DNA of 43,159 nucleotides from assembly GCA_027592105.1 (NCBI GenBank), contig JAQCLA010000002.1, positions 1 to 43,159 of the forward strand, in the 5' to 3' direction. Shown piece by piece: positions 1-43,159 of the stretch; positions within the stretch are counted from its first letter, which is position 1; every line of letters begins with the position of its first letter. This DNA is from Pseudomonadota bacterium (GTDB taxonomy: Bacteria; Pseudomonadota; Alphaproteobacteria; Rhodobacterales; Rhodobacteraceae). The notes beneath the pieces were generated by a model, which made no database searches, was not told the DNA's origin, and saw nothing but the letters and a program-made list of their open reading frames with translations. The position numbers and the translations under genes were made by a program.

Positions 1-842
1 AACACCATCGACAGGTAGTTGGGGATGCCTGCCGCCACGATCTCGGGGGTGACGAGCAGGTAGAACAGCAAGATCACCGGAAATGCCAAGACCAGATTGG
101 CCACGAAGGTCACACCGATATCAAGCTTGCCGCCAAAATAACCCGCGGGGACCCCAAGGGTGATGCCGACCATGAAGGCAAATAAGGTCGCAAGTGGCGC
201 GATCTTCAGCACCTCGAAGGCGCCATAGATCATCCGACTGAACACGCAGCGCCCCAGATTGTCACCGCCGAGCAGGTAATAGACATATTGCCCCTCGCGC
301 GGAGCGGGCAAAACACTGCCCGGAAGTTCGTTGCGCATTTGGCTGATGACATCGATGGGCCCATGCGGCGCGATGCTTTGCACGAAGATCGCCGCAAAAA
401 CCCAAAACATCACCAGTCCGAAACCGGTCATGCCGATGGGGCTGTCGAAAAGCTTACCATATAACCCAAGGCGACGCTTGAAGCCGATCGAAAGCGCGAA
501 AAGCACCACAAGCCCGATCCAGACAGGGGTGAGCCGCGCGGCCATGGCGCCAATGATCCCCGATCTTTGCGGATCGTTCAAAACAACGCCGCCGATGATA
601 TGGCCGATGCAGACCAGCAAGAACACCAGCACCGCATAGCGCATCGTCATCAGCGAATAATCGACCGGCCCGCGCTGGAGGCTGAGCGAGTGATCGGCAT
701 TGATCACCATCTCGCCGGGGCGCATGCCGCCCAAGCTCAGCGCGACATTGACCACGAAGGCGGCCGCGAACACAACCACGGCGGCAAGCATGATCGGATT
801 GAGAAAAAGACCGATTTCACCGGACCATGATAGGGGTTCCAT
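1..842 (-). CDS. Peptide ABC transporter permease, DppC-like (3' end cut by window edge)
   Basis: Inner-membrane permease of a peptide/nickel-type ABC importer. My translation from the ATG at 842 gives about 280 residues running off the window, so the C-terminus is missing. The family motif GGDNLGRCVFSRMIYGA is present, followed by the hydrophobic segments of the binding-protein-dependent transport domain. The start has AGGAGG about 8 bases upstream and lies 13 bases after the DppB-like stop, so the two are co-transcribed and should pair as a heterodimer. Odd points: about three additional hydrophobic segments (roughly residues 14-38, 66-88 and 103-117) precede the usual first DppC segment (about 133-152), and the motif carries Cys where family members usually have Asp. 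No ATPase gene is in view; it may lie beyond position 1. Family is clear, substrate is not. Confidence 0.88.
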   Translation of the reverse strand, partial: MEPLSWSGEIGLFLNPIMLAAVVVFAAAFVVNVALSLGGMRPGEMVINADHSLSLQRGPVDYSLMTMRYAVLVFLLVCIGHIIGGVVLNDPQRSGIIGAMAARLTPVWIGLVVLFALSIGFKRRLGLYGKLFDSPIGMTGFGLVMFWVFAAIFVQSIAPHGPIDVISQMRNELPGSVLPAPREGQYVYYLLGGDNLGRCVFSRMIYGAFEVLKIAPLATLFAFMVGITLGVPAGYFGGKLDIGVTFVANLVLAFPVILLFYLLVTPEIVAAGIPNYLSMV

Positions 843-855
843 CTGCCCGTCCTCC

Positions 856-1944
856 TCAGGATATGCGGATACGCGGGTTCAGATACACATAGCCGATATC
901 CGAGATCAGCTGTGTCACCAAAACCACGAAGACGGCCACGACCGAACAGGCCAGCAGCAATTCAATGTCATTGTTCGAGGCGGCCTGAACCAAGGTCCAG
1001 CCAAAGCCGTTGTAGTTGAACAATGTCTCAACGATGACGACGCCGGTCAAAAGCCACGGGAATTGCAGCATGATGACGGTGAAGGGCGCGATTAGCGCGT
1101 TTCTAAGCGCGTGCTTGAGCACGATATTGCGAAAGCTCACCCCTTTGAGGCGGGCTGTGCGGATATATTGCGCGGTCATCACCTCGGCCATCGAGGCGCG
1201 CGTCATCCGCGCGATATAGCCCATGCCGTAAAAGGCGATGGTCATCACGGGCAAGGTGAAATTCCAGAAATTCGGCCCATCCATCGCGCTGCGCGCCGAG
1301 CCGAGGAAAAGGGTGCCGCTGTCAAGCCAGCCCCATTGCACCAGCAAGGGCGAAATCCCCGTCTGGGAAGAGGCCAAAAGCACGATGAAGATCACCCCCG
1401 ACACATATTCCGGCGTCGCCGTCGTGCCGATGGAGAAGGTGGACAAGACACGATCCGTGCGGCTGCCCTCGCGCATACCGGCCAGAACGCCGACCAAAAG
1501 CGCTGATGGCACGATCACGGCAAAGGCCCAGAACATCAAGATCCCGGTCAGCGCCAAGCGGCCACCGATGATATTGGCAACCTCGTCGTCCGAGACGGTG
1601 GAATGGCCCAGATCACCCTGCAGCAGGCCGCAAAAACGCGGTGCGGTTTCGGGCGTGTCGCCCGCATCCAAACAGCGCCCCCGCCATTGCCCTGTGGGTT
1701 CATCCAGCCGCACCCAACCTGGCACTACGCCCAGCCATTCGCCATAGCGCATGGCCAATGGACCGCCATAGCCGTTGCGATCGAGCCACGAGACGACCTC
1801 GGCATCGCTCATGCGCGCATTGCCTTGGGTCTTGGCTAGTTTTTCGAGGTTCGGGGCGAGATTGGTGAGAAAAAACACCACGAAGGTCAGGCAAAGCGCC
1901 GTCAGGATCATGACGCCAAAGCGGCGCAGGATGAAAAATGCCAT
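856..1944 (-). CDS. Peptide ABC transporter permease, DppB-like
   Basis: Inner-membrane permease, about 362 residues, partner of the DppC-like protein downstream. It begins MAFFILRRFGVMI, a typical DppB N-terminal transmembrane segment, followed by a large extracytoplasmic region (about residues 35-125) and the permease core with ALRNALIAPFTV, the EAA-type cytoplasmic loop region. The reading frame is open to 2007, but the ATG at 1944 is preferred because it starts at the conserved N-terminus and has AAGGA about 11 bases upstream. It sits between the binding protein and DppC gene in the usual A-B-C order. Substrate (dipeptides, oligopeptides, other small solutes) cannot be told from sequence. 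Confidence 0.9.
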   Translation of the reverse strand: MAFFILRRFGVMILTALCLTFVVFFLTNLAPNLEKLAKTQGNARMSDAEVVSWLDRNGYGGPLAMRYGEWLGVVPGWVRLDEPTGQWRGRCLDAGDTPETAPRFCGLLQGDLGHSTVSDDEVANIIGGRLALTGILMFWAFAVIVPSALLVGVLAGMREGSRTDRVLSTFSIGTTATPEYVSGVIFIVLLASSQTGISPLLVQWGWLDSGTLFLGSARSAMDGPNFWNFTLPVMTIAFYGMGYIARMTRASMAEVMTAQYIRTARLKGVSFRNIVLKHALRNALIAPFTVIMLQFPWLLTGVVIVETLFNYNGFGWTLVQAASNNDIELLLACSVVAVFVVLVTQLISDIGYVYLNPRIRIS

Positions 1945-2081
1945 TCGTCGCTGTGTCCTTACCGAGAGGGTCGCCGGATCGCGCCGCGCGCGGATGGACG
2001 GTCCCACGTATGGGTTGGTTCAGGCAGCCGGGGCCGAGGACCGGGGCGACCATTGGGCCGCCCCAGCAATTCAGGTGCAGA

Positions 2082-3719
2082 TCAGGAGGCAAGCCCCAGA
2101 TGATGCACGTTGATCTCGAACTTGGGATGCATATCCGCGTTCAAGACACCCTCGCGATAGTGGCGGAACAGCGAGCGCCAGAACGGGATGAAGGTCACCG
2201 CTTCTTCTTGCATGATCTGCTGCAGGCGGGCCGTCACCACGCGGCGGGCATCGGCATCTTGAATGCCGTTTGCCTGATCGAGAAGGCTGTCGAACTCGGC
2301 ATTCGAAAAGCCGGTCTCGTTCCATGCCACGCCCGAGCGATAGGCGAGGTTGAGGATCTGCACACCCAGTTCGCGATGGTTCCACTCGGTCGACGAGAAG
2401 GGATAGTTCAGCCAGTCGTTCCAGAAGGTCGAGCCGGGTAGAACTTCGCGCGTGACGGTCATGCCAGCATCGCGCATCTGTGCCGCGAGCGCGTCACAGG
2501 TGAAGCGACCCAAACCATCGTCGAGCGACACAAGCGTGAACTCATGATCGGCATGACCCGCTGCCGCAAGGCGTGCCTTGGCTGCGGCCTTATCGACCAC
2601 CATGGGGGGCAGTTCGGCATATTCCGGGTGGATCGGGCAGACATGGTGGTTCTCGCCGACCGTGCCTTGGCCGTTGATGCCCAGCTCCAGCACCGCCGAC
2701 AGATCAACCGCTTCCAGCATAGCGCGGCGTACCTCGACATTGTCGTAGGGGGCGTTCAGCTGGTTGGGGCGGACAACGATGGTGGCACCTGTGGTGACGT
2801 TGGACTGGTTCCAGCCCACAGCCGAGAACAGGTCGACGAATTCGCCGACCGTCTGATAGGTCATGTCGAATTCACCCGCCTCGGCGCTGGCAAACCATGC
2901 CGCCGGGTCGGTCCCCAGATCGACGAAGGTGACCTCGTCCAGATAGGCATTGCCCCAATAGGTGTGATCGGTATTGCGCTCCAGACGGCACGAAATGCCG
3001 ACCTGGTAGTCGGCGATCTTGTAGGCACCCGTGCCCACGCCGTGATCGAGCGGGTTGGTGCCGATCAGATCGCGATGCTGGATCGCACCGGGATAGTCGG
3101 CCATGCCGGGCACCAGCGTGATGTCGGCGGCGGGCAGGTTGATCTGCATGGTCAGCGGGTCGACAACGACCACGCCGCCGTCGCGCACCTTGCCGGTGCT
3201 GGCATCGACCAGACCGCCCATGCGCGCGGCCATCGAATTGCCCTCGACCGTGCTGTCGCACCAGCCGATGAAGTTGGCGGCCACATCCTCAGCGGTGAAA
3301 TCATCGCCATTGTTCCACTTGACGCCCGGACGCACGCGCAGCGTGTACTGGGTCGCATCGGCATTGGCCTCCCAGCTTTCGAGCAGAACGCCCGAGAACG
3401 ACCCGTCGCGGTTGTATTCGATCAGGTATTCCACCAGGCCCCGGGTGACATTGGCCAATTCGGACCAATCGAAGGTGCGAGGATCTTTCAGCGCCAGCAC
3501 GCTTTGCTGGATGCGCAGCTTACCGCCCATAGGCGGGGTGGCACGCTGTGCCATGGCAGGCTTGAGCCCGATCATGGAATAGGCTGCTGCCGCCGAAACA
3601 CCCAGCGCTGTCGCACGCACCAGGAATTCGCGCCGGTTCATCTGACCCGCTTTGTATTCGCGGGCATACATTTCCGCGACCGGATGGGTCGTCCGCTTTC
3701 CGCCGGAATGATGTGTCAT
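2082..3719 (-). CDS. Peptide ABC transporter substrate-binding protein, family 5 (SBP_bac_5), Tat-exported
   Basis: Periplasmic solute-binding protein, about 545 residues, that should deliver ligand to the two permeases encoded just downstream. The N-terminal region carries NRREFLVRA (twin arginines at residues 29-30) followed by an alanine-rich hydrophobic stretch and AMA before Q, which fits a Tat signal peptide rather than a Sec one. Core motifs of the family are visible: [20 protein letters not shown] and [18 protein letters not shown]. The frame extends to 3800, but ATG 3719 has AGGGAGA about 8 bases upstream. ATG 3641, directly before the twin arginines, is an alternative start. First gene of the importer operon; the AraC gene lies 249 bases upstream on the same strand. 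Ligand unknown. Confidence 0.9.
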
Positions 3720-3745
3720 ATATCTTCTCCCTGTGTCGTTTTTGC

Positions 3746-3765
3746 GGACAGCTATCGCGCTGTCC
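3746..3765. promoter_or_regulatory. Perfect 7-bp inverted repeat in the leader of the peptide-importer operon
   Basis: GGACAGC and GCTGTCC flank a 6-base loop, 27 bases upstream of the binding-protein ATG. It could be an operator or a stem-loop in the mRNA leader. No T-tract follows on the minus strand, so it is not an intrinsic terminator. The role is inference. Confidence 0.4.
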
Positions 3766-3839
3766 TTATTCACCGCGGCGACAAATGAAATATCTGCCAA
3801 CGGACACCCGCATTCGGCGGTTTTTCTTTCGTTCCGTCA

Positions 3840-3854
3840 ATCACTAGTTGTGAT
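3840..3854. promoter_or_regulatory. Inverted repeat ATCAC-N5-GTGAT upstream of the importer operon
   Basis: A 15-base hyphenated palindrome lies about 120 bases upstream of the binding-protein start, in the gap after the AraC gene. Position and shape suit a regulator-binding site, possibly for the neighbouring regulator, but no consensus ties it to a named factor. Confidence 0.3.
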
Positions 3855-3968
3855 CAATCCTGAGCCGTTCCCGACCCCGCCCCGATCAAAAACGACATGG
3901 GCCCCGACCGCAACCCCCAGAAAGGTTTTTTTTTGCATGGCCGAGTCGTCCCGCTGGGCGATGTAAGG

Positions 3969-4757
3969 TCAGCGACCCGCACGATAAGCGATGGGGGCTT
4001 TTCCGGTCGCTTGTTGAAAGGCGCGGGTGAAATACGCCGCCGAAGAAAAGCCCAGTGTCTCGGCAATTTCGCGGGCGGGCATGTCGGTGTCGCGCAGCAG
4101 GCGACGGGCGTCGTACATGATCCGTTCGTTGAGAAGCGCCAGCGCCGGACGCCCAGAGGCATCGCGGCAGACACGCGACAGATGGGTGGGCGTCACGTTG
4201 AGCGCTTGGGCATAATCGGCCACGCCAGCGCCGCTGCGAAAGCGCACCTCGACGGCATCGGTGAAATCCTCGGCCAGACGATGTGATCTTTCCCGCAGTG
4301 CCAGCCCATGATCATCGCCCGTTTCCCGCGTGATCCAAGCCGAGATCAAAAGCCCATATCCCATCAAGGCACGGTTCATCGCAGGGGCTTGGGTGCTGAT
4401 CTCGCGCTCGGCCCTTTCAAGGTGGCCCGTCAAGCTGGCCTGTCCTTCGATGGTTGCGATGCGCCGCTGAAACGGCGTTTGCGGCAGACCAAGGTCATTG
4501 TCGGCAGGCAAGGCCAGTTCGATCCCTTGCAATTGCGCCGGAAGTTCCATCGCCATCTGTGTGCCAGCCGGCAAGAACATCGCCGTGTTCGGACCATAGC
4601 CGCGCGTCACCCCGCGGATCGTCGCGCGCCCTTGGCCACGGGTGATCCAATACAATCGATGCAGCGGTTGGCTATGCAATAACTCCAACCGCCACGCATC
4701 TTTCATGCGCAGCTTGCCAAGCGAGGTGATGCGAAAACCTTGGGCCGAGTCGGTCAT
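3969..4757 (-). CDS. AraC family transcriptional regulator
   Basis: DNA-binding regulator of 262 residues. The N-terminal half looks like an AraC_binding cupin (for example [14 protein letters not shown] near residues 36-49). The C-terminal ~100 residues hold two helix-turn-helix motifs, with [20 protein letters not shown] and the family signature [20 protein letters not shown]. It lies directly upstream of, and on the same strand as, the peptide-importer operon, so local control of that operon is a reasonable inference. The start ATG at 4757 has no strong ribosome binding site. Effector unknown. Confidence 0.87.
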
Positions 4758-4854
4758 GGCGCGAGGCTGGGCTGCATGTCGGAATTATGCAAGCGAGTTG
4801 GGATTGAAGCGCTGTGATTGCGCGAAAGTTAGCGCTTTTGTGCAATCGTTGCGC

Positions 4855-5733
4855 CTAGCTTGGGTCGATGCCGCGCCAATCGCCCATGCGCGCGCGAAAC
4901 CATGTGCGCTGACGCTTGGCATATTGCCGCGAGGCGATGATCGCGGCGTCCCGCGCTTGGGTCAGGGTCAATTCACCATGCAGATGCGATATCAGTTCCT
5001 GCGCACCGATTGCCTTCATCGCAGGCAGGTTCGGGTTCCAGCGGGGCCAGTTCGCCTCGGCCTCTGCCAATGCGCCGCGATCCAACATCATATCGAACCG
5101 CCGCGCGATGCGCGTATTCAGCCATTCAACCGGCGCATCCATCCGCAGCGCGGTGCAGCTTGCCAGGGGCAGCAGCGGCGCGGGCGTGTCGGCCTGCCAC
5201 GCGGCAAGCCCTTGGCCGGTGGCCTGCAACACTTCCCATGCGCGTTGCACGCGCGCGCGATTGTTCAGGTCGATCCCCTTGGCGGTCGCAGGGTCGAGGG
5301 TGGCAATCATCTCGGTCAGCGACAGCGCATCGGCCTTGGTGCGGATCGCGGCCGGGGTTGCCGGGATATCGGCCAAGCCTTCGGTCAACGCGCGAAAATA
5401 GAGACCTGTGCCGCCCACGATAATCAGACGCGGCCCAGCCATCAGCGCCGCCACCTCGCGCAGCCAGTGGCCGACCGAATAGGCTGCGTCCCATGCGACA
5501 TGACCATAAAGCCGGTGCGGTGCTGCCGCCAGATCGGCGGCATCGGGGCGCGCGGTCAGCACGCACCAGTTTTCATAGACCTGCAAAGCATCGGCATTCA
5601 CGATGATCCCGCCTTGGGCCTGCGCGATGCGCAGAGCCAAGGCGGATTTGCCCGATGCCGTCGGGCCCGCGATCAGAACGGGGCGGTCAGCGGGGATGGT
5701 ATTCAAATCAATCAATGCGTTGCTCTGCGACAT
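4855..5733 (-). CDS. miaA: tRNA dimethylallyltransferase
   Basis: Transfers a dimethylallyl group from DMAPP to N6 of A37 in tRNAs reading UNN codons; cytoplasmic. The protein is 292 residues with the P-loop [16 protein letters not shown] at about residues 23-38, the conserved VNADALQVY following, [19 protein letters not shown] near the middle, and the C-terminal [14 protein letters not shown] typical of MiaA. A Cys-rich variation is not seen. It is a single gene, divergent from pyrH with 141 bases between. Its start at 5733 lacks a strong Shine-Dalgarno sequence. Confidence 0.95.
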
Positions 5734-5874
5734 TCACGCCAGCGCCACGGGCGGCACATCGGGGTTTTGGGTCATTTTGGCCCTGCAAGAGGCGTTGAAC
5801 CCTGTGCGGTTTTAGACCATGGTGCGCGGTGCGCAATGCGCTGTGGTCACTTTCCCAAATCAAGGAGCTCGCCC

Positions 5875-6609
5875 ATGTCCGATAGCCCAACCGCACCGGC
5901 CGATGCCCGCTACAGCCGGGTGATGTTGAAAATCTCGGGCGAGGCGTTGATGGGCGATCAGGGATATGGCCTGCATCCGCCAACGGTCGAGCGCATCGCG
6001 CGCGAGGTGAAATCGGTTCATGATCTGGGTGTCGAGATTTGCATGGTCATCGGTGGCGGCAACATCTTTCGCGGCTTGCAAGGCAGCGCCCAAGGCATGG
6101 AACGCACAACCGCCGATTATATGGGGATGCTGGCCACGGTGATGAATGCGCTGGCGATGCAATCCTCGCTGGAATCGATTGGCGTCTATACCCGCGTGAT
6201 CAGCGCCATCACCATGAACGAGGTGGCCGAGCCCTATATTCGCCGCCGCGCGATCCGCCATCTGGAGAAAAAGCGCGTCTGCATCTTCGCCGCTGGCACG
6301 GGCAACCCCTATTTCACCACCGATACCGCCGCGACCTTGCGCGCCTCCGAGATGGATTGTCAGGCGATCTTCAAAGGGACCAAGGTCGATGGTGTCTATG
6401 ACAAAGACCCCAAGAAGCACGCCGATGCCAAGCGCTATGAGACTGTCACCTATGACGAGGTCTTGGCCCAGCATCTTGGTGTGATGGATGCTTCGGCCAT
6501 CGCCCTGGCGCGTGAGAATAGCCTGCCCATCATCGTGTTCAGCCTTGATGAGCCGGGTGGTTTCAAGGGTATTCTGGCCGGGCGCGGCACCTATACCAAA
6601 GTGTCCTGA
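5875..6609 (+). CDS. pyrH: UMP kinase
   Basis: Phosphorylates UMP to UDP with ATP in pyrimidine nucleotide synthesis; hexameric amino-acid-kinase-fold enzyme of the cytoplasm. 244 residues. Landmarks: [19 protein letters not shown] near the N-terminus, [13 protein letters not shown], and [20 protein letters not shown] in the C-terminal nucleotide-binding half. The open frame runs upstream to 4642 through antisense miaA; the real start is ATG 5875, with AAGGAG about 8 bases before it, where homology begins. First gene of the envelope cluster and followed by frr as in most bacteria, but rpsB-tsf, its usual upstream neighbours, are about 30 kb away. Confidence 0.96.
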
Positions 6610-6715
6610 ACGCCACCTCGGGCAATTGTCTGGGCGGATTCGGCAAGTCGGTTCTGGAAACCGCGCGCGGCTTTGGGTATCACGCCCCCAACAGGAGCGA
6701 TAAAGGGCCGAGCAG

Positions 6716-7282
6716 ATGGCAGAAGACGAACTTGACATCGACCTCGATGATCTGGCGCGCCGCATGGACGGCGCATTGGCTGCGTTGCGGACGGAATTCG
6801 CCTCGCTCAGGACTGGCCGCGCATCGGCCAGCATGTTGGAACCGGTGATGGTCGATGCCTATGGGCAGATGACGCCGATCAACCAAGTCGGCACCGTCAA
6901 CGTGCCCGAACCGCGGATGGTCACGGTCAATGTCTGGGACAAGGGCCTTGTCGGCAAGGTTGAGAAAGCGATCCGCGAAAGCGGTCTGGGTATCAACCCG
7001 CAGCTCAACGGCACCATCATCATGCTGCCGATCCCGGAACTCAACGAAGAACGCCGCCGCGAATTGACCAAGGTCGCGGCCCAATATGCCGAACATGCGC
7101 GCGTCGCCGTGCGCAATGTGCGCCGCGACGGTATGGACCAGATCAAAAAAGCCAAAACCAAGGGCATGTCTGAAGACGATGTGAAGCTTTGGGAAGAAGA
7201 AGTGCAGGAATTGACCAACGGCCATATCGCCAAGGTCGATGCCGCCCTTGAAACCAAACAAGCCGAGATCATGCAGGTCTGA
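6716..7282 (+). CDS. frr: Ribosome recycling factor
   Basis: Splits post-termination ribosomes together with EF-G. 188 residues, about the usual length. Characteristic segments are [26 protein letters not shown]-type loop (here [15 protein letters not shown]), and the C-terminal helix region [20 protein letters not shown] and [15 protein letters not shown]. It follows pyrH by 106 bases and precedes a strong hairpin, so it may close a pyrH-frr transcript. Confidence 0.97.
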
Positions 7283-7285
7283 TCG

Positions 7286-7309
7286 AATGGCCCCCAGCGG
7301 GGCCATTTT
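7286..7309 (+). terminator. Intrinsic terminator or attenuator after frr
   Basis: Four bases after the frr stop, AATGGCCCC and GGGGCCATT form a perfect 9-bp stem with a CAGC loop, followed by a short T run (TT beyond the stem, then C). The stem is strong but the T-tract is short, so partial termination between frr and uppS is the most likely effect. Confidence 0.65.
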
Positions 7310-7350
7310 CAGTTGGTGTCCTTTGTTTCCCATTGTCAGGATTGTCGTAA

Positions 7351-8067
7351 ATGCCCAAGGAATCCACCCGACCCGATCATGTCGCCATCATTATGGATGG
7401 GAATGGACGTTGGGCCCAAATGCGCGGGCGGCCCCGGCTATTCGGCCATGCGGCGGGCGCGCGTAGGGTCAAGGAAATCGTGCGCGCCTGTCCCGATCTG
7501 GGTGTGCGCTACCTGACGATTTTCGCCTTCTCGACCGAGAATTGGAAACGCACCCAGACCGAGGTCGCAGGGCTGATGCGGCTGTTCAAACGCTATATCC
7601 GCCGCGAGGCGCAGGCGCTGTTCGACGAGAATGTACGCGTGCGTTTCATCGGTGATCGTGTGCGGCTCGAGCCTGCGCTGGTCGATTTGATGGATGGGTT
7701 GGAGTTGATGACCGCCGGCAATTCCGGGACCAATCTGACCATCGCGCTCAACTATGGTGGCCGCGACGAGGTGACCCGCGCCGCGCGGCGCTTGGCGCAT
7801 GATGTGGCGTTGGGCAGGCTCGACCCACGCGAGGTCAGCGATGAGACCTTTCCACGCTATCTCGATACCCATGTCCTGCCCGATCCCGATTTGGTGATCC
7901 GCACCAGCGGCGAGGCGCGGATTTCGAATTTCCTGCTCTGGCAATCGGCCTATGCCGAGTATGAATTCATCGACACGCTTTGGCCCGATTTCAGCCCCGA
8001 GGTATTTGCCCAAGTCATCGGCCGATTTGGTCAGCGGGAACGGCGCTTCGGCGCGGTCATGGCCTGA
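7351..8067 (+). CDS. uppS: Isoprenyl transferase (di-trans,poly-cis-decaprenylcistransferase / undecaprenyl diphosphate synthase)
   Basis: Condenses isopentenyl diphosphate onto farnesyl diphosphate in cis to make the undecaprenyl carrier used for peptidoglycan and other envelope glycans. 238 residues. The motif VAIIMDGNGRWAQMRGRPR contains the catalytic Asp (residue 16) and pyrophosphate-binding Arg/Trp residues; YLTIFAFSTENWKR and DLVIRTSGEARISNFLLWQS are also diagnostic. It overlaps or abuts cdsA closely, and dxr, which feeds the same isoprenoid pathway, follows. Confidence 0.96.
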   Translation: MPKESTRPDHVAIIMDGNGRWAQMRGRPRLFGHAAGARRVKEIVRACPDLGVRYLTIFAFSTENWKRTQTEVAGLMRLFKRYIRREAQALFDENVRVRFIGDRVRLEPALVDLMDGLELMTAGNSGTNLTIALNYGGRDEVTRAARRLAHDVALGRLDPREVSDETFPRYLDTHVLPDPDLVIRTSGEARISNFLLWQSAYAEYEFIDTLWPDFSPEVFAQVIGRFGQRERRFGAVMA

Positions 8068-8074
8068 GGGCAGC

Positions 8075-8866
8075 TTGGGCTTGGCGCGCGACAGTTTCTC
8101 GGATTTGGCCACGCGGATGGCCACGGGTCTTGTGCTTGCCTTGATCGGTTTATCGGCTGTCTGGGCGGGGGGATGGTGGTTCACGGCCTTGGTCGTGATC
8201 CTTGTCGCGGCCTTGGTCTGGGAATTGGTCCGCATGCTGGGCGGATCGGCGCGCGGGGCTATCATCCTTGGTGTGATGGCGGGGGCTGCGATCTTGGCCA
8301 CCAAGCTGGCACCGCTTGTTGTGGCATTGATCTTGGCGCTCAGCGTGCCCTTGGCGGCGATGGCCATGCTTGCACGGCACAGGCGGCTGTTCGTGCTGAC
8401 CATCGCGATGATCCTTCTGGCCGGGGTCGGGCTGATCTTTCACCGCGACAGCTTTGGCCTGACTTGGATGCTGTGGCTGGTGCTGGTGGTCGTGGTGACC
8501 GATATCTTGGGCTATTTCGCGGGCCGGCTGATCGGCGGGCCGAAGTTCTGGCCGCGTGTCAGCCCGAAAAAGACATGGTCCGGCACGGTCGCCGGCTGGG
8601 TCGGGGCAGGGGTCGTGGGTTGGGCCTTCATGGCCCAGACCGGCGTCGGGGCCGAGTTGGTGGTGATATCGGTCGCGCTGAGCGTGGCGAGCCAGATGGG
8701 CGATGTTGCGGAATCGGCGCTCAAGCGACAGATGGGCGTCAAGGACAGTTCCAACCTTTTGCCCGGACATGGGGGCGTCTATGATCGCTTCGACGGGCTT
8801 CTTGGGGCGGCCTTTCTTTTGGTCATCGTGGAAAGCCTGACGGCCTTTCCGCCGCCCCCTCTTTGA
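8075..8866 (+). CDS. cdsA: Phosphatidate cytidylyltransferase
   Basis: Makes CDP-diacylglycerol from phosphatidate and CTP, the branch point of phospholipid synthesis; integral membrane enzyme. About 263 residues with a series of hydrophobic segments and the C-terminal CTP-transferase signature: SALKRQMGVKDSSNLLPGHG followed by GVYDRFD. There is no good ATG: in-frame ATGs lie either deep in uppS or inside the conserved N-terminal DLATRMATG motif. TTG at 8075, or TTG at 8081, follow GAGGG (8066-8070) and are the best starts. The choice between them is uncertain. Lies seven bases after the uppS stop. Confidence 0.92.
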   Translation: MGLARDSFSDLATRMATGLVLALIGLSAVWAGGWWFTALVVILVAALVWELVRMLGGSARGAIILGVMAGAAILATKLAPLVVALILALSVPLAAMAMLARHRRLFVLTIAMILLAGVGLIFHRDSFGLTWMLWLVLVVVVTDILGYFAGRLIGGPKFWPRVSPKKTWSGTVAGWVGAGVVGWAFMAQTGVGAELVVISVALSVASQMGDVAESALKRQMGVKDSSNLLPGHGGVYDRFDGLLGAAFLLVIVESLTAFPPPPL

Positions 8867-8889
8867 CTGCCCAGCGAAAGAAGGGGCCG

Positions 8890-10062
8890 ATGCGCAGCAT
8901 TTCCATTTTCGGGGCGACAGGATCGATTGGGCAAAACACAGTCGATCTGATTGCACGCGCACCCGATGCCTATCGGGTGGTGGCGCTGACGGGCGGGGCC
9001 AATATCGCCAAACTGGCCCAAGATGCGATCCGGCTGAAGGCCGAGATCGCCGTGACGGCCCATGATAAACATCTGGATGATTTGCGCGCGGCCTTGGCTG
9101 GCACCGGCATCACGGCCACGGCAGGCGAGGCCGCCTTGATCGAAGCAGCCGATCGGCCCGTCGATTGGGTGATGTCGGCCATCGTGGGGGCGGCTGGCCT
9201 TGCGCCGGGGTTTCGCGCGTTGCGCCATGGTGGCACGCTGGCCTTGGCCAACAAGGAAAGCCTTGTGACCGCAGGCCCGCTTTTGCTGGCCGAGGCGCAG
9301 GCGCATGGCGCCACGATCTTGCCCGTTGATAGCGAACATTCGGCGGTGTTCCAAGCGCTGGTGGGTGAAGATATCGCCGCGGTCGAGCGCATCATCATCA
9401 CCGCCTCGGGTGGGGGGCTGCGTGATTGGCCGATCGCGGCCTTGGCATCGGCCACGGTCGCCGACGCAGGCGCGCATCCCAATTGGGCGATGGGTCAGCG
9501 CATCACCATCGACAGCGCGTCGATGTTCAACAAAGGGATGGAGTTGATCGAGACGCGCGAATTTTTCGGGGTGACCCCGGCGCAGATCGAAACCGTGATC
9601 CATCCGCAATCGCTGATCCATGCGCTGGTGGGGTTCAATGACGGGGCGCTGATGGCGCATCTGGGTGCGCCCGATATGCGCCATGCGATCGGCTATGCGC
9701 TCAATTGGCCCGACCGCCGCCATTTGCCCGTCGCGCGCCTCGATCTGGCGCAGATCGCCACCTTGGAGTTTCGCGCGCCTGATCCGCAGCGGTATCCGGC
9801 CTTGGCGATCGCGCGTGCGGTGATGGAAACGCGGGGCCGGGCAGGGGCGGTGTTCAACGCGGCCAAAGAGGTCGCGCTGGATGGTTTTATCGCCGGACGC
9901 ATCGGTTTTATGGATATGGCGGCGGTCGTGGACCGGACGCTTGACGAAATAACGTCGCAGCTCTGCCTCAGTTCTTCCATGTCGAACCTTGAGGATGTGC
10001 TGATGACTGACCACATGTCACGTCAGACGGCATGGGCACAGATCACAAAAATGGAGCGTTAA
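8890..10062 (+). CDS. dxr: 1-deoxy-D-xylulose-5-phosphate reductoisomerase
   Basis: First committed step of the MEP isoprenoid pathway: DXP to MEP with NADPH and a divalent metal. 390 residues. N-terminal nucleotide-binding motif ISIFGATGSIGQNTVDL, then ALANKESLVTAGPLL and LPVDSEHSAVFQAL (metal and substrate binding), ITASGGGLRDW, and ITIDSASMFNKGMELIE are all present. ATG 8890 is chosen because it starts at the conserved N-terminus and has AAGAAGGGG just upstream; a TTG at 8863 extends the frame by nine codons. Supplies precursors for UppS and MiaA encoded nearby. Confidence 0.97.
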   Translation: MRSISIFGATGSIGQNTVDLIARAPDAYRVVALTGGANIAKLAQDAIRLKAEIAVTAHDKHLDDLRAALAGTGITATAGEAALIEAADRPVDWVMSAIVGAAGLAPGFRALRHGGTLALANKESLVTAGPLLLAEAQAHGATILPVDSEHSAVFQALVGEDIAAVERIIITASGGGLRDWPIAALASATVADAGAHPNWAMGQRITIDSASMFNKGMELIETREFFGVTPAQIETVIHPQSLIHALVGFNDGALMAHLGAPDMRHAIGYALNWPDRRHLPVARLDLAQIATLEFRAPDPQRYPALAIARAVMETRGRAGAVFNAAKEVALDGFIAGRIGFMDMAAVVDRTLDEITSQLCLSSSMSNLEDVLMTDHMSRQTAWAQITKMER

Positions 10063-10069
10063 GCACCCG

Positions 10070-11398
10070 ATGGAATTCATTCCCCAGTTCGGCAATTTCG
10101 CCTTCACGATCGCGGCTTTCGTCGCGGCCTTGTCCATCATCGTGGCGATCCATGAATATGGGCATTACATCGTGGGCCGTTGGTCGGGTATCCATGCCGA
10201 GGTGTTCTCGATCGGTTTCGGCCCGGTCTTGCTTGGCCGCACGGACCGGCACGGCACGCGCTGGCAGATCGCGGCGCTGCCTTTCGGGGGGTATGTAAAA
10301 TTCCTGGGCGATGCGGATGCCGCCAGCGGCAAGGACGGCGAGGCGATGGATGCGCTTGATGTGACCGAGCGGCGACGCTCCATGCATGGTGCGCCGCTTT
10401 GGGCGCGTGCGGCCACGGTTGCGGCGGGGCCTGTGTTCAACTTCATCTTTTCGATCCTGATTTTCGCAACGGTGTTGTTCTTCACCGGTCGTCCGACCGA
10501 AGAACCGCGCGTCGGCGCACTCACCCCGCTGCCGGCCGAGATGCAACAGCTGATGGCGGGCGACCTGATCTTGGCACTCGATGGTCAAGAGGTTTCGGCC
10601 TTTGGTGATGTGTTCACCATCGCCGAGGATCTGCCGCCTGCGCCAAGCGTGGTCTACACCGTGGAACGTGACGGCGCGGTGATCCAGACCGAGGCGGCCT
10701 TTCCTCTGATCCCGCTGGTCGATACCGTGGCGCCGCAATCGGCGGCCTTTGCCGCGGGCTTGCAGCAAGGCGATGTGATCCGCGCGGTGGATGGCGCGCC
10801 CATCTATGCGTTTCGCCAATTGCGCGACACGGTTGCCGTCGCCGAAGGCACACCGCTGACGCTTTCGATCTGGCGGGCCGGCGCGCCGGTCGAGGTGACG
10901 TTGATCCCACGCCGCACCGATCTGCCGCTGGCCGAGGGCGGCTTTGAGACGCGCTGGCTGATCGGCGTGACGGGTGGTTTCAGCTTCGAGCCGGTGCGCG
11001 AGGGTGTTGGCCTGTTCGCATCCATCGGTTTCGGGGCAGAGCAGACATGGTTTGTCGTGCGGTCATCGATGTCGGGGCTTTGGCATATCATCACCGGCGC
11101 GATTTCGTCGTGTAACCTGCAAGGACCGATCGGGATTGCCGAAACCTCGGGCGCGGCGGCAAGCCAAGGCATCGACAATTTCATCTGGTTTATCGCGGTC
11201 TTGTCGACCGCTGTGGGCCTGTTGAACCTGTTTCCGATCCCCGTTCTGGATGGCGGACATCTGGTTTTTCACGCCTATGAGGCGGTCAGCGGCAAGCCGC
11301 CATCGGATAAGGCGATGCGGTTGTTCATCACCCTCGGTTTGACGCTGGTTTTGTCTCTCATGCTGTTTGCGCTGACCAACGATATCTTTTGCCCCTGA
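10070..11398 (+). CDS. rseP: RIP metalloprotease RseP (site-2 protease)
   Basis: Zinc intramembrane protease; in relatives it cleaves anti-sigma factors and remnant signal peptides. 442 residues, inner membrane. The zinc motif HEYGH is at residues 28-32 in the first membrane segment, the third ligand lies in NLFPIPVLDGGHLVFH (Asp near 394), and two PDZ-like regions lie between (about 125-290), one including GDLILALDGQEVSAFGDV and the other GLQQGDVIRAVDGAPI. It follows dxr by 7 bases. The usual placement before bamA is kept, with a small ORF between. Confidence 0.95.
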   Translation: MEFIPQFGNFAFTIAAFVAALSIIVAIHEYGHYIVGRWSGIHAEVFSIGFGPVLLGRTDRHGTRWQIAALPFGGYVKFLGDADAASGKDGEAMDALDVTERRRSMHGAPLWARAATVAAGPVFNFIFSILIFATVLFFTGRPTEEPRVGALTPLPAEMQQLMAGDLILALDGQEVSAFGDVFTIAEDLPPAPSVVYTVERDGAVIQTEAAFPLIPLVDTVAPQSAAFAAGLQQGDVIRAVDGAPIYAFRQLRDTVAVAEGTPLTLSIWRAGAPVEVTLIPRRTDLPLAEGGFETRWLIGVTGGFSFEPVREGVGLFASIGFGAEQTWFVVRSSMSGLWHIITGAISSCNLQGPIGIAETSGAAASQGIDNFIWFIAVLSTAVGLLNLFPIPVLDGGHLVFHAYEAVSGKPPSDKAMRLFITLGLTLVLSLMLFALTNDIFCP

Positions 11399-11496
11399 GG
11401 CGGGCGTTCATCTTCACGGGAATTCCATAAGGCTGCCGCAGCATTGCCACAATACGGGGAGAGGGTGACAGCACGTCGCCCAACCCGGAGCATGCC

Positions 11497-11634
11497 ATGA
11501 AACTGCTTATGGAAAGCACCCGCAGCATGTCGCTTTTGGTCCTGTTCAACATGGACCGTTTCTTGGTGCCGCTTTTGATCATCGCGGCGCTTTTTCTCGC
11601 GGGCGCGTTGTTCGACTACGCCACCGAGTTCTAG
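11497..11634 (+). CDS. Small putative membrane protein, 45 residues
   Basis: Not recognised. ATG at 11497 with GGAG six bases upstream opens a 45-codon frame ending in TAG at 11634. It starts MKLLMESTRSMSLLVLF and has a single hydrophobic segment (about residues 21-38) with a short polar tail ending in Asp-Tyr-Ala-Thr-Glu-Phe. That is consistent with a one-span inner-membrane protein. It lies on the same strand between rseP and bamA, 98 bases after rseP. Codon choice resembles neighbours. A real small protein is plausible but unproven; no family name can be assigned. Confidence 0.55.
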   Translation: MKLLMESTRSMSLLVLFNMDRFLVPLLIIAALFLAGALFDYATEF

Positions 11635-11654
11635 GCGCGCTTGCACCCTCATCG

Positions 11655-11680
11655 CGCCCTTGCGGGGGCGGTGATCTTTC
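11655..11680 (+). terminator. Weak possible terminator before bamA
   Basis: CGCCC and GGGCG form a 5-bp stem with a 6-base loop, 20 bases after the small ORF, followed by a T-containing but interrupted tail. Stability is modest; listed because it would separate rseP and the small ORF from bamA. Confidence 0.25.
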
Positions 11681-11710
11681 GGTTTTGCAGCACGCGCCTT
11701 TGGGTTCGTT

Positions 11711-11745
11711 TTGACAACCCACCGACCCTCCGCTAGGCAGGAAAT
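11711..11745 (+). promoter_or_regulatory. Possible promoter for bamA
   Basis: A perfect TTGACA (11711-11716) is followed after 17 bases by TAGGCA, a poor -10. The -35 match and placement 60 bases before the bamA start suggest a promoter, but the weak -10 leaves it uncertain. Confidence 0.35.
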
Positions 11746-11774
11746 GTCTGCTGGGAAATTTGGGGTTGGATGAG

Positions 11775-14129
11775 ATGAGTCGGCATGTCCTGTTTTCGCC
11801 GTCGCGTATGAGGCGTCAGCTAATCGGTGCGTTGCGCCTGCGGTCTCTATCCGGCCTGTTTGCGGTGCTTTTGGTCATCTCGGGAAGTTTGATCGCCCCA
11901 TCGGCAAATGCACAAACCTTTAGCTTTTCGCGTTTCGATGTCGTGGGAAATGCGCGGATCAACGATTCTGCCATTTTGACCTATGCCGCGATCACACCGG
12001 GCAGCGAAGTCTCTGGCGCGCAGGTCAATGATGCGCTGCAACGCTTGCAGAACACCGGGCTGTTTGAATCGGTCGAGATCACGCCGCGTGGCAACACGCT
12101 GGTTATCACCGTGCAGGAATATCCCACGATCAACATCATCTCGATCGAAGGCAATGAGCGGCTGGATGATGACGCGCTTTTGCCGGTCATCAGCTCGACA
12201 CCGCGCCGTACCTATTCGCCCAGTGTGGCCGAACAAGACGCCAATGCCATCGCCGAGGCCTATCGCGTCTCGGGCAGGTTGACCGCGACTGTGACGCCGC
12301 GCGTCATTCGGCTGGCCGATAACCGCGTCAATCTGGTCTTCGAGATCGCCGAGGGCCGCGTGGTGGAAACCGAGCGCATTACCTTTGTCGGCAACCGCGC
12401 CTATTCCGATCGCCGCTTGCGCCTTGTGCTGGAAAGCACGCAGGCCGGGATTTTGCGCCAGATCATCCGCCGCGACACCTTCATCGCCGAGCGGATCGCG
12501 CTTGATCGGCAGCTTTTGTCCGATTTCTACCTAGATCGCGGCTATGTCGATTTTCAAATCCTGAGCGTGACACCCGAACTCGCGCGTGGGCGAGACGCAT
12601 ATTTCGTGACCTTCAACATCCGCGAAGGTCAAAGCTTTTCGTTGGGTACGATCGCGACCACCTCCGAGATCTCCGAGGCCGATGCTGCGATCTATCAAGA
12701 TGTCATTCGCATCCGCTCCGGCCAAACCTATAGTCCGCGCTTGATCGAGACCACGATCAGCCGGATGGAGGCTTTGGCCACGCAGCAAGGCCTGCGTTTC
12801 GTGCGGATCGAACCGCGCATCACGCGCAACGAAGAGACACGCACGCTGGATGTCGAATTCCTGATCCGTCGTGGTGAGCGGGTCTTTGTCGAGCGTATCG
12901 ATATCGAAGGCAATGTGACGACGCTCGACAGCGTCATCCGTCGCCAGTTTACCACGGTAGAAGGTGACCCCTTTGATCCGCGCGCCATCCGGCAAGCGGC
13001 CGAACGCATCCGCGCGACCGGCTTTTTCGCCGATGTCGATGTTGAATCGCGCGCTGGCACATCTGCCGACCAGATCATCGTCGATGTCGATGTCGAAGAG
13101 CAGCCGACCGGCACCTTGGGATTTTCGGCAAGTTTCTCGACCGATACAGGGCCGGGGCTTGCGGTAAACTTCGCCGAGTCCAACTTCCTTGGTCGCGGCC
13201 AGTCGTTGGATTTTGGCTTCAACACGACCGATGGCAGCCGCGCCTTCAACCTGTCGTTCACGGAACCCGCTTTCCGTTCGCGCGATCTGGAGTTGGGGCT
13301 GAACGCCTTTTATACCGAGACCAACGATCAAAACCGCAATTTCGACACGCTTGATGTCGGGCTGCGCACCAGCTTGGGCTTTCCGATTTCCGAATTTGGT
13401 CGCCTGAATACATATGTCGGCTTAGAGCAAAACGAGATCTCGGGGCTTGATGCGGCCAGCAGTTCGCCCATCTTGTTTGCCGAACAGGGCGAGCGCGTTT
13501 TGTCCTTTGTCGGGCTGCAATATGCCTATGACACGCGCAATGGTGGGCTTGATCCGACGCGCGGTGTGCGGCTGCAGTTCGGGCTCGAATATGCAGGTTT
13601 GGGTGGCGATACCGAGTATCTGCGCGCAAGCTTCCTCGGCATCGCAGAGCAGCAAGTGCTGCGCGAAGATGTAACCTTGCGTGCCAGTTTCGAAGGCGGC
13701 GCGCTGGAGATGTTGGGCGGGTCAAGCCGGCTTTCGGATCGTTTCTTCCTGTCCAGCCGCCAGATGCGTGGTTTCGATGCCTTCGGCCTTGGGCCGCGCG
13801 ATATCGGTGCAACCAACCAAGATGCGCTTGGTGGCAATTTCTTCACGGTCGCGCGCTTCGAGGCGGCATTCCCCTTGGGGCTTCCTGATGAATACGGGAT
13901 TTCGGGTGGGCTGTTTTATGACATCGGCTCGGTCTGGGGGCTTGATAACAGGGTGGGGGCCGGCGGGGCACTGGTTGATGACAGCCAGCAATTCCGTTCC
14001 TCGATCGGTGTGTCGATTTTCTGGAACACGGCGATCGGACCGCTGCGCTTCAACTTCTCGCGCGCGCTCGAATTCGAAAGCTACGACCGGACACGCGATT
14101 TCGATCTGACCGTCGAGACGCGGTTCTAA
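11775..14129 (+). CDS. bamA: Outer membrane protein assembly factor BamA
   Basis: Central pore-forming component of the BAM complex that folds beta-barrel proteins into the outer membrane. About 784 residues. A signal peptide ends in PSANA before QTFSF (cleavage near residue 46). Repeated POTRA domains fill about residues 48-430, with typical segments VVGNARINDSAILTY, IEGNERLDDDALLPV, FVGNRAYSDRRLR and IEGNVTTLDSVIRRQF. A barrel follows and ends in an aromatic residue (VETRF), as outer-membrane proteins do. The frame extends to a TTG at 11760; ATG 11775 is preferred, and ATG 11808 is another possibility. Followed by skp. Confidence 0.96.
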   Translation: MSRHVLFSPSRMRRQLIGALRLRSLSGLFAVLLVISGSLIAPSANAQTFSFSRFDVVGNARINDSAILTYAAITPGSEVSGAQVNDALQRLQNTGLFESVEITPRGNTLVITVQEYPTINIISIEGNERLDDDALLPVISSTPRRTYSPSVAEQDANAIAEAYRVSGRLTATVTPRVIRLADNRVNLVFEIAEGRVVETERITFVGNRAYSDRRLRLVLESTQAGILRQIIRRDTFIAERIALDRQLLSDFYLDRGYVDFQILSVTPELARGRDAYFVTFNIREGQSFSLGTIATTSEISEADAAIYQDVIRIRSGQTYSPRLIETTISRMEALATQQGLRFVRIEPRITRNEETRTLDVEFLIRRGERVFVERIDIEGNVTTLDSVIRRQFTTVEGDPFDPRAIRQAAERIRATGFFADVDVESRAGTSADQIIVDVDVEEQPTGTLGFSASFSTDTGPGLAVNFAESNFLGRGQSLDFGFNTTDGSRAFNLSFTEPAFRSRDLELGLNAFYTETNDQNRNFDTLDVGLRTSLGFPISEFGRLNTYVGLEQNEISGLDAASSSPILFAEQGERVLSFVGLQYAYDTRNGGLDPTRGVRLQFGLEYAGLGGDTEYLRASFLGIAEQQVLREDVTLRASFEGGALEMLGGSSRLSDRFFLSSRQMRGFDAFGLGPRDIGATNQDALGGNFFTVARFEAAFPLGLPDEYGISGGLFYDIGSVWGLDNRVGAGGALVDDSQQFRSSIGVSIFWNTAIGPLRFNFSRALEFESYDRTRDFDLTVETRF

Positions 14130-14139
14130 GGGGCGCGAT

Positions 14140-14757
14140 ATGCGCATCACGGCTTTCCGCGGCATGATGGCAGGGCTGGCCTTGGCCCTGTCACCGATGG
14201 TTGCCGCTGCGCAAGGTGCGCAAGCAACGCCGCTCAACAGCGCCGCAATCGTGATCATCGACCAAGAACGCCTGCTGACCGGGTCGCGCTATGGCCAGCG
14301 CATCCAGCAAGAGGTCGAGGAGGCAGGCGCCGCCCTTGTCGCCGAGAACCGCCGCATCGAGGCGCAATTGTCCGACGAAGAGCTGCGCCTGACAGAACAG
14401 CGCGCAACGATGAGCGCCGATGCGTTTCGCCCGCTTGCGCAGGAGTTCAATATCCGCGTCGAAGGCATCCGTGCCGCCCAAGAGGCGAAAAGCCGTGCCT
14501 TGCAGGCACAAGCAGAAGCCGCGCGGACGCAGTTCTATGAATTGGCCTTTCCGGTTCTTGTCGATCTGATGCGCATGCGTGGGGCGAGTGTGCTAATGGA
14601 TAATCGCGCGGTGCTGCTGTCGGTCGACGGGATCGACATCACCGAGGCGGCGATCACGCGTATCGACGCCGTGATCGGTGAAGGTGGCGATGCACCGCTG
14701 ATCGATCTTGACGGCACAAGGCGCCTTTCACCCCCGACCGACGGCACGACGCCGTGA
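14140..14757 (+). CDS. skp: OmpH/Skp family periplasmic chaperone
   Basis: Periplasmic holdase that escorts unfolded outer-membrane proteins to BamA. 205 residues with a Sec signal peptide (MRITAFRG... ending VAAAQ near residue 24). The mature part starts with the OmpH-type SAAIVIIDQERLLTGSRYG, then a long charged helical region rich in Glu, Arg, Ala and Gln (about 55-130) that should form the tentacle-like coiled coil. AAGGGGCG precedes the ATG. Starts 10 bases after bamA; fabZ follows directly, with no lpxD between. Confidence 0.88.
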   Translation: MRITAFRGMMAGLALALSPMVAAAQGAQATPLNSAAIVIIDQERLLTGSRYGQRIQQEVEEAGAALVAENRRIEAQLSDEELRLTEQRATMSADAFRPLAQEFNIRVEGIRAAQEAKSRALQAQAEAARTQFYELAFPVLVDLMRMRGASVLMDNRAVLLSVDGIDITEAAITRIDAVIGEGGDAPLIDLDGTRRLSPPTDGTTP

Positions 14758-14828
14758 GCCGGTCGCTTGCCGCATGGCCGGCAAGTTGATACCAGTCGCT
14801 TCAGCCTGCATTCAATACCCGAGGACAC

Positions 14829-15308
14829 ATGACGGCAGATACGCCCACAACCGCCGATATCGCGCTGATCCAGCGCATCATCCCGCATCGCTATCCGTTC
14901 CTTTTGGTGGATCGCGTGCGCGATATCGTGCCGTTTCAATCGGCCGTCGGCATCAAGAACGTCACGATGAACGAGCCGCATTTTCAGGGGCATTTCCCCG
15001 GTGCGCCCATCATGCCCGGCGTCACCATCGTCGAGGCGATGGCGCAAACCGCGGCGGTGATGATCGGTGTCTCGGCGGATTTGGCCGATAAGAACCTGCT
15101 GGTCTATTTCATGGGGATCGATGGCTGCAAATTCCGCCGCAAGGTGGTGCCGGGCGATATCGTCGAGATGCATCTGACCACGCTGCGCGGCAAGCCGGGC
15201 GGCAAGGTCTGGAAATTCGGTGGGCAAGCTTTTGTCGATGGCGATCTGGCCGCCGAGGCCGAGTTCACCGCGATGATGGATCTTGGTGCGTCGCAGGGGG
15301 CGGCGTGA
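14829..15308 (+). CDS. fabZ: 3-hydroxyacyl-[acyl-carrier-protein] dehydratase
   Basis: Dehydrates (3R)-hydroxyacyl-ACP in fatty acid elongation and competes with LpxA for the same hydroxyacyl-ACP. 159 residues, hot-dog fold. [13 protein letters not shown] and [20 protein letters not shown] are the family signatures; the catalytic pair is His55 and Glu69. GAGGA precedes the start. The stop overlaps the lpxA start (TGATG), so translational coupling is likely. Confidence 0.97.
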
Positions 15309-16111
15309 TGGGTATCGACCCCGGCGCAAAGATCCATCCGATGGCGGTGGTCGAGGCGGGGGCCACGATTGGCGCCGGCTGCGTGATCGGCCCATTCTGC
15401 CATGTCGGGGCCGAGGTGACGCTGGCCGCCGAGGTGACCCTCAAATCCCATGCAGTGGTGACGGGCTTGACCGAGATCGGCCAAGGCTCGGTGATCTTTC
15501 CTTTCGCCAATATCGGCGATGTGCCGCAAGATCTGAAATATAGCGGCGAGAAAACCCGTCTGATCATCGGCCAGCGCAACCGCATCCGCGAGGGCGTGAC
15601 GATGAACACCGGCACCGAAGGTGGCGGCGGCATCACCCGCGTCGGCGATGACGGGCTGTTCATGGCTGGTGCCCATGTCGCCCATGACGCGCAGGTGGGC
15701 GATCGTGTCATCATGGCCAATAACGCCGCTGTGGCGGGCCATTGCATCATTGCCGACGATGTCATCATCGGCGGGCTTTCCGGTGTGCATCAATTCGTCC
15801 GCATCGGCAAAGGTGCGATCATCGGTGCGGTGACCATGGTGACCAATGATGTGATCCCCTACGGGCTGGTGCAGGGACCGCGCGGTATGCTCGATGGTCT
15901 CAACCTTGTGGGCCTCAAGCGGCGCGGCGTCGCGCGCGAGGATATCATGGCGCTGCGCGCGGCCTTTCAGGCGCTGGCGCAGGGTGATGGTGCGTTCCAA
16001 GATCGTGCAAAACGGCTGCTCGATGATGTGGCCGGGCAATCGCAATATGTGCGTGATATCGTCGATTTCGTGCTTGGCGAAAGCGACAGATCCTTTCTGA
16101 CGCCGGGCTGA
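15308..16111 (+). CDS. lpxA: UDP-N-acetylglucosamine acyltransferase
   Basis: First step of lipid A synthesis: transfers a 3-hydroxyacyl chain from ACP to UDP-GlcNAc; cytoplasmic trimer. 267 residues, near usual length. The N-terminal two thirds are hexapeptide repeats of the left-handed beta helix (from IDPGAKIHPMAVVEAGATIG). The motif NRIREGVTMNTGTEGGGG and AHVAHDAQVGDRVIMANNAA hold the expected catalytic His region. The C-terminal helical part includes GLNLVGLKRRGVAREDIMAL. ATG 15308 overlaps the fabZ stop. Confidence 0.97.
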   Translation: MGIDPGAKIHPMAVVEAGATIGAGCVIGPFCHVGAEVTLAAEVTLKSHAVVTGLTEIGQGSVIFPFANIGDVPQDLKYSGEKTRLIIGQRNRIREGVTMNTGTEGGGGITRVGDDGLFMAGAHVAHDAQVGDRVIMANNAAVAGHCIIADDVIIGGLSGVHQFVRIGKGAIIGAVTMVTNDVIPYGLVQGPRGMLDGLNLVGLKRRGVAREDIMALRAAFQALAQGDGAFQDRAKRLLDDVAGQSQYVRDIVDFVLGESDRSFLTPG

Positions 16112-16117
16112 GGGATC

Positions 16118-16894
16118 ATGGGCAGGCGCGCCATCATCGCGGGGGCGGGGGCCTTGCCCCTGCTTGTGGCCGCCGCCGGGCCTGCGATTGTGGTGCGTTT
16201 CGCGGGTGCGCCGGGCGGCACGGATGGTGCCGATCTTGTGGCGCAGTTCGAGCGATTGGGCGCGCTTTTCGCCGATCTGAAATCGCATGGCGTGGACGAG
16301 CTTTGCTTGGCGGGGGCCATGCGGCGTGTGGGTTTTGACCAAGCGCGTTTGGACGCCGAGACCAAGGCGCTGTTGCCGCGATTGGCCACGGCGATGGGGC
16401 AGGGCGATGATGCGCTGTTGCGCAGCATCGTGGCAATCTTCGAAGAGCAGGGATTTACCATTCGCGGTGCACATACGTTGCGCCCCGATCTGGTGGCGCG
16501 TGCAGGCGTTTTATGCGGACAGGCCATCGCCACTACAGATGCGGCGCGCGCGCGCGGCGTCCTTGCCGCCATCGGCCCGCTTGATGTGGGGCAGGCGGCC
16601 GTCGCCGCGCAAGGCCAGATCCTTGGGGTCGAGACTTTGCAAGGCACCGATGCGCTGTTGCGTTTCGTGGGCGACACCATGCCAGCATCGGGTGGTATCT
16701 TGGTTAAACGCGCCAAACCCGGTCAGGATCTGCGCGTCGACATGCCCGCCATCGGCCCCGACACGGTCGCGCTTTGCGCGCAGGCCGGCCTTAAGGGGAT
16801 CGAACTTCAGGCCGAGCATGTGTTGTTGTTGGATCGTGACGCGGTCTATGCCGCCTGTGCGCAGCACGGCATCAACCTGTGGGCCGTGCCATGA
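16118..16894 (+). CDS. lpxI: UDP-2,3-diacylglucosamine diphosphatase LpxI
   Basis: Hydrolyses UDP-2,3-diacylglucosamine to lipid X, replacing the unrelated LpxH of enterics. 258 residues, the former DUF1009 family. Visible landmarks are MGRRAIIAGAGALPLLV at the N-terminus, DELCLAGAMRRVGF, GILVKRAKPGQDLRVDMPAI and the C-terminal GLKGIELQAEHVLLLDRD. It lies between lpxA and lpxB, as expected for an LpxI bacterium, with GAGGG upstream. Its stop overlaps the lpxB start (ATGA). Confidence 0.93.
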   Translation: MGRRAIIAGAGALPLLVAAAGPAIVVRFAGAPGGTDGADLVAQFERLGALFADLKSHGVDELCLAGAMRRVGFDQARLDAETKALLPRLATAMGQGDDALLRSIVAIFEEQGFTIRGAHTLRPDLVARAGVLCGQAIATTDAARARGVLAAIGPLDVGQAAVAAQGQILGVETLQGTDALLRFVGDTMPASGGILVKRAKPGQDLRVDMPAIGPDTVALCAQAGLKGIELQAEHVLLLDRDAVYAACAQHGINLWAVP

Positions 16895-18072
16895 CGCTGC
16901 AGCTGTTCTTGGTGGCGGGCGAGCCTTCGGGCGACAGGCTGGGTGCCGCGCTGATGGCCGGGATCAAGGCTTTGACCCAAGGCCCCGTCAGCTTTCACGG
17001 CATCGGTGGCCCCTTGATGCAGGCCGAAGGTTTGCAGACGCTTTTCCCGATGGAAGAACTCTCGGTCATGGGGCTGACCGAGATCTTGGCCAATTACCGC
17101 CGCCTTGCGCGCCGGGTGCAGCAAACGGCGGATGCGGTCGTTGTCATGGCCCCCGACGCCTTGATCACGATTGATATCCCCGAGTTTTCGCTGCGGGTCG
17201 CGGAAAAGGTCAAGCAAGAAGCCCCTGATCTGCGCACCATCCATTATGTCGCCCCCACTGTCTGGGCTTGGCGACCGGGGCGGGCCAAGAAAATGGCCAA
17301 ATTCGTCGATCATGTGCTGGCACTTCTGCCCTTCGAGCCGCCCTATATGGAGGCGGCGGGCATGGGGTGCGATTTCGTGGGCCACCCGGTCGTGACCGAG
17401 GAACAGGCCACCGAGGGCGAGATTGCGGCGTTTCGGGCCAAGCACCTAGCCGATGAAGGGCCGGTCATCCTCGTGCTGCCCGGCTCGCGCCGCGCCGAGG
17501 TTGAGCGCCTGATGCCGGTCTTCGGCGCGGCACTCGGCGATGTTTTGGCCCGCCACCCCGATGCGCGGATCGTGTTGCCAGCGGCACCGGCGGTGGCAGG
17601 TATCGTGGCCGCTCGTATCAAGGATTGGCCGGGCCAGCCCGTCATGCTTGATCCGCGCGGCGTGGCACCTGAAGATTTCGCCGCGGAAAAACGCGCAGCT
17701 TTCACGGTGGCCGATCTGGCGCTTGCGGCCTCGGGCACTGTCAGCCTTGAGCTTGCGGCGACCGACACGCCGATGGTGGTGGCCTACAAGATGAGTTGGT
17801 TGAGCCAAAAGCTGATCGGCGCATTGCTGCGCGTCGATACGGTGACGCTGGTCAATCTGGTGACCGATAGCCGGACGATCCCCGAGTTTCTTTCCGAGCA
17901 CTGCCGCCCCGCGCCGATTGCAGCGGCGATGAACCATCTGATGGAAGATGAGCGCGCGCGGGCGGATCAGCTCGATGCCATGGCGCTGACGATGCGGCGC
18001 TTGGGTCGCGGGGGCGAGGCACCTTGGCTGCGCGCGGCCCGCGCGGTTCTGGCGCAAATCGCGCCCGATTAA
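16891..18072 (+). CDS. lpxB: Lipid-A-disaccharide synthase
   Basis: Glycosyltransferase that joins UDP-diacylglucosamine and lipid X to form the lipid A disaccharide; peripheral membrane, cytoplasmic face. 393 residues. N-terminal GEPSGDRLGAAL (Asp15 region), FHGIGGPLMQAEGL, IHYVAPTVWAWRPGRAKK, LPGSRRAEVERLMPVF and the C-terminal ASGTVSLELAATDTPMVVAYKM are all family landmarks. ATG 16891 overlaps the lpxI stop; the frame opens 12 bases earlier. Last gene of the envelope cluster; its stop overlaps that of the convergent YbaK-type gene. Confidence 0.97.
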   Translation: MTLQLFLVAGEPSGDRLGAALMAGIKALTQGPVSFHGIGGPLMQAEGLQTLFPMEELSVMGLTEILANYRRLARRVQQTADAVVVMAPDALITIDIPEFSLRVAEKVKQEAPDLRTIHYVAPTVWAWRPGRAKKMAKFVDHVLALLPFEPPYMEAAGMGCDFVGHPVVTEEQATEGEIAAFRAKHLADEGPVILVLPGSRRAEVERLMPVFGAALGDVLARHPDARIVLPAAPAVAGIVAARIKDWPGQPVMLDPRGVAPEDFAAEKRAAFTVADLALAASGTVSLELAATDTPMVVAYKMSWLSQKLIGALLRVDTVTLVNLVTDSRTIPEFLSEHCRPAPIAAAMNHLMEDERARADQLDAMALTMRRLGRGGEAPWLRAARAVLAQIAPD

Positions 18073-18539
18073 CGCGTGAAATCGGCCAATATGGCCCCGG
18101 ACAATTCCAGCAAACGCTGGGGCGCGATGGAAAAGATATGGCGCGGCGTGCCAGCGGCGGCATAGACCAGCTCGAAATCTAAAAGCTTTGGGTCGAACCA
18201 TGACCGGATCGGGCTGAGGTGCCCAACCGGGGCTACACCGCCGATGGCAAAACCCGTTTGCGCCCGGATCAGATCGGCATCCGCCTTGCCCAAGGCGGCG
18301 CCCGCAAGCGTGCTGGCCTTGACGGTATCGACCTGATTGCCGCCCGCCGTGATGAATAGCACCGCGTCGCCCTTGGCCTCGGCCCTGAAAATGATGGATT
18401 TGGCGATCTGATCGACGCCGCAGCCAGCTGCGCGGGCCGCATCCTCGGCCGTGCGTGTGCCATCGGCCATCTCGACCACATCGCTTGCCACACCGGCGGC
18501 ACGCAGCGCCTCTTCCACCCGTTTCAGACTTTTCGACAT
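18069..18539 (-). CDS. YbaK/EbsC-type aminoacyl-tRNA deacylase
   Basis: Probable trans-editing deacylase of misacylated tRNA, cytoplasmic. 156 residues of the YbaK/aminoacyl-tRNA-synthetase-associated domain: QIAKSIIFRAEAKGDAVLFI, a central AGGNQVDTVKAS, and GFAIGGVAPVGHLSPI, which matches the loop typical of the family. The exact tRNA specificity (Cys-tRNA-Pro, Ala-tRNA-Pro or other) cannot be settled. The start at 18539 is backed by GGAGGAAAGGG; the open frame reaches 18635 without homology. Convergent with lpxB, sharing TTAA at the stops, and divergent from glnE by 94 bases. Confidence 0.88.
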   Translation of the reverse strand: MSKSLKRVEEALRAAGVASDVVEMADGTRTAEDAARAAGCGVDQIAKSIIFRAEAKGDAVLFITAGGNQVDTVKASTLAGAALGKADADLIRAQTGFAIGGVAPVGHLSPIRSWFDPKLLDFELVYAAAGTPRHIFSIAPQRLLELSGAILADFTR

Positions 18540-18633
18540 CTCGGCCCTTTCCTCCCAGCGCCGCCTTGATCTCAGGGCCGCGCGAGATGTGCAAGCCGTT
18601 GACCACGGGGGGCAAGCGGGCCTAACTCGGGCC

Positions 18634-21432
18634 ATGAGCTTTGCATCGCGCCTGACCCGCCATCCGATCCCCTTCAGCGCCGCGCGCGGTGATGAGGGTT
18701 GGGCAGCACTTCATGGTGTCGATCTTGCCTTGCGCCCGCTGATCACAGGCGCGGCGGGGTCATCGCCCTATTTATTCGCGCTGATCCTGCGCGAGGCGGA
18801 ATGGCTGTCGGATGCGTTGCAAGTCGCGCCTGACGACACCATCGCCGCCCTGATCGCCGAGGCCGCACGGCTGGATCACGCCACACTCGATCGCGGGCTG
18901 CGCCAGCTCAAGCGGCGCGCGGCGCTGGTGGTGGCGCTGGCCGATCTGGGCGGGCTATGGCCCTTGCACCGCGTCACGCAGGCCTGGACCGATTTCGCCG
19001 ATGCCTGTCTGAAGGCGGCGCTGATCACCCATGTCGGGCTGGAAGCGCGGCGCGGTAAGATCCCCGGCATGACCGAGCAGGACGCCGAAAGCTTTGGCGC
19101 GGGCATGGTGGCGCTGGCGATGGGCAAGATGGGGGCGGGGGAACTCAACTATTCCTCCGATATCGACCTGATCTGTTTCTTCGATGATGAGCGGTTCGAT
19201 CCCGCCGATGCGATGGAGGCGCGCACAGCCTTTATCCGCGCAACCCGCCGCATGGCGGCATCGCTGTCCGACACCACCGATGAGGGCTATGTCTTTCGCA
19301 CCGATCTGCGGCTGCGCCCTGATGCGAGCGTCACGCCTGTTTGTATCTCGCTCACGGCAGCGGAACGCTACTACGAGGCCGAAGGGCGCAGTTGGGAACG
19401 CTCGGCCTATATCAAGGCGCGGCCAGCGGCGGGTGATCTTGCGGCGGGCGCGCGGTTTCTTGATACGCTTACCCCCTTTGTCTGGCGCAGGCATCTGGAT
19501 TTCTCGATGGTGCAAGACACGATCGATATGCGGCAGAAAATTCGTGATCACAAGGGATTGTACGGCAATCTTAAACTTGAGGGTCACAATATGAAACTCG
19601 GTGCGGGCGGTATCCGCGAGATCGAGTTTTTCGCCCAGACCCGGCAACTTGTCGCCGGGGGCCGCGACCCTGCCTTGCGTGCGCGGCGGACGGTCGATGC
19701 GCTTGGCGCGCTTGCCACGGCGGGTTGGATCGGCACGGATGTGGCGGATGAGCTGACCGATCACTACACCCACCACCGCGAGATCGAGCATCGCATCCAG
19801 ATGATCGACGATGCCCAGACCCATGATTTGCCCAAATCCGCCGAGGGTTTTGCCCGCCTTGCCCATTTATGCGGGACAGATGACATCGCGGCCTTTCGCG
19901 CGGGGCTGACCCAAAGGCTGGCGCGGGTCGAAATGATCTGTGGCGATCTGTTCCAACCGGGCAAGGCGGCGGCTGATGGCGAGGTGGCGGTGCCGCCCGA
20001 ACAGGCCGAAATCGTGGCTCGGTGGCCCACATATCCGGCGCTGCGGTTCGAGCGGGGCCATGCGATCTTTGCCCGGCTCAAGCCAGATCTTCTGCGCCGC
20101 TTTCAGCGTGCCGCACGCCCCGATGAGGCGCTGTTGAATTTCGATAGTTTTCTCAAGGGACTACCAGCTGGCGTTCAACTCTTTTCCTTGTTCGAGGCAA
20201 ACCCCAGCCTTGTCGATCTGATCGTCGATATTTGCGCCACCGCGCCGGGGCTGTCGCTGTATTTGTCGCGCCATGCAAGCGTGTTGGATGCGGTGCTGGA
20301 TGGGCGCTTCTTTGCACCTTGGCCCGGAACACAGGCGCTTCTGGCCGAACTTGCGGAGGTTTTGGCAGGGTCCGAGTTTGAAGGTCAGCTTGATCAAGCG
20401 CGGCGCTGGCAAAAGGAATGGCACTTTCGCATCGGTGTGCATCAATTGCGCGATCTGATCGACGAAGAGGTCGCGATGGCCCAATACACCGATCTGGCCC
20501 ACGCCGTGCTCGGCGCGCTTTGGCCTGTCGTTTGTGACGAGATCGCCCGCCGTCACGGCCCGCCGCCGGGGCATGGCGGTGTGGTCTTGGGGATGGGCAG
20601 TTTGGGGGCCGGGCGGATGAGCGCAGGCTCCGATCTCGATCTGATCGTGATCTACGACCCCGCCGATACCGAACAAAGCGACGGACCGCGCCCACTTGAT
20701 CCGCGCGGCTGGTATGCCAAGGCGACAAAGGCGCTGATCACCGCCCTTTCTGCGCCAACCGCTGCGGGCACGCTTTACGCCGTGGATATGCGGCTGCGTC
20801 CTTCGGGGCGGCAAGGGCCGGTGGCCACGGCGATCACGGCCTTTGCTCATTACCAACGCGTCGAAGCCTGGACATGGGAGCATATGGCACTGACGCGCGC
20901 GCGCGCCATGGCAGGCCCCGCCGATCTTTGCAACAGGGTGGAGGAGATCCGCCGCGCCGTGATCGCGGAAAAGGCCGATCCGGCCAAGGTGCGGGCCGAT
21001 GCGGCCGAAATGCGCGGCCGCCTTGCCGCCGCCGGGCGCGCAGGCAGCACATGGGCCATCAAGGAGGGGCAGGGCGGGCTGCAAGATGTCGAACTTTTGG
21101 GACAGGCCGTGGCCTTGGCGACAGGATCAGCGGCCCGCGCCACGGCCGCGCAATTGGCCCATGCGCCGGAACTGGGCTGGCTCGATGCCGGCCAGGCCGC
21201 CGATTTGATCGCCGCACATGGGCTTTTTGCCCGTGTGCAGGCCGCAACCCGGCTCTTGACCGATACGGCGCTCGACCCCGGTGCGATCGGCGATGGGGGG
21301 CGTGATTTTTTGGCGCGTGTCGCGGATGCGCCATCGGCTGACGCGCTTGCATTGAAATTGGATGAAAAGCGGGCCTATATCGCCGAGATCATCGACGCCG
21401 TGTTGGGCGCCGTCCCCCGCGAGGAACACTGA
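18634..21432 (+). CDS. glnE: Bifunctional glutamine synthetase adenylyltransferase/deadenylyltransferase
   Basis: Adds and removes AMP on glutamine synthetase in response to nitrogen state, under PII control. About 932 residues with two nucleotidyltransferase halves. The first has GKMGAGELNYSSDIDLICFF near 165-185 (Asp-x-Asp metal site), the second GMGSLGAGRMSAGSDLDLIV near 650-667. LEGHNMKLGAGGIREIEFFA is also diagnostic. The open frame reaches back to 18451; ATG 18634 is where a plausible N-terminus starts, though its ribosome site is weak. Stop overlaps the next ATG (TGATG). Confidence 0.94.
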   Translation: MSFASRLTRHPIPFSAARGDEGWAALHGVDLALRPLITGAAGSSPYLFALILREAEWLSDALQVAPDDTIAALIAEAARLDHATLDRGLRQLKRRAALVVALADLGGLWPLHRVTQAWTDFADACLKAALITHVGLEARRGKIPGMTEQDAESFGAGMVALAMGKMGAGELNYSSDIDLICFFDDERFDPADAMEARTAFIRATRRMAASLSDTTDEGYVFRTDLRLRPDASVTPVCISLTAAERYYEAEGRSWERSAYIKARPAAGDLAAGARFLDTLTPFVWRRHLDFSMVQDTIDMRQKIRDHKGLYGNLKLEGHNMKLGAGGIREIEFFAQTRQLVAGGRDPALRARRTVDALGALATAGWIGTDVADELTDHYTHHREIEHRIQMIDDAQTHDLPKSAEGFARLAHLCGTDDIAAFRAGLTQRLARVEMICGDLFQPGKAAADGEVAVPPEQAEIVARWPTYPALRFERGHAIFARLKPDLLRRFQRAARPDEALLNFDSFLKGLPAGVQLFSLFEANPSLVDLIVDICATAPGLSLYLSRHASVLDAVLDGRFFAPWPGTQALLAELAEVLAGSEFEGQLDQARRWQKEWHFRIGVHQLRDLIDEEVAMAQYTDLAHAVLGALWPVVCDEIARRHGPPPGHGGVVLGMGSLGAGRMSAGSDLDLIVIYDPADTEQSDGPRPLDPRGWYAKATKALITALSAPTAAGTLYAVDMRLRPSGRQGPVATAITAFAHYQRVEAWTWEHMALTRARAMAGPADLCNRVEEIRRAVIAEKADPAKVRADAAEMRGRLAAAGRAGSTWAIKEGQGGLQDVELLGQAVALATGSAARATAAQLAHAPELGWLDAGQAADLIAAHGLFARVQAATRLLTDTALDPGAIGDGGRDFLARVADAPSADALALKLDEKRAYIAEIIDAVLGAVPREEH

Positions 21433-21716
21433 TGTCGACCAATAAGCCCGCCGCCGTCCCGATCGATCCCAAGGGTCTGATCCGCGAATCCTTTCGGATC
21501 GACGGGATCACCGATGGGGAATGCCGCTCCATCTTTGTTGATTGGGCGCTCAGCCTCTCGGGCGCTGACCCGCGCGAGGCGATCACGGCCCTTCTTGCAC
21601 GCTATACGGATGCGCCCGTCGACCATCCGATGCTGGCGGTGCTGCGCGCAGGGCTGGAGGCCAGCCCAAAGGGCGGTCGGCGTGGCGGGCGCGCGGCGCG
21701 CGTGACGCAAGGCTAA
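21432..21716 (+). CDS. Hypothetical protein, 94 residues, coupled to glnE
   Basis: Not recognised. The protein is acidic-to-neutral and mostly soluble-looking. It begins MSTNKPAAVPIDPKGLIRES, has a likely helical core (DGECRSIFVDWALSLSGAD, then REAITALLARY) and a basic tail rich in Gly and Arg. ATG 21432 overlaps the glnE stop (TGATG), so it is probably translated with glnE and could be related to nitrogen control, but that is inference from position only. Its stop overlaps by 4 bases that of the convergent GlxA-type regulator. Confidence 0.75.
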   Translation: MSTNKPAAVPIDPKGLIRESFRIDGITDGECRSIFVDWALSLSGADPREAITALLARYTDAPVDHPMLAVLRAGLEASPKGGRRGGRAARVTQG

Positions 21717-22687
21717 TCGCGCGGTTTGTTGCCATGCGTGCCACGCTCACGATAGGGCGTGGTGGCATAATGGGCGCGGTAGCATTTCGAGAAATGCGAA
21801 GGCGAGGCAAAGCCGCAAGCCAGCGCCACATTGATCACGCTCATATCGGTCTGCATCAGCAGGTTGCGCGCCTTTCCCAGCCGCAATTCCATGTAATAGC
21901 GCTTGGGGCTGCGGTTCAGATAGCGGCGAAACAGGCGTTCCAGCTGGCGGGTCGACATATCGACATCGCGTGCCAGCGTGGCGGGGCTGATGGGCTCCTC
22001 GATATTTTGCTCCATCATCCGGATCACTTGGCCAAGCTTGGGGTGGCGCACGCCGATCCGCGTGGGGATCGACAGGCGCTGCGTGTCTTGGTCCGTGCGG
22101 ATCGAGGTATAGATCAGCTGATCGGCCACAAGGTTGGCCAGATCCTCACCATGATCATCGGCGATGATCTTGAGCATCAGATCGATGGAGGCCGTGCCGC
22201 CCGCCGTGGTGATGCGGTTGCCGTCGATGACGAAGACGGATTTCGTCAGCGTTACATCTTCGAATTCCTCGATGAAACTGTCTTGGTTTTCCCAGTGGAT
22301 CGTGGCGCGCTTGCCGTCGAGAAGACCAGCCTTAGCCAGCGTGTAGCCTGCCGTGCAAAGCCCACCGATGGTGGCCCCTTTGCGCGCCTCGCGGCGCAGC
22401 CAGTTGAGCATCTTTTTCGTGGTGGCCGAGGCTACATCGATGCCGCCGCACACCAGCACCGTGTCATCGCGGGTGATGTCGGGCAAATCGCAATCGAGCT
22501 TGAAGCCGATGCCCGCCGAACACCACGCAACCTCGCCGCCTTCACCGGCAAGCGTCCAGCGGTAGAGTTCCTTGCCGGACATGCGATTGGCGATCCGCAA
22601 CGCCTCGACCGCGCTGGAAAAGCAAAGCATGGTGAATTGGTCCAACAATATGAAGACATATTGCTTGGGGCCGATCTGGTCTGGCAT
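21713..22687 (-). CDS. GlxA family transcriptional regulator (DJ-1/PfpI-like domain plus AraC HTH)
   Basis: AraC-type activator of 324 residues. The N-terminal ~190 residues form a DJ-1/PfpI-like domain with GGLCTAGYTLAKAGLLDGKR around Cys111. The C-terminal ~100 residues carry two HTH motifs (SPATLARDVDMSTRQLERLF and SVINVALACGFASPSHFSKC). This architecture matches GlxA-type regulators such as GbdR and related regulators of quaternary-amine and amino-acid catabolism. The similarity to GbdR is an impression from recall, not a search. Divergent from the DAHP synthase gene, with 172 bases between. Targets unknown. Confidence 0.9.
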   Translation of the reverse strand: MPDQIGPKQYVFILLDQFTMLCFSSAVEALRIANRMSGKELYRWTLAGEGGEVAWCSAGIGFKLDCDLPDITRDDTVLVCGGIDVASATTKKMLNWLRREARKGATIGGLCTAGYTLAKAGLLDGKRATIHWENQDSFIEEFEDVTLTKSVFVIDGNRITTAGGTASIDLMLKIIADDHGEDLANLVADQLIYTSIRTDQDTQRLSIPTRIGVRHPKLGQVIRMMEQNIEEPISPATLARDVDMSTRQLERLFRRYLNRSPKRYYMELRLGKARNLLMQTDMSVINVALACGFASPSHFSKCYRAHYATTPYRERGTHGNKPRD

Positions 22688-22794
22688 TTGCGGTCTCGTC
22701 TTGGCACGTTGCGTGTGTCGCGGTTGCGCGCACAGATCGAGCGAAAGCAGCTTTTTTGCGCAGGCGCAATCCCCGGTCGTGTCGATTTAAGGCA

Positions 22795-22823
22795 TTGGAA
22801 GCCAAGGCAAGCCAGCCTATAAC
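22795..22823 (+). promoter_or_regulatory. Probable sigma-70 type promoter for DAHP synthase
   Basis: TTGGAA (22795-22800), a 17-base spacer and TATAAC (22818-22823), placed about 37 bases before the ATG. Good match and spacing, but predicted from sequence only. Confidence 0.55.
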
Positions 22824-22859
22824 CCGACCGCGTGACCAGACCACAGGAGATGCACCGCC

Positions 22860-24239
22860 ATGACCAGAACGAGCGGAACGGCTTGGACCAAAACCGATTG
22901 GCGCGCCAAGCCGCGCGTGCAAATGCCTGTATACCCTGACGCGGATGCCCTTCACAGCGTCGAGACGCAGCTGTCGAAATACCCGCCATTGGTCTTTGCG
23001 GGCGAGGCGCGGCGGCTGAAAAAGCAGCTTGCCGCCGCCGCGCGCGGTGAGGCTTTCTTGCTTCAGGGCGGCGATTGCGCCGAAAGTTTCGCGGAATTCT
23101 CGGCCGACAATATCCGCGATACCTTCAAGGTCATGCTACAGATGGCGATGGTGCTGACCTATGGCGCCAAGGTTCCCGTGATCAAGGTGGGCCGCGTCGC
23201 CGGGCAATTCGCCAAGCCGCGCTCGGCCCCCACCGAGGTTATCGGCGGCGTCGAGATGGACAGCTATAAGGGCGACATCATCAATGATATCGCACCCACG
23301 CCTGCCGCGCGCATTCCCGATCCGACCCGGATGCTACAGGCCTACACACAGGCTGCGGCCTCGCTCAACTTGCTGCGGGCGTTTTCGACAGGTGGCTTTG
23401 CCGATATCCACCGCGTGCATAGCTGGACGCTCGGCTTCACCGATCATGAAGACGCGGACAAATACCGCGATATGGCCAACCGCATCCAAGACAGCCTTGA
23501 TTTCATGGCGGCTGCTGGCCTGTCGGGCGAAACGAACCATGAGCTGAGCACGGTTGATTTCTACACCAGCCACGAAGCGCTGCTTTTGGAGTATGAAGAG
23601 GCGCTCTGCCGCGTCGATAGCACCACGGGCAAATGGCTAGCAGGGTCGGGTCATATGATCTGGATCGGCGATCGCACGCGCCAGCCTGACGGCGCGCATG
23701 TCGAGTTTTGTCGCGGTGTGCAGAACCCGATCGGCTTGAAATGCGGTCCCAGCACCAAGGAAGACGACCTCAAGGTCCTGATGGCCAAGCTCAACCCCGA
23801 GAATGAGCCGGGCCGGCTGACACTGATCGCGCGCTTTGGCGCAGGCAATGTGGGCGATCACCTGCCGCGCCTGATCCGCACGGTGCAGGCCGAGGGGGCC
23901 AATGTGCTTTGGTCATGCGATCCGATGCATGGCAATGTCATCAAATCCTCGACCGGCTATAAAACCCGACCCTTTGACGCGATCTTACGCGAGGTGCAGG
24001 AATTCTTCGCCATTCACCGCGCCGAAGGCACAGTGCCAGGTGGCGTACATTTCGAGATGACCGGCAAGGATGTGACCGAATGCACCGGTGGTATGCGTGC
24101 GGTGAGCGACGAGGATTTGTCCTCGCGTTACCACACGGCCTGCGATCCGCGTTTGAACGCCTCGCAATCGCTGGAATTGGCGTTTCTTGTGGCTGAAGAG
24201 CTGCAGCAAAGCCGCGAAGCGCTGCGCGCCGCGGTGTGA
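22860..24239 (+). CDS. Class II 3-deoxy-7-phosphoheptulonate synthase (DAHP synthase)
   Basis: First enzyme of the shikimate pathway: PEP plus erythrose 4-phosphate to DAHP; cytoplasmic. 459 residues, the plant-like class II (AroF_II) type. Visible landmarks: [35 protein letters not shown] with the metal-ligand Cys, [49 protein letters not shown] and [18 protein letters not shown]. Another shikimate gene, aroQ, lies at 38288 but is not in the same operon. Has its own likely promoter and no obvious partner gene. Confidence 0.96.
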
Positions 24240-24249
24240 TGTCACCGTA

Positions 24250-24271
24250 GGGCTGCGGCTTAGCCGCGCCC
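24250..24271. terminator. Possible bidirectional hairpin between convergent genes
   Basis: GGGC-T-GCGGC, loop TTA, GCCGC-GCCC: a 9-bp stem with one bulged base between the DAHP synthase stop and the PAS-type gene, overlapping the latter's stop. No T-tract on either side, so terminator function is doubtful. Confidence 0.3.
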
Positions 24272-24835
24272 GCCGGGGATCAGGCGCAGCAAGGGGCCCT
24301 CGGCTGTCATCGCGCTGAGCGTGGTCAGGCGGGCTTGGCGGATATGAAACCGGGCGGGCCGTTCGGCGGCCATCGCGGCGCGACCGTCCATGCAGAGAAT
24401 TGCGCGGGTGATGGCACCGTGTTGATCGCGGAGCGGCAGCATGACCAACGGCACCTGCACAGGCCGGGCTGCGGTCGCTTGTGCCGGTGCGATCAAGGTC
24501 ATGCTCAGCATCGAGGGGCCGGTGAACACCCGAAGCGCAAGATCATGCAAGCGCGCCCTTGTGCCCAGCGCAAACAGACTACGCAGCGGCATACCGCGCG
24601 CCTCGACCCCCAAAAGTGCGCTTAACCCCTGACCACCGACGCGAAACCGCATCCGCCCGGCCGCTCCGATATCGACCAGCCCCGCCATATGCAGCCATGG
24701 GCCAAGGATGCTTGGGTCCAAATCCGCGCGGGCGGGAACTAGATGGCCACGGCGCAACCCTTGCCAATAGGCGATCAACGGGTCGAGCCCGTGACCTGGC
24801 GGGGGGTGAGGGTCGGATGGTTCGCGGTGATCCAT
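24260..24835 (-). CDS. PAS domain-containing protein (PAS_5-like)
   Basis: About 191 residues; resembles the alphaproteobacterial PAS_5 family, with PLIAYWQGLRRGHLVPARAD near the N-terminus and RMRFRVGGQGLSALLGVEAR in the middle. No output domain is visible, so it may sense or bind a partner rather than act as a kinase. The reading frame continues upstream to 25375 on the antisense of yicC with low-complexity translation; ATG 24835 is where sensible protein begins. No strong Shine-Dalgarno. Divergent from yicC and convergent with the DAHP synthase gene. Function unknown. Confidence 0.72.
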   Translation of the reverse strand: MDHREPSDPHPPPGHGLDPLIAYWQGLRRGHLVPARADLDPSILGPWLHMAGLVDIGAAGRMRFRVGGQGLSALLGVEARGMPLRSLFALGTRARLHDLALRVFTGPSMLSMTLIAPAQATAARPVQVPLVMLPLRDQHGAITRAILCMDGRAAMAAERPARFHIRQARLTTLSAMTAEGPLLRLIPGGRG

Positions 24836-24914
24836 GGGGCGGCGCGGTCTCGACTTGGTTACCCAAACCTTACTACCGTGGCGGCAAGCGACGGGGCAGG
24901 GGGAGAATCGATCA

Positions 24915-25820
24915 TTGGTTAACGCAGTACAGACCGGGGTCATCACCTCGATGACCGGCTTTGCCACGCGCGATGGCGCGGATGGTAAGGGGCTCAGCTG
25001 GAGTTGGGAGCTGCGCGCCGTCAATGCGCGCGGGCTTGATCTGCGGTTTCGGCTGCCCGACGGCTTGGGCGCGCTCGATGCGCCCTTGCGCCGGGCCTTG
25101 AGTGCCGCGTTGACGCGCGGGTCGGTCAGCCTGTCATTGCGGGTCGGCCGCGAGGGCGGCGGGGCTGGCGATGGCATTGATGACGCCCGGCTTTCGCATG
25201 CGCTGGCACAGGTCTTGCGGATCGAAGCGGCGGCGATGGCGATGGGCGTTGCGCTGCGCCCGGCCAGCCCGGCCGAGATCATGGGGCTGCGCGGCCTGCT
25301 CGATGGGCCCGAGATAGGCCTGCCCGACCCCGAGATGCTTTTGGCCGATATCGACCTGCTTTTGGCCGCTTTCACCGCGATGCGGCAGGCTGAGGGTGCG
25401 GCCCTTGCTGCGATTCTGCTGGCACAGATCGATCACATCGCAACGCTCGCCGATCAGGCCGACGCGCTGGCCGCTGCGCGCGCGCAATCACAGGCCGCGC
25501 GTCTGCGCATGGCTGCCCAAAGCTTGCTTGAGGGTGCCGAGATCGACGAGGCGCGGCTGCTGCAAGAGATCGCGACCTTGGCGCTCAAGACTGATGTCAC
25601 GGAAGAAATCGACCGGCTGCGCGCCCATGTGACCGCGGCGCGCGCGCTTTTGGCGCAAGGGGGCGCTGTTGGGCGCAAGCTTGATTTCTTGATGCAAGAG
25701 TTCAACCGGGAGGCCAATACGCTGTGTTCCAAAAGCCAAGATCACGCGCTCACCGCTGTGGGGCTTGACCTTAAACTGGCCATCGACCAGACCCGCGAAC
25801 AGGTTCAAAACGTGGAGTGA
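24915..25820 (+). CDS. YicC family protein (endoribonuclease-like)
   Basis: YicC/YloC family; members have been reported to act as endoribonucleases. About 301 residues. The hallmark [10 protein letters not shown] at the N-terminus, [20 protein letters not shown], and the C-terminal [20 protein letters not shown] are clear. Start is uncertain: the conserved Ser before MTGFA suggests a start upstream of ATG 24951. TTG 24915, preceded by AGGGGGAG at about 9 bases, is chosen. Two bases separate it from gmk, the usual neighbour. Confidence 0.92.
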
Positions 25821-25822
25821 CC

Positions 25823-26482
25823 ATGACCGCCACCGACCCGATGGCCCGCCGTGGTCTGTTGATCATCCTGTCCTCGCCTTCGGGTGCGGGCAAATCGACC
25901 TTGGCCAAGATGCTGATGTCATGGGATCCGTCGCTGCGCTTTTCCGTCTCGGCCACAACCCGCGCCCCGCGCGCAGGCGAGGTGGATGGCGAGCATTACC
26001 ATTTCATGGCCGAGGCTGAGTTCAAATCCCTCGTCGCCAAGGGTGCGATGCTGGAACATGCCCATGTCTTTGGCCATTTCTACGGCTCGCCCATGGCCCC
26101 CGTCGCCACCGCGATCGAGGCCGGGCGCGATGTGCTGTTCGATATCGATTGGCAAGGTGCGCAACAGATCCGCAATTCGGCGCTGGGGCGGCACACTTTG
26201 TCGATCTTCATCCTGCCGCCATCCATCCCCGAGTTGCGCCGCCGTTTGGAAAGTCGTGGGCAAGACGGGGCGGATGTCATCGCCAAGCGCATGCAGAAAA
26301 GCTGGGATGAGATCAGCCATTGGGATGGCTACGACTATGTCTTGATCAACGACGATCTGGAGACGAGCTTCGCGCGGCTGAAAACGATCATCACCGCCGA
26401 GCGGCTACGGCGCGCGCAACAACCGGGGCTGGCCGATCATGTGCGCCATCTTCACCGGCAATTCGAGGAGGGTCAGCCATGA
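25823..26482 (+). CDS. gmk: Guanylate kinase
   Basis: Phosphorylates GMP to GDP with ATP; cytoplasmic. 219 residues. P-loop [17 protein letters not shown] (Gly/Lys near 21-24), [20 protein letters not shown] with the GMP-binding residues, [12 protein letters not shown] and [14 protein letters not shown] complete the fold. ATG 25823 is preferred over GTG 25817 because GGAG lies 5 bases upstream. Co-transcribed with yicC; stop overlaps the next start by ATGA. Confidence 0.97.
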
Positions 26483-26997
26483 TCTACGCTTGGGAGGGGA
26501 TTACCCCCGTCGTTGATGCCGATAGTTGGGTGGCCCCCGGCGCGCATGTGATGGGGCGCGTGGTGCTATGCGCGGGTGCAAGCGTTTGGTTCGGTGCCAC
26601 CTTGCGCGGCGACAACGAGGAAATTCGCATCGGCGAAGGCTCCAACGTGCAAGAGGGCTGCATTTTTCACACCGATATGGGGTATCCCTTGTCGGTCGGG
26701 CGTGACTGCACCATCGGGCATAACGCGATTTTGCACGGCTGCACCATCGGCGATGGATCGCTGATCGGGATGGGGGCCACGGTTCTCAATGGGGCGGTGA
26801 TTGGGCGCGGCTGCTTGATCGGGGCGGCGGCCTTGATCCCCGAGGGTAAGATTATCCCCGATGGCAGCCTTGTGATGGGCATGCCGGGCAAGGTGGTGCG
26901 CGCATTGGATGCCGAAGCGCAGGAAAAGCTTTTGCAATCAGCCCGGAATTACGCCGACAAGATGCGCCGCTTTCGGTCGGGATTGGTGGCGCTTTAG
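26479..26997 (+). CDS. Gamma-carbonic anhydrase family protein
   Basis: 172 residues, left-handed beta-helix of hexapeptide repeats; the family includes zinc carbonic anhydrases and proteins of unproven activity. Visible landmarks: [38 protein letters not shown] and [20 protein letters not shown], which carry the His residues expected for zinc. ATG 26479 overlaps the gmk stop. CO2/bicarbonate interconversion is likely but not certain from sequence. Followed 4 bases later by the convergent chpT. Confidence 0.9.
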
Positions 26998-27001
26998 GCG
27001 C

Positions 27002-27625
27002 TTAGGCGGTAGAGATCACCAGCCCATCATCGCTTGCGACGTAATTCAACGTCAGATCGAAGAGCGCGAGCGTGGCATGAAGGGCGGGAAACTGTGCCTC
27101 GCTGGCCTTCAGGGGGCGTGCTGCTGCGTTCATGCCGAAATGCAGCACAGACCATAAGGCTGGATCATGGGTGACGCGGGGTGCCTTGGCGTTCAGGCGC
27201 AGATGCCCGCCCGCCTCTTGCGTGATGGTCACATCGCCGCCCATGGGAAGGGCCGTTTCGGCGCAAAGCAGCATCAGATAGCCCATCTTGACCCGGTGGC
27301 GCGGCAAATCCTCGGCCACGGCCCAGCTGACATGCAGGCGCGCGCCCTGCCAAGGGCTTTGGGCTGTTGTCTTGGCCTCGCGCGCGGAAAGGATTTGGGT
27401 TGGGGCGGCTGCGCCAAAGGCGATGCGCATGAAACGCACCCGTGCCTGCGCATCGCGCACCGCGTCGCGGATCAGCGCCATTTCCGGCCCGCGCGCCGCC
27501 CCTGTCATCTCGATCAACTCCACCCCGTTGCCGATCGCGCCCAGCGGGTTTACGAGGTCATGACACAGCCGCGAGGCAATCAATTCGGCAAGGCTTTGAT
27601 GCCCTTGAGGCGTATGGTCATTCAT
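27002..27625 (-). CDS. chpT: Histidine phosphotransferase ChpT
   Basis: Shuttles phosphate from CckA to CtrA and CpdR in alphaproteobacteria. 207 residues. The phospho-acceptor motif SRLCHDLVNPLGAIGNGVEL holds His22, followed by a long helix bundle region and a degenerate ATPase-like C-terminal part (GGDVTITQEAGGHLRL). It replaces the HPt domain and resembles histidine-kinase dimers without catalytic ATP use. In Rhodobacterales this pathway often controls motility and gene transfer agents. Divergent from DUF3553 with only 15 bases between, and near the CtrA-type box at 27875. Confidence 0.88.
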   Translation of the reverse strand: MNDHTPQGHQSLAELIASRLCHDLVNPLGAIGNGVELIEMTGAARGPEMALIRDAVRDAQARVRFMRIAFGAAAPTQILSAREAKTTAQSPWQGARLHVSWAVAEDLPRHRVKMGYLMLLCAETALPMGGDVTITQEAGGHLRLNAKAPRVTHDPALWSVLHFGMNAAARPLKASEAQFPALHATLALFDLTLNYVASDDGLVISTA

Positions 27626-27640
27626 GAGGCGGACCTTTCC

Positions 27641-27826
27641 ATGCAGGACGATCTAAGCACGATCCTTGAGCCGGGCATGTTCGTGCGTGCGCCCGACACC
27701 CCGGATTGGGGGCTGGGGCAGGTGCAGTCGAATATCGGTGGAAAGATCACGGTCAATTTCGAGAACGAGGGCAAGCTGGTGCTGGATGCGCGCCATATCC
27801 GCCTGCAGATCGTATATCTCGACTGA
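27641..27826 (+). CDS. DUF3553 domain-containing protein, 61 residues
   Basis: A short protein with a Tudor/SH3-like DUF3553 look: ILEPGMFVRAPDTPDWGLGQ then SNIGGKITVNFENEGKLVL. The same domain appears at the end of some UvrD/Rep-type proteins and as standalone small proteins in Rhodobacterales. Role unknown. ATG 27641 has only a weak ribosome site; an in-frame open stretch upstream is antisense to chpT and not used. No transcription terminator was seen after it. Confidence 0.82.
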   Translation: MQDDLSTILEPGMFVRAPDTPDWGLGQVQSNIGGKITVNFENEGKLVLDARHIRLQIVYLD

Positions 27827-27874
27827 ACCATTCTATCGTCACCGGACCTTGCGCCCCAGGCTAAGCGCCACCGG

Positions 27875-27890
27875 TTAATACGAGTTTAAC
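27875..27890 (+). promoter_or_regulatory. CtrA-type box TTAA-N7-TTAAC upstream of olsB
   Basis: TTAA (27875-27878), seven bases, then TTAAC (27886-27890): an exact match to the full CtrA site known from Caulobacter and relatives. It lies 94 bases before the olsB start and 250 bases from the chpT start. Binding is inferred from consensus only. Confidence 0.6.
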
Positions 27891-27983
27891 GCACACCGCG
27901 ACAGATTTGCAGGGCTGTGTTTGGTTTGCAAGCGGGTCTGGGCCTGCTAAAGCCATCGCCACAGGGGTTACGCGCGTCATATC

Positions 27984-28757
27984 ATGCAGATCGATGATCG
28001 CCATTTCGAGCTTCGCTTGGCACAAGATCGCGCCGATCTGCATGCCGCACAGCGTATGCGCTATGATGTCTTCGTGGCCGAACTGGGCGCGGATGGGCCG
28101 ATGGTCGATCATGATGCCCGGCGCGAGATCGACCGCTTTGATGCGCATGTCGATCACCTGTTGCTGCATGACACCCGCAGGGCCAAGGGCGATCAGGTCA
28201 TCGGCGTCTATCGGCTTTTGACCGAGGATGGGGCAAAGGCGGCCGGACAATTTTATTCCGAGGATGAATATGATCTGACAGCCCTCAAGCAAAGTGGGCG
28301 GCGTTTGCTGGAGCTGGGGCGGTCGTGCCTGCATCGCGATTATCGCGGCGGCACGGCGATGATGCATCTTTGGGCGGGGCTTGCGGGCTATATCGCCGCG
28401 CGCGAGATCTCGGTGTTGTTCGGCGTGGCCAGTTTTCACGGATGCGATCCTGCACCCTTGGCCGGACCTTTGTCGCTGTTGCATCACCGGCATCTGGCGC
28501 CGCCGGAACTGCGCCCCGTGGCGCGCGATACGGGCTATCAGCGGATGGATTTGATCGCCGAGGCCGATCTAGACCGCCCGACGGCCATCCGCGCCGTGCC
28601 TGCCTTGATCAAGGCCTATCTGCGTTTGGGTGGCGTCGTGGGGCAGGGGGCCTATCTCGATCGTGCCTTCAACTGTCTGGATGTATGCCTTGTCATGGAT
28701 GTCACCCAGATCCCCGCGACGTCGCGCGCGATCTATCAACGGGGTGGCGGGCAATGA
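27984..28757 (+). CDS. olsB: L-ornithine N(alpha)-acyltransferase (OlsB-like)
   Basis: Acylates ornithine with a 3-hydroxyacyl group from ACP to give lyso-ornithine lipid. 257 residues of the GNAT-like hemolysin family, with RMRYDVFVAELGADG, DHLLLHDTRRAKGDQVIGVY and LLELGRSCLHRDYRGGTAMM as landmarks. The stop overlaps the olsA start (ATGA), so the two steps of ornithine lipid synthesis form one operon. The CtrA-type box precedes it. A different GNAT-fold acyltransferase is possible, but the OlsA partner supports the call. Confidence 0.9.
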   Translation: MQIDDRHFELRLAQDRADLHAAQRMRYDVFVAELGADGPMVDHDARREIDRFDAHVDHLLLHDTRRAKGDQVIGVYRLLTEDGAKAAGQFYSEDEYDLTALKQSGRRLLELGRSCLHRDYRGGTAMMHLWAGLAGYIAAREISVLFGVASFHGCDPAPLAGPLSLLHHRHLAPPELRPVARDTGYQRMDLIAEADLDRPTAIRAVPALIKAYLRLGGVVGQGAYLDRAFNCLDVCLVMDVTQIPATSRAIYQRGGGQ

Positions 28758-29584
28758 GCCAGACTTGGCATGGGTTGGCCGAACCCGCACCGCGCCCGCT
28801 TGGTTGGGCCGATTGGCTGCGCATCGCGTTACGCGGCACGCCCTTGTTCATCCTATTGCTGTTTTGCTTTCCGCTTTTATTGGTGCTGCGCCTGCCCGAA
28901 CGGCTGATCTTTGGCCAAGCGCGCCCCGTGACGCCCTACATCACGCAGTTTGTTTGCGTCACGGCCTGTCACATCTTGGGGCTTGGCCGGGTGATGCATG
29001 GCAAGCCGATGATCGGGCCGGGGGCCTATGTGGCCAATCATGTCGGCTGGCTGGATATTTTCGTGCTGAATGCGGGCAAGCGGCTTTATTTCGTCGCCAA
29101 GTCCGAGGTGGCGGGCTGGCCCGGCATCGGCTGGCTTGCGCGTGGCACCGGTACGGTCTTTATCGCACGCGATCGTCGCCATGCCGCCGCACAGACGCGT
29201 TTGTTCGAGGATCGCCTGCGCGCGGGCCATCGGCTGTTGTTTTTTCCAGAAGGCACATCAAGCGACGGGCGGCGGGTCTTGCCGTTCAAAACCACGCTTT
29301 TCCAAGCTTTTCATAGTGAGCGGCTCAGCGCGATTTTGCAGATCCAACCCGTCACGCTGATCTATCATCCGCCTGTGGGCGAAGATCCGCGCTTTTATGG
29401 CTGGTGGGGAGATATGGCCCTGACGCCTGCGATCTTGTCCGTTCTGGCCGCACCCCGCCAAGGCAGGGTGGAGGTGGTTTACCACACCCCCCTGAAGGTC
29501 AGCGATTTTGCTGATCGCAAGGTATTGGCGTTGACCGCCGAGGCCGCCGTGCGCGCGGGCCTACCGCCTGCGATGCGCGATTAA
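28754..29584 (+). CDS. olsA: Lyso-ornithine lipid O-acyltransferase / PlsC-type acyltransferase (OlsA-like)
   Basis: Adds the second acyl chain to lyso-ornithine lipid, or a related acceptor. 276 residues. An N-terminal hydrophobic segment (about 29-46) anchors it to the membrane. The acyltransferase motif is NHVGWLD (His96, Asp101), followed by GTVFIARDRR and FFPEGTSSDGRRVLPFK (the FPEGT motif). ATG 28754 overlaps the olsB stop; the longer open frame is antisense-free but lacks homology. Convergent with bdhA, sharing TTAA at the stops. Phosphatidate synthesis cannot be excluded. Confidence 0.88.
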   Translation: MSQTWHGLAEPAPRPLGWADWLRIALRGTPLFILLLFCFPLLLVLRLPERLIFGQARPVTPYITQFVCVTACHILGLGRVMHGKPMIGPGAYVANHVGWLDIFVLNAGKRLYFVAKSEVAGWPGIGWLARGTGTVFIARDRRHAAAQTRLFEDRLRAGHRLLFFPEGTSSDGRRVLPFKTTLFQAFHSERLSAILQIQPVTLIYHPPVGEDPRFYGWWGDMALTPAILSVLAAPRQGRVEVVYHTPLKVSDFADRKVLALTAEAAVRAGLPPAMRD

Positions 29585-30366
29585 AGCGCGGTCCAGCCGC
29601 CATCCACGCTGATCGTGGTGCCCGTGATCTGGGCCGCTGCATCCGAGCACAAGAACACCGCCGTGCCGCCCATCTGCGCCACAGTGGCGAATTCGCGCGA
29701 GGGTTGGCGCGCCAGCATCACTTCGCGCACAACGGTGTCGCGGTCCATGTTGTGGGTTTTCATTTGATCGGGGATCTGCGCCTCGACCAAGGGTGTCAGC
29801 ACATAGCCGGGACAGATCGCGTTGGCGGTGATGGGTTCCTCGGCTGTTTCAAGTGCCGTGACCTTGGTCAGCCCCACCACCCCATGCTTTGCCGCGACAT
29901 AGGCCGATTTGAACGGGCTTGCCGTCAACCCATGCGCCGAGGCGATATTGATCACGCGGCCCCACCCAGCTGCCCGCATCAACGGTAGGGCGGCCGCTGT
30001 GGTGTGAAAGGCCGACGACATGTTGATCGCAATGATCGCATCCCATTTCTCAGGCGCGAAATCGGGGATGGGGGCGACATGCTGGACACCGGCATTATTG
30101 ATCAAGATATCGCAGCGCCCGGCCTGTGCGATCAAATCGCGGCAAGCCGCGGCCTTGGACATGTCGGCGGCGATATAGCGCGCGCTGATCCCGTATTCGG
30201 CCCCAAGCGATTCGGCCAAGGCGTGATCTTCGGCCCGGTCAGTGAAGGAGTTGAGCACGATATCGGCACCGGCACGCGCCAACTCGGCGGCGATGCCAAG
30301 GCCGATACCGGAATTCGAGCCGGTGATGATCGCGGTCTTGCCGGAAAGATCGGTGCTGATGGCCAT
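29581..30366 (-). CDS. bdhA: 3-hydroxybutyrate dehydrogenase
   Basis: NAD-dependent short-chain dehydrogenase that oxidises (R)-3-hydroxybutyrate to acetoacetate, linked to polyhydroxybutyrate use. 261 residues. NAD motif ITGSNSGIGLGIA (Gly16-Gly22), NNAGVQH, and the catalytic triad Ser143, Tyr156, Lys160 in IASAHGLTASPFKSAYVAAK, which is typical of this subgroup. AAGGACAG lies about 10 bases upstream of the ATG at 30366. A hairpin-terminator unit lies about 95 bases further upstream on the same strand and may control it. Confidence 0.92.
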   Translation of the reverse strand: MAISTDLSGKTAIITGSNSGIGLGIAAELARAGADIVLNSFTDRAEDHALAESLGAEYGISARYIAADMSKAAACRDLIAQAGRCDILINNAGVQHVAPIPDFAPEKWDAIIAINMSSAFHTTAAALPLMRAAGWGRVINIASAHGLTASPFKSAYVAAKHGVVGLTKVTALETAEEPITANAICPGYVLTPLVEAQIPDQMKTHNMDRDTVVREVMLARQPSREFATVAQMGGTAVFLCSDAAAQITGTTISVDGGWTAL

Positions 30367-30457
30367 GGCGGTGCTGTCCTTGTGATCGGTGAATCTTTGG
30401 TGCGAATCCTATCGCTCTGCCAAGGGACGGAACAGGGCATGGCATGTCGCGGGGGCC

Positions 30458-30486
30458 AAAAAAAACGCCGGCACAAGGCCGGCGTT
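30458..30486 (-). terminator. Strong intrinsic terminator on the minus strand, upstream of bdhA
   Basis: On the minus strand, a perfect 9-bp stem AACGCCGGC/GCCGGCGTT with a 5-base loop is followed by eight T (30465 down to 30458). No gene ends above it on that strand, so it closes a short leader or small RNA, not a known CDS. Confidence 0.8.
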
Positions 30487-30533
30487 CAGTTATTGAGGCA
30501 GGTTTCATACAGGCAAGAAACCTATCGAGCAGT
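30458..30533 (-). ncRNA. Candidate small RNA or attenuated leader of bdhA (about 75 nt)
   Basis: On the minus strand, -35 TTGGAC (30569-30564), an 18-base spacer and -10 TATAAA (30545-30540) would start RNA near 30533. The RNA would contain a GGTTTC/GAAACC hairpin (30501-30522) and end at the strong terminator. No coding frame in it looks convincing. It either is a standalone small RNA or a terminated leader for bdhA. Exact ends are inferred. Confidence 0.5.
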
Positions 30534-30539
30534 GAGCAC

Positions 30540-30569
30540 TTTATAAGCAAAGGCTTGGCCGTTGTCCAA
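30540..30569 (-). promoter_or_regulatory. Probable sigma-70 type promoter, minus strand
   Basis: TTGGAC, 18-base spacer, TATAAA, read on the minus strand. A plus-strand promoter-like pair (TTGTCC at 30562, TATGCG at 30585) overlaps the same -35 region and could serve the binding-protein gene. Confidence 0.5.
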
Positions 30570-30646
30570 CCGAAAAGTTTGCAGTATGCGCCCGCCCTCG
30601 GTAGCCTTATGCCAATGCGCATTGAAGCAAAGAGGATTGTTCGAGC

Positions 30647-32467
30647 ATGAGAACAGAATGTTTCGCGAAAATGGTCGGGGTCGCGGCCCTGTCGCTTGTA
30701 AGCGCAATCGGCCTATCCGGGGCAGGTATGGCGCAGCCGATGCACGGGATCGCAATGTATGGTGAGCCAGCCCTCGGGCCGGATTTCACCCATCTGCCCT
30801 ATGCCAATCCCGACGCGCCCACGGGCGGGCGTATCGTGACCGGCGAAACCGGCAGCTTCGACAGCCTCAATCCCCATATCCGCGCAGGCTCGGTTCCGTG
30901 GCAGTTGCGGCTTTTGGCCTACGAATCGCTTCTGGGCCGGTCGTGGGACGAACCCTTCACGCTTTACGGGCTATTGGCCGAATCGGTCGAAGTGGCCCCC
31001 GACCATGCATGGGTGGAATTCATCCTCCGCCCCGAGGCGCGCTTTTCGGATGGAAGCCCGGTTACCGTCGCCGATGTGATCTGGTCCTATGAGACACTCG
31101 GCACCATCGGCCATCCGCGCTACCTCAATGCTTGGACACGTGTCTCGGGGATCGAAGCGGTCGGTGAGCGCGGCGTGCGGATCAGCTTTTCCGAACCCGA
31201 CCGCGAATTGGCGATGATCATGGGGCTACGCCCGATCCTCAAGGCCGCACAATGGGAAGGGCGCGATTTCACCCAGTCGGGCCTCGATGTCGTGCCGATC
31301 GCCACCGCTCCTTACGTCGTCGATGATTTTGAAGCGGGGCGTTTCGTCAGCCTGAAGCGTAACCCCGATTACTGGGGTCGCGATCTGCCGTTTCGGCGCG
31401 GCACCAATGTGATTGACGAGGTGCGGATGGAGTTTTTCACCGATGGCACCGCCATGTTCGAGGCCTTTACCGCCGGAATCCTGTCGACCATGCGCGAAAC
31501 ATCGGCGCAAGCGTGGGCCACGAATTACGATTTTCCCCGTGTGCGCGCAGGCGAGGTGGTCTTGGCCGAAGTCAACCACCAGCGCCCCTCGGGCATGACG
31601 GGGCTCGTGATGAACACGCGCCGCGATCATTTTGCCGATTGGCGGGTGCGTGAGGCCATGATCCAGGCCTTTCCGGCCGAATTCATCAACCAGACGATGA
31701 ATGGCGGCGTCGATCCGCGCATCACCTCCTATTTCGCCAATTCGCCCTTGGCGATGCAGGCAGGCCCGGCGACGGGACGGGAGGATGAATTTTTGGCCCC
31801 CTTCGCCGCCGATCTCTTGCCCGGCGCGCGCGAGGGGTATGTCATGCCCGTCTCTGACGGGTCTGAGCGCAACCGCGCCGGCATCGCAGCCGCACTGGCC
31901 GCATTGGAAGAGGCAGGCTTTACAGTGCAAAATGGCGTGATGACCAAGCCCGATGGCACGCCCTTTACCTTTGATATCTTGCTTCAGACCGGCTCGGCCG
32001 AAAATGACGCGATCATCAATATCTATACCGAGGCGCTGACCCGTCTGGGGATCAATGTCACCGTCAGCCGCGTGGATGCCGCCCAGTTCCGCGAACGCCG
32101 CGATGTCTTTGACTTCGACATGGTCTATGAACGCTATGGCCTGTCGCTCAGCCCTGGCAATGAGCAATATAGCTATTGGGGCTGCGCCAGCCGCGACACG
32201 CAAGGCTCGCGCAACCTGATGGGCGCTTGCCACCCCGCGATTGAGGCGATGGTGAGCAGGATGCTCAATTCCGAAAGCCAAAATGATTACCTCGCAGCCG
32301 TGCGCGCGCTTGATCGTGTCCTGACGTCCGAGCGCTATGTCGTGCCGTTCTGGCACAACCCGGTCAGCCGCATCGCCCATAGCGCCGAGCTGCGCTTTCC
32401 CGATGTGATCCCGATCTACGGCGATTGGATCGGCTGGCAGCCCGATGTCTGGTGGGTTGCCCCCTAA
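30647..32467 (+). CDS. Extracellular solute-binding protein, family 5 (YejA-like)
   Basis: Periplasmic binding protein of about 606 residues with a Sec signal peptide ending GAGMAQPMHGIAMYG. The YejA-type opening MHGIAMYGEPALGPDFTHLPYANP, FILRPEARFSDGSPVTVADV and LKRNPDYWGRDLPFRRGTNV fit this subfamily, which in E. coli works with YejBEF for microcin C and peptide uptake. Here no permease or ATPase gene is adjacent, so it is an orphan and may use a remote transporter. Ribosome site AGAGGA lies 10 bases upstream. A strong terminator follows. Confidence 0.9.
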   Translation: MRTECFAKMVGVAALSLVSAIGLSGAGMAQPMHGIAMYGEPALGPDFTHLPYANPDAPTGGRIVTGETGSFDSLNPHIRAGSVPWQLRLLAYESLLGRSWDEPFTLYGLLAESVEVAPDHAWVEFILRPEARFSDGSPVTVADVIWSYETLGTIGHPRYLNAWTRVSGIEAVGERGVRISFSEPDRELAMIMGLRPILKAAQWEGRDFTQSGLDVVPIATAPYVVDDFEAGRFVSLKRNPDYWGRDLPFRRGTNVIDEVRMEFFTDGTAMFEAFTAGILSTMRETSAQAWATNYDFPRVRAGEVVLAEVNHQRPSGMTGLVMNTRRDHFADWRVREAMIQAFPAEFINQTMNGGVDPRITSYFANSPLAMQAGPATGREDEFLAPFAADLLPGAREGYVMPVSDGSERNRAGIAAALAALEEAGFTVQNGVMTKPDGTPFTFDILLQTGSAENDAIINIYTEALTRLGINVTVSRVDAAQFRERRDVFDFDMVYERYGLSLSPGNEQYSYWGCASRDTQGSRNLMGACHPAIEAMVSRMLNSESQNDYLAAVRALDRVLTSERYVVPFWHNPVSRIAHSAELRFPDVIPIYGDWIGWQPDVWWVAP

Positions 32468-32489
32468 GCTTACCCGCTCAAGCCAAAGA

Positions 32490-32519
32490 AACGGCGCCTT
32501 CGGGCGCCGTTTTGTTTTT
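32490..32519 (+). terminator. Intrinsic terminator after the YejA-like gene
   Basis: ACGGCGCC and GGCGCCGT (8-bp stem) enclose a TTCG tetraloop, followed by TTTGTTTTT. It lies 23 bases after the stop codon. Textbook shape. Confidence 0.9.
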
Positions 32520-32622
32520 GGGCGGATTGCCTGAAAACGGCAATCATCCATGTCGCATCCGAACGCGACTGCGCCTGTGTTGCGGCGGCACATGGAGAGG
32601 AAGACATCACGCAGGACATCAC

Positions 32623-33501
32623 ATGCGCTACGGGATCAGTGTGGGGCTTGTGATTGCCGCGGCGCTTTTGTGGTCCATGCAAGGGCTGATTTTCCGTCAA
32701 ATCGACATGGCCGAGCCTTGGGCGATCTTGTTTTGGCGCTCCTTGGGAATGATCCCGGTCATCGCGTTATTTATCTTATGGCAAGATGGGCGGCATGGGC
32801 TGCGCGGGCTTTGGCAGGTGGGATTTGCGGGGGTCATCGGCGCGCTGGGGCTGATCTTTGCCTTTGGCGGGGCGATCTATGCCATCCAATCTACGACCAT
32901 TGCCAATGCGGTTTTCCTGTTTTCCGCCTCGCCTTTCATTACCGCACTTTTGGGCTGGGCCGTGCTTGGTGAAAAGGTGCGCGGACGCACTTGGGTCTCG
33001 ATCGGGGTTGCGGCCATCGGCATCGCCGTGATGGTGCAAGGCGGGCTTGATCGGGGCGCTTTGCCTGGCAATATCGCCGCACTGTGCAGCGCGGCAGGAT
33101 TTTCGGTGTTCACCGTCACCCTGCGCCGGAGTGCCACCGCGGCAATGCCCATCGTCTTGCTGAGCGGCATCTTCAGCTTGATCGCAGGGGCAGGCGGCGC
33201 ATGGCTCAGCCTGACGCCACTGGTCGTGCCCGTGGCTGATCTGGGTTGGTCGCTCGGGATGGGGGCGGGCACGCTGGCCTTTGGCATGGTGCTCTACAGC
33301 TTGGGCAGTCGCGTGGTCCCGGCGGCTGAGTTGACACTGATCTCGCTGCTCGAGGTGATGCTGGCCCCGCTTTTGGTCTGGCTGGTGATCGGTGAAACCG
33401 TCAGCCAAGCCACCCTGTTGGGCGGTGTCTTTGTTTTGGGGGCGGTCTTGCTCAATGCAACGGGGCGCGCGTCGCGCAGCAAGGCGACGGCGCTGGCGTG
33501 A
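32623..33501 (+). CDS. DMT superfamily (EamA) transporter
   Basis: Inner-membrane transporter of 292 residues with about ten hydrophobic segments in two EamA halves (about 5-135 and 148-285). N-terminal MRYGISVGLVIAAALLWSMQ; the first half ends with SPFITALLGWAVLGEKVRGR and the second with LEVMLAPLLVWLVIGETVS, the repeated segment typical of the family. ATG 32623 has AGGA 8 bases upstream; the longer open frame crosses the previous terminator and is not used. Substrate unknown. Convergent with the DUF502 gene by 4 bases. Confidence 0.86.
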   Translation: MRYGISVGLVIAAALLWSMQGLIFRQIDMAEPWAILFWRSLGMIPVIALFILWQDGRHGLRGLWQVGFAGVIGALGLIFAFGGAIYAIQSTTIANAVFLFSASPFITALLGWAVLGEKVRGRTWVSIGVAAIGIAVMVQGGLDRGALPGNIAALCSAAGFSVFTVTLRRSATAAMPIVLLSGIFSLIAGAGGAWLSLTPLVVPVADLGWSLGMGAGTLAFGMVLYSLGSRVVPAAELTLISLLEVMLAPLLVWLVIGETVSQATLLGGVFVLGAVLLNATGRASRSKATALA

Positions 33502-33505
33502 CGGG

Positions 33506-34222
33506 TTATTCCGCGGCTTCGGGCAATTTGCCCTTCGGGTCCACTTTCACGCCACCCTCGCCATTGGGATAGACCAAGCCCGCCGAGATGATCAGCTTGG
33601 CCGCATCCTCGACCGACATATCCAGCACGATCACATCCTTGCGCGGCAGGAACAGCAAAAAACCCGATGTCGGGTTGGGCGTCGTCGGCATGAAGACCGA
33701 GACCATCTCTTCCGGACCATGGCGGCGCGCGATCTCGCCCTTGGCGGTGGTCGAGATAAAGGCAATCGCCCAAACCCCTTTGCGCGGATGCTCGATCAAA
33801 CAGGCCTTCTCGAAATTCTGCTGGCCTTGTTGCAGCACCGTCTCGACGATCTGCTTCAGCCCCGAGTAAAGCGAGCGGATCACCGGGATCGATAAAACAA
33901 GGCTTTCCGCCCAGCGGATCAGCGACCGCCCGATCAACCCTTTGGCGACCCACCCCACTAGAATGGTGAAAATCAAGAAAGTGGCCACGCCGATGCCACG
34001 GATATCAACCTCGATGCCGGTATAAAGCCGGATCAGATAGGCCGGATTATAGGCATTCGGGATCAGCGGGAGCACCCAGCTGTCGATCCAGCCAAACAGC
34101 GACCAGATCAGCCAAACCGTGATCCCGATCGGCGCAATCACGATCAGCCCGGTGAAAAAGCTCGACCGGAGCGATGCGAATAGGCCACGGCGTGGCGGCG
34201 GAGGTGGGGGTGGTAGCTGCAT
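33506..34222 (-). CDS. DUF502 family membrane protein
   Basis: About 238 residues. A proline-rich N-terminus (PPPPPPPRRGLFASLR) is followed by two hydrophobic segments (about 22-42 and 74-95) and a soluble C-terminal part. FFTGLIVIAPIGITVWLIW and FMPTTPNPTSGFLLFLPRKD are the family hallmarks. Function unknown; relatives include plant COV-like proteins. The frame opens at 34279, but ATG 34222 has GAGAG upstream and fits family length. It lies near psuG with 97 bases between, same strand. Confidence 0.82.
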   Translation of the reverse strand: MQLPPPPPPPRRGLFASLRSSFFTGLIVIAPIGITVWLIWSLFGWIDSWVLPLIPNAYNPAYLIRLYTGIEVDIRGIGVATFLIFTILVGWVAKGLIGRSLIRWAESLVLSIPVIRSLYSGLKQIVETVLQQGQQNFEKACLIEHPRKGVWAIAFISTTAKGEIARRHGPEEMVSVFMPTTPNPTSGFLLFLPRKDVIVLDMSVEDAAKLIISAGLVYPNGEGGVKVDPKGKLPEAAE

Positions 34223-34318
34223 ATCTCTCGTCGGGTCCGGCCCAATAGCGCGGCGGCCAATGGCCGCTTTATCGGGCATATGTAGGCCGCGCGCGGGTCT
34301 GGCACAAGCGCCGCGCGA

Positions 34319-35251
34319 TCACCCCTTGGTCATGGCCTTGGCAATCGCGGCCCCAAGGCGCGCATTGTTCAACACCAGCGCGATATTGGCCGATAGGCTG
34401 CGCCCCTTCGTCAGCGAAAACAGCCGGTCAAGCAAGAACGGCGTGACGGCTTTGCCCATGATGCCCTGCGCGCTAGCCTCGGCCTGTGCCATGGCAATCA
34501 ACGGTGCCAGATCGGCGCTTGGGATTTCATCGGCGAAAGGGATCGGGTTGGCGATCAACTGTCCACCGGGCAAGCCAAGGGCCGCGCGCATATGGTGGGC
34601 GGCAGCGATCATCGCGGGGTCATCCATGCGCAGCGGTGCGCGCAGCCCGCTCTCCCGGCTCCAAAAGGCGGGGAAAGCATCTTGGCCAAAACTGATAACC
34701 GGCACGCCAAGGGTTTCCAGCACCTCCAGCGTTTTGGGCAGATCAAGGATCGCCTTGGCTCCGGCCGCCACCACCGTGACAGCTGTTTGCGCCAATTCAT
34801 GCAGATCGGCCGAGATATCGAAACTCTCCTCCGCGCCGCGATGCACGCCGCCGATCCCACCCGTGGCAAAGACCGCGATCCCCGCCCTTGCGGCGCAGAT
34901 CATCGTTGCGGCCACCGTCGTGGCCCCTGTGCCGCCCTGCGCAAGACAGGCGGCGAGATCCGCCCGGCTCAGCTTGGCCACGCTGCGTGCTTGGCCCAGT
35001 GCGTGCAACCGCGCGTCATCGAGCCCAACATGGATCTCCCCCGCGAGCACCGCGATGGTCGCAGGCACGGCACCGGCTGCGCGCACGGCATCCTCCACCG
35101 CTTGGGCGGTCTCCACATTCTGCGGCCAAGGCATGCCATGGGTGATGATGGTCGATTCCAAGGCCACGATGGGTGCGTTTTCCGCGTGGGCCGCCGCGAC
35201 CTCCTCGCCAAAGCGCAGGGGCAGGGGGGGGAGAGGTTGTGATTGGGTCAT
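34319..35251 (-). CDS. psuG: Pseudouridine-5'-phosphate glycosidase
   Basis: Cleaves pseudouridine 5'-phosphate to uracil and ribose 5-phosphate, the second step of pseudouridine catabolism; cytoplasmic trimer. 310 residues. VALESTIITHGMPWPQNVET with the catalytic Glu32 region, AKLSRADLAACLAQGGTGAT, FATGGIGGVHRGAEESFDIS and IANPIPFADEIP are family landmarks. ATG 35251 overlaps the psuK stop (ATGA) and has only a weak ribosome site of its own, so it relies on coupling with psuK. Confidence 0.95.
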   Translation of the reverse strand: MTQSQPLPPLPLRFGEEVAAAHAENAPIVALESTIITHGMPWPQNVETAQAVEDAVRAAGAVPATIAVLAGEIHVGLDDARLHALGQARSVAKLSRADLAACLAQGGTGATTVAATMICAARAGIAVFATGGIGGVHRGAEESFDISADLHELAQTAVTVVAAGAKAILDLPKTLEVLETLGVPVISFGQDAFPAFWSRESGLRAPLRMDDPAMIAAAHHMRAALGLPGGQLIANPIPFADEIPSADLAPLIAMAQAEASAQGIMGKAVTPFLLDRLFSLTKGRSLSANIALVLNNARLGAAIAKAMTKG

Positions 35252-36141
35252 GCTGGTTGATCCGAACTGACATAGGCGGCGGCGGCTGCAATGGCGCGCG
35301 CGAGCGCCGCTTGTCCTGTCACGCCGGCAAGTTCCGCGGCGATATGGGCCGCCATGAAGGTATCGCCCGCCCCGGTAATGCGGCGCGCGGTGAGTGCGGG
35401 CGGTTGGGCCACCAGCCGCTGATCCGCCTGCGCGGCGACAGCCACGCCCGGACCATCCGTGACCAAAACCCGCCGCGCGCCGGCATGGATCAGCGCATCG
35501 GCGGCGGCCATGGCACCCGCGGGCTTGGTCCCGGTCAACAGCCCGGCTTCCTCGCAATTGACGTAAAGCGTGGCGCGCGGATGACTGAGAAGGGGGCGCA
35601 ACCGCGCGGCCTTGCCCGGCGAGGCAGGCGCAATCCTCAGATCGGCCGCGCCAAAGGCAGGGCTTTGGGCGATCTCTTCCAACAGCCCCTCGGTCAGATT
35701 GCCATCAAGCGCCACAACCCCTGACCAAGGTGCGGCAGCGTTGGCCAATCGCCCATCATGCAACGGGGCCAAGATGCGCGCGCCTGCGGCCTCCAGCGAA
35801 TGGGCATCGGCCAAGGCCGCCAAAAGCCCGCCTTGCGCCTCGATGGCCATATATTGATCGGTCGGCAGATCGGGATCGATCAACACCGTGTCGCAATCCA
35901 GCCCCTTAGCGCGGCAAGATGCCAAAAGCGCGTGCCCCTCGGCATCATTGCCCACCACCGACAAAAGCGCAGGACGCAGATCAAAGCGCGTGAGTGTCAT
36001 CGCGATATTGAGCGCCACACCACCGGGCAGGCGGGTAATGCGCCCCGGCTTGTCATTGCCGGCCTGCATCGCGTGATCGGTGCGCCCGATGATGTCCCAC
36101 AGGACCGAGCCAATGCACAAGATATCCGGTGTCTTCCCCAT
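35248..36141 (-). CDS. psuK: PfkB-family kinase, probable pseudouridine kinase
   Basis: Likely phosphorylates pseudouridine to the 5'-phosphate for PsuG. 297 residues of the PfkB/ribokinase fold: ILCIGSVLWDIIGRTD at the N-terminus, GGVALNIAMTLTRF, and ITGAGDTFMAAH near residues 255-266 with the catalytic Asp. Specificity comes from its overlap with psuG, not from the sequence itself; a ribokinase or another sugar kinase is possible. AAGGAC lies close before the ATG at 36141. No transporter for pseudouridine is in view. Confidence 0.88.
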   Translation of the reverse strand: MGKTPDILCIGSVLWDIIGRTDHAMQAGNDKPGRITRLPGGVALNIAMTLTRFDLRPALLSVVGNDAEGHALLASCRAKGLDCDTVLIDPDLPTDQYMAIEAQGGLLAALADAHSLEAAGARILAPLHDGRLANAAAPWSGVVALDGNLTEGLLEEIAQSPAFGAADLRIAPASPGKAARLRPLLSHPRATLYVNCEEAGLLTGTKPAGAMAAADALIHAGARRVLVTDGPGVAVAAQADQRLVAQPPALTARRITGAGDTFMAAHIAAELAGVTGQAALARAIAAAAAYVSSDQPA

Positions 36142-36451
36142 GTCCTTGCTCTAGCCTTGCGGTTTGCGCGCGTCTATCCGCTTCTTCGTTTTATAAATAT
36201 CCGGGGGGGGTCGCGGCACGCGACGGGGGCAGCGCCCCCATTGTGGCGCAGGCTTGCCGGTCCGCGCGGGTCCAAGGGGCGTATTTCCCACAAACCAAAG
36301 GGGTAGGGGTTGCCAAGCCCCCTGAAACCCCGTAATTGCGCGCTCACTTCACAGGCGAAGGCGGGCCACCAAGGGAGACATCCTTGTTGCGTCCACCGGT
36401 TGGGGAAACCCTGAACCTTCGCCCTAGGCGCAAACCGGAAAGGAACACGAT
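36142..36451. other. Intergenic region between psuK and rpsB, rich in hairpins
   Basis: This 310-base gap is divergent: psuK on minus, rpsB on plus. It holds an AT-rich TTTTATAAATAT at 36189-36200, an eight-G run at 36203-36210, two adjacent short hairpins at 36210-36239, a possible third at 36306-36321, and the structured rpsB leader near 36396-36438. I see no clear -35/-10 pair on either strand and no tRNA or ORF of note. Confidence 0.5.
36210..36239. repeat. Two adjacent perfect hairpins
   Basis: GTCGCG-GCA-CGCGAC (36210-36224) directly abuts GGGGGC-AGC-GCCCCC (36225-36239). Each has a 6-bp stem and a 3-base loop. The second form recurs between genes in Rhodobacterales as far as I recall, so it may be a dispersed element, not a site specific to this locus. 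Confidence 0.5.
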
Positions 36452-37252
36452 ATGGCGCTTCCAGATTTTTCTTTGCGACAGCTGCTCGAGGCTGGCGTTC
36501 ACTTCGGTCACCAGACACAGCGCTGGAACCCGCGTATGGCACCCTACATCTATGGTGACCGGAACGGCATCCACATCATCGATTTGACGCAGACGGTCGA
36601 ATTGCTCGACCAAGCGCTCAACGTCGTGCGCGAGACTGTGGCCAAGGGCGGCCGCATCCTGTTCGTCGGCACCAAGCGTCAGGCCCAAAAGCCCATCGCC
36701 GATGCCGCCGAGCGTTGCGCGCAATACTACATGAACCACCGTTGGTTGGGCGGCACGCTCACCAACTGGAAGACGGTGTCGAACTCGATCTCGCGCCTCA
36801 AGGAAATCGACGCGCTGATGGCCGCCGGTGTCGAGGGTCTGACCAAGAAAGAACGTCTTGGCATGGAACGCGATCAGGCCAAGCTGCAGGCTTCGCTTGG
36901 TGGGATCACCGAGATGGGCGGTTTGCCCGACCTGCTTTTCGTCATCGACGTCAACAAGGAAGACCTCGCCATCGCAGAGGCGCGCAAGCTTGGTATTCCC
37001 GTGGTCGCGGTTGTCGATACCAACTGCCCGCCCGATGGCGTGGATTACATCATCCCCGGCAATGACGATGCTGCCCGTGCGATCGCGCTTTACTGCGACC
37101 TGATTAGCCGCGCGGCACTCGACGGGATGTCGGCGCAGCTGCAGACCGCTGGTGTCGATCTTGGTTCGCTGGAAGAGGGCAGCTTGGAAGAGGCGCTGAC
37201 CGACGTGGTCGAGCCTGCACCCGCAGCCGAAGAGCCAGCCGTCGAAGCCTGA
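36452..37252 (+). CDS. rpsB: 30S ribosomal protein S2
   Basis: Small-subunit protein needed for assembly and mRNA binding near the platform. 266 residues, with a C-terminal tail rich in Glu and Ala beyond the usual core. [40 protein letters not shown], and [20 protein letters not shown] are hallmark segments. AAAGGAA (36439 on) sits 7-8 bases before the ATG. It is co-directional with tsf but far from pyrH-frr. Autoregulation by S2 through the leader is known in enterics; here it is inference. Confidence 0.98.
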
Positions 37253-37275
37253 GGCTTTCGTCATCCAAATGATAC

Positions 37276-37299
37276 GCGCGCGGGGCATGCCTCGCGCGC
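37276..37299 (+). promoter_or_regulatory. Strong hairpin between rpsB and tsf
   Basis: GCGCGCG (37276-37282) pairs with CGCGCGC (37293-37299), with GGC/GCC extending the stem through a G-T wobble. No T-tract follows, so it may stabilise the rpsB 3' end or act as an attenuator rather than terminate. Confidence 0.5.
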
Positions 37300-37323
37300 A
37301 GACCGAATTTCAGGAGAACGCTC

Positions 37324-38199
37324 ATGGCGATTACCGCTGCAATGGTAAAGGAACTGCGCGAAGCAACAGGCGCAGGCATGATGGATGCCAAGAAGGCATT
37401 GACCGAAACCGATGGTGATTTCGAAGCCGCCGTTGACTGGCTGCGCACCAAGGGTCTGGCCAAAGCCGCAAAGAAATCGGGCCGCACCGCAGCCGAGGGC
37501 CTTGTGGCCGTGGCTGTTGCCGCAGGCACCGGTGTTGCGGTCGAAGTGAATTCCGAAACGGATTTCGTGGCCAAGAATGCAGAGTTTCAGGGCATGGCCG
37601 CCGCCATCGCCGAGGCCGCACTTGGTGCAGCCGATCTGGACGCGCTCAATGCAACCCAGATTAACGGCACACCCGTCGAAACCGTCATCACCGATGCCAT
37701 CGCCAAGATCGGCGAGAACATGGCCCTGCGCCGTATGACCAAGCTCGATGGTCAGACCGTGGTGTCTTATGTCCACAACGCGGCCGCACCCGGCATGGGC
37801 AAGATCGGCGTTTTGGTTGCCATCAATGGCACCGATGAAAGCTTTGCCCGCCAGGTCGCGATGCATGTTGCAGCCGTCAACCCGGCCGCATTGAACGAAG
37901 ATGCTGTCGACCCCGAGATGGTCGCGAAGGAGCGTCAGGTCCAGATCGACATCGCACGCGAATCGGGCAAGCCCGATGCCGTGATCGAAAAGATGATTGA
38001 TGGCCGGATGAAAAAATTCTTGGCTGATATCACCTTGGTCAACCAAGCTTTCGTCATCAACCCCGATCTGACTGTTGGCGCAGCTGCCAAGGAAGCCGGC
38101 GTTGAAATCACCGGCTTCGTGCGCCTTGAAGTTGGTGAAGGCATTGAGAAAAAAGAAGAAAACTTCGCTGAAGAAGTGGCCAAGGTCGCCAAGGGCTAA
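37324..38199 (+). CDS. tsf: Elongation factor Ts
   Basis: Nucleotide exchange factor for EF-Tu. 291 residues. The N-terminal UBA-like segment [20 protein letters not shown], then [13 protein letters not shown] with the conserved TDFVA motif that contacts EF-Tu, and the coiled-coil and C-terminal parts including [11 protein letters not shown] complete it. AGGAGA lies 7 bases before the start. Follows rpsB by 71 bases and ends at a terminator. Confidence 0.98.
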
Positions 38200-38224
38200 C
38201 CCCTGATTAAAGCGCTGAATGATG

Positions 38225-38256
38225 AACGGGGCAGGGCATGGCGCTGCCCCGTTTTC
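38225..38256 (+). terminator. Intrinsic terminator after tsf
   Basis: AACGGGGCAG and CTGCCCCGTT form a perfect 10-bp stem with a 9-base loop, followed by TTTC. It lies 25 bases after the tsf stop and could also act on aroQ, which converges from the other side. Confidence 0.85.
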
Positions 38257-38287
38257 TATTGGGCAGAGCATGTCACGCTCTCACGCG

Positions 38288-38725
38288 CTATGCGCGTGTC
38301 AGATGGCCCTTGAGCGCATCAAGCGCCAAGTTGTAGCCGCGGGCGCCAAAACCTTGGATCACACCAACACAGACCGGTGCGATGAGCGAGACATGGCGAA
38401 ATGCCTCGCGCGCATGGGTGTTTGACAGGTGCAATTCAACCACCGGCAAAGCGATGGCGCTGATCGCATCACGCAACGCGACCGATGTATGGGTGTATGC
38501 GCCGGCATTGATAATCACGCCCGCCATCGTGCCGCGCGCGGCATGAAGATGATCGATCAGGATGCCTTCGCAATTGGATTGCGCACAGCTGACAGTTAGC
38601 CCGATGGTCGCGCCATGGGATATGCAAGCCGCCTCGATATCAGCAAGCGTGGTCGCGCCGTAGATCTCGGGCTCGCGCGTGCCAAGCAGGTTCAGGTTCG
38701 GGCCGTTCAGGACCAGTATTTGCAT
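38288..38725 (-). CDS. aroQ: 3-dehydroquinate dehydratase, type II
   Basis: Dehydrates 3-dehydroquinate to 3-dehydroshikimate in aromatic amino acid synthesis; dodecameric cytoplasmic enzyme. 145 residues. [20 protein letters not shown] holds the catalytic Tyr22 and loop Arg17; [29 protein letters not shown] and [16 protein letters not shown] (catalytic His) are all present. It converges on rpsB-tsf. Upstream of it lies the AT-rich stretch before phoB. Confidence 0.97.
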
Positions 38726-38790
38726 AATGTCATCCTCTGGCGCGCAGTATAGGGGTTTGGCAAAGCGGCGGAAGGGGCAATTATCTCGCC

Positions 38791-38925
38791 ATGCCTAAGC
38801 GCAAAAAAGAAAGAGAATATAACATTCTATGGCGTAGCCTTAAGGTTCACCTTCAAACGCGCCCCAAGTCCTACATCCATTTATTTAACATAATACTGAT
38901 TATAGGATATTGGGGCGCGCGATGA
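38791..38925 (+). CDS. Possible 44-residue ORF in AT-rich DNA
   Basis: ATG 38791 opens a 44-codon frame ending TGA at 38925. The product is very basic at the N-terminus (MPKRKKERE) and hydrophobic later. Codons (AAA, AGA, TAT, ATA, TTA) are unlike its neighbours. The purine-rich GGAAGGGG is 13 bases upstream, too far for a good site, and the ORF contains both arms of an inverted repeat. More likely chance or a relic than a gene; recorded for completeness. Confidence 0.2.
38858..38919. repeat. Imperfect inverted repeat with AT-rich loop
   Basis: CGCGCCCCAAGTCCTA (38858-38873) and TAGGATATTGGGGCGCG (38903-38919) are inverted copies apart from one mismatch and one extra base, with a 29-base AT-rich loop. 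It lies 36 bases beyond the phoB stop. It could form a hairpin in RNA, or be the footprint of a small mobile element. Confidence 0.55.
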
Positions 38926-38954
38926 GAGGCTGCTCTCTTCATCCCCGATACGCC

Positions 38955-39641
38955 CTATCCCAGTGCGTAACCCGCACCGCGCACGGTTCTGATCGGGTCG
39001 CCATGTGCCCCTGCCTTGAGCGCTTTGCGCAGACGGCCCACATGCACATCGACCGTGCGGCTATCGACATAGATATCGCGGCCCCAGACGCGGTCGAGCA
39101 ATTGCTCACGGCTCCACACCCGGCCTGGGCGCTCCATGAATGCGGTCAAAAGCCGAAACTCGGTCGGCCCAAGGCGCAGCTGCTCACCTTGGCGATAGAC
39201 GCGATGCTCGGCCAGATCGATCATGATGTCATCATAGTCGAGCCGCTCACCCACTGTTGCGGGACGCACGCGGCGCAGCTGGGTGCGCAGCCGTGCCAAT
39301 AGCTCTGCCACGGAATATGGCTTGGTGATATAATCATCCGCACCGGTCTCAAGGCCCCGGATCTTGTCGGTCTCTTCCGAGCGCGCAGAAAGCATGATCA
39401 CGGGAATTCGCGCCGTATCGACACCCATCTTGAGTTGGCGGCACACCTCGATCCCCGAGACATGCGGCAACATCCAATCGAGCACGATCACATCGGGCGG
39501 TGTTTCACGCACCAAGACCAAGGCTTCATCGCCGGCTTCGGCGGTGATGACCTGATAGCCTTCGGCCTTGATGTTATAGGCCAGAACCTCGCGCTGTGCG
39601 GGTTCATCCTCGACCACAAGTACCAGCGGTTCCCCGGCCAT
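38955..39641 (-). CDS. phoB: Phosphate regulon response regulator PhoB
   Basis: Response regulator that activates the Pho regulon when phosphorylated by PhoR. 228 residues. The receiver domain (about 1-125) has the acidic pair Glu11-Asp12, phospho-acceptor Asp55 in VIVLDWMLPHVSG, and Lys107 in YITKPYS. The winged-helix DNA-binding domain (about 130-228) has YRQGEQLRLGPTEFRLL and VDVHVGRLRKALKAG, ending VRGAGYAL. It is the last gene in the run pstC-pstA-pstB-phoU-phoB; 12 bases separate it from phoU. phoR is not in the window. Confidence 0.96.
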   Translation of the reverse strand: MAGEPLVLVVEDEPAQREVLAYNIKAEGYQVITAEAGDEALVLVRETPPDVIVLDWMLPHVSGIEVCRQLKMGVDTARIPVIMLSARSEETDKIRGLETGADDYITKPYSVAELLARLRTQLRRVRPATVGERLDYDDIMIDLAEHRVYRQGEQLRLGPTEFRLLTAFMERPGRVWSREQLLDRVWGRDIYVDSRTVDVHVGRLRKALKAGAHGDPIRTVRGAGYALG

Positions 39642-39653
39642 GTCCCCTGCCCC

Positions 39654-40370
39654 TTACACACCGCGCCCGGCGTCGAGCGCGGTGGCGTCTTGCTTGGGCC
39701 GGTCATCGTCGGGCATGTCGCCGGTCACCAGATAGATCACCTGTTCGGCGATCGAGGTGACATGGTCGCCCATCCGCTCGATATTCTTGGCCATAAAATG
39801 CAAATGCATGCAGGTGGTGATGTTGCGCGGATCTTCCATCATGAAGGTCAGATATTCGCGAAACAGCGCCGAATACATCTGGTCGACATCACGGTCACGC
39901 GCGCGCACATCCGCCGCCAAAGCAACATCGCGCTGGATATAGGCGTCCAGCACATCCTTGAGCATCAATTCGACCTGGCGCGCCATCCGGCGCAGCGAGG
40001 CGGCCGTGCCATTGACCGGCGGGCTGTCGATGATGGTTTCGGTGCGCTTGGCGATGTTCTTGGCGTAATCGCCAATCCGCTCAAGATTGGTCGACACCCG
40101 GAACACCGTCAGAACCGTGCGCAAATCCGTGGCGATGGGTTGACGCTGCGCGATAATGCGGGCCGCTTCTTCGTTGACCTGTTCTTCCAGCGCGTCGATG
40201 GCGCGGTCGCCATCACGCACGGTGCGCGCCTGTTCGATGTCGCGGGTTTCAAGCGCCTCGGTGGCGCGCGCGATGGCTTCTTCGACCAAGCCGCCCATGC
40301 GCATGATTTGCGCTTGGATGCCTTCGAGGTCGCGGTCGAAGCCCGATACGATATGCTCTGATGATGGCAT
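39654..40370 (-). CDS. phoU: Phosphate signalling/transport regulator PhoU
   Basis: Negative regulator of Pho signalling that links the Pst transporter to PhoR. 238 residues, all helical, two PhoU repeats. Landmarks: HIVSGFDRDLEGIQAQIMRM, ERIGDYAKNIAKRT in the first repeat, and HFMAKNIERMGDHVTSIAEQ in the second, each with the metal-binding E-x3-D pattern. AGGGGGGAT precedes the start. Lies 31 bases from pstB. Confidence 0.96.
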   Translation of the reverse strand: MPSSEHIVSGFDRDLEGIQAQIMRMGGLVEEAIARATEALETRDIEQARTVRDGDRAIDALEEQVNEEAARIIAQRQPIATDLRTVLTVFRVSTNLERIGDYAKNIAKRTETIIDSPPVNGTAASLRRMARQVELMLKDVLDAYIQRDVALAADVRARDRDVDQMYSALFREYLTFMMEDPRNITTCMHLHFMAKNIERMGDHVTSIAEQVIYLVTGDMPDDDRPKQDATALDAGRGV

Positions 40371-40401
40371 GGTTATCCCCCCTGCCCTATACGAAAAAGC
40401 C

Positions 40402-41199
40402 TCAACCGATCCGGCCTGTGATGTAGCTTTCGGTGCGTGGATCGTCAGGATTGGTGAAAATCTTCGATGTATTGCCGTATTCGACCAGATTACCGAGGTG
40501 GAAGAAGGCGGTTTGCTGGCTGACGCGTGCGGCCTGTTGCATCGAGTGGGTCACGATCACGACCGAGAATTTGGCGCGCAGCTCGTCGATCAATTCCTCG
40601 ACCTGCGCCGTGGCGATGGGGTCGAGCGCGGAACAAGGTTCGTCCATCAAGAGAACCTCGGGGCCGGTGGCGATGGCGCGCGCGATGCAAAGGCGCTGCT
40701 GCTGACCACCCGAGAGGCCAGTGCCCGATTCTTTGAGACGATCCTTTACCTCATTCCATAGCGCGGCCTTGCGCAGGCTTTCCTCGACGATTGTGTCGAG
40801 ATCGGCCTTGGTGCGGGCCAAGCCGTGGATTTTGGGCCCATAGGCGACATTGTCATAGATCGATTTGGGGAAAGGGTTGGGCTTTTGAAACACCATCCCC
40901 ACCTTGGCACGCAGCTGCACGGGGTCAACGCGGCTGTCATAGATATCTTCGCCATCGATACGGATATCACCCTCGACCCGCGCGATGGAGACCGTATCGT
41001 TCATCCGGTTCAAACAGCGCAGAAAGGTCGACTTGCCACAGCCCGAGGGGCCGATGAAGGCCGTGACCGTATTGGTCAGGATATCGACATCGACGTCCTT
41101 GAGCGCATGTTTCTCGCCATAGTACACCTGCACGCCGCGGGCGGTGATCTTGATGTCCTGTGCGTCCACAAGTCTCTCCGTCATGAGTTGGTCGTCCAT
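40402..41199 (-). CDS. pstB: Phosphate ABC transporter ATP-binding protein
   Basis: ATPase subunit driving phosphate import by PstCA. 265 residues. Walker [10 protein letters not shown] at about residues 50-58, the Q-loop region [23 protein letters not shown] signature [14 protein letters not shown], and Walker [15 protein letters not shown] are all present. AAGGAA lies 7 bases before ATG 41199. Ten bases separate it from pstA, consistent with one operon. Confidence 0.97.
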
Positions 41200-41209
41200 G
41201 TTCCGTTCC

Positions 41210-42571
41210 TTACCAGCGCCGCTCGAAGCGACGACGCAGCACGATGGCCAAGATGTTCATGATCAGCAAAAAGGCCAACAATACGATAATTGCCCCTGCG
41301 GACCGCTCGATAAAGGCCGGGTCGGCCCGGGAAGCCCAAGAATAGACCTGCACCGGCAATGCCGTCGCCGGGTCGAAGATACCGCCGTCAAACGGCCCCG
41401 CCGGGTAGTTTGCCACAAAGGCTACCATGCCGATCAGCAGCAAGGGTGCCGTTTCACCCAAAGCCGATGCCAACCCCAAGATCGTGCCGGTCAAGATCCC
41501 CGGTGCCGCCAAGGGCAGCACATGGTGAAACACCACCTGCATCTTCGAGGCCCCAACCCCCATCGCCGCGTCGCGGATCGAGGGCGGGACGGCGCGAATG
41601 GCCGCGCGTGTCGCGATGATGATCGTGGGCAGTGTCATCAAGGTCAGCACCAGCGCCCCCACCAAAGGCGAGGATTGCGGGAACTGCGCAAAATTGATGA
41701 AGATCGCGAGCCCCAAGATGCCATAAACGATCGACGGCACCGCGGCGAGGTTCGAGATATTCACCTCGATCAAATCGGTCCAGCGGTTCTTGGGCGCGAA
41801 TTCCTCCAGATAGATCGAGGCCGACACGCCCAGCGGCAGCACCATCAAGGCCACCAAAAGCATCATATAGGCCGAGCCGATCATCGCCACGCCCAGACCC
41901 GAGGCTTCGGGCCGCTGGTCGGATGCATCAGGATTGGTCAGAAAGCCCCAGTTGAACTTGAGCGACAAAAGCCCGTCATCGACCATTCGATCGGCCAGAT
42001 CGAGCTGGGCCGGAGAGATATTGACGTCAAGCTCGGCGATTGCACGCGTCACGCGCCCCTTGAGATAGCCGTCCACGCGCCCTGTGGCATATCCCTCGAA
42101 GGGGATGGTTTGGCCCAAAAGCGACGGATCTTCGATCACCATACGGCGCAGGCGCGCGGGCGTGTCCCGCGAGATGAAGGCCGCGATTTCCCGATCGCTG
42201 ACCCCTTCGGTCGAAATGCCCCGTTCGGTGAGATAGGCGATCAGATTGTCGTTCAACAGACCCGTGTAGCCGATGGTGGTCACACGCATCATTTCATCGC
42301 GCTGGCGGTTCCCGTTCGGGTCAAGCCGCTCGGCATCCAAGGTCACCGGGAAGGAAAAGGTCGCCTGCCGAAAGGCCGAGACGCCATCCGAAAAGATCGT
42401 CCAAAGCATGATGAACAACACCGACAGGCTGACGCAGATCGCGACGACGCCATAATATTTGAACCGGGTTTCGGCAGCGTTGCGCTTTTTCATCCGTTCG
42501 GTCTGTTGCAACAGCGATGTTGCGGGCTTGGCCGGGCTTTGCGGTGTCGCCGCTGCGGTTGCGTCAGTCAT
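41210..42571 (-). CDS. pstA: Phosphate ABC transporter permease PstA
   Basis: Inner-membrane half of the phosphate channel. 453 residues, longer than E. coli PstA because it carries an N-terminal extension (DUF3333-like): a first hydrophobic segment near 45-65, then an extracytoplasmic region (about 70-210) with [20 protein letters not shown]. The permease core follows from about 220, with [19 protein letters not shown] and [23 protein letters not shown] 42571 overlaps the pstC stop and has GGGAG upstream; the open frame reaches 42604. Confidence 0.95.
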
Positions 42572-43159
42572 TCGTACTGCTCCCGGTATCTGCGCACGAC
42601 CCACAACGCAAAGATGTTCAGCCCCAAGGTGATCACGAACAGCGTGATCCCCAGCGCAAAGGCCACCAGCGTTTCGGCCGAGTTAAATTCCAAATCACCC
42701 GTCAACTGGCTGACGATTTTCACGGTGATCGTGGTCATTGCCTCGAACGGGTTCAGGTCGAGCTTGGCCGAGGCCCCTGCCCCCATGGTCACGATCATCG
42801 TCTCACCGATCGCACGGCTGGCGGCCAACAAGATTGCGCCAACGATACCCGGCAATGCGGCGGGCAAGATCACCTGACGCACAGTTTCCGACTTCGTGGC
42901 ACCCAAGCCATAAGAGCCATCGCGCAGCGATTGCGGCACGGCATTCATGATGTCGTCGGTCAGTGACGAAATAAACGGAACCTGAAGAATGCCAATCACG
43001 ATACCCGCCGTCATCACCGATGACCCGGAGGTGCCAAGCCCGGTCGGTTCGGCGATATATTCACGCAAGAAGGGGCCGACTGTTACCAGCGCAAAAAGCC
43101 CGAAAACCACCGTGGGGATGCCTGCGATCACCTCGATCAGCGGCTTGACGACAGAACGC
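42568..43159 (-). CDS. pstC: Phosphate ABC transporter permease PstC (5' end cut by window edge)
   Basis: Partner permease of PstA. The frame is open through 43159, so the N-terminus lies outside; about 196 residues are visible. RSVVKPLIEVIAGIPTVVFG at the edge, SLRDGSYGLGATKSETVRQV (the EAA-type loop) and AASRAIGETMIVTMGAGAS are typical. Stop overlaps the pstA start (ATGA). pstS, the phosphate-binding protein, and phoR would be expected upstream, beyond the window. Confidence 0.95.
   Translation of the reverse strand, partial: RSVVKPLIEVIAGIPTVVFGLFALVTVGPFLREYIAEPTGLGTSGSSVMTAGIVIGILQVPFISSLTDDIMNAVPQSLRDGSYGLGATKSETVRQVILPAALPGIVGAILLAASRAIGETMIVTMGAGASAKLDLNPFEAMTTITVKIVSQLTGDLEFNSAETLVAFALGITLFVITLGLNIFALWVVRRYREQYE

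What the first reader, a model, noticed from the sequence alone, without database searches (positions are those of the whole stretch)
11497..11634. Unlisted 45-codon membrane ORF between rseP and bamA
A GGAG ribosome site at ideal spacing, one hydrophobic segment, normal codon use and a position between a site-2 protease and the outer-membrane assembly factor make this a good small-protein candidate. It could be linked to envelope stress or simply a local membrane peptide. Such ORFs are often missed by annotation.
Basis: partly seen in the sequence, partly recalled or inferred. Interest (0 to 1): 0.5.

Follow-up and report, generated by a model that had tools for sequence, protein, structure and literature searches.

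The report
Stress-promoter-linked small membrane protein beside bamA
The 45-codon reading frame between rseP and bamA is a real gene for a tiny inner-membrane protein found in most Rhodobacteraceae and in no protein-family library searched, and it carries its own promoter with a repeat operator of the kind bound by envelope-stress response regulators.

Summary
Window 11497-11634 encodes 45 residues. Homologues occur in 143 of 199 sampled genera of the family, one copy each, none with internal stops; across the class outside the family only one weak, stop-broken match was found. Of 100 homologues fetched by place, 94 lie between rseP and bamA; 5 keep bamA without adjacent rseP. Codon changes show purifying selection (dN/dS 0.15 to the nearest relative), and no other frame looks coding. 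No Pfam, NCBIfam or PDB family matches. Members (~42 aa) have a positively charged N-terminal half, an N-[W]-D-R motif, then one membrane helix (N-in/C-out). Unexpected: 50-70 nt upstream of the start lies a tandem GCC-N8-GCC operator (72/100 loci; 4.9 expected) followed by a -10-like element. GCC-N8-GCC is the reported Sinorhizobium ChvI consensus, and the genus carries a pckA-chvI-chvG-hprK locus. bamA has its own TTGACA promoter after the ORF (TTGAC in 97/100). Best reading: a separately promoted small inner-membrane protein under a ChvI-type envelope-stress regulator. Its partner, and whether ChvI is the regulator, are untested.

The parts
11424..11431 (+). weak third operator repeat (TCCATAAG), 11 bp upstream of the next
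   Evidence: sequence read directly; weak G/C preference at -22/-20 in the 129-site matrix
11435..11442 (+). operator repeat 2 (GCCGCAGC)
   Evidence: GCC at 11435, exactly 11 bp before the next GCC (GCC-N8-GCC)
11446..11453 (+). operator repeat 1 (GCCACAAT), 51 nt upstream of the start codon
   Evidence: GCCNNAWT found in 93/100 homologous upstream regions, 3.6 expected, 9 in downstream regions
11461..11466 (+). -10-like element (GAGGGT; family consensus TANNNT); weak in this genome
   Evidence: A at +16 from the repeat in 96% of 129 sites, T at +20 in 47%
11487..11490 (+). GGAG ribosome-binding site, 6 nt before the ATG
   Evidence: sequence
11497..11634 (+). small-protein gene, 45 codons plus stop: predicted N-in/C-out single-pass inner-membrane protein, N-x-D-R motif at residues 18-21, transmembrane helix about residues 22-41
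   Evidence: helix 2-43 predicted
11649..11675 (+). terminator-like hairpin between the small gene and the bamA promoter
   Evidence: shuffle z-score only -1.6 for 11635-11710; terminator-like structure in 19/100 loci against 0.6 in shuffles
11711..11739 (+). bamA promoter: TTGACA, 17 nt, TAGGCA
   Evidence: TTGAC between the small gene and bamA in 97/100 loci, 15.5 expected; same layout and kept in L031, which lacks the gene
10070..11398 (+). rseP-type site-2 protease (neighbour)
   Evidence: Peptidase_M50 and PDZ
11775..14129 (+). bamA (neighbour)
   Evidence: five POTRA stretches and Omp85

Best explanation
Window 11497-11634 is a genuine gene of a Rhodobacteraceae-wide, vertically inherited small-protein family. 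It is made from its own promoter, whose -35 region is covered by 11-bp-spaced GCC repeats; an OmpR-family response regulator, most likely ChvI of the ChvG/ChvI envelope-stress system, binds there and switches the gene on when the envelope is disturbed. The product is a single helix of about 42 residues in the inner membrane, N-terminus inside: a short basic stretch and an N-[W]-D-R motif sit at the cytoplasmic face, and the membrane helix packs through small residues against an inner-membrane partner whose activity it adjusts (candidates: RseP or another envelope quality-control or assembly protein; self-association is possible). Shown here: gene, family, selection, synteny, operator-like repeats. 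Inferred: topology (from charge bias), regulator identity, activation rather than repression, partner and effect.
For: Gene: one intact copy in 143/199 genera; dN/dS 0.15 to the nearest relative and pN/pS lowest in this frame; synteny 94/100 with rseP and bamA. Topology: 2.26 K/R per protein up to and including residue 21, 0.03 after it, in 155 distinct members; N18 96%, D20 99%, R21 85%, L32 97% conserved; small residues at 31, 35, 36, 39; one helix 2-43 predicted. Own promoter: GCCNNAWT in 93/100 upstream regions (3.6 expected), GCCNNAWT-N8-A in 90/100 (0.5 expected), GCC-N8-GCC in 72/100 (4.9 expected), the large excess being at periods 11 and 22 only; in ten loci without a detectable gene the element is absent in eight. 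In an 800-kb sample of same-genus genome G006, not used in building the matrix, three sites stand out (27.0, 25.8, 22.8; next 16.5), the second being this gene. Regulator: N-GCC-N8-GCC is the S. meliloti ChvI consensus as quoted in PMC9731502; G006 has pckA / OmpR-type regulator / ChvG-like kinase (NF058527, 358.8 bits; Sensor_TM1) / hprK in order.
Against: No expression, protein or binding data. The ChvG-like kinase scores below the curated cut-off of the Caulobacter-tuned model, and Caulobacter ChvI was assigned a different motif (TTGC-N3-GCAA, PMC9731502). Other OmpR-family regulators also bind direct repeats of about this period. The chvI promoter itself shows no strong site in the sampled genome. 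This window's own operator is weaker than the family consensus (two mismatches to the strict pattern; one other such match in the window, about what chance gives) and its -10 is poor. The window's genome is incomplete (78%) and its hprK contig ends before chvG/chvI. No partner is tested. The gene is absent from some close relatives, so it is not essential to the family.
Confidence: 0.6

Rival explanations
1. Real small membrane protein, but the repeat operator belongs to an OmpR-family regulator other than ChvI (or to another tandem-binding factor); the link to envelope stress, if any, is through that factor.
For: Only the layout GCC-N8-GCC is matched, from a quotation of the S. meliloti consensus; CenR of Rb. 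sphaeroides, also an envelope regulator, uses a direct repeat TGA-N8-TGA of the same period.
Against: GCC half-sites fit ChvI and not TGA-N8-TGA; a chvIG-like locus is present in the genus.
Confidence: 0.25
2. Its job is tied to bamA: stress-induced transcription from the upstream promoter reads through the small gene into bamA, raising BamA under stress, while TTGACA gives the basal supply; the small protein is a partner product of that unit.
For: The gene keeps bamA, not rseP, in 5/6 odd loci and in Roseovarius UBA6217, where rseP lies on another contig.
Against: A conserved separate bamA promoter lies after the gene (97/100), and terminator-like hairpins in 19/100 against 0.6 by chance; protein-level selection means the peptide matters by itself; one Pararhodobacter (L074) has a weak homologue beside rseP without bamA.
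Confidence: 0.2
3. Dedicated modulator or substrate of the neighbouring site-2 protease RseP (a one-helix, N-in protein, the orientation of known site-2 protease substrates).
For: Adjacent to rseP in about 95%; the rseP homologue takes part in loss of the anti-sigma factor ChrR in Rb. sphaeroides (PMC3818230); topology fits.
Against: Usually stays with bamA when separated from rseP; rseP is kept in genomes that lack the gene (L031, L045, L047 and others).
Confidence: 0.2
4. Chance or antisense-driven ORF, or a type I toxin.
For: Small, hydrophobic; antisense ORFs overlap it.
Against: Frame-specific selection, single copy at a fixed locus in 143 genera, conserved polar motif, own promoter; no known RNA family at the locus.
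Confidence: 0.02

Closest known systems
Stress-induced small single-pass inner-membrane regulators of other bacteria (e.g. MgrB, AcrZ, MgtS; from general knowledge)
   Same: 30-50 residues, one helix, short polar ends, production under a two-component or stress promoter, adjusts a larger membrane protein (the last inferred here)
   Different: no sequence relation found in Pfam, NCBIfam or PDB; different lineage, locus and motif
ChvG/ChvI regulon of Alphaproteobacteria
   Same: GCC-N8-GCC direct repeat in the promoter; envelope-linked genes as targets (PMC9731502)
CenR regulon of Rhodobacter sphaeroides (PMC9275681)
   Same: OmpR-family direct repeat of 11-bp period upstream of envelope genes
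   Different: half-site is TGA, not GCC

Membership tests
Protein-coding gene of a conserved small-protein family | open, collinear frame in relatives at the same locus | tested here: met
Protein-coding gene of a conserved small-protein family | purifying selection in that frame | tested here: met
Protein-coding gene of a conserved small-protein family | translation product detected | not testable with these tools
   needs Ribo-seq or tagging
Any Pfam/NCBIfam family or solved structure | significant profile match | tested here: not met
   only scattered hits of one or two members with E of 0.001 or worse
Single-pass inner-membrane protein, N-in/C-out | one hydrophobic helix with positive charges on the N side | tested here: met
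   (prediction, not experiment)
ChvI regulon | GCC-N8-GCC direct repeat in the promoter | tested here: met
   72/100 upstream regions, 4.9 expected; present in the window at 11435/11446
ChvI regulon | chvG/chvI present in the organism | tested here: inconclusive
   present in same-genus G006; the window genome's hprK contig ends before the genes; PF13756 domain not found in the genus
ChvI regulon | ChvI binds and changes expression | not testable with these tools
   needs ChIP-seq and a chvI mutant
Type I toxin | antisense RNA antitoxin, mobile or multi-copy occurrence | tested here: not met
   single copy, fixed locus; no known RNA family there

The most novel reading that the evidence does not exclude
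A core small protein of Rhodobacteraceae, absent from the family libraries and controlled by ChvI, acts in the inner membrane to tune outer-membrane protein assembly or RseP-dependent sigma-factor release, giving this lineage a small-protein arm of its envelope-stress response that has not been described.
Probability: 0.3. Interest if true: 0.75.

Novelty: new member of a known kind. Interest (0 to 1): 0.52.

Why it matters
It adds a conserved gene, found in about seven of ten sampled genera of a major marine bacterial family and unknown to the profile libraries, at one of the central envelope loci. The operator found with it gives a direct, testable handle on what the ChvG/ChvI system controls in Rhodobacteraceae, and a matrix for finding the rest of that regulon.

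Tried and rejected
A combined pattern with a fixed TAG found no site in 15 genomes: too strict. The Pfam domain PF13756 as a marker of ChvG failed in the whole genus, so synteny with hprK was used instead. Exact-pattern sites in the window's own genome (6 against 0 for the reversed pattern) are partly inside genes; two look intergenic with the same spacing to a -10-like A, too few for a regulon claim. Rfam: nothing at this locus. Chance ORF and antisense ORF rejected on selection by frame. I first took the gene for the last member of the rseP operon because no TTGAC lies upstream of it; the repeat promoter replaced that. Searches of the open library found no paper describing this gene or locus; most subscription papers are not held, so this is weak evidence. 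Whether public annotations list the ORF could not be checked.

Full report
Observation. The ORF is as described: 11497-11634 (+), ATG to TAG, 45 residues, GGAG six bases before the start. Its neighbours are a Peptidase_M50/PDZ protease (rseP) and a POTRA/Omp85 protein (bamA, start at 11775). The window lies in an incomplete genome (78%, 377 contigs) of a Roseicyclus/Roseibacterium-like member of the Rhodobacteraceae (nearest named loci).

Is it a gene? A search with the 45 residues found homologues in 11 of 12 other genomes of the genus and in further genera; the strong hits lie between rseP and bamA. Taking 80 named rseP loci without regard to the ORF, 63 have a homologue (E < 1e-3) after rseP, all on the + strand. 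A profile of 61 members finds exactly one copy in 143 of 199 genomes of the family, each from a different genus, none with an internal stop. In a class-wide sample of 142 genomes it finds only the window, one other member of the family, and a weak hit broken by three stops. Codon comparison of eleven same-genus or near copies gives dN/dS 0.15 against the nearest relative and pooled pN/pS 0.52, against 0.78-1.87 in the other five frames; changes per codon position are 0.35, 0.17, 0.45. The gene is thus real. It can be lost: L031 (a Roseicyclus MAG), Haematobacter, Mangrovicoccus, Pseudoruegeria, Fluviibacterium and a few others have no convincing match there or elsewhere in their genomes. Some that seemed to lack it (Limimaricola, Pararhodobacter, one Roseobacter) have a short or very diverged ORF in the same place, so the true range may be wider.

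Anatomy. The 155 distinct members have a median of 42 residues. Positions (window numbering): Y8, R9, G10 common; N18 96%, W19 60%, D20 99%, R21 85%, L32 97%; small residues at 31, 35, 36 and 39. Members carry 2.26 K/R up to and including residue 21 and 0.03 after it, a strong positive-inside signal for N-in/C-out with the helix at about 22-41. AlphaFold2 gives one helix 2-43, with or without the alignment; this says little about function. No Pfam, NCBIfam or PDB family matches.

Transcription. bamA has its own promoter after the small gene: TTGAC between them in 97/100 loci (15.5 expected), typically TTGACA with a -10 about 17 nt on and about 60 nt before bamA; L031 keeps it after losing the gene. 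Terminator-like hairpins lie between the small gene and that promoter in 19/100 loci (0.6 in shuffles), and in only 1 between rseP and the gene. The window has a candidate at 11649-11675, of modest strength. Upstream of the gene TTGAC is not enriched (6/100, 11.7 expected). Instead a different element stands out: GCCNNAWT in 93/100 upstream regions (3.6 expected; 9 in downstream regions), GCCNNAWT-N8-A in 90/100 (0.5 expected), and pairs GCC-N8-GCC in 72/100 (4.9 expected), with the large excess at periods of 11 and 22 bp only. The element lies mostly 45-75 nt before the start and is followed 16 nt on by a nearly invariant A within a partial TANNNT. The matrix was built by selecting GCCN[CT]A[AT]T, so those columns are fixed by choice; the unanchored counts are the fair test. 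Related loci are not independent, so the counts are not probabilities; but the surrounding intergenic sequence has diverged, so the repeat is under selection. In ten loci without a detectable gene, eight also lack the element. In the window the repeats are GCCGCAGC (11435) and GCCACAAT (11446); this copy has two mismatches to the strict form and by itself would not be significant: its meaning comes from the family.

Which regulator? GCC-N8-GCC is the S. meliloti ChvI consensus as quoted in PMC9731502 (the original, Ratib 2018, is not held). PMC9731502 itself proposes another motif for Caulobacter, so transfer between orders is not safe. Rb. sphaeroides CenR uses TGA-N8-TGA (PMC9275681). The same-genus genome G006 has pckA, an OmpR-type regulator, a kinase whose best NCBIfam match is ChvG (358.8 bits, below that model's Caulobacter-tuned cut-off) with Sensor_TM1, hprK and rapZ in order, the conserved place of chvI and chvG noted in PMC4550343. 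In an 800-kb sample (23%) of G006, which was not in the training set, the matrix yields three outstanding sites: this gene, one beside mraZ, and one 53 nt before a possible 66-codon ORF; the next scores fall to the level of shuffled sequence. That suggests a small regulon rather than a general sequence habit.

Locus logic. Of 100 homologues fetched by place from the family search, 94 have both neighbours, 5 have bamA but not adjacent rseP, and 1 has rseP with the bamA match further off. In Roseovarius UBA6217 rseP lies on one contig followed by an amidase gene and a PBP1a-like gene, while the small gene and bamA sit together on another. Inserts between rseP and the gene include a photolyase-like gene (L117) and an isochorismatase-like gene (L108) (names from sequence resemblance, not searched). 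The contrary case is a weak homologue in a Pararhodobacter (L074) beside rseP, with bamA on another contig. So the gene tends to keep bamA, though the two are separately promoted.

Explanation. The best-supported account is a separately promoted small inner-membrane protein under an OmpR-family, probably ChvI, envelope-stress regulator, acting by packing its helix against an inner-membrane partner. Steps shown: gene, family, selection, synteny, promoter element, charge bias. Steps inferred: regulator identity, direction of control, partner, effect. Rivals are listed with their tests. The kind of thing is known (small stress-regulated membrane proteins); the family and its operator are, as far as these tools show, not filed.

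Noticed in passing
window 1101-1279 (+): Rfam RF02647 Cis52 sRNA (Ruegeria), 138 bits, well over its threshold.
   Followed up: no
window 11711-11739: Conserved TTGACA-N17-TAGGCA-type promoter of bamA; TTGAC there is nearly universal in the sampled Rhodobacteraceae.
   Followed up: partly
L289:9261-9303: Strongest copy of the GCC-repeat promoter in the G006 sample, overlapping the mraZ start and pointing away from it; could drive an unknown RNA (no Rfam match).
   Followed up: partly
L277:6357-6399 and ORF 6453-6653: Third strong GCC-repeat promoter, 53 nt before a 66-codon basic ORF of no known family, after an scpB-like gene.
   Followed up: partly
L251:1501 and L252:1501 (window's own genome, C39 and C52): Apparently intergenic GCC-repeat sites with the same spacing to a -10-like A, before a 125-aa membrane ORF and before the start of a possible TrgA-family membrane protein.
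   Followed up: partly
L031: Close Roseicyclus MAG that has lost the small gene and its operator but kept the bamA promoter.
   Followed up: yes
L062 / L243 (Roseovarius sp. UBA6217): rseP and bamA separated; the small gene stays with bamA; rseP is followed by an amidase gene and a PBP1a-like gene.
   Followed up: yes
L117:751-2316: Photolyase/cryptochrome-like gene inserted between rseP and the small gene.
   Followed up: no
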